A stretch of 38,330 bases of DNA from Myxococcales bacterium (lineage in GTDB: Bacteria; Myxococcota_A; Bradymonadia; REDH01): assembly GCA_947496715.1 (NCBI GenBank), contig CANMDT010000018.1, forward strand, positions 1 to 38,330. The letters run 5' to 3'. Positions 1 to 38,330 of this stretch are shown here, one piece after another. The translations under genes and the position numbers were made by a program. The notes below the pieces were generated by a model that had not been told where the DNA came from, did no database searches, and worked only from the letters and a program-made list of their open reading frames with translations. Within the stretch, counting starts at the first letter, position 1. The number at the start of each line of letters is the position of its first letter.

Positions 1-342
1 GCACCTTCTGGCAGCCCGTCGTCGGGGATGCACCGGGTGGCGCAGCCGCCATCCGGTCTACGGACGGAAGAGCGGGAGGCGCTGCTTCGGGCGCTGCAGC
101 CTGTCGTTCTTGAGCAGGTGAAGGGGGCGCTGCCGGCGATTGTCCGCGAGGTTCTTCCCGCGATGCTGCGCGAGGTGCTGGCGACGGTGATGCGGGAGCA
201 GCTTGGCGCGAAGGTGGAGGAGTACTCGAAGCAGCGCGTAGATGAGTTTGTGGAGCGTGATCTACCGCAGGCTGCAGATGCTGCGATCGAGCGTTATCTC
301 AAGCGCATCGGTGAGGATGACGGCGGGAGCGGCGAGTCTTAG
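1..342 (+). CDS. C-terminal part of an unidentified helical protein
   Basis: The reading frame is open from the first base, so the gene most likely begins upstream; an internal ATG at 28 is the first start inside the window. The visible 113 residues have a short Ser/Pro/Gly-rich lead followed by long amphipathic helices rich in Glu, Val, Leu and Arg (repeats of the type REVLPAMLREVL). Such a helical tail resembles the C-termini of some myxobacterial response-regulator-like proteins, but no catalytic or receiver residues are visible, so no function is assigned. The stop at 340-342 lies 41 bases before valS on the same strand, which suggests cotranscription. Confidence 0.6.
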   Translation, partial: APSGSPSSGMHRVAQPPSGLRTEEREALLRALQPVVLEQVKGALPAIVREVLPAMLREVLATVMREQLGAKVEEYSKQRVDEFVERDLPQAADAAIERYLKRIGEDDGGSGES

Positions 343-383
343 TGTCGAGATGCGGTCCGAGCGGTCCGCGAGGGAGATGGTCG

Positions 384-3139
<2,756 letters not shown>

Positions 3140-3143
<4 letters not shown>

Positions 3144-4840
3144 TTTCTGCGCTCCGCCTCGTTGTGGTGATGCCCCTGATCGGGCTCGTGCTGGCAAGTT
3201 GCGGGCAGAAGCAGGGACCCTCGCTGGTGCCGGAGACGGCGGCGGCGGAGGGTTCTGCGCGCTCAGCCGAGTCGAAGGGGTTGGTAGGGCCTGGCGCGTC
3301 GAAGGGCGAGCAGTTGAAGGTGGAGGATGTGGGGCCGCCTGGCGCGACGCTGCTCTTTCTGTCTGGGCTGAAGGGCTACACGGAGCCGTGTGGCTGCACG
3401 ATTGACCTTGTCCTTGGTGGCATCGACCGCATCACCGGGTTTGCGACGACGCTGGCGGCGCAGACGAAGTCGACCGCGGTGGTTGCTGCGGGAGACTTCC
3501 TTTTTGAGCGGGAGAGGCTGGAGGAGGCCGATCGCGAGCAGGAGCTCCGGAAGGCCGACCTGCTGATGGAGGCGGCGACGGTGATGGGGCTGCGGGCGAC
3601 GGCGCTCGGCTCGCGTGACCTGGCCGCGGGCGTGGACTTTTTCTTGGGCAAGATGAAGTCCGCCAAGGTGGAGGTGCTGGCTGCGAATGTGACGCTCGCA
3701 TCCGGCGCACCGGTTGGTCCGCCCTACCTTTTGCTCACCGTTGGCGCCGAGCGGATTGCGCTGATTGGCGTGACGCCGCCGGCTTCGGTTGAGGCCGTTA
3801 CGGAGATCAAGGCCGGGCCGGCGAAGGCCGGGATAGAGGCCTCTCTGCAGGCGTTGAAGCGGCTGCCTGCGGCGGAGGCTCCGACGGCGGTTGCGGTGCT
3901 CTTTTCGGGCGACATCGTTGCCGCGCGGCAGCAGCTCGATGGGCTGGCAGGCGTGGACTTTGTCATCATCGGCAAGGACCCGCGTGAGACCGACGAGAGC
4001 GAGCAGCTTGGCAGCGCGGTGACGCTGGAGGCCTACGATCAGGGTCGCTATCTGGGCCGGCTGAAGCTGGTCGGAAACGGCAGCGGGCCGTGGAAGAATG
4101 CCCGGGTGGGGAGCGAGGCGGAGCGGAAGCGGCTGGACCAGATCATCGCGACGACCGAAGGGCAGTTGGCATCGTTGCCGAAGCCTGCGGCGGGCCAGGC
4201 CGAGCCGCCGATTGTGAAGGCGCTTCGGGGTAAGCTTGATGGCTACGTGGCGGAGCGGAAGAGGCTAGGTGGGGCCGCGCCCGCGTTTGTTGCGACGGAG
4301 CGGAACTACCTCTTCGAGCCAGTCGCCATGAAACCTGGCTACCCTTGCGAACCGAAAGTGAGCGAGGAGATGGTTCTCTACAATGAGGAGCTCAAGGCCA
4401 TCAATCTGAGGAAGGTGGAGGAGATTCCGCCCGTGGCGGAAGGGAGCGCCTCCTATGTGGGCGTGGTCGAGTGCCAGAAGTGCCACACGACGGAGCATGC
4501 CTTCTGGAAGACCACGCAGCACGGTCACGCCATCGATACGCTGCGCGAGCGGAACAAGGAGTTCGATCGGAGCTGCATCGGCTGTCACGTGACGGGCTAC
4601 CGGGAGCCGGGCGGCAGCGTGCTGGGCAATCTCCGTGGCCTCGAAAATGTGCAGTGCGAGCAGTGCCATGGGCCGGGCAGCAACCACATCAAGAACCCGT
4701 CGCTGGTGAATGTGCCGGGTGGCGTGCACCGCGAAGTGACGGAGACGACCTGCCAGACCTGCCACGTCCCGGAGCACTCGCCGAAGTTCGATTTCGATAC
4801 CTACCTACCGCGGGTTTTGGGGCCGGGTCACGGTCGCTGA
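3140..4840 (+). CDS. Lipoprotein with metallophosphatase-like and tetrahaem cytochrome c domains
   Basis: 566 residues with a lipoprotein signal peptide (LVLASC, lipid cysteine 21). Residues about 68-300 follow the layout of the calcineurin/5'-nucleotidase metallophosphatase fold (AAGDF at 117-121, AANV at 181-184). The expected DxH near the start is replaced by a segment ending EPCGC (Cys84, Cys86), and the expected GNHE reads GSRD, so a metal-dependent phosphatase activity is doubtful. The C-terminal part holds four CxxCH haem-binding motifs at residues 445, 479, 506 and 538, in the arrangement of the cytochrome c554-like family. It is probably an envelope-attached electron carrier; its partner is unknown. 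The start overlaps the valS stop. The last 13 bases overlap the convergent parvulin gene. Confidence 0.85.
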
Positions 4841-5910
4841 GCGGCACCGGGAGCGATGCTCTGGCTGCGCTCTTTGACCTGATCGACCGCGGAGCGGGAG
4901 ACGGCGCGGATGTTCTCCGGATAGGGAACAACGGACTGTTCGACAGCGAGCCGGTCCAGTTCGGCTTTGAGCGAGCCCTGGCGGGCCTGGAGTGCGAGGA
5001 AGCGGGCGACACGGGCGCGGCGCTCTGCTGGGGGCGGCGCAACCTCGGGGTACCGCTCCTCTACGACGATGAGATGGAGGCCGAACTCGGTCTCGACGGG
5101 TCCGAGGAGTTCGCCGACTTTGGCGTTGAAGCAGGCGTCTGCAAAGGGGTCGACGACGCGGGCCACGGCGCCCTGCCAGCGGGGGCGCCCTGAGAAGCGG
5201 CGCGGGAAGACCATGCCTTCGTCTTTGTGCAGTTCGATGCCCTGCTCCTTGGCTGCCTCGAGGTGACGCTTGAAGGCGTTGCGGAGGTCGAGCGCGGTGG
5301 CGGGGTGGTCGAGTTTGCGGAGGTCAGCGAGGATGTCTTCGGCGAGTTTGCGGCGTGCGGCGCTCGCAGCGGAGGTATCTGCCGGCGGGACTGCAGCGGC
5401 CGGCGCATTGGCCGGCGGCGCGGGCGGGGCCATGACGAGGAGGTGGGTTGCGCGGATACGTTCGGGCAGTCCGTAGAAGACGGAGTAGGCGGGGTCGTTG
5501 AGCGCCTCGTCGATCTTGGCGTCGCTGACGGCGATAGCCTTGTCGTTGCTGTCGAGGTGAAGGCGGAGATAGGCGAGCGCCCTACCCCGCAGTTCGGCGT
5601 CGAGCTTGACGGTCTTCAGTCCGGCGGCGCCTGCTTCGTCTGCGGCGGTCGAGGCGCGGTGGAGGTCGACGAGGTCGTCGACGGCCTGGGCGGTGGTGAG
5701 CGCAGGGAAGAGGTCGAGGTAGGCTGCGACCTCTGCTGCGGTGATGGTCTCGGTGCCGACGGTGGCGACGACAAGGTCGGCGTCGACACCACTTCCGAAC
5801 TGACTGGCGACGAGCGCGCTGGCGCTAGCGGCCTGCACGGCGGGGTCTCCCTCCATCGGCTGCTGGCAGCCCGCGAGGAGTGCGGCGAGCGTGAGGGCGC
5901 GCAGCCTCAT
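4828..5910 (-). CDS. Parvulin-type peptidyl-prolyl isomerase lipoprotein (SurA/PrsA-like)
   Basis: 360 residues; signal peptide with lipobox LLAGC (Cys15), so probably membrane-anchored on the periplasmic side. Residues about 25-140 form a helical SurA-N-like region. The parvulin-like domain runs from about 147 to 290: it opens with IRATHLLV, and closes with VGELLGPVETEFGLHLIVV, the classic pattern in which Gly-Pro and the final G-x-H-x-I strand are conserved. An Ala/Pro-rich insert interrupts it after the first strand. Role inferred: folding of exported or outer-membrane proteins. The start codon overlaps the stop of the upstream PDZ lipoprotein gene (5907-5910), so the two are probably translationally coupled. 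Confidence 0.85.
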   Translation of the reverse strand: MRLRALTLAALLAGCQQPMEGDPAVQAASASALVASQFGSGVDADLVVATVGTETITAAEVAAYLDLFPALTTAQAVDDLVDLHRASTAADEAGAAGLKTVKLDAELRGRALAYLRLHLDSNDKAIAVSDAKIDEALNDPAYSVFYGLPERIRATHLLVMAPPAPPANAPAAAVPPADTSAASAARRKLAEDILADLRKLDHPATALDLRNAFKRHLEAAKEQGIELHKDEGMVFPRRFSGRPRWQGAVARVVDPFADACFNAKVGELLGPVETEFGLHLIVVEERYPEVAPPPAERRARVARFLALQARQGSLKAELDRLAVEQSVVPYPENIRAVSRSAVDQVKERSQSIAPGAAQRP

Positions 5911-6503
5911 GGTGCTGCTACAGGCGAGGGGTCGATGACCCAGCGCTTGGTGATAGACTCGGAGCCGCGGAGCAGGTTGACCTCGATGGCTGTGAGCGTG
6001 GGGAGGGAGCTCCAGGTCTTCATGAACTCATCGGGGGTGAGGAGCGACGCACCGTTGACGGCGGTGATGATGTCGCCGGGCAGGAGCTGCGCGCGCCGAA
6101 GAAAGGCGGCGTCGGGCGCGAGCGAGACGATGCGATGACCAAGCAGTTTGCCGTTGAGGCGGGCGGGCTCGGACTCGAGGGCACGGAGGAGAATGTGCGG
6201 CCCGGCCTTGTGAAAGCGGGCGATGACCTCTGCTGCGATGTGTCCCGCGGGGAGGAGATCGTCGAAGGGATCGGCGGGCGACGCTATGACCGGCGCGACC
6301 GGGGCGACGGGCGATATCGGAGTCGGTTGCGGCGTGCGGGGCTTAGCCTTGGCGCGTGCGAGGAGCTCTTCGAGGTCTGCGCGGGACTGTTCGCGCTGCT
6401 CGTCTTCGGTGCGACGTTCGGCGTCGAGCCTTGCGACCTGACGAGAGGAGGCCGGCGCGGCGCAGTTCGCGAGGAGCAGGAGCGAGAGGAGAGCGAGGCG
6501 CAT
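5907..6503 (-). CDS. Small exported PDZ-domain protein (GspC-like C-terminus)
   Basis: 198 residues. The hydrophobic N-terminus ends LLLANC; Asn before the cysteine is an unusual lipobox, so lipidation is likely but not certain. A charged helical stretch (about 25-55) and a Pro/Val-rich linker (about 58-80) precede a C-terminal domain (about 100-190) with LLPGDIITAVNGASL and VNLLRGSESITKRW, the pattern of a PDZ domain as in the C-terminus of type II secretion protein GspC. No other secretion-system gene is present in the window. It is the first gene of a two-gene unit with the parvulin lipoprotein, which suggests a role in envelope protein quality control; that is inference. Confidence 0.7.
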   Translation of the reverse strand: MRLALLSLLLLANCAAPASSRQVARLDAERRTEDEQREQSRADLEELLARAKAKPRTPQPTPISPVAPVAPVIASPADPFDDLLPAGHIAAEVIARFHKAGPHILLRALESEPARLNGKLLGHRIVSLAPDAAFLRRAQLLPGDIITAVNGASLLTPDEFMKTWSSLPTLTAIEVNLLRGSESITKRWVIDPSPVAAP

Positions 6504-6598
6504 GCATACCGCGGTGGCAGTCGGAGAGAGACCGTGCGTCGAGGATAGATTGCGGCTGCGGGAGCGTCAATTGAAGGGGATGTTGGAGGCTCTGCCGA

Positions 6599-6626
6599 TT
6601 GAACTCGCGACCATGCGTGCTAGACG
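6599..6626 (+). promoter_or_regulatory. Possible weak promoter for leuS
   Basis: TTGAAC (6599-6604) is followed after 16 bases by TAGACG (6621-6626). The -35 half is good and the -10 half poor (3 of 6). It lies in the 171-base intergenic gap that must hold the leuS promoter, because the gene to the left is divergent. Confidence 0.25.
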
Positions 6627-6674
6627 CTGCGCACCTTGAGATGTGTAGCGTTCTTGAAAGCGTGGAGCAGGCAG

Positions 6675-9197
6675 ATGGCTGAGTACCGTCCCGAAGAGAT
6701 TGAACCGAAGTGGCAGGCCTTCTGGGAGGCGGACAAGACCTTCAAGACGCCCGAGGACTACTCCAAGCCGAAGTACTACGTGCTGGACATGTTCCCCTAC
6801 CCGTCGGGCGCGGGACTTCATGTGGGCCACCCTGAGGGCTACACGGCGACGGACATCCTCTCGCGCTACAAGCGGATGAAGGGGTTCAATGTGCTGCATC
6901 CGATGGGTTGGGATGCGTTCGGGCTGCCGGCGGAGCGTGCCGCGATGCGCGAAGGGCGGCATCCGTCGGACATCACGCAGGAGTACATCGCGAATTTCCG
7001 CCGTCAGATCAAGCGTTTGGGATTGGCGTATGACTGGGACCGGGAGATCGATACGACCGACCCGAAGTACTACAAGTGGACGCAGTGGATTCTGCTGAAG
7101 CTGTATGAGCGGGGGCTCGCCTACGAGGCGGATGTGCCGGTGAACTGGTGTCCTGCGCAGGGGACCGTTCTGGCAAACGAAGAGGTAGAGGACGGCAAAT
7201 ACAAGGAGACGGGCGACCCGGTGTTCCGGCGGAACATGCGGCAGTGGCTCTTGAAGATCACCGTCTATGCGGAGCGGCTGCTGACCGAGCTCGACGATGT
7301 CGATTGGCCGGAGTCGATCAAGGCGATGCAGCGGAACTGGATTGGCCGTTCGGAGGGTGCAGAGCTGAACTTCGCGGTCGAAGGTCACGAAGAGGCGCAG
7401 GTGCGGGTCTTCACGACCCGTCCCGATACGCTCTTTGGAGCGACCTACATGGTGCTTGCGCCGGAGCACCCGCTGGTCTCCCGCATCGTCACAGAGACGG
7501 AGCGGGCGACTGTGGAGGCCTATGTGCTCGCCACCTCGCGGAAGTCGGAGTTCGACCGGAGCGAGAAGGCGAAGCAGAAGTCGGGCGTCTTCACGGGGGC
7601 CTATGCGACGAACCCCGTGAACGGTGCGCGGCTGCCGATCTGGATCGCAGACTATGTGCTGGCGAGCTACGGCACGGGCGCGATCATGGCGGTACCGGGC
7701 CACGACGAGCGGGACTGGGAGTTTGCCCGTCAGTTCTCGCTTCCGATTGTCGAGGTCATCTCGGGTGGCGATGTGACGGCGGCGGCCTACGCCGGTGACG
7801 GCCAGCTTGTGAACTCTGGCTTCCTCGATGGGCTCGCAGTGGAGGCGGCCAAGCAGCAGATGCTCGGCTGGCTCGAGGAGCGGGGCATCGGCGAGCGTCG
7901 GGTGAACTACAAGCTGCGAGATTGGCTCTTCAGCCGGCAGCGGTACTGGGGCGAGCCCTTCCCGCTCATCCACACGAGCGACGGGAAGGTGAAGGCGCTG
8001 CCACTCGACCTGCTCCCGCTCACCCTGCCCCATGTGGATGCCTACCGACCCACAGAAGATGGGGAGCCGCCCTTGGCGCGTGCCAAGGAGTGGCTGCATA
8101 CGACCGACCCCGAAACGGGGCTCGATGCGGTGCGCGAGACCAACACGATGCCGCAGTGGGCTGGTTCCTGCTGGTACTACCTGCGCTACATCGACCCGCA
8201 CAACGAGACGGCCTTTGTGGACCCCGAGAAGGAGCGGTACTGGATGCCGGTCGACCTCTACGTGGGCGGCGCGGAGCATGCGGTGCTTCACCTGCTCTAC
8301 GCTCGGTTCTGGCACAAGGTGCTCTACGATTGCGGGCTGGTGTCGACGCGGGAGCCCTTCAAGCGGCTGTTCAACCAGGGGATGATTCTGGCCTTCTCCT
8401 ACAAGGATGAGGCGGGGCGGTACCTCTACCCCGAGCAGACGGAGCTGCGCGACGGCAAGCCCTTCTCGAAGGCCGATGGCGCGCCCCTGCAGATGCAGGT
8501 CGAGAAGATGTCGAAGTCGCGGTACAATGTGGTCAATCCAGACGACGTCGTGGCGGAGTTCGGAGCCGACACGCTGCGGCTCTACGAGATGTACATGGGG
8601 CCGCTCGAGGCGACGAAGCCGTGGCAGACCGACGGAGCGCGCGGCATGTACCGCTTCTTGGGCCGCGCCTATCGTTTGGTGACGGACGAGGAGGGCGGGC
8701 TGTCGCCGAAGGTGGTCGACGGAGCCGCGTCGGCGGCCGAGACGAAGCTGCTGCACGCGACCATCAAGAAGGTGGGCGAAGACATCGAAGGGATGCGGTT
8801 CAACACGGCCGTTGCTGCGATGATTGAGCTGGTGAATGCGCTGTCGAAGCAGGAGAGCATCGCGCGTTCGACGGCAGAGCAGTTCGCGCTGCTTCTCTCG
8901 CCCTTCGCGCCTCACCTGGGCGAGGAGATCTGGGCATTGCTAGGCCATGGTCCTACGCTGGCCTACGCGCCTTGGCCGACCTACGACCCGAGCGTATTGG
9001 TGGAGTCTTCCGTTGAGATTGCCGTGCAGGTGAACGGCAAACTTCGCGGCACGATTGAGGCCGCGGTGGGGGCTGCAGAGGCTGAGGTCATCGCGCTGGC
9101 GAAGGCGAACGAGCGGGTGATTCCCTTCCTCGACGGCAAGCAGGTGGTGAAGGAGATCTACATCGTCGGAAAGATCGTAAATCTGATTGTGCGGTAG
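6675..9197 (+). CDS. leuS: Leucine--tRNA ligase (LeuRS)
   Basis: Class I synthetase charging tRNA-Leu; 840 residues, a normal bacterial length. HIGH motif HVGH (49-52), [10 protein letters not shown] after it, and KMSKS at 611-615 followed by RYNVVNPDD, the bacterial LeuRS form. The editing (CP1) domain has the threonine-rich TTRPDTLFG and the aspartate-bearing [10 protein letters not shown]. The leucine-specific segment [16 protein letters not shown] is also present. The start is set at 6675 because GGAG lies 7 bases upstream and homology begins with [13 protein letters not shown]; an in-frame start at 6636 would add 13 unconserved residues. The gene stands alone, with gaps of about 170 and 155 bases on either side. 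Confidence 0.97.
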
Positions 9198-9251
9198 GCT
9201 GGCGTTCGTGGCGCGGTGCGTTGTCTAAAGCCGGATAGGTCGAGGTGCGCG

Positions 9252-9274
9252 CTGCTTCCCAAAGCTGGGAGCAG
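9252..9274 (+). terminator. Strong hairpin after leuS, possible intrinsic terminator
   Basis: CTGCT(T)CCCA pairs with TGGGAGCAG: nine base pairs, one bulged T at 9257 and an AAGC tetraloop (9262-9265). No T-run follows, so it is an atypical terminator. It could equally be a 5' leader structure of the E1 dehydrogenase mRNA that starts about 80 bases downstream. Confidence 0.35.
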
Positions 9275-9352
9275 TAGATAGACGGCGGCGCAACGAAGAG
9301 ACGGGTTCGAGCAGATGGCAGAGGCCGGCTCGGGCCGAGGAGCGAGGTCGAG

Positions 9353-11515
9353 ATGGCTGTCACGAAGAACGCGAAGAGGCAGGATACGACGGCGGGCAAC
9401 AGCACTGGGTTTGCGGCGGAGGCTGCGAAGCTGGGGCTGTCGGCGCAGACGGTGGTCGGGATGTACCGGACGATGTACACCTCGCGGCGGCTGGACGATC
9501 GCGAGATCGCGATGAAGCGGCAGAACCAGATCTACTTCCAGATCTCGGGCGCCGGTCATGAGGTGCCGCTCGTCTGCGCGGGTCACCTCCTGCGTCCGAG
9601 CTACGACTACTTCTTCCCTTACTACCGAGACCGGGCGCTGATGCTTGCGCTCGGCATGACGCCCGAAGAGGTGCTCTATCAGGCGGTTGGTGCCGAGGCG
9701 GATCCGAACTCGGGTGGTCGTCAGATGCCCTGCCACTGGGGTCACCGTCCGCTACATGTTGTGACGAAGAGTTCGTGCACGGGCACGCAGTTCCTGCACG
9801 CCGTAGGCGCGGCGCAGGTAGGTTCGATTGTGGAGGCGGTCGCGGCGCTTTCGGACGGCTCCATCCCCTCGCATTCGGACGAGGTGATGTATGTGTCGTC
9901 GGGTGACGGCACGACGAGCCAGGGCGAGTTCTGGGAGTCGCTGAACAGCGCCTGCATGCTCAAGCTGCCCGTGCTCTACATGATTGAGGACAACGGGTAT
10001 GCCATCAGCGTTCCTGTTGAGGCTCAGACGGCCGGCGGCTCGATCAGCGCGCTGGTTGCCAGCTTCCCGGACCTCTACATCGAGGAGGTGGACGGTTGCG
10101 ATCTGCTTGCTTCGTATGCGGCGGTGGAGCGGGCCGTGAACTATGTGCGGGAGCGCAAGGGTCCCGCGATGGTGCATGCGCATGTCATCCGGCCCTACTC
10201 GCACTCGCTGTCGGACAGCGAGGAGCTCTACCGACCCGCAGAGGAGCTTGCGGCCGACCTGCTTCGCGACCCGATTGTGACGGTGGCGAAGAAGCTGGTG
10301 GAGAGCGGGATACTGACGGAGGCGGAGCTTGCGACGCTGAAGTCGGAGGTGGATGCGAAGGTGCTTGCGGCGGCCGACACGGCGATGGCGGCAGCGCGCC
10401 CCGGGACCGATACGGTGCTGCACCACATGTACTCGCCGACGGTCGACCCGACGAGCGAGGCCTTTGCGACGGAGCCGCAGTTCTCGGGCATCGAAGGGAC
10501 GATGGTTGATTCCATCAACAACTGTCTTCAATCGGAGATGGCACGGGACCCGAGGATTGTGGTGTTCGGCGAGGATGTGGCTGATGTGAGCCGCGTGGCG
10601 AATGTTGGCAAGGTGAAGGGCAAGGGCGGCGTCTTCAAGGCGACGCATGGCCTGCAGACGCGGCATGGCGGAGACCGGGTCTTCAACAGCCCGCTGGCGG
10701 AGGCGAACATCATCGGCCGGGCCATCGGCATGGCTGCGCGTGGGCTCAAGCCGGTCGTCGAGATTCAGTTCTTCGACTACATCTGGCCCGCCTACATGCA
10801 GCTTCGGAATGAGCTTTCGAACTTCCGGTGGCGGTCGAATGGCACATGGAGCGCGCCCGTCGTGGTGCGCGTTCCGATCGGCGGATACCTCAAGGGCGGC
10901 GCGCCCTATCACAGCCAGTCGGGCGAGGTGCTCTTCACCCACATTCCGGGCCTCCGGGTGGTGATGCCGAGCAATGCGCAGGATGCTGCTGGGCTGTTGC
11001 GGACGGCGATTCGGTGCGACGATCCGGTGATGTTCCTGGAGCCGAAGCACCTCTACCGGCAGACCTACAACAAGTCGCAGGACCCGGGCGACGACTACAT
11101 GATCCCGTTCGGCAAGGCGCGGACGGTTCGTAGCGGCAGCGATCTCACGGTCATCACCTACGGCTGCCTCGTGCAGCGGGCCTACAAGGCGGCGCAGGAC
11201 CTTGCAGAGAGCGAGGGCATCGAGGTGGAGGTCATCGACCTTCGCTCGCTGGCGCCCTACGACTGGGAGGCCATCCGCGAGTCTGTGATGCGGACAAACA
11301 AGGTGATTGTGGCGCATGAGGACCACATGTCGTTCGGCTACGGCGCGGAGATTGCGGCGCGGATTTCGGACGAGCTGTTCGAGTACCTCGACGGACCGGT
11401 GCGACGGGTTGCGGGCATGGACACTTTTGTGGCCTACGAGCCGAGCCTGGAAGATGTGATTCTGCCGCAGACCGATGACTTGGCGCGGGCGATGCGTGAG
11501 CTGCACGCCTACTGA
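9353..11515 (+). CDS. 2-oxoacid dehydrogenase E1, fused alpha and beta subunits
   Basis: 720 residues. Thiamine-diphosphate-dependent decarboxylase component of a 2-oxoacid dehydrogenase complex. The N-terminal half matches E1 alpha: TPP-binding [11 protein letters not shown] (GDG at 184-186) with the closing EDNGYAIS (212-219). The C-terminal half, from about residue 380, matches E1 beta: [17 protein letters not shown] and the C-terminal [14 protein letters not shown]. Sequence style is closest to branched-chain (2-oxoisovalerate) E1, but pyruvate or acetoin cannot be excluded. Alpha and beta are usually separate genes in branched-chain complexes; the fusion is a known variant. No E2 or E3 gene is in the window, so the complex is encoded in pieces. 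A GAGG sits 5 bases before the ATG. Confidence 0.9.
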
Positions 11516-11540
11516 GGCGGCGGGACAAGGGGCTACAACG

Positions 11541-12509
11541 ATGAGCGAACTTACGTTTCGAGCGGTTGTGCTGGCTGCGGGTCTGGGCACGCGGATGCGT
11601 TCTTCGCTTCCGAAGGTGATGCACAAGGTACGCGGCCTTCCGATGGTGACCTACCCTGTCGCTCATGCGCTTGCGCTGGGTGCGGAAGAGGTCGCTGTGG
11701 TGGTGGGCCACGGACGAGAGTTGGTGGAGGGTTGGCTTGCGGAGCGGTTTGCCGGCAAGCGGGTCTCGACCCATGTGCAGCACAACATGGTGGGCACGGC
11801 CGACGCGGTGAAGAGCGCGCAGGCAGCCTTTGAGGGTTACGCCGGCGCGGTGATGATTCTCTACGGCGACGTGCCCAATGTGGCCGCCGAGGACATCGAG
11901 GCACTCGTAGCACTGCACCAGACTTCGGGTGGGATGCTGAGCTTCCTGACGGCGCATGCAGAGGGCCCGACCGACTACGGTCGCATCGTGCGCGATGCCG
12001 AAGGGCGGGCACGGGCGATTGTGGAGCACAAGGATTGCACGGCGGAGCAGCGGCTCATCACCGAGGTGAACATCGGCATCTACCTGGTGGATGCTGGCTT
12101 CCTGGTGGAGGGGCTGTCGCGGCTCGACGCGAGCAACGCGCAGGGTGAGTTCTATCTGACCGACCTGGTGTCGCTGGCCTACGACCGCGGCTCGCCCCCA
12201 GCCGTGGTGGTGTCGGACGACATCGAGGCGCTGCATGGCGTGAACAACCGAGAGCAGCTGTCCCGCGCAGAGCGTTATGCACAGCAGCATGCGAACCGTG
12301 CGCTGATGCTGGCTGGGGTGACGCTGCTGGACCCTGCGACGACCTACATCGAGCACGACTGCGTGGTAGAGCAAGACGCCGTGCTCGAGCCGTTTGTGGC
12401 GCTGCTCGGCAGCACACGGGTGGGGAGCGGAGCGCGGGTAGAGAGTTTCTGCCGGCTTGAGAACGCGACGGTGGCGGCGGGTAGCCGCGCAGTGGCGGGA
12501 AGTCGCTGA
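11541..12509 (+). CDS. glmU: GlmU-like UDP-GlcNAc pyrophosphorylase domain, lacking the acetyltransferase domain
   Basis: 322 residues, against about 450 for bifunctional GlmU. The uridylyltransferase domain is complete: LAAGLGTRM with LPK (11-25), HNMVGTADAV, YGDVPN, EHKDCT, and the NNREQLSRAE hinge. Only two or three left-handed beta-helix coils follow (ending near residue 322); the long coils carrying the acetyl-CoA and acetyl-acceptor residues of GlmU are absent. Known activity of the retained domain: UTP plus GlcNAc-1-P to UDP-GlcNAc. The glucosamine-1-phosphate acetylation step must come from elsewhere. The start at 11541 has AAGGGG 8 bases upstream; longer in-frame starts run into the E1 gene. 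glmS follows after 93 bases. Confidence 0.85.
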   Translation: MSELTFRAVVLAAGLGTRMRSSLPKVMHKVRGLPMVTYPVAHALALGAEEVAVVVGHGRELVEGWLAERFAGKRVSTHVQHNMVGTADAVKSAQAAFEGYAGAVMILYGDVPNVAAEDIEALVALHQTSGGMLSFLTAHAEGPTDYGRIVRDAEGRARAIVEHKDCTAEQRLITEVNIGIYLVDAGFLVEGLSRLDASNAQGEFYLTDLVSLAYDRGSPPAVVVSDDIEALHGVNNREQLSRAERYAQQHANRALMLAGVTLLDPATTYIEHDCVVEQDAVLEPFVALLGSTRVGSGARVESFCRLENATVAAGSRAVAGSR

Positions 12510-12537
12510 TCTCGTAGCCGCAAGCGACGGTTCGTTG

Positions 12538-12567
12538 TTGGAAGAGGGACGCAGGTGTTGCTAGGAT
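12538..12567 (+). promoter_or_regulatory. Possible sigma-70-type promoter for glmS
   Basis: TTGGAA (12538-12543), 18-base spacer, TAGGAT (12562-12567), each matching 4 of 6 consensus bases. It would start transcription about 30 bases before the glmS ATG. There is too little space for a glmS ribozyme, and none was recognised. Confidence 0.35.
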
Positions 12568-12602
12568 GCCGAGCCTGTTCGTTCTATCGCTGAGGTCGCG
12601 TC

Positions 12603-14435
12603 ATGTGCGGAATTGTGGGTTATGTTGGCCATCAGCCGTGCGGCTCTATCCTCATCGAAGGGCTTCGGCGCCTAGAGTACCGCGGGTACGATTCGGCCGG
12701 CCTTGCCATCTACAACGGGGAGGAGCTGGTTCGCGTGCGGTCGGAGGGCAAGCTGGCGAACCTCGAGCGGGCCTTCATGGCGGCTCCCGTGGTGGGGACA
12801 GTCGGCATCGCGCACACGCGTTGGGCGACGCACGGCCGGCCCGTTGAGAAGAATGCGCACCCCCATCGGGTGGGCGACATTGTGGTTGTCCACAACGGCA
12901 TCATCGAGAACTACGCAGAGCTCCGGGCGGAGCTGATCGCGGGCGGCGCCGTGTTTGAGTCGGAGACCGACACCGAGGTTGCGGCGCAGCTGATTGCGAA
13001 GCATCGGGGTTCGTTCGGGTCGCTGCACGAGACGGTGCGCTTCGCCATTTCGCTCATTCGCGGCTCCTATGCGCTGGTGGTGCTCGACGGCGGAAATCCG
13101 GACGAGATCGTGGCCGCGCGGCAGGCCTCTCCGCTGGTGCTGGGCCTTGGCGAAGGCGAGCAGTTCGCGGCGAGCGATGTGCCGGCCATCATGGCGCACA
13201 CGCGGAATGTCATCTTCCTGATGGACGGCGACAGCGCGATTCTGCGGCGCGAGGGGATCAGCGTCTTTGATGAGTCGGGTGCCGCTGTGGAGCGCCCCGT
13301 CAAGCGGATTGCCTGGGACCCGATCTCGGCAGAGAAGCAGGGCTACAAGCACTTCATGCTCAAGGAGATCCACGAGCAGCCCGCACGGATCGTAGACACG
13401 CTGCGCGGGCGGATCGCGGCCGGAACCAACATGGTGGAGATTCCGGAGCTCAACTTGGAGCCGGCCTTCCTGCGCGACATCGATCGCATCATCATCATCG
13501 CCTGCGGTACCTCGTATCACTCGGGCATGGTGGCGCGTTACACGATCGAGTCGCTCGCGCGGGTGCCGGTGGAGCTCGAACTGGCCAGTGAGTTCCGTTA
13601 CCGCGACCCTGTGGTGACGGAGCGGACGCTGGCGATCGCGATTTCGCAGAGCGGCGAGACGGCCGACACGCTTGCCGCCATCCGCGAGGCGAAACGGCTT
13701 GGCGCGAAGACAGCTGCGGTCTGCAATGTGATGGAGTCGACGATTGCGCGTGAGTGTGGCTCGGTCATCTACACGCAGGCGGGGCCGGAGATTGGTGTGG
13801 CATCGACGAAGGCCTTCACGACGCAGTTAACGGCGCTCTACCTGTTTGCGCTCTGGCTTGCGCAGCACCGTGGTCTGTTGGACGATGCGGAGAGGCGGGC
13901 TGAGCTGGTGGGCGCCTTCCGTCAGATTCCAGGGATGGTGGAGCAGGCGATCGCGCTTGAGCCGCAGATCAGGGCGATGGCGAAGGAGCTGGTGCATGCG
14001 ACGAGCTGCCTCTTCCTGGGCCGCGGGGCGCAGTTCCCGATCGCGCTCGAAGGGGCGCTGAAGCTCAAGGAGATCTCCTACATTCACGCCGAAGGTTATG
14101 CTGCCGGCGAGATGAAGCATGGGCCGATCGCGCTCATCGACGAGACGCTGCCTGTGGTGGTCATCGCGCCCGAGAACGGCCACTTCGAGAAGGTGATGTC
14201 GAATGTGGAGGAGGTGAAGGCGCGTGGCGGCCGGCTGATCGTCGTGACGACGGCGGGCGCGCATGGGCCGGAGCGTTTTGCCGACCATGTCTTCGTCGTT
14301 CCAAAGGCGCACCCGCTGTTCGAGTCGATCGTGACGGTGATTCCGCTGCAGCTGCTCTCCTACTGCGTGGCGGATGCGAAGGGGACCGATGTGGACCAGC
14401 CCCGGAACCTCGCCAAGAGCGTCACCGTCGAGTGA
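12603..14435 (+). CDS. glmS: Glutamine--fructose-6-phosphate aminotransferase (GlmS)
   Basis: 610 residues, normal length. Makes glucosamine-6-phosphate from fructose-6-phosphate and glutamine, the first committed step to UDP-GlcNAc. The N-terminal glutaminase begins MCGIVGYVG with the catalytic Cys after Met1 and has RLEYRGYDSAG, AHTRWATHG and HNGIIENY. Two SIS sugar-isomerase domains follow: the first has ACGTSYHSG, SQSGETADT and STKAFTTQ, the second LGRGAQFPIALEGALKLKE. The C-terminus ends DVDQPRNLAKSVTVE, as in the family. GAGGT lies 6 bases before the ATG. It sits directly after the glmU-like gene, so two steps of the same pathway are adjacent. Confidence 0.97.
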   Translation: MCGIVGYVGHQPCGSILIEGLRRLEYRGYDSAGLAIYNGEELVRVRSEGKLANLERAFMAAPVVGTVGIAHTRWATHGRPVEKNAHPHRVGDIVVVHNGIIENYAELRAELIAGGAVFESETDTEVAAQLIAKHRGSFGSLHETVRFAISLIRGSYALVVLDGGNPDEIVAARQASPLVLGLGEGEQFAASDVPAIMAHTRNVIFLMDGDSAILRREGISVFDESGAAVERPVKRIAWDPISAEKQGYKHFMLKEIHEQPARIVDTLRGRIAAGTNMVEIPELNLEPAFLRDIDRIIIIACGTSYHSGMVARYTIESLARVPVELELASEFRYRDPVVTERTLAIAISQSGETADTLAAIREAKRLGAKTAAVCNVMESTIARECGSVIYTQAGPEIGVASTKAFTTQLTALYLFALWLAQHRGLLDDAERRAELVGAFRQIPGMVEQAIALEPQIRAMAKELVHATSCLFLGRGAQFPIALEGALKLKEISYIHAEGYAAGEMKHGPIALIDETLPVVVIAPENGHFEKVMSNVEEVKARGGRLIVVTTAGAHGPERFADHVFVVPKAHPLFESIVTVIPLQLLSYCVADAKGTDVDQPRNLAKSVTVE

Positions 14436-14454
14436 TCGGATGGGTGGGCCAGTG

Positions 14455-16734
14455 ATGTCACAACGGGGCGGGTTGAACGACAACCAGCGCGCGGCGGTGG
14501 AGCATCGCGGCGAGTCGCTGCTCATCCTTGCCGGAGCGGGCAGCGGCAAGACGCGGGTGATTACGACCCGCATCGCGAAGCTGATTCTGGAAGATGGCGT
14601 CGCCTCGGGCAGCATCCTTGCGGTCACCTTCACGAACAAGGCTGCCGCGGAGATGCGGGAGAGGGTTCAACAGCTGGCCGGTGCCCGGGCAGCAGGGGTG
14701 ACCATCGGCACCTTTCACGCGGTCTGTGCTCGGCTGCTGCGGCAGTATGGTGGCCGGCTCGGTCTGACGCCGCGGTTTGCGATTTATGATGAGGAGGATG
14801 CGATGAGCATGCTCCGGCGCGCCGCAGAGAAGCTGCAGCTCGGATACGACAGCGGAGCGCTCAAGGCTGCGTTCGGGGCGATCCAGACGGCGAAGCACCA
14901 GGGCGCGACAGCGCGGGCCTTTTCGGACGAGAGCCGCGGGCGGCTGGGCGAGGAGACCGCGACGCTCTACGAGGCCTACCAGCGTGAGCTGATTGGCTCG
15001 AACGCCTGCGATTTTGCCGATCTGATTCTGCAGACGGTGACGCTGCTGCGCGAGGCGCCGGAGCTCCGCGCGGAGGTGAATCGGCGGTGGCAGCACCTGC
15101 TTGTGGATGAGTTTCAGGACACCGATGGCGTACAGTTTGCGCTGCTCGAGATGCTGGTCGGGCCGGGCTGCGAGGTGGTGGTGGTGGGCGACGACGACCA
15201 GTCCATCTACGGGTGGCGGGGCGCGACGGTGGCCAACGTGCGACGCTACACGGAGGTGTTTGCGCCTGTACGGATTGTGAATCTGGCGGAGAACTACCGG
15301 TCGACGCGCGACATCCTGCGGGTGGCGACGAGCGTGGTGGAGCGGCTACCCGAGCGGATGGAGAAGCAGAGCATCGCGGTGCGCGCTGGCGGCACTCCAG
15401 TGCGCTGTTTTGTGGCGGTGGACGACCGTGACGAGGCGGAGCGGATCTGCCGCGTGCTGGAGGGCTGGCATGCAACGCGTGGCTGGCGGTGGCGTGATTG
15501 CGCAGTGCTGTGCCGGACGAACGGGCAGATGCGGGTGGTGGAGGAGGCGCTGCGGCGGCGTGGCGTGGACTATGCGCTGGTGGGCGGCACCTCGTTCTTC
15601 GAGCGGGCCGAGATCAAGGATGCGATGGCCTGGCTGCGGCTGTCGGTGAACGACCGCGACACCGTCGCCCTGGCGCGGGTGGCGACCTTCCCCTCGAAGG
15701 GGATCGGGGCGACGACGATTCGCGCGATCGAGCAGTGGCGGTTGGCGCATGCGAAGGTGCCGCTGACGGAGGCACTCTCACGCATCGTATCCGAGAAGGC
15801 AGTGACGAAGCGGGCGCTGGATGGCGTGGCTTCGCTGGGGCGCATCCTCGAAGAGGTGGTGCAGATGGCGCAGAGCGCCGGGGCTTCGGCGACACTGGAG
15901 CAGGCGCTGGCGGCCTCTCAGTTTGAGGAGGCGCTGGCGGAGAAGGAGGATGGCGAGGAGCGGTGCCGCAACCTCGACGATCTCCGGGCGATGCTGCGGG
16001 AACACGATGCGCTGCCTGAGAGCGGTGGCATCGCGGGGTTCTTGGAGCGGACGGTGCTGCGGCAGGCTTCGGACGGGCTGAGCAGCGACGACAAGGTGGT
16101 CCTGACCACGGTGCATGCTGCCAAGGGTCTGGAGTTTCTGGGTGTGGTGGTGGCCGGGTTGGAGGAGGGGCTCTTTCCGATGCGTCGTCGCGACGCGGCG
16201 GAGGCGGGCGCCGACGATGAGGAGCGGCGTCTCTTCTATGTGGCTGTGACCCGGGCGCAGGATGAGCTGGTGCTGTTGGCGGCGATGCGGCGGCGGCTGC
16301 ACGGGCAGACGCGCGAGACCAATGCATCGCCCTTCCTCATCGAGGTGTCGGAGCAGCTGTCGTGGCTGGAGGGTAGCGCGTCGCGCTCGCTGCCGTGGCG
16401 GGGCCGCGATCCCATTGGACCTCCGCTGGATCGCCGCTCGAGTTACGACTTTGATCAGCGAAGCGGAGACGACTGGGCGGAGCCCGCGCGCGGCATCGGC
16501 CGGAAGGTCCCGGAGGAGGGCATCATCTTTGACGATGGCTACGTGGCGAATGCGCCCGTTACCAAGGTGACAGCCGTGGCAGCGCAGCGGGTGAGGCATG
16601 CGCTGTTCGGCGACGGCACGGTGGTGCAGAGCGAGCAGTCTGCCGGCAAGACGCGGCAGACGGTGGAGTTCGACTCGGGCGAGCGGCGGACAGTTCTTGC
16701 GAACTACCTGCAGCCGCTGCGAGGCGGCCGCTGA
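14455..16734 (+). CDS. ATP-dependent DNA helicase, PcrA/UvrD family
   Basis: 759 residues. Superfamily 1A 3'-5' helicase acting in repair and replication-fork maintenance. Motifs in order: Walker A GAGSGKT (27-33), VTFTNKAAAEMRER, Walker B LLVDEFQDT, GDDDQSIYGWRGA, LAENYRST, LTTVHAAKGLEF and VAVTRAQDEL. The C-terminus has the small Tudor-like domain of PcrA/UvrD (GDGTVVQS and TVEFDSGERR) that binds RNA polymerase in characterised homologues. The start is ambiguous: ATG 14455 has GGTGGG 6 bases upstream and matches family starts; ATG 14440 would add five residues. It begins 19 bases after glmS. Its stop is only two bases from the stop of the convergent ferredoxin gene. Confidence 0.93.
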   Translation: MSQRGGLNDNQRAAVEHRGESLLILAGAGSGKTRVITTRIAKLILEDGVASGSILAVTFTNKAAAEMRERVQQLAGARAAGVTIGTFHAVCARLLRQYGGRLGLTPRFAIYDEEDAMSMLRRAAEKLQLGYDSGALKAAFGAIQTAKHQGATARAFSDESRGRLGEETATLYEAYQRELIGSNACDFADLILQTVTLLREAPELRAEVNRRWQHLLVDEFQDTDGVQFALLEMLVGPGCEVVVVGDDDQSIYGWRGATVANVRRYTEVFAPVRIVNLAENYRSTRDILRVATSVVERLPERMEKQSIAVRAGGTPVRCFVAVDDRDEAERICRVLEGWHATRGWRWRDCAVLCRTNGQMRVVEEALRRRGVDYALVGGTSFFERAEIKDAMAWLRLSVNDRDTVALARVATFPSKGIGATTIRAIEQWRLAHAKVPLTEALSRIVSEKAVTKRALDGVASLGRILEEVVQMAQSAGASATLEQALAASQFEEALAEKEDGEERCRNLDDLRAMLREHDALPESGGIAGFLERTVLRQASDGLSSDDKVVLTTVHAAKGLEFLGVVVAGLEEGLFPMRRRDAAEAGADDEERRLFYVAVTRAQDELVLLAAMRRRLHGQTRETNASPFLIEVSEQLSWLEGSASRSLPWRGRDPIGPPLDRRSSYDFDQRSGDDWAEPARGIGRKVPEEGIIFDDGYVANAPVTKVTAVAAQRVRHALFGDGTVVQSEQSAGKTRQTVEFDSGERRTVLANYLQPLRGGR

Positions 16735-16736
16735 GC

Positions 16737-17027
16737 CTAGGCGCGGTTCTTGAAGAACTCGGCGTTGAGCGCCGCGTAGTTGCTCCACTTGGCGGGGAGC
16801 TCCTCGTCTTCGAAGATGGCGTCGACGGGGCACTCGGGCTCGCATGCGCCGCAGGAGATGCACTCGTTGGGGTCGATGTAGAGCTGGAGCTTGAGCTCGC
16901 CGCCGGAGGCCTTGGTTGCGCGGACCTGATCGAGCGGGATGGGCCCGTGGATGCAGTCGACCGGACAGACATCAACGCAGGCGGTGTCACAGGTTCCGTG
17001 GCAGGATTCGGCGATTACGTAGATCAT
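16737..17027 (-). CDS. 7Fe-type ferredoxin (FdxA-like)
   Basis: 96 residues. Small electron carrier with a [3Fe-4S] and a [4Fe-4S] cluster, judged from the cysteine pattern: Cys9, Cys17, Cys21 before Pro, and Cys25 (CVDVCPVDC), then CISCGACEPECPVDAIF. The start YVIAES and the tail DEELPAKW match the FdxA group. It differs in an extra Cys13 and an inserted loop of roughly 15-20 residues after the first motif (GPIPLDQVRATKASGGELK). The start at 17027 is chosen by homology, with GAAGAG upstream; an in-frame start at 17210 would add 61 unconserved residues and overlap the divergent DUF1015 gene. Confidence 0.88.
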   Translation of the reverse strand: MIYVIAESCHGTCDTACVDVCPVDCIHGPIPLDQVRATKASGGELKLQLYIDPNECISCGACEPECPVDAIFEDEELPAKWSNYAALNAEFFKNRA

Positions 17028-17169
17028 CCCATACTCTTCGCAAATGGGGGTGGCAGACCGCCCCGAGTGAGGGATAGAGTGTAACCGAAACCGCTGCCTT
17101 CTTGCAACGGTTCGAATTGGGATAGCTGCTGCCGGACGGGCTGCAGCGAAGTCGCGGCGGAGTAAGAAG

Positions 17170-18477
17170 ATGGCTGAGGTGTTGCCCCTGCGAGGCGTTC
17201 GGTATGACACAACGGTGAGCGGCCCGCTGGAGCAGCTTGTGAGCCCTCCTTACGATGTCATCGATGGCCCGATGCGCGCGCGGTTGGCAGCGCGCAGCCC
17301 CTACGCATTCGTGGAGCTCGACCTTCCCGAGAATGGGTCGGCAGACAGGTATGCGCATGCAGCAACGCTCTACCGCTCCTGGCTGGCGACCGGCGTGATG
17401 AAGCAGGATGAGGCGCCCTCGTTCTACATCTACTGGCAGCGCTTTGCCGGTCCCGACGGGCGGGAGGTGCTCCGGAAGGGGTTTCTCGGCCTGACCCGCC
17501 TGCACGCGTATTCCGACAAGGTGGTTCTTCCGCACGAACGGACGCTCTCCGGTCCCAAGGCCGATCGGCTGGCGCTGATGGAGGCGACCGAGGCGCAGCT
17601 GTCGCAGATCTTTCTGCTCTACAGCGACCCTGCAGGCGTTGTGGATGCCGCGCTGGCTGCGGCAACAGCGGCGGCGCCGCTTCTGGACACGCGGACCGAT
17701 GATGGTGTGCACCATCAGGTGTGGTCCATCAGCGACCCTGCCGCCATCGCAACGGTGTCTGCGCGGCTGGCCGACGAGCGGCTACTCATTGCCGATGGTC
17801 ACCACCGCTACGAGACTGCGCTGGGCTACGCCCGCAACCAAGGCGCGCTCGGCACCGATGGGCCGGCTGCCTTCACGCTGGCCTTCTTCGCCAATGCAGA
17901 TGACCCAGGCTTGGTGGTTCTGCCGACCCATCGCGGACTCCACGATGTGTCAGAGTTTGATGCCGCGGCCTGGCTGTCGCGGACTGCGGAGCTGTTCGAC
18001 TTCACTGCGGTCGACGCGGCAACGGCGCCTCCGGACTGGCTCGCAGCGCTGCGGCGCGCGGGAGAGGCCGGGCCATCGTTCGTGTTGGCGACGGCGCCAC
18101 ATGGTGAGCTCTCGCTGACGCTCGCGACGCTGAATCCTGTTCGTGCTGCAGCAGAGCAGGCGACCATGCAGGGTGTGGCGGAGATGGCAGCGCTCGACGT
18201 GGCGATTTTGCACGAGCTGCTGCTCGAGCGTCGAGCCGGGATCTCGCGGGAAGCACAGGCGGCCAAGACCAACATCTTTTACTACAAAGAGGCGGGTGAG
18301 GCGCTGGCGGATCTCGCAGCCGGTCGGACCCAAGCTGCCATCTTCATGAACGGCACGCCCGTGGCGAAGGTGCGGGCGATCTGCGAGGCGGGCGACTTCA
18401 TGCCGCAGAAGTCGACCTTCTTCTTCCCCAAGGTGTTGAGCGGCGTTGTGCTTTACGACCTGACCGGCGCACGCTGA
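17170..18477 (+). CDS. DUF1015 family protein (COG4198)
   Basis: 435 residues. The N-terminus (PLRGVRYD, SPPYDVID) and the central motif IADGHHRYETAL define the DUF1015 family, whose biochemical role is not established. The C-terminal half includes LPTHRGLHD and an FMNGTPVAKVRAI segment, then a conserved end (MPQKSTFFFPKVLSG). No signal peptide or membrane segment, so cytosolic. The start has GGAG about 8 bases upstream. It is divergent from the ferredoxin gene across 142 bases and is followed two bases later by the methyltransferase gene, so the two are likely cotranscribed. The DGHHR motif looks like the ParB/sulfiredoxin-type nucleotide-binding motif, but that is only a visual resemblance. 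Confidence 0.85.
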   Translation: MAEVLPLRGVRYDTTVSGPLEQLVSPPYDVIDGPMRARLAARSPYAFVELDLPENGSADRYAHAATLYRSWLATGVMKQDEAPSFYIYWQRFAGPDGREVLRKGFLGLTRLHAYSDKVVLPHERTLSGPKADRLALMEATEAQLSQIFLLYSDPAGVVDAALAAATAAAPLLDTRTDDGVHHQVWSISDPAAIATVSARLADERLLIADGHHRYETALGYARNQGALGTDGPAAFTLAFFANADDPGLVVLPTHRGLHDVSEFDAAAWLSRTAELFDFTAVDAATAPPDWLAALRRAGEAGPSFVLATAPHGELSLTLATLNPVRAAAEQATMQGVAEMAALDVAILHELLLERRAGISREAQAAKTNIFYYKEAGEALADLAAGRTQAAIFMNGTPVAKVRAICEAGDFMPQKSTFFFPKVLSGVVLYDLTGAR

Positions 18478-18479
18478 AG

Positions 18480-19232
18480 ATGACCGCGCCGGAGGATCAG
18501 GAGCGGACCGACGACGCCATGTACCGGGGCGGGGTACGCATCTTGCAACACCGGCGGGGCTACCGCTTTTCGTTCGACGCTGTGCTGCTGGCGCACGAGG
18601 TGGCGCGGCTCCGTCCACGGCGCGGCGCGGAGTTTGGCGCGGGGTCGGGCGTGGTCTCACTCTGCCTCGCGACGATGCTGCCGGAGTACCGAGGCAAGGC
18701 ATTCGAGATTCAGCCGTCGCTGGCGCACCTGGCACGGGAGAATGCGGTTCGCAACGGCCTCGCGGAGCGGATCGCGGTGGTCGAGGGCGATGTGCGGCGG
18801 CTCCCACAGGAGGTCGATGCGCCAGAGGTTGTCTTCATGAACCCGCCCTATTTTGGCGCGCGGGAGGGGACGCCGAGCCCGAACCAGGAGCGGGCGCTGG
18901 CGCGTCATCAGGCGAACGGCTCGCTGGTGGAGCTGCTGCAGGCGGCGAAGCGGATGGTCGCGGGCGGCGCGGTGGTCTTTGTCTATCCGGGCGCGCGGGA
19001 GGAGATGGCCGTTGCGGCGCTCGCGGCGGCCGGCCTTGGGGGAGCTTCGGTGCGACGGGTTGTTGCGAGCGAAGGCGCTGCGCCCGCCTTTGTGGTGCTG
19101 ACGGCGCGCGAGCAGGGAGCGGAGGGGCTGCGGCTGCTGGAGCCGATTGTGCTTGCCGATGCGGGAGGCAGCGCGACCGCTGCGCACCTTGCGATTGTGG
19201 ACGGGTTGCTGCCGCCGGCTGAAGTGGGCTAG
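18480..19232 (+). CDS. TrmN6/YfiC-like adenine-N6 methyltransferase
   Basis: 250 residues. S-adenosylmethionine-dependent methyltransferase with a Rossmann core: motif I EFGAGSGVVSL, and catalytic NPPY (in VVFMNPPYF) typical of amino-methylating enzymes. An N-terminal RGYRFSFDAVLLA is characteristic of the TrmN6 group that methylates A37 of tRNA1-Val in E. coli. The C-terminal segment is weaker and Ala-rich. The substrate here is inferred. The ATG is two bases after the DUF1015 stop. Confidence 0.75.
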   Translation: MTAPEDQERTDDAMYRGGVRILQHRRGYRFSFDAVLLAHEVARLRPRRGAEFGAGSGVVSLCLATMLPEYRGKAFEIQPSLAHLARENAVRNGLAERIAVVEGDVRRLPQEVDAPEVVFMNPPYFGAREGTPSPNQERALARHQANGSLVELLQAAKRMVAGGAVVFVYPGAREEMAVAALAAAGLGGASVRRVVASEGAAPAFVVLTAREQGAEGLRLLEPIVLADAGGSATAAHLAIVDGLLPPAEVG

Positions 19233-19242
19233 TCGGAACGGC

Positions 19243-19680
19243 ATGAAGCCTTCTCTTCGTCTTGTCTGCCTGATCGCGCTGTTCGCGTGGGCCTGCGGTT
19301 GTGCTCCGAACGCCGTGCGGCGGATGTCGGGCGTAGGCCGGCTGCCGTCGGACGAGGCGCGGTTGCGACTGGCTGCTGCGACATCACAAGCGGAGCTCGC
19401 GGCGAATGCGACGACGCCGTTCTGGGTGGTCGCGCGGGTGAACCGGGCTGCCTGCGACTGCCCCGTCTGGGAGGTTCAGGTGTGGGGGCAGTGGCGTCGC
19501 ACGGCACTCATCTGGCCAGGCTCGAAGCCCGATTCGCCGGTGGATTCGGAGAATGCTCCTGACGGGACGCGGCTCTGGGTGGAGGTCGAAGAGTCGGAGG
19601 TGGAGACGGCGGGCAACGATGGACGACTGTATCCACAGTTTGCGGTTCTGCGCACCAGCGCGGCGCCACCGGCACCCTAG
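19243..19680 (+). CDS. Small exported protein, probable lipoprotein, unknown function
   Basis: 145 residues. The hydrophobic N-terminus ends FAWACGC; either cysteine could be lipidated but neither has a canonical lipobox. The mature part has a CDCPVW segment and a WVEVEESEVET stretch, with no recognised domain. The start at 19243 is chosen because the signal peptide begins there; an in-frame ATG at 19147 lies inside the methyltransferase gene. It is 10 bases after the methyltransferase stop and likely in the same transcript. Its TAG stop shares the palindrome CTAG (19677-19680) with the TAG stop of the convergent gene. Confidence 0.6.
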   Translation: MKPSLRLVCLIALFAWACGCAPNAVRRMSGVGRLPSDEARLRLAAATSQAELAANATTPFWVVARVNRAACDCPVWEVQVWGQWRRTALIWPGSKPDSPVDSENAPDGTRLWVEVEESEVETAGNDGRLYPQFAVLRTSAAPPAP

Positions 19681-20633
19681 GCCGGAATCATCGCGTAGCC
19701 GGTTTGGAGCATGGTGGGAGCAGGCTGCCGGTAGATCACGCCGGCGCGGGCCAGCTCCTCGAGCGCGGAGCGGAGGCGGACAAGGCGGAGTGCAGACTCC
19801 GCGATGGCGTCGGGCCAGTAGCCGAGGTCGCGTTCGAAGAGCTGCTGCAGGGTGGCGGGGCGGGCGAGCGCGAGCGGGAGATTGGAGATGAGGTTGTTGG
19901 CCGACAGCGCCATGGCGCGGAAGGCGACCTGGCCGGTGGCCTCGATGCGTCCGCGTGCGGGGTAGAGCGTCTGCGGGAGCGCGCCCTGCGTGATGGCGCC
20001 GAGGGAGTCGGCAAAGGCCTGCCAGTCGCCGACAGGGAGATCGTCGTCGAGGAGTCCGAACTCTCCGGCAAAGAGGGCCTCGCCATCGAGAGAGGCGAAG
20101 ACCATGCCGGTGTCGGAGAAGGCGGGGCGACGAGCGGCGACCAGGGTGGAGTCGCCTGCGAGGAGCAGCGCTCCATCTACGAGCGGTCGCAGGTTGGCGA
20201 GGGTGACGGGGAGGGCCGGGTGTCGGGCCTGCCAGCGCTCCCAACAGGTGCGCGCAGCGGGCGTTGGCTGGGTGACCTGCGCAACCTCTTCGCCCAGGCT
20301 GCGGGCGCATTCGCGGTGGGTGCGGAGGAGGCGGTCATCGGCGGTATGCGGCGCCGCGAAGAGGGTTGCGGCGGGGAACCGGTGGGCACTGCCTGCGATC
20401 TCTGCGGCGTGCGAGGTGAGGAGGATCTGACCGACGTCTGCGGGGGCGAACCCGCTGTCGGCGAGTGCGGTCAGCAGCGCATCGCCTAGGTGGTCAGGCC
20501 CCGGGTCGATGAGGGTCGGGAGCGCGCCCGGCAGGAGATAGGCGATGTGCTCCCAGTCATACGAGGCGTCGCCGTCTGCCGGTGCCGGTAGGCGGAGCGG
20601 CGTGACGGTCTGCGCCGTTGCGCTAGGCAGCAC
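19677..20633 (-). CDS. Metallo-beta-lactamase-fold protein with a degenerate metal site
   Basis: 318 residues. The fold is indicated by LIDPGPDHLGDAL, the ILLT strand at 70-73 and the LVDGALLLAGDSTL/TGMVFASLDGEALFAGEF series, followed by a C-terminal helical region with a winged-helix look (ALEELARAGVIYR). In active enzymes ILLT is followed by HxHxDH; here the run reads SHAAEIAG (74-81), so most zinc ligands are missing, and the later Gly-Asp is Gly-Glu. A binding or structural role is more likely than hydrolysis. The start overlaps the end of the FHA gene by 11 bases, so the two are coupled. Confidence 0.65.
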   Translation of the reverse strand: MLPSATAQTVTPLRLPAPADGDASYDWEHIAYLLPGALPTLIDPGPDHLGDALLTALADSGFAPADVGQILLTSHAAEIAGSAHRFPAATLFAAPHTADDRLLRTHRECARSLGEEVAQVTQPTPAARTCWERWQARHPALPVTLANLRPLVDGALLLAGDSTLVAARRPAFSDTGMVFASLDGEALFAGEFGLLDDDLPVGDWQAFADSLGAITQGALPQTLYPARGRIEATGQVAFRAMALSANNLISNLPLALARPATLQQLFERDLGYWPDAIAESALRLVRLRSALEELARAGVIYRQPAPTMLQTGYAMIPA

Positions 20634-21177
20634 CGAGATCCCGGTAGGTGAAGGTGAGTTGGTGTTCGCAGATCTCGAAGCGGTCGCCCTCTACGATGCG
20701 GCGCGTGTCTACGCGGCTGCCCTCGATGCGGACGCCGTTGGTGGAGCCGAGATCCTGGATGAAGAAGAAGCCCTGATGGAGCACAACTTGGGCGTGACGC
20801 CGGGAGACATTGGTGTCGACGATGAGGAGATCGGTCTCGTTGGCGCCCCTGCCGATAACAAACTGGGCCTTGTTCACCGCGTAGCGCTTGCCGTCGAGGA
20901 TGACCCAGAGCTTGGGCATCGGCGGATCTGCCGGGGGCTCCGGGATGGCGGCTGCGGCGATAGGAACCGTGGTCTGCACGGGGGGGACGGCCGGCGGGAC
21001 GAGACCCACGGGCGGCGCCGTCGCAACGAGGTCGGGGCTGGTCATGGCAGCGGCGAGCGCCTGCCCGATGAGCTGATCGATGGTGACGCCCTGCTCCTTG
21101 GCGAGGTGCTCATAGGCGGACCAGAGCTGCTCGTCGCAGAAGAAGCTACGGAGTTGCTTTCGTCGAGGTTCGGTCAT
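20623..21177 (-). CDS. FHA-domain protein with N-terminal helical segment
   Basis: 184 residues. The N-terminus (about 1-48) is a helical segment (LWSAYEHLAKEQGVTIDQLIGQAL) resembling the ribbon-helix-helix-like lead found in many myxobacterial FHA proteins. An Ala/Pro-rich linker of about 35 residues follows. The FHA domain (about 89-175) has the phosphothreonine-binding signature: VIGRG, SRRHA and GSTNGVRI. Known role of FHA: reading phosphothreonine on partner proteins, usually downstream of Ser/Thr kinases; no kinase is in the window. It overlaps the metallo-beta-lactamase-fold gene at its 3' end. Confidence 0.88.
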   Translation of the reverse strand: MTEPRRKQLRSFFCDEQLWSAYEHLAKEQGVTIDQLIGQALAAAMTSPDLVATAPPVGLVPPAVPPVQTTVPIAAAAIPEPPADPPMPKLWVILDGKRYAVNKAQFVIGRGANETDLLIVDTNVSRRHAQVVLHQGFFFIQDLGSTNGVRIEGSRVDTRRIVEGDRFEICEHQLTFTYRDLGAA

Positions 21178-21219
21178 GGTGACACCGTGGAGAGAGGGGG
21201 GCTCGTTAGCACACCCGCG

Positions 21220-24857
<3,638 letters not shown>

Positions 24858-24861
<4 letters not shown>

Positions 24862-26024
24862 CGCCCTGCCCCGGAGGCCTCAGCGGGGAGCGCAGCGCCG
24901 CTGCCAACAGGCGCAGATGCAGGCTCCGCATGGGCGATGACCTTGGCGCCCGCGTCGAGACCGCTCTGGCCTACGACCACAACCTCGGCGCCCTCGACGA
25001 GACCTGAGGTGACCTCGACGAAGCCGCGGTACTCGAAGCCGAGCTTGATGGACTGACGCTCTGCGACCGACTCTTTGCCCTTGGCGCGGAGGATGAAGAC
25101 CGAGGTCTCTTGGCCGCGGTAGAGCACCGCACGGGCGGGGATGCGGAGAGCGTCGGCGTGGGCGTCTACGACGAACTCGGCGCGGACGAACATGCCTGGC
25201 CGGAGCCCTTGGGTCTGGTCGGCTGGGATGGCGACCTGGATGCCTGCGGTGCCGGTGGAAGCGTCGACGGTTGCGTCGATGCGGGTGACCGTGGTCTCGA
25301 GTTCCCAGCCTGTGCGCGCGTCGGCGCGGAGGCGGACTTTGGAGCCGACGGTGAGGCTCTGGAGCCAGCGCTCCGGGAGCAGGAAGCGGGCGGACAGGGC
25401 CTTGGGGTCTGCGAACTGACAGATGGGCATGCCGGGCGTGACGAGCGCGCCAGGCTGTGCTTCGCGGCGGAGCAACAAGCCGTCGAAGGGCGCGCGGATC
25501 TCGCCGTCGCCGGCACGGAGCGCAGCTCGTTCGCGCGCCGATGCGGCGGAGGAGAGGCGGGCCTCGAGCTCGGTGAGGATCTGGCGGGCAACGAAGCCCT
25601 TTTCGACGAGCGGGCGGACGCGCACAATCTCGCGTTCCACCTGCGCGTGCAGGCGGCCGGCCTCTTCTGCGGCCATCGCGGCATCCTGCGCGTCGACGCG
25701 GGCGAGCAGCGCGCCCTTGGCGACGGTTGCGCCCTCCTCGACCTCGAAGGAGAGGAGCTTTCCGGAGGCCATCGTGGAGAGGGTCACCGAGGCTTCGCTG
25801 GCAAGCGTCGCAGTTGCCGTGACCACCTGCTCCATGGCGCCCCGAGCCACCTTGGCGACCTCGACTGGCACGGGGGCGGCGCTTCCTTCGGCGGTCTCCG
25901 TTGGGGCCTCGCCTGCCGGCTTGTTACAGGCGGCGACAAACATCAGCCCGAAGAACGCGAATCGCACGAGAGGCGATGCGGTTCGTTTGCCGTGGCTCGC
26001 AGCAGGTTCTACAAGGAGGTCCAT
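24858..26024 (-). CDS. RND efflux periplasmic adaptor (membrane fusion) lipoprotein
   Basis: 388 residues. Links the RND pump to an outer-membrane channel. The N-terminus has a lipobox FVAAC (Cys33), so it is probably lipid-anchored to the inner membrane. Lipoyl-like halves flank a helical hairpin: VEEGATVAKGALLARVD before it and IRAPFDGLLLRREAQPGALV after, then a beta-barrel (VRLRADARTGWEL) and a membrane-proximal domain, the order found in AcrA-type adaptors. The 19-residue positively charged lead before the hydrophobic core is long; a GTG at 25967 is an alternative start but has no ribosome-binding site. First gene of the two-gene pump operon; the TlpA-type gene is divergent. Confidence 0.92.
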
Positions 26025-26052
26025 CGATGGTCCGAGCGAGGGTGTCTGAGAG

Positions 26053-26652
26053 ATGAAGATGGAGCCCGCAATCGCAGCAGCGAGCCCGACAGCCCCGTGG
26101 TGGCGGCGCGTGCCTTGGCTGACCGTAGCGGTGCTCAGCCTGCTCGTCGTCTATAACATCCATTGGTACCGTTCGCACCCTCAGTCAGCGTCAGGAACGG
26201 GGCCGCAGAGCGCACTGATCGGCCAGCCCGCACCCGGCTTTTCGCTTCGGACGATGGACAGCGAGACCGTGACTTCGCTCGCGGCCAGCAACGGCCAGGT
26301 TCGGCTCATCGACTTCTGGTCCACCGGTTGCGGCCCCTGCAAGCGTGAGCTGCCCTCGTTGGCGGTGTTGGCGCACGACCTTGGCAGCGAGCCCTTCACA
26401 CTGCTGTCGGTCAACATCGACGACGATATGGCCGACCGGGGCGCTGCGATCCGCCGCGCGCTGGGTGGCGCAGCGGGAGCCTTCCCGATCCTGTTGGATG
26501 ATGGGTCGGCGTCCAGCCGTTACGCGGTCTATCGCATCCCGTTCAAGGTGCTGGTGGACCGTGAGGGCGTAGTTCGCCGCGTCTACACGGGCGGCACCGA
26601 TCCGGACGAGCTTCGCGCCCACATCCAGGAAGTCCTCGCCACGAAGGGGTAG
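26053..26652 (+). CDS. TlpA/ResA-type membrane-anchored thioredoxin-like protein
   Basis: 199 residues. A single membrane segment (about 22-36) precedes a thioredoxin-fold domain with IGQPAPGFSL, FWSTGCGPCKRELP (CGPC at 93-96) and the cis-proline strand RIPFKVLVD. Such proteins reduce or rearrange disulfides outside the cytoplasmic membrane, for example in cytochrome c maturation; the CGPC active site is complete. The exact substrate is not shown. A second ATG at 26059 is better placed relative to GAGAG (26048-26052) and would drop two residues. The gene is alone and divergent from the RND adaptor. Confidence 0.88.
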   Translation: MKMEPAIAAASPTAPWWRRVPWLTVAVLSLLVVYNIHWYRSHPQSASGTGPQSALIGQPAPGFSLRTMDSETVTSLAASNGQVRLIDFWSTGCGPCKRELPSLAVLAHDLGSEPFTLLSVNIDDDMADRGAAIRRALGGAAGAFPILLDDGSASSRYAVYRIPFKVLVDREGVVRRVYTGGTDPDELRAHIQEVLATKG

Positions 26653-26656
26653 AGGC

Positions 26657-28171
26657 TCAAGGGTTAGCGCGGACCTTGGAGAGCGCCTGGAGCCGTCCAT
26701 TGGGAAGCGCTGCAAAGCCGCTCCAGCGCCGGTTGTGGACAACGATGTTGTCTTCGTTCCAGAGGAAGGCGTAGGGCAGTTCGGCGACCAGGCGCTGCTG
26801 CAACAGGGCGTAGGCGCTGCGGCGCTCTTCAGGGCTCTTGGCGGCCTCGGCAGCCTCGATGAGCCTGTCGGTGTCGGGGTCGACGAAACGACCGCGGTTG
26901 GCACCGGACCAGCCGTTGGCCTCGGTGGGGATCGAGGCGGAGTGGAAGACCCAGCGGAAGATTCCGGGCTCCTGCACCGACGGCCACTGCAGCGTGGCGA
27001 GCTCGAAGTTGCCCCGCTTGAGGTCGTCGAAGAAGGTGCCCCACTCGAGGCTCTGCACCTCGGTGCAGAGGCCGACGCGGGTGAGGTCGGCAGCGATGAG
27101 CGTTGCGATGCTCCGTCGCAGCTTGTTGGTGGAGGTCTTGATGGTGAGATTGGCGCGGCAGCCGTCGGCGGCCTTGGGGAGTGAGGCTTCGTCAAGCAAC
27201 CTCGAAGCCTGAGCGGGGTCGAAGCCGAGCGGTCGGAGCGAGGCGTCGTGGAGCGCGTTTCGAGGCGGGAGAAAGCCGTCTGCGACGTTGGCCGTCCCTG
27301 CGAGCCGACTGTCGATGATGCCCTGCCGATCGATCGCGAGGCTGATGGCCTCGCGCACCCGCCGATTGCCCAAGGTGGGGTGCTGCGTGGCGATGGCCAT
27401 GTAGGTGAGTTTGAAGGAGTCGGACTGCTCCACGGCGAGAGAGTCGTAGCCTCGAACAACGCTGAGCAGGTTGGGCGGGACGGCGTTCTGCACGAGGTCG
27501 ACGCGCCCGGTGGCGAGCGCAAAGAGCCGGGCGTTGTCGTCCACCATGGGCTTGAACCAGAGCTCGGAGGGCTGGCCGGGGCGCGGCGCAACGGGCGCGA
27601 AGACGATGGTTCCGTCGCTCTCCGTGCGGAGGAGCCGCCAGTGGCCTGCGCCGATGGTTGCCTCGGCCTTGTCTGCGCCGGCGGAGCGGAGCCAGGCTGC
27701 GGGCAGCACACCCATCTCGAGTTCGTAGCGGAGCGATGGTTTGGCAGGGTTGGCTGTGAGGCGCAGGCTGCGCGGACCGAGCACCTCGGTGGAGATGGTG
27801 CTGAAGAGGGCCCGATAGGGGCTCGGCGAGGCAGGGTCTGCCATCGATGCGTAGGTCGCAGCGACATCGGCGGCGAGCACGGGGCTGCCGTCGGAGAAGC
27901 GTGCGTCGGCGCGGAGCTCGACGCGGAGGCGACCGGAGCCTTCGTCATCGATGCTGGCAGCGAGGTCGAGTTCGGTCTCGCCGGACGGCGTGTCGTTGGT
28001 GGTAAGACCCGGGAAGAGGAGCCGCGAGAGTTTGCCGTCGTAGTCGCTGGCGGCGAAGCGGGGGTCGATGTTTTTGGGCGCCGCTTCGAGCGCCACGACG
28101 AGGCGTTCGCGCGGGCCTTCAGCGCAGCCGGCGCTCAGCAGAGCGAGAAGGAGCGCAACAAGGCGGATCAT
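26657..28171 (-). CDS. ABC-transporter solute-binding lipoprotein, family 5 (peptide/nickel type)
   Basis: 504 residues, typical length. Signal peptide with LLSAGC (Cys16). Family 5 features: ALEAAPKNIDPRFA near the N-terminus, FSDGSPVLAADVAATY, NRRVREAISLAIDRQGI, and the C-terminal ELPYAFLWNEDNIVV. Homologues bind peptides, nickel or other solutes outside the membrane. No permease or ATPase gene is adjacent. The start overlaps the anti-sigma stop (28168-28171), so it is cotranslated with the regulator, which is an unusual context for a solute-binding protein. Confidence 0.88.
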   Translation of the reverse strand: MIRLVALLLALLSAGCAEGPRERLVVALEAAPKNIDPRFAASDYDGKLSRLLFPGLTTNDTPSGETELDLAASIDDEGSGRLRVELRADARFSDGSPVLAADVAATYASMADPASPSPYRALFSTISTEVLGPRSLRLTANPAKPSLRYELEMGVLPAAWLRSAGADKAEATIGAGHWRLLRTESDGTIVFAPVAPRPGQPSELWFKPMVDDNARLFALATGRVDLVQNAVPPNLLSVVRGYDSLAVEQSDSFKLTYMAIATQHPTLGNRRVREAISLAIDRQGIIDSRLAGTANVADGFLPPRNALHDASLRPLGFDPAQASRLLDEASLPKAADGCRANLTIKTSTNKLRRSIATLIAADLTRVGLCTEVQSLEWGTFFDDLKRGNFELATLQWPSVQEPGIFRWVFHSASIPTEANGWSGANRGRFVDPDTDRLIEAAEAAKSPEERRSAYALLQQRLVAELPYAFLWNEDNIVVHNRRWSGFAALPNGRLQALSKVRANP

Positions 28172-29358
28172 GGTCCGGCGAGGAGCCGGCGCGCAGCGGC
28201 CGCCACTGCGCCCACTTCGCTCCGCGCTGCGCGCTGCAGCAGCGGCGTGGCATCGGCCCGACGAGCGGCCGCACGGAGGGCACCCGCGCCGAGCGCAGCA
28301 CCATCGCAGAGGCGGGTATCTGCGCCGCAGGAGGCAAGGAGTGCTTCGAATCCGCGAAGCGACGAGGCCGTGGCAGCAGCGCGAAGTTGTGACCAGCCCT
28401 CTGCGCCCACCCCGCCAGCCCGGAGCAGCGTGTCGAGCGCGGCGCGCGTTGCAGGGTCGAGGGCAGGGAGGGAAGCTGGCTGCGAGCCCCCAACCACCAC
28501 AGGCGCGGGGGGCGCGGCAGCAGCAGCGCGGGCCTCTCGAACCGCAGCCCGGCCTTCGGGAGCGGCGGCGCGGACCGCGGGGGCAGCGGCCTCATCCTCA
28601 TCAGGAGCAGCGGCAATGCCGGCTACGCTGTCGGGTCCTGCACCCGCCTCGGCCGGCATCGGCTCCTCCTGCCTGGTGTCCGAGCGGAGGCGAGGCGCGC
28701 GCGACAATGCAGAGGCAGCCGTCTTTGGTGCCTCGGTGGCGGATTGCGCGGTCTCGGCCTTCGCCTTCGATACCTCTGCTCGCTCCGTCGCCCCGGGCGG
28801 CGCGGCGGGCGGCGGGGCGCCCTCCCCTGCGCGCGGGGCCGGCTTCTCGTCAGCCTCGAACACCACCTCCGCTGCTGCCCTCGGGCTCGGAGCGGTGACC
28901 TCTTCCGCAGCGACCGAGCGGGCGGCCGCTTCGGCGTTCGGCAGCGGCTCACGCGCCGCGGCCGGTGCGGGCTCGACCTGCGCCATCTTGGGAGCCTCTG
29001 GCGGCGCAGCGCGGGTAGGCTCGGGCACCGAACCGACCTTCCAGACGACGACCGCCAGCGCGACGGCGAAGGCGGCCCAGAACCAGCGCCCGATCGGCCT
29101 GCTGGGAGCAGACTCGGTCACCCGCTGCACCCCGGGAGCGTGCGCCGCAGCGTAGGCGAGCACCCGGGCCTGCGCCTCGGCCGAGAGCGCCAAGCCCTCC
29201 GGCCGGAGCACGCTCCAGGCCTGCTGCAGCTGCAACCAGGCCGCGGCGCACTCGGTGCATTCCGCGAGATGGGCCGCGAGGTCACCCGTCGGCTGCGTCT
29301 CCGCATCGAGGCAGTCGGCCAGCGCATCCTGGCAGTTTGTGCAGTCGAACTTGGTCAT
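28168..29358 (-). CDS. Zinc-finger (zf-HC2) transmembrane anti-sigma factor with long linker and helical C-terminus
   Basis: 396 residues. The N-terminal zinc-binding anti-sigma motif HxxxCxxC is seen as His30, Cys34, Cys37, with a further CTNC at 6-9. One membrane segment (about 91-109) follows. Residues about 112-290 form a low-complexity Ala/Pro/Glu-rich stretch with no recognised domain, probably periplasmic. The last 100 residues are Ala- and Leu-rich helices resembling HEAT-type repeats. Role by family: holds the ECF sigma factor at the membrane until a signal releases it. The sigma gene lies 85 bases upstream on the same strand; the solute-binding protein overlaps its 3' end. Confidence 0.8.
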   Translation of the reverse strand: MTKFDCTNCQDALADCLDAETQPTGDLAAHLAECTECAAAWLQLQQAWSVLRPEGLALSAEAQARVLAYAAAHAPGVQRVTESAPSRPIGRWFWAAFAVALAVVVWKVGSVPEPTRAAPPEAPKMAQVEPAPAAAREPLPNAEAAARSVAAEEVTAPSPRAAAEVVFEADEKPAPRAGEGAPPPAAPPGATERAEVSKAKAETAQSATEAPKTAASALSRAPRLRSDTRQEEPMPAEAGAGPDSVAGIAAAPDEDEAAAPAVRAAAPEGRAAVREARAAAAAPPAPVVVGGSQPASLPALDPATRAALDTLLRAGGVGAEGWSQLRAAATASSLRGFEALLASCGADTRLCDGAALGAGALRAAARRADATPLLQRAARSEVGAVAAAARRLLAGP

Positions 29359-29393
29359 GGAGCCACTGGGGCGCGCGAGCAGGCGCAGCGCAA

Positions 29394-29420
29394 GGAACGG
29401 CCGTGTGGCAGAATGGGTCT
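29394..29420 (+). promoter_or_regulatory. Possible ECF-type promoter, antisense to the sigma factor gene
   Basis: GGAAC (29394-29398) and GTCT (29417-29420, followed by A) are separated by 18 bases, resembling the sigma-E type pattern of GGAAC plus a downstream GTCTA-like element. It lies between the anti-sigma and sigma genes but points right, so it would transcribe antisense to the minus-strand sigma gene. The match could be chance. Confidence 0.25.
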
Positions 29421-29443
29421 AGGCGCGCGTTGCATAGGGCGCA

Positions 29444-30115
29444 TCAAGCACCCCTCTCGCCAGCGCCAGGGGCATCGAACGAAAAGCCGGCGTAGTCGCC
29501 GAAGGTCTCCCGCAGACGACGGCAGGCATAACGGAAGCGCGCCTTGATGGTATCCTCGTTCGCGCTCAGGATGGAGGCGATTTCGGGGAAGCGGAGCTCC
29601 GCGACGACCCGCAGTTCGAAGACTTCGCGCTGCTCTGCCGGCATCTCTGCAAGCGCCGTCGCCAGCCGCGCGTTGAACTCGGCTCGGACGGGGCCCTGAT
29701 CGGCAGGCAGCTGGGAGGTATCGGCAAAGAGGTCGATGCGCCGAAGGTTGCCCGAATCGCCGATCGGCTCGTCGAGCGAGTCGACCCTTCCCTTCTCCGC
29801 CCGCCGCGACTCGTCGATGCAGAGGTTACGGGCCATGGTAAAGAGCCAGGTGCGAAACTTGGCGCGAGGCTCGTAGTTCGGTGCCATGCGCACCACGCGG
29901 AAGAAGACCTCTTGGGTGAGTTCTTCGGACTTGGCGGCAGAGCGGGTGCTCCGAAGCATGAAGCGGAGCACAGAGCCCTGATGGCGAGCGAAGAGCTTGT
30001 TGAAGGCCCCTTCGTTCCCCTCCTGGTATCGGAGCATGAGCTCCTCGTCTGATGGCTCCGATGCGAGCGCCGCCGCCGCTGCAAAGAGCAGGGCTACGAG
30101 GAGCGCGGCCACCAC
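29444..30115 (-). CDS. ECF-type RNA polymerase sigma factor
   Basis: 223 residues from a GTG at 30115. Region 2 is clear: LMLRYQEGNEGAFNKLF, AKFRTWLFTMARNLCIDESRR. Region 4 is also clear: AEMPAEQREVFELRVV, FPEIASILSANEDTIKARFRYACRRLR. It directs core RNA polymerase to a small regulon, opposed by the downstream zf-HC2 anti-sigma factor. The start is uncertain: the first 18 residues from GTG 30115 are hydrophobic (ALLVALLFAAAAALA), which is odd for a cytoplasmic factor. The next ATG (30037) would cut off SDEEL, which is conserved in this family. The gene starts 10 bases after the upstream lipoprotein stop. Confidence 0.88.
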   Translation of the reverse strand: MVAALLVALLFAAAAALASEPSDEELMLRYQEGNEGAFNKLFARHQGSVLRFMLRSTRSAAKSEELTQEVFFRVVRMAPNYEPRAKFRTWLFTMARNLCIDESRRAEKGRVDSLDEPIGDSGNLRRIDLFADTSQLPADQGPVRAEFNARLATALAEMPAEQREVFELRVVAELRFPEIASILSANEDTIKARFRYACRRLRETFGDYAGFSFDAPGAGERGA

Positions 30116-30124
30116 GCTGGCTGC

Positions 30125-31405
30125 CTACTTGCCGCCCGTGCGGGTCTTGATGGCTGTCACACTCTCGGCCAGGAGGGCGCCGAACTTCATGCCGCCCCAG
30201 GCAGGGATCTCGGTCTTGGCGTGGGGGCCGCTCTTGGCGCCCTCCAGCTTGGCGATTGTGCTCGCGTCGCCGAGCTCCTGCAGGCAGCGCACTGAGAGCG
30301 CGGCGGCATGGATATTGGCGTCACCGATGTGGGCCTCGAAGACGCGGCGAGCGTTGTCACCCATCTCAGCCAGCTTGGAGAGGCTGCAGACCGACTTGCC
30401 TGCCTCCGAAAAGCCGTTCGGGACAATGCCACGGTCCCATGCGCCATACTCTCCCGAGACGGGCAGTTTGGAGAGCGCAAGTTCGAGACCTTCAGAGTTC
30501 TTCGCCTCGACCAGCTTCTGGAAGGCGGCCCAGCGCGAGACGGACTCCTTCTGGAGCATGTTGGTGTAGCTGGCGATGAGCGAGTCGTTGACGACCATGC
30601 CCTTGAGCATGTCCATCATGACGTTGGCGAAGATGGGGTCGGTCTTGGGGTCAGCAGCACGAGCAACGAGCCAGCCCTGAAGCGCAGCAGACTCCTTGAA
30701 GGCCGCGAGGTCGTCGAGGAAGTCGACGCGCAGCTGTGGGTCGTTGGGGATGTCGGAGCGGTCCCAGACGGGCAGCAGGGCCGCAGCGAGGGCGTCAGCC
30801 TTGGGGAGCCAGGCAGTTCGGTTGAGCTGGGTCTGCAGGCCGCGGACCTGGGCGAAGGTGAGCTCCTTGCTGCTCAGAATCTTGATGAGAATCGGCGACA
30901 CCTTTTCGGCGCCAAGGATGCCGGCGATGTCGCGGAAGGCGACGGTGCCAACCTCAGCCTCAGGTTTCCAGGACTGGGCCACCCACTCCAAGAGAAGGGC
31001 GTCGATAGCCTCCTTGGTGGGGGCATCGGTCACGGCGAGGCGGATCTGGTAGAGGAGGTCTCGCGCCTTGATGCGCTTGGGCCCCTCCTTGTCGAGGAGG
31101 TCTGACTTGATGCGTGGCAGCGCGTCTCGGACGGCACGGCTCCGGGTTGCTTCGGGGATCTGCTTGAGGAAACCTCCGCCCATGAGCATTCCAGCGGAAT
31201 AGTCGGCCTGATCAACGAGGTGGAAGAGCGCTACCTTGCGGAGTTCGTCGTTCGACTTGGGGTCGAGCAAGACCGTCTTGTAGAGCTCCTCGGAGGCCTC
31301 CGTGTTTGCCCACTTTTCTAGCTTGCTTGGGGTGTTCTGACAACCGGCCGAGAGCAGGGTCAGCGCGATGAGGCAGGGGAGTCCAAGACGGAGGGGAGAG
31401 CGCAT
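30125..31405 (-). CDS. Helical-repeat (HEAT-like) lipoprotein, unknown function
   Basis: 426 residues. Signal peptide with LLSAGC (Cys22). The mature protein is almost all alpha-helical, with repeated units of about 35-40 residues (for example DELRKVALFHLVDQAD, and a later HAAALSVRCLQELGDAST) resembling HEAT-type repeats, a protein-binding scaffold. No catalytic motif is seen. It is first in a minus-strand cluster with the ECF sigma, anti-sigma and solute-binding genes, so it may be an envelope sensor or partner of that regulatory unit; this is inference from position. It is divergent from parA. Confidence 0.65.
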   Translation of the reverse strand: MRSPLRLGLPCLIALTLLSAGCQNTPSKLEKWANTEASEELYKTVLLDPKSNDELRKVALFHLVDQADYSAGMLMGGGFLKQIPEATRSRAVRDALPRIKSDLLDKEGPKRIKARDLLYQIRLAVTDAPTKEAIDALLLEWVAQSWKPEAEVGTVAFRDIAGILGAEKVSPILIKILSSKELTFAQVRGLQTQLNRTAWLPKADALAAALLPVWDRSDIPNDPQLRVDFLDDLAAFKESAALQGWLVARAADPKTDPIFANVMMDMLKGMVVNDSLIASYTNMLQKESVSRWAAFQKLVEAKNSEGLELALSKLPVSGEYGAWDRGIVPNGFSEAGKSVCSLSKLAEMGDNARRVFEAHIGDANIHAAALSVRCLQELGDASTIAKLEGAKSGPHAKTEIPAWGGMKFGALLAESVTAIKTRTGGK

Positions 31406-31439
31406 TCGGTTGCTCGCTTGCAGAGGGAGAGGCGCGCCC

Positions 31440-31467
31440 TCCTAAGACGAGGGGGCGGGACGGTCAA
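31440..31467 (-). promoter_or_regulatory. Possible promoter for the lipoprotein-sigma-anti-sigma cluster
   Basis: On the minus strand TTGACC (31467-31462) is followed after 16 bases by TTAGGA (31445-31440). Strong -35 half, weak -10 half. Position fits the gap upstream of the lipoprotein start at 31405. Confidence 0.25.
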
Positions 31468-31529
31468 CCATTCGTCGCTGCGGCGCGGTTTCGTGCAGAA
31501 GCCAGCCGGTTCGGGGGCGCGCTGCGAAG

Positions 31530-31557
31530 TTGACCCACCGCCCTTGTGTGCTAACCG
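31530..31557 (+). promoter_or_regulatory. Possible parA promoter next to the start codon
   Basis: TTGACC (31530-31535), 16-base spacer, TAACCG (31552-31557). The -10 half is weak. If used, transcription would begin at or within a few bases of the parA ATG (31564), giving a leaderless mRNA; no ribosome-binding site is visible before that ATG. Confidence 0.3.
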
Positions 31558-31563
31558 GTGAGC

Positions 31564-32343
31564 ATGGGCAAGACCATCGCAATCGCCAACCAGAAGGGCG
31601 GTGTCGGCAAGACGACCACCGCGGTCAACCTCGGAGCCTGCCTTGCGGCGCTCCACTTTCGCACGCTGCTGGTCGACTTCGACCCGCAGGGCAACGCGAG
31701 TTCGGGCGTGGGTTGCGAGCGTGATGCTGTCGAGCACTCGGTCTACGATGTGCTCGCCGGAAGGGTCTCTGCGCGAGACGCTATCGTCGGCACGACGGTG
31801 CCCATGCTGGATCTCATCGCGGCCAAGACCGACCTTGCGGCGGCCGAGATCGAGCTCGTTGGTGAAGACAACCGAGAGCACATCCTGCGCGATTCGCTCG
31901 CCGATGTGGTGGACGACTACGACTTCATCGTGCTCGACTGCCCTCCGTCGCTGAGCCTGATCACGCTCAATGCGCTCTGCGCCGCCAACACCGTGCTCAT
32001 CCCGATTCAGGCGGAGTACTACGCGCTCGAGGGTCTCGCTCGTCTGCTCGAGACGATCGAGATGCTCAAGAAGTCGCTCAACCCCGGGCTTCGTATTGAG
32101 GGCATGCTCATCACGATGCACGATGCCCGAAACAACCTTTCACGCCAGGTGGAGGACGAGGTTCGCTCGCACTTCCCCGCCCACACCTACCAGACCGTCA
32201 TCCAGCGGAATGTGAGGCTCAGCGAGTCGCCGTCGCACGGCACACCCATCATCACCTACGACATCGATTCGCGCGGCGCCCGGAACTACATGGCGCTTGC
32301 CAAGGAGTTCGTGGAGCGCAACCGCACCGAGGAGGGGTTGTGA
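31564..32343 (+). CDS. parA: Chromosome partitioning ATPase ParA (Soj)
   Basis: 259 residues. Deviant Walker A KGGVGKTT (11-18), FDPQGNASSG, and a Walker B-like region ending IVLDCPPS with the following SLITLNAL. The C-terminal half (EYYALEGLARLLETI, NLSRQVEDEVRSHF) matches chromosomal ParA/Soj rather than plasmid ParA with an N-terminal HTH, which is absent. ATP-bound dimer binds nucleoid DNA and is moved by ParB. The ATG at 31564 is used; a GTG at 31558 adds two residues. Flanking genes are housekeeping, so this is a chromosomal locus. It is cotranscribed with parB through a GTGA overlap. Confidence 0.95.
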   Translation: MGKTIAIANQKGGVGKTTTAVNLGACLAALHFRTLLVDFDPQGNASSGVGCERDAVEHSVYDVLAGRVSARDAIVGTTVPMLDLIAAKTDLAAAEIELVGEDNREHILRDSLADVVDDYDFIVLDCPPSLSLITLNALCAANTVLIPIQAEYYALEGLARLLETIEMLKKSLNPGLRIEGMLITMHDARNNLSRQVEDEVRSHFPAHTYQTVIQRNVRLSESPSHGTPIITYDIDSRGARNYMALAKEFVERNRTEEGL

Positions 32344-33311
32344 GCCTGCCGGTGCGCAGGGGGCTGGGGCGTGGCCTGGGCTCGCTGATTCCGCAGGGTG
32401 GCCCGCCTGTGCCGCCCGCCGTCGTAGAGCCGACGCCCGCCGAGGCAGCCGCGGCGGCCGACGCAGAGAAGGTACGCCGCGCGGTCATTGATGTCTCCGT
32501 CGAGCTGATCGACGCCATGCTCAACCAGCCGCGTATCCGCTTTGACGATGACGGCATCCGCGAACTCGCTGCCTCGATCGTTGAATCAGGGATCATCCAG
32601 CCGCTGGTTGTTCGCACCCTGCCGGATGGACGGTACAGCCTCATCGCGGGTGAGCGCCGGCTCCGTGCAAGCAAGCTGGCGGGGCTCAGCCATGTGCCCG
32701 TAGTGGTGCACGAGGCTGCCGACGCAGATGCCTTTCTGCTGGCGCTGGTGGAGAATGTGCAGCGGCGCGACCTCGACCCGCTGGAAGAGGCCGACGCATA
32801 CCATCGTCTCATGACTGCCTACGGCATGACGCAGGAGCAGGTGGCCGACCGCGTGGGCAAGAGTCGGCCCACAGTTGCCAATGCGGTGCGCCTGCTCAAA
32901 CTGCCCGCTGCCATCCTCAACCTTGTGGCTGAGGGGGCGATTAGCGCAGGGCATGCACGGGCCATCCTGTCGGTCGGTGAGGCCCTGCACGGGCTGCTCG
33001 CCGAGCGCATCGTGACCGAAGGGCTCTCCGTACGCGCCGCGGAGGAGCTTGCGCGAGCGCTGCGAGAGGGCCGCGACATGGGCCCCACCGTCGAGCCGGA
33101 GGACGACCCCAACAAGCCGCCGACGCCGAAGAAAAAACGGACCGAAGCGCCCGAGCTCCGCCCTGCCCTTCGAGACGTTCAGAGGCGGCTGATGCAGCAT
33201 CTCGGCACCAAGGTAACGCTCGTTTCGAACGCGGACGGCTCCGGCACCATCCAGATCAGCTTCGCCAGCGACGATGTGCTGCAGGGCGTGCTCGACACGC
33301 TCTTCATCTAG
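32340..33311 (+). CDS. parB: Chromosome partitioning protein ParB (Spo0J)
   Basis: 323 residues, starting at a GTG (32340) that overlaps the parA stop, with GGAGGGG just upstream. N-terminal ParA-interaction motif RRGLGRGLGSLIP (6-18). CTP-binding N-domain with IAGERRLRA (GERR at 104-107) and ENVQRRDLDP (139 onward). HTH DNA-binding region at about 162-187 (MTQEQVADRVGKSRPTV). A Lys/Pro-rich linker leads to the C-terminal dimerisation domain. It loads on parS sites and spreads as a CTP clamp; no perfect parS was seen in this window. Confidence 0.95.
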   Translation: MSLPVRRGLGRGLGSLIPQGGPPVPPAVVEPTPAEAAAAADAEKVRRAVIDVSVELIDAMLNQPRIRFDDDGIRELAASIVESGIIQPLVVRTLPDGRYSLIAGERRLRASKLAGLSHVPVVVHEAADADAFLLALVENVQRRDLDPLEEADAYHRLMTAYGMTQEQVADRVGKSRPTVANAVRLLKLPAAILNLVAEGAISAGHARAILSVGEALHGLLAERIVTEGLSVRAAEELARALREGRDMGPTVEPEDDPNKPPTPKKKRTEAPELRPALRDVQRRLMQHLGTKVTLVSNADGSGTIQISFASDDVLQGVLDTLFI

Positions 33312-33345
33312 CGGCTACACGCGCGCCGCGCGGCTGCGACCTGTG

Positions 33346-35997
33346 CTACGCTGCCGGCTCCGTCTCCGCGCCCTTCGGCTGAACCTCGTCACGCTTCGGC
33401 TCTCCCTCGGCGCCCGGCGGCCGGTACTTGGAGAAGGTGAGGAGCCCCGGCAAGATGCCGATCGCAGCAGCCATGCAGACGCTGATGCTGATGACGGCGA
33501 GTTGGCCGAGCGAGCGGATGCCCGCGTGGTCAACGAAGGCGAGGCCGATGAAGCCTGCGACCGTGGTGAGGGCCGCTGCAATGACCGAGTTTCCGGTGGT
33601 CTTGAGGATGAACCAGATGCGGTCCGGGCCCTCCTCTTTGAACCGGTGATAGATATGGGTGGCGCCATCGATGCCGATGCCCAGCGCCGTGGGCAACACG
33701 ACCATGTTGAAGAGCCCGACCTTGAGGTCGTAGGCCCACATGATGCCGAGCGTGATCAAGATGCCTGCGACGAGGCAGGCCAAGCAGACCACGGTGGCAA
33801 AGAGATCGCGGAAGTCGAGCAGCAGGATGACGACAAGGCTGAGTATGACAAGCCAGAGCAGCTTCTTGCCGTCGGCCTGCACGTAGCGAACAACATCGGA
33901 GAGGATGAAGCCGCTGGTGGAGACCTTCACATCACCCATCGAGGTGGGGATGGAGCCGTAGAGCTTCTGGAACTCTTCGATATCCTTTGAGTCGGCGTCG
34001 CGGTACTTTCCGTAGAGGAGTCCGATGTGCCCGAAGGAGCCATCTTTCTCCGTGAGCGAGCGCCGGACCCACTCCGGAAGATCGGCCGCTGTGAAGGGCT
34101 CCACATCTGTGAGGTCGAGCAGCGCAGAGATGGCCTCGCCTTCGCGCCCATCGAGCCGCTTCAGCGCCTTCTTGTTGAGGATGTCGTGGATCTCGTCGAT
34201 GACTCCGAGTCGGGCATCCATGTCAGAGGGCAGGAAGGTCTCGACTGTGAGGAAGGAGGTGAGCCTGGGGTCGCCGGCACGGAGCCGGCTTCGGAGCACC
34301 TTGTGGACCTCTCGCATCTGCGCTTCGGAATGGCCGAGGATGATGGCGGGTGTGGAGCTCTTCCCCGAGCCGAGTGCGGCGCCATACTTGATGCCCTGAG
34401 CGGGCTTGCTGCCCATGAGTTTGCGCAGGTTGTACTCGAACCCAACCTCGCGGGAGGCGTAGGCGCCCCAGAGGGCGAGCAGGAGGAATACCGCGGAGGA
34501 GAGCCGGAGCAGCCAGCGGCTCTTGGCGGTCGGCATGGCGGATTCGGGAGCTGGAGGCCGGCGCTTGGCCAGACTGAACCGCTCGGTTGCGCCGATGAGC
34601 GGCGGGATGATGAGGAAGGTGGTCGCGAGGCAGACGGTGACGCCGAGCGTGCAGACGACGCCGAACTCACGGAAGCCCTCAAAATGGGCGAAGATGAGCA
34701 TGGCAAGCGCGACGACGGTGGTGAGCCAGGCAGAGATGAGGGCTCTGCCCGTCTTCCAGATCGCGTCGAAAATGGCCTCTTCCCAGCTGTGTCCCTCGTT
34801 GAACTTCTCGAGCGAGCGACCGTAGACATGGATGGCGAAGTCGATGCCCATGCCGACGAGCATAGCGAAGACGAAGGCGGTGAGGATGTTCAAGCGGCCG
34901 TAGGTGATTGCGATGATGCCAAAGGTCCAGGCCTGCCCAACGAAGAGCGCAGGCATGATGATGGGGATGGAGCGAAGATTGCGGAAGAAGAGCACGAGCA
35001 GGGCCAGCACGAGCACCACGGAGAGGGTCGTTGCGGAGGAGGCGTCGTTCGAGATCTGTTTGACCTGCTTATAACTGCCGTAGGGGCCCACAACGAGTGC
35101 TCGCATCTGCGGATGGAACGACTTGGGGTCGAGCTTGTTGATGGCCTTCTGGCCGCGCTCGAAAACCTGTTTGGCGTAGGCGGTATCGGTGCTGCGCCCC
35201 TTCATCCGTGCGGTGAGGACAGCCACCTCGCCGCCGCGTGCGACCATGTAGTCGCGGTACTTTTTGGGCAGATTTCGCAGCGAAGAGGCGGCAGCCTGGT
35301 GCTTGGCCTCGGCCTCGGCCTCAGCCTTGACGAGCGCCTCACCGCTGGCCTCGGGTGCTGCTTCGACAGCCGAGCCGTCTGGCTCTCCGACGGCCTCTTC
35401 GAAGGCGACGACGCCCTCGTTGATCTGCGCGTCGGTTACGCCGAGTTCGGCAAGTGAGAGCCGGTCGATCCAGGAGAAGGGGTCGCGCCAGTTGACCTCC
35501 TCGATGGCCTCTGCAGTGCCAGAGCCGTCGTCGTCCTCTTCGAAGTCGATGAAGAGCGGGTTCTTCTCGGCGAGCTTCTTGCGGACCATGCGCTGCAGGT
35601 TGCCCTTGATGCGGCCGAGGTCCTCAACCGGGAGGAAGAGCAGCGCATGGTCGAGCAGGAACTGGCGGTCCTGCTTGTATTCGATGGACTCGGCTGCGTC
35701 CCAGTCCTTCAGCTCGGCAGCGAGCGCGTCGATGAAGGCCAGTGTCTTGAGCGGGTCAGGTGAGTCGACGGCGATGACAAACTTGTCGCTGGAACCCTGG
35801 CGGGCGCGGGCCTCGCTGAGTGCGACCACGGAGGGTGCGTCGGCGGGGAGCAGGTCTTCGAGGTCGGTCTCGAGCTTCAGGCGGGTAGCGAGAAGAATCG
35901 AGGCGACGGTGATGACGGAGTAAACTGCGATGAGCAGCCAAGGCCGCCGCAACGAGAGGAGAACATAGCGGTTCACCAACGCTTCCAGACCTTTCAT
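33346..35997 (-). CDS. MMPL/HpnN-like RND-superfamily exporter
   Basis: 883 residues, predicted exporter of lipids or other hydrophobic molecules (COG1033 type). Two related halves each have a first membrane helix, a large extracytoplasmic loop and a five-helix bundle with the conserved GMGIDFAIHVYGR in the first half and LGIGIDGATHIYHR in the second. The length is close to hopanoid transporter HpnN, but no hopanoid genes are nearby, so the substrate is open. The first loop has an acidic low-complexity insert (FEEDDDGSGTAEAIEE and a following Glu/Ala run, about 150-245). The start at 35997 has GGAGGTG just upstream; an in-frame start at 36048 adds 17 unlikely residues. Convergent with parB. 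Confidence 0.88.
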   Translation of the reverse strand: MKGLEALVNRYVLLSLRRPWLLIAVYSVITVASILLATRLKLETDLEDLLPADAPSVVALSEARARQGSSDKFVIAVDSPDPLKTLAFIDALAAELKDWDAAESIEYKQDRQFLLDHALLFLPVEDLGRIKGNLQRMVRKKLAEKNPLFIDFEEDDDGSGTAEAIEEVNWRDPFSWIDRLSLAELGVTDAQINEGVVAFEEAVGEPDGSAVEAAPEASGEALVKAEAEAEAKHQAAASSLRNLPKKYRDYMVARGGEVAVLTARMKGRSTDTAYAKQVFERGQKAINKLDPKSFHPQMRALVVGPYGSYKQVKQISNDASSATTLSVVLVLALLVLFFRNLRSIPIIMPALFVGQAWTFGIIAITYGRLNILTAFVFAMLVGMGIDFAIHVYGRSLEKFNEGHSWEEAIFDAIWKTGRALISAWLTTVVALAMLIFAHFEGFREFGVVCTLGVTVCLATTFLIIPPLIGATERFSLAKRRPPAPESAMPTAKSRWLLRLSSAVFLLLALWGAYASREVGFEYNLRKLMGSKPAQGIKYGAALGSGKSSTPAIILGHSEAQMREVHKVLRSRLRAGDPRLTSFLTVETFLPSDMDARLGVIDEIHDILNKKALKRLDGREGEAISALLDLTDVEPFTAADLPEWVRRSLTEKDGSFGHIGLLYGKYRDADSKDIEEFQKLYGSIPTSMGDVKVSTSGFILSDVVRYVQADGKKLLWLVILSLVVILLLDFRDLFATVVCLACLVAGILITLGIMWAYDLKVGLFNMVVLPTALGIGIDGATHIYHRFKEEGPDRIWFILKTTGNSVIAAALTTVAGFIGLAFVDHAGIRSLGQLAVISISVCMAAAIGILPGLLTFSKYRPPGAEGEPKRDEVQPKGAETEPAA

Positions 35998-36127
35998 CCA
36001 CACCTCCGTCGCAGCGCGCAGGCCGCCGCGCCTGTCAAGCACTGGCACCCTCGCGGGTCAAGCAAGCCCCTCGTCGCGCCGCGCACCCTCTGCTAGGGGG
36101 GCGCCACACCCATTTGCTCGTGGCACC

Positions 36128-36919
36128 ATGGATTTAGGATTTCCGCTCGACTCCGCTTCGCTCGTCTCGCTGCTTGTGCTCACCGGCATGGAGCTGGTGC
36201 TGGGCATCGACAACATCGTCTTCATCACAATCCTGGCGTCGAAGCTGCCGGCTTCGCAGCAGGAGCGGGCCCGCAAACTTGGATTGGCGGCGGCGCTGCT
36301 CTCACGGCTCGCGCTGCTCTTCTCCATCTCATGGGTGATGCGACTGACCGAGCCGCTGTTTGAGTTGGGGCGGACTTGGAACGGCAAGGAGCTCATCCTC
36401 GTCGGAGGCGGCCTCTTCCTCATCTACAAGGCGACGCACGAAATCTACGAGAATGTGGAGCGGCCGGCGGAGCACCAACCTGCGGCAGTGGCGCCAGCGA
36501 TGGGCGACCTCGAGAACGCACGGGGGGTTCGCGCCGCGAAGTCGGCCTTTGCAGGCGTGATCTTTCAGATCATGCTCATCGATCTTGTCTTCTCCATCGA
36601 CTCCGTCGTCACGGCGGTGGGCATGGTGGACCACATCGGCATCATGGTGCTGGCGATGTTGCTCTCGATGGTGGCGATGGTCCTCTTCGTGGGCCCGGTG
36701 GGCGACTTTGTGCAGCGCCACCCGAGCGTTCGTGTGCTTGCGCTTTCCTTCCTTGTCCTCATCGGCGCGACACTGCTGATGGAGGGAACAGGGGTGCATG
36801 TGCCGAAGGGTTACACCTATGTCGCGATGGGCTTTGCGCTGCTGATGGAGTTCATCAACATGCGCATGCGGTCGCGGGCAGCGAGAGTCAGGGCTGCTGC
36901 ACAGCGCGAGCAGCAGTAG
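36128..36919 (+). CDS. TerC-family integral membrane protein
   Basis: 263 residues with about seven membrane segments. TerC-type repeats: first ELVLGIDNIVFI (Asp28, Asn29), second IDLVFSIDSVVTAVGM (Asp152, Asp158), where acidic residues sit inside membrane helices and probably bind metal. Family members have been linked to metal export, especially manganese, at the membrane; substrate here is inferred. Cytoplasmic loop between repeats is Ala/Glu-rich. No manganese riboswitch was recognised in the 130 bases upstream. The downstream small gene begins 13 bases after the stop. Confidence 0.85.
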   Translation: MDLGFPLDSASLVSLLVLTGMELVLGIDNIVFITILASKLPASQQERARKLGLAAALLSRLALLFSISWVMRLTEPLFELGRTWNGKELILVGGGLFLIYKATHEIYENVERPAEHQPAAVAPAMGDLENARGVRAAKSAFAGVIFQIMLIDLVFSIDSVVTAVGMVDHIGIMVLAMLLSMVAMVLFVGPVGDFVQRHPSVRVLALSFLVLIGATLLMEGTGVHVPKGYTYVAMGFALLMEFINMRMRSRAARVRAAAQREQQ

Positions 36920-36932
36920 CGAGGAGTCACAG

Positions 36933-37253
36933 ATGGCAATCGAACATAGCCTCTCTCACGATCTGAGCCCCGAGCTCGCCAAGCGCTGCCTTGAGAAGGC
37001 GCTCGAAGGCTACGCGGCGAAGTTCCCCGACTATCACCCGACCTACACCTGGAAGGGGAACGACGAGGTGGGCATCGCCTTCTCGGCCAAGGGGCTCACG
37101 CTCAAGGGCGGGGTGAAGCTGCGGCCGGGCGCGATGCAGATCGATCTCGATGTGCCCTTTCTTCTCCGCCCGCTGAAGGGGACGGCGATCAAGGTCATCG
37201 AGGACGAGTTCCGGAAGTGGATGCAGGAGGCCAAGGCGGGGCGGCTGGCATGA
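36933..37253 (+). CDS. Polyhydroxyalkanoic acid system family small protein
   Basis: 106 residues. Matches the small polyhydroxyalkanoate-system family (PF09650 style): DLSPELAKRCLEKALEGYAAKF at the start, then a beta-rich part (VGIAFSAKGLTLKGGVKL, MQIDLDVPFLLRPLKG) and a final helix ending FRKWMQEA. No signal peptide. The family is named for proximity to PHA genes in other bacteria; its action is not settled, and no PHA synthase is here. GAGGAG lies 6 bases before the ATG. It is followed by plsC-like acyltransferase and preceded by terC-like gene in the same direction. Confidence 0.75.
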   Translation: MAIEHSLSHDLSPELAKRCLEKALEGYAAKFPDYHPTYTWKGNDEVGIAFSAKGLTLKGGVKLRPGAMQIDLDVPFLLRPLKGTAIKVIEDEFRKWMQEAKAGRLA

Positions 37254-37287
37254 GCCTCTCTCCCGACAGCCGGCGCGCGGAGGCAAG

Positions 37288-38061
37288 ATGTCAAAGCTGA
37301 AGACCATCCTCGGCTCGGTTACCTACTGGGTCTACTTCTGCATCACGATGTTCCTCTTTTTCATCGCAGTGCTGACCGTCCGGATCGTGACGGCCCCTTT
37401 CGATGCAAACCGTCGTACCATCCTCAACATGGTCGGTTGGCATGGACGCTCCTACATCAACATCGTGCCGGGCTGGACGGTGAAGGTCACGGGGCTCGAA
37501 CGCCTTGACCCGAAACAGACCTACGTCTTCGCCTCCAACCATGCCTCCATGGCCGACGCGGTGCTCATGTTCTACGTCGACCACCCCTTTGTAGCGGTCG
37601 CAAAGTTGAGCCTCTTTCAGGTGCCGGTGCTCGGTTGGACACTCTACCTGGCAGGCTTTTTGCCCGTGAAGCGGGGCGACAAGCGGAGCGCCGAGCGGCT
37701 CATGGCGGAGGCCAAGCGGGTGCTGCTTCGAGGCACATCGGTCTTTCTCTTCGCGGAAGGGACGCGGTCGGAAGATGGACGGCTGCGCACGTTCAAGCAC
37801 GGGGCCTTCTCGCTCTCGCGCGAGACCGGCCTGCCGCTGGTGCCCGTGGTCATTCGTGGCAGCCACCTGATCGCCCGCAAGGACTCGAGCTCCATCGCTG
37901 CTGCCGAGCGGATTTCCATCGAGATTGAGATCTTGGAGAGCCTCCGGCCGGAACAGTTCGCATCGACCGAGGCCTTCATGGAGGAGACCCGCGAACGCAT
38001 GCGTATCGCCCTCGGAGCGCAAGGCGAGCCAGCCTCGGACACCCCGCAGGAGAGCGCATGA
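37288..38061 (+). CDS. 1-acyl-sn-glycerol-3-phosphate acyltransferase (PlsC-like)
   Basis: 257 residues. Transfers an acyl chain to lysophosphatidate to form phosphatidate in phospholipid synthesis. A membrane anchor lies at about 14-34. The catalytic HX4D motif is NHASMAD (His85, Asp90), followed by the substrate motif FAEGTRS (155-161) and VPVVIRGS (185-192), all in the correct order. GGAGG is 4-5 bases before the ATG. The stop overlaps the amidase start (ATGA). Confidence 0.93.
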   Translation: MSKLKTILGSVTYWVYFCITMFLFFIAVLTVRIVTAPFDANRRTILNMVGWHGRSYINIVPGWTVKVTGLERLDPKQTYVFASNHASMADAVLMFYVDHPFVAVAKLSLFQVPVLGWTLYLAGFLPVKRGDKRSAERLMAEAKRVLLRGTSVFLFAEGTRSEDGRLRTFKHGAFSLSRETGLPLVPVVIRGSHLIARKDSSSIAAAERISIEIEILESLRPEQFASTEAFMEETRERMRIALGAQGEPASDTPQESA

Positions 38062-38330
38062 ACAGCCCCCTTCTCCTCGACTCTGCGACCCGTCTTGCCG
38101 AGCGTATCCGCACCCGTGAGACGAGTGCGGTGGCGGTGGTCGAGGCCCATATTCAGGCCATCGAGGCCGTCAACCCGACGCTCAACGCTGTGGTGGCGGA
38201 ACGGTTCGCGGAGGCACGCGCAGAGGCGGTCGCCGCCGATGCCAAGGTCGCATCCGGTGCGACCGAACTGCCCCCCTTCCTCGGTGTCCCCTGCACCATC
38301 AAGGAGTCGTTCGAACTCATCGGCATGCCG
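38058..38330 (+). CDS. Amidase-signature enzyme, N-terminal part (cut by window end)
   Basis: The first 91 residues are present and the frame remains open at the window edge. The N-terminal helix pattern (AIEAVNPTLNAVV) and GVPCTIKESF (Lys82) match the amidase-signature family; this lysine is the first residue of the Ser-Ser-Lys triad. The two serines would lie beyond the edge. It could be a general amidase or GatA-type; the start alone cannot separate these. It begins by overlapping the acyltransferase stop. Confidence 0.85.
   Translation, partial: MNSPLLLDSATRLAERIRTRETSAVAVVEAHIQAIEAVNPTLNAVVAERFAEARAEAVAADAKVASGATELPPFLGVPCTIKESFELIGMP

Follow-up and report, generated by a model that had tools for sequence, protein, structure and literature searches.

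Within the window, by which we mean the whole 38,330-nucleotide stretch of DNA that was analysed, a solute-binding lipoprotein (SBP) is encoded directly behind an ECF sigma factor (SIG) and its putative membrane anti-sigma factor (ASF), and the question raised by this arrangement is whether the binding protein serves the sigma factor as a sensor, serves an importer encoded elsewhere, or does both. The window comes from contig C18 of genome G000, whose assembly (3.56 Mb in 244 contigs) is 93% complete. A first-pass annotation of the window had described a minus-strand cluster of four genes, headed by a second lipoprotein (LIPO), and this was borne out: open reading frames, strand and spacings were all as claimed (Table 1). 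LIPO and the sigma gene are separated by 9 bases and the sigma and anti-sigma genes by 85 bases, and the anti-sigma gene runs into the SBP gene through an ATGA stop-start overlap. Protein families were searched in Pfam (with E 0.1 as the limit for calls of no match) and in NCBIfam at its curated cut-offs; the lipoprotein calls for LIPO and SBP, and the labels Ffh, PilB and RND used below, were made by eye and not by family search.

Table 1. Features of the cluster and its surroundings, with positions in the window
Feature	Position	Strand	Length	Basis or remark
RND-type pump	21220-24861	-		Named by eye and by position after the adaptor; conserved neighbour, link to cluster uncertain
HlyD-type membrane fusion protein (adaptor)	24858-26024	-		Conserved neighbour, link to cluster uncertain
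TlpA-like thiol-disulfide oxidoreductase (CGPC)	26053-26652	+		Converges on SBP
SBP (family 5 solute-binding lipoprotein)	26657-28171	-	504 aa	SBP_bac_5; LLSAGC by eye
ASF (putative membrane anti-sigma factor)	28168-29358	-	396 aa	H-x3-C-x2-C; profile match to relatives
SIG (ECF sigma factor)	29444-30115	-	223 aa	GTG start; Sigma70_r2 and Sigma70_r4_2
Hydrophobic N-terminal leader of SIG	30059-30115	-		Side observation
LIPO	30125-31405	-	426 aa	ORF; LLSAGC lipobox read by eye
Promoter-like element 5' of LIPO	31439-31467	-		TTGACC in 4/4 genus genomes; weak -10

Judged by domain content, SBP is a family 5 solute-binding protein (SBP_bac_5, E 7.9e-51, 173.7 bits against a cut-off of 32.4), and SIG is an ECF sigma factor by its make-up, with Pfam matches to Sigma70_r2 (1.3e-17) and Sigma70_r4_2 (2.7e-10) and none to sigma3; its GTG is the sole standard start codon upstream of a conserved SDEEL. 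The N-terminus of ASF carries H30-x3-C34-x2-C37, read in the sequence, and is followed by one hydrophobic helix at about residues 88-108, a long low-complexity part and a helical C-terminus. No Pfam family matched ASF at E 0.1, and the NCBIfam antisigma model scored 23 bits, below its cut-off of 100; however, its first 50 or so residues match the anti-sigma factors of relatives by profile (hhalign probability 82, E 1e-5), and those proteins carry zf-HC2 and/or TPR, with zf-HC2 found in three of the five that were scanned. Because of the histidine-cysteine motif and this profile match, we infer that ASF is a membrane anti-sigma factor that would bind and inhibit SIG. Its structure model was of low confidence (mean pLDDT 45) and too poor for use. 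LIPO matched no family in Pfam (E 0.1) or NCBIfam; its AlphaFold model is an all-helical HEAT/ARM-like solenoid (pLDDT 87), and a search of the PDB with this model returned only helical solenoids, none at E<=0.001.

The conservation of the cluster was assessed in 57 genomes of the class Bradymonadia, phylum Myxococcota (labels beginning with f or g are working labels for the families and genera of the analysis). The first-pass annotation had proposed this comparison as a check, and the order LIPO-sigma-antisigma-SBP is indeed kept in relatives: in 4/4 genomes of the genus, G000 included, and in four of the five genomes of family f7. The congeners G001-G003 are metagenome-assembled genomes, and in G001 the LIPO gene is split across two contigs. 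In f7, the order is present in G053-G056, with one additional called ORF between LIPO and sigma in G054, and is followed in G053, G054 and G056 by TlpA, the adaptor and all or part of the pump (with one additional gene in G056); G048 has sigma-antisigma-TlpA-adaptor-RND without SBP. Within f1, G004 has LIPO-sigma-antisigma-TlpA-TlpA-adaptor-RND, again without SBP, and in G005 SBP adjoins LIPO with no sigma pair between them, the sigma matches there being only at paralog level. All four genes also lie within about 13 kb of one another in G009 of f4. The TlpA-like protein, the HlyD-type adaptor and the RND pump thus belong to what is conserved around the cluster in f1 and f7, and the cluster as originally delimited was right in its four genes but too narrow in its boundaries. 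LIPO itself gave a profile match in 48/57 genomes, and among the 32 with a strong match (E<=1e-70) it lies less than 2 kb from sigma in 23, counted from coordinates. The neighbour from which LIPO diverges is Ffh-like in f1 and f7 (L032, L033, L034, L036 and L037) and parAB in the genus of the window.

An SBP ortholog was found in 34 of the 57 genomes, one in each. A phylum-level search of 377 genomes drawn evenly gave 72 matches at 1e-60, of which 38 were outside the class; 36 of these 38 loci were fetched and 33 counted, L124, L125 and L135 being left out because SBP was not called there. All 64 SBPs compared matched the window protein (P0004) better than either of the two other SBPs of G000. 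In f5, the largest family, the sigma pair was beside SBP in 0/19 loci, one of which (G044) lies on a contig that ends just ahead of SBP, and a TlpA-like gene adjoins SBP in 19/19. For L040 and L087 the neighbourhood was obtained with tblastn, and for L172 by coordinates; the sigma neighbourhoods read exclude the f2 genomes G025 and G045 and family f6. G010 has LIPO-sigma, SBP-TlpA and OppB-OppC at three separate places, a layout that would make knock-outs clean. At five f5 loci (L077-L079, L089 and L091), SBP-TlpA comes after genes for a PilB-like ATPase, a short protein resembling a lipoprotein and a small membrane protein, all on one strand. G024 carries a different ECF sigma factor (L082, 14591-15169) about 4 kb from SBP, and its ortholog of SIG sits on C101.

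The binding protein had been described as lacking a permease and an ATPase, which is true of the locus but not of the genome. In G000, contig C14 encodes an Opp-type permease with an SBP and both ATPases, and the ends of contigs C19 and C1 encode the same OppB (99% identical), also with an SBP; a further OppB, on contig C215, has no SBP ahead of it and is cut by the contig end. The C1 end (L149) and the C19 end (L101) share one OppB gene, and these contigs are probably neighbours in the chromosome. OppC and NagZ were looked for in G000 and not found, the contig ending inside the C215 OppB gene; the congener G001 has OppB, OppC and NagZ (L154). In a FastTree tree of 28 OppB proteins, the C215 OppB, on a long branch, shares descent with OppBs of the class that include the SBP-adjacent ones of G017 and G039 (support 0.961); five SBP-adjacent OppBs of other classes join next (0.985), and those of C1/C19 and C14 are excluded. 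The G017 OppB is 44% identical to that of C215 versus 38% to that of C1/C19; its BLAST bit scores, contrary to identity and tree, are higher for C1/C19 (189 and 187) than for C215 (173).

Orthologs of the C215 OppB were found in 36/57 genomes and co-occur with SBP in 32, and 19 genomes have neither, for an agreement of SBP and OppB in 51/57. The exceptions are G014, G034, G043 and G049, with OppB but without SBP, and G040 and G044, with SBP but without OppB; G004, which is 97% complete and belongs to the same family as G000, lacks both. The OppB threshold (E<=1e-55) was chosen after seeing the list, in which the lowest accepted match was 2.4e-56 and those below it were 2.6e-53 (another piece of the G002 gene) and 8e-44. 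Shuffles of SBP presence confined to single families gave agreement in at least 51 genomes with p 0.003; the Fisher tests in this work treat genomes as independent although they share ancestry, and the SBP-OppB test alone was repeated within families. SBP was seen at none of the 20 OppB loci that were fetched: OppB-OppC-NagZ adjoin in 11, one or two ORFs precede NagZ in two, OppB-OppC stand without NagZ in four (one cut by a contig end), and OppB is alone or unreadable in three. The idea of an orphan SBP was therefore rejected, given the SBP-less OppB elsewhere in the genome, its matching distribution and its grouping with SBP-linked OppBs. One OppDF pair is visible in G000, next to another SBP, so that the ATPases are either shared or missing from the assembly; three single-contig f5 genomes have two pairs each. 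Sharing of the ATPases between importers is likely.

The genes around SBP, OppB and the sigma pair in relatives point to the cell wall. In G017 of f2, OppB, OppC, NagZ, TlpA, SBP, PBP4, anti-sigma, sigma, OppF and OppD follow one another within about 11 kb. OppD-OppF-sigma-antisigma is found in G008, G017, G028 and G035, and G043 has OppF-sigma-antisigma followed by PBP4, cut before OppD; altogether, the ECF pair lies with OppF or OppDF in 5/5 f2 genomes carrying an importer gene together with a sigma ortholog. G041 has sigma-antisigma-PBP4-TlpA-NagZ with no OppDF there. The NagZ and PBP4 calls are well above their NCBIfam cut-offs (251 bits versus 207 for NagZ of G001, and 226 versus 107.8 for PBP4 of G039). 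Of the 33 SBP loci counted outside the class, 18 have PBP4 no more than two genes away, six have OppB/C at such a distance, 22 have either and 11 have neither. This linkage to peptidoglycan genes is a feature of relatives and is absent from the window itself. Furthermore, AmpG scored above its cut-off in 12 of the 38 genomes with SBP or OppB versus 15 of the 19 without (p 0.0016, genomes treated as independent); G000-G003 carry AmpG alongside the importer genes. Because of the co-distribution with OppB, the G017 row and the PBP4 and OppB/C linkage outside the class, SBP most likely acts as the binding lipoprotein for an Opp-type importer whose genes are split, and the NagZ and PBP4 neighbours suggest that its cargo is probably peptidoglycan-derived peptides or muropeptides.

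The regions upstream of LIPO (19/26), of SBP in f5 (15/19 loci) and of OppB (13/20 loci) were scanned for promoters against a background of 20-base block shuffles; among the LIPO regions, those of the three congeners, two that nearly duplicate L043, and two with doubtful starts (L189 and L192) were dropped. This crude scan, by regular expressions and dyad counts, found no ECF promoter common to the three sets, and only sigma-70-like signals rose above the shuffles. TTGAC occurred in 12/19 LIPO regions versus 3.3 expected, and TTGAC-N14-19-TANNNT in 4/19 LIPO regions (0.2 expected), 5/15 SBP regions (0.1 expected) and 0/13 OppB regions. The enrichment of TTGAC at the start of the operon suggests that the sigma factor and anti-sigma factor may be made all the time, the sigma factor becoming active after its release from the anti-sigma factor.

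We see about an even chance that the cluster makes up the regulatory end of a cell-wall-recycling module split across the genome, in which SBP serves a remote OppB-OppC importer encoded with NagZ. SBP would bind wall fragments and deliver them to the Opp-type permease encoded elsewhere in the genome, and NagZ, which cleaves muropeptides, would belong to the same module. ASF would hold SIG at the membrane until a periplasmic signal of the state of the wall or envelope, read by the C-terminal domain of ASF, freed it to control import or wall genes; the HEAT-like LIPO may or may not help in reading the signal. The first-pass annotation had instead proposed that SBP only signals to the anti-sigma factor and transports nothing. 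The lack of permease and ATPase genes at the locus and the gene order kept across the genus and f7 agree with such a dedicated sensor, but it had also been held that permease and ATPase genes elsewhere with matching regulation would speak against it, and a permease was found: the C215 OppB in G000 and an SBP-less OppB-OppC-NagZ operon in relatives, distributed like SBP and akin to the OppBs that adjoin SBP in G017, G039 and other classes. As for regulation, the crude scan gave no shared ECF motif. A role in sensing alone is accordingly very unlikely.

It is also unlikely, if less so, that SBP both imports and contacts LIPO or the periplasmic part of the anti-sigma factor when loaded or empty, import thereby setting sigma activity. 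Such a double duty would fit the stop-start overlap of the anti-sigma and SBP genes, the contiguity of sigma, anti-sigma and SBP in the genus and in 4/5 f7 genomes, and the fact that SBP and LIPO both read by eye as lipoproteins and stay adjacent in G005 without the sigma pair; however, no f5 locus showed SBP next to the pair, and in G004 and G048 the pair is retained in the absence of SBP. We likewise doubt that the ECF pair and SBP are neighbours by descent only, with the sigma factor answering general envelope stress. The sigma-70-like operon start, the lack of an ECF motif in the scan and the presence of sigma without SBP or OppB in G004, G025, G041, G045 and G048 are all as this would predict. 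Yet the pair adjoins SBP in f1 and f7 and the ATPase genes in f2, and in 3/7 fetched loci of f17, outside the class, a comparable sigma factor accompanied by a zinc-finger-like anti-sigma factor lies about 6.4 kb from SBP; such varied importer partners are not explained by inheritance of one arrangement. In addition, sigma is present in 32 of the 38 genomes that carry SBP or OppB (it is missing from six) versus 5/19 of the others, a comparison from which shared ancestry was not removed and in which the ortholog threshold (E<=1e-70) was set after viewing the list (2.7e-71 accepted, 5.9e-63 next). The recurrence of the pair near this SBP or near the genes of its transporter in other families thus favours a cell-wall-linked ECF system over inertia, and the situation in f5, like the genomes that have only the pair, indicates that the link between sigma and importer is not obligatory.

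In Escherichia coli, MppA is a second binding protein that uses an Opp-type permease, for murein peptide. The split importer proposed here is similar in that a second SBP would be served by such a permease; however, the window SBP is no closer to MppA (3.5e-17) than to an OppA (4.4e-18) or a NikA (1.5e-24), and we know of no ECF pair associated with MppA-Opp. The sigma pair resembles known ECF factors with zinc-finger membrane anti-sigma factors (reviewed in PMC8999054) in its sigma2-sigma4 make-up, H-x3-C-x2-C and single hydrophobic helix, and differs from this general kind in the long low-complexity part, the TPR-like end in relatives, the HEAT-like lipoprotein ahead and the attached importer genes. 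According to PMC9790009, YejBEF-YepA of Agrobacterium is a muropeptide ABC importer in which YepA (Atu1774), and not the operon's own YejA, is the binding protein, and it replaces AmpG in species that lack AmpG, Alphaproteobacteria using one or the other. Both systems would pair ABC import of cell-wall fragments with a binding protein encoded apart from the permease operon, and the anticorrelation of AmpG with SBP or OppB recalls that alphaproteobacterial choice. Here, however, SBP is a putative lipoprotein beside an ECF pair with a weak match to YejA, and the permease is Opp/Nik-like. Membership of the YejBEF-YepA system was rejected on comparisons that covered YejA (1.4e-7 over about half of the length of SBP) and YejB (72 bits for the G001 OppB, which scores better with Opp/Nik models, versus a cut-off of 445).

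ECF pairs, family 5 SBPs and ABC importers for muropeptides are each known; in the open-access literature searched, no combination of them with a HEAT-like lipoprotein was met, and no paper joins an ECF/anti-sigma pair to an SBP or muropeptide importer. These data offer a testable function for an uncharacterised gene set of Bradymonadia and other Myxococcota, namely a split wall-fragment importer tied to an ECF switch and perhaps an alternative to AmpG. Since cultured Bradymonadales are predators, as stated in PMC7188933 and PMC7460792, the imported fragments could be those of prey as well as the cell's own; the genus of the window is uncultured, and predation there is only possible. A more speculative and rather unlikely extension is that the anti-sigma factor reads the loading state of a muropeptide-binding SBP, directly or through LIPO, with sigma activity then set by the flux of wall fragments, whether the cell's own or those of lysed prey.

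Within the genus, the proteins of the cluster differ in their rates of change. ASF diverges fast (74-80% identity over its length) compared with LIPO (92-93%, for the whole proteins of G002 and G003) and SBP (93-94%); the last 100 or so residues of ASF are kept, with invariant cysteines C344 and C351, and in other families this end is TPR-like. The hydrophobic leader of SIG could act as a membrane tether. In f2, f4, f5 and f7, SIG orthologs mostly open with a short amphipathic segment, after which come G and basic residues; among genomes of the genus, amino-acid and silent codon changes in the leader are about equal in number.
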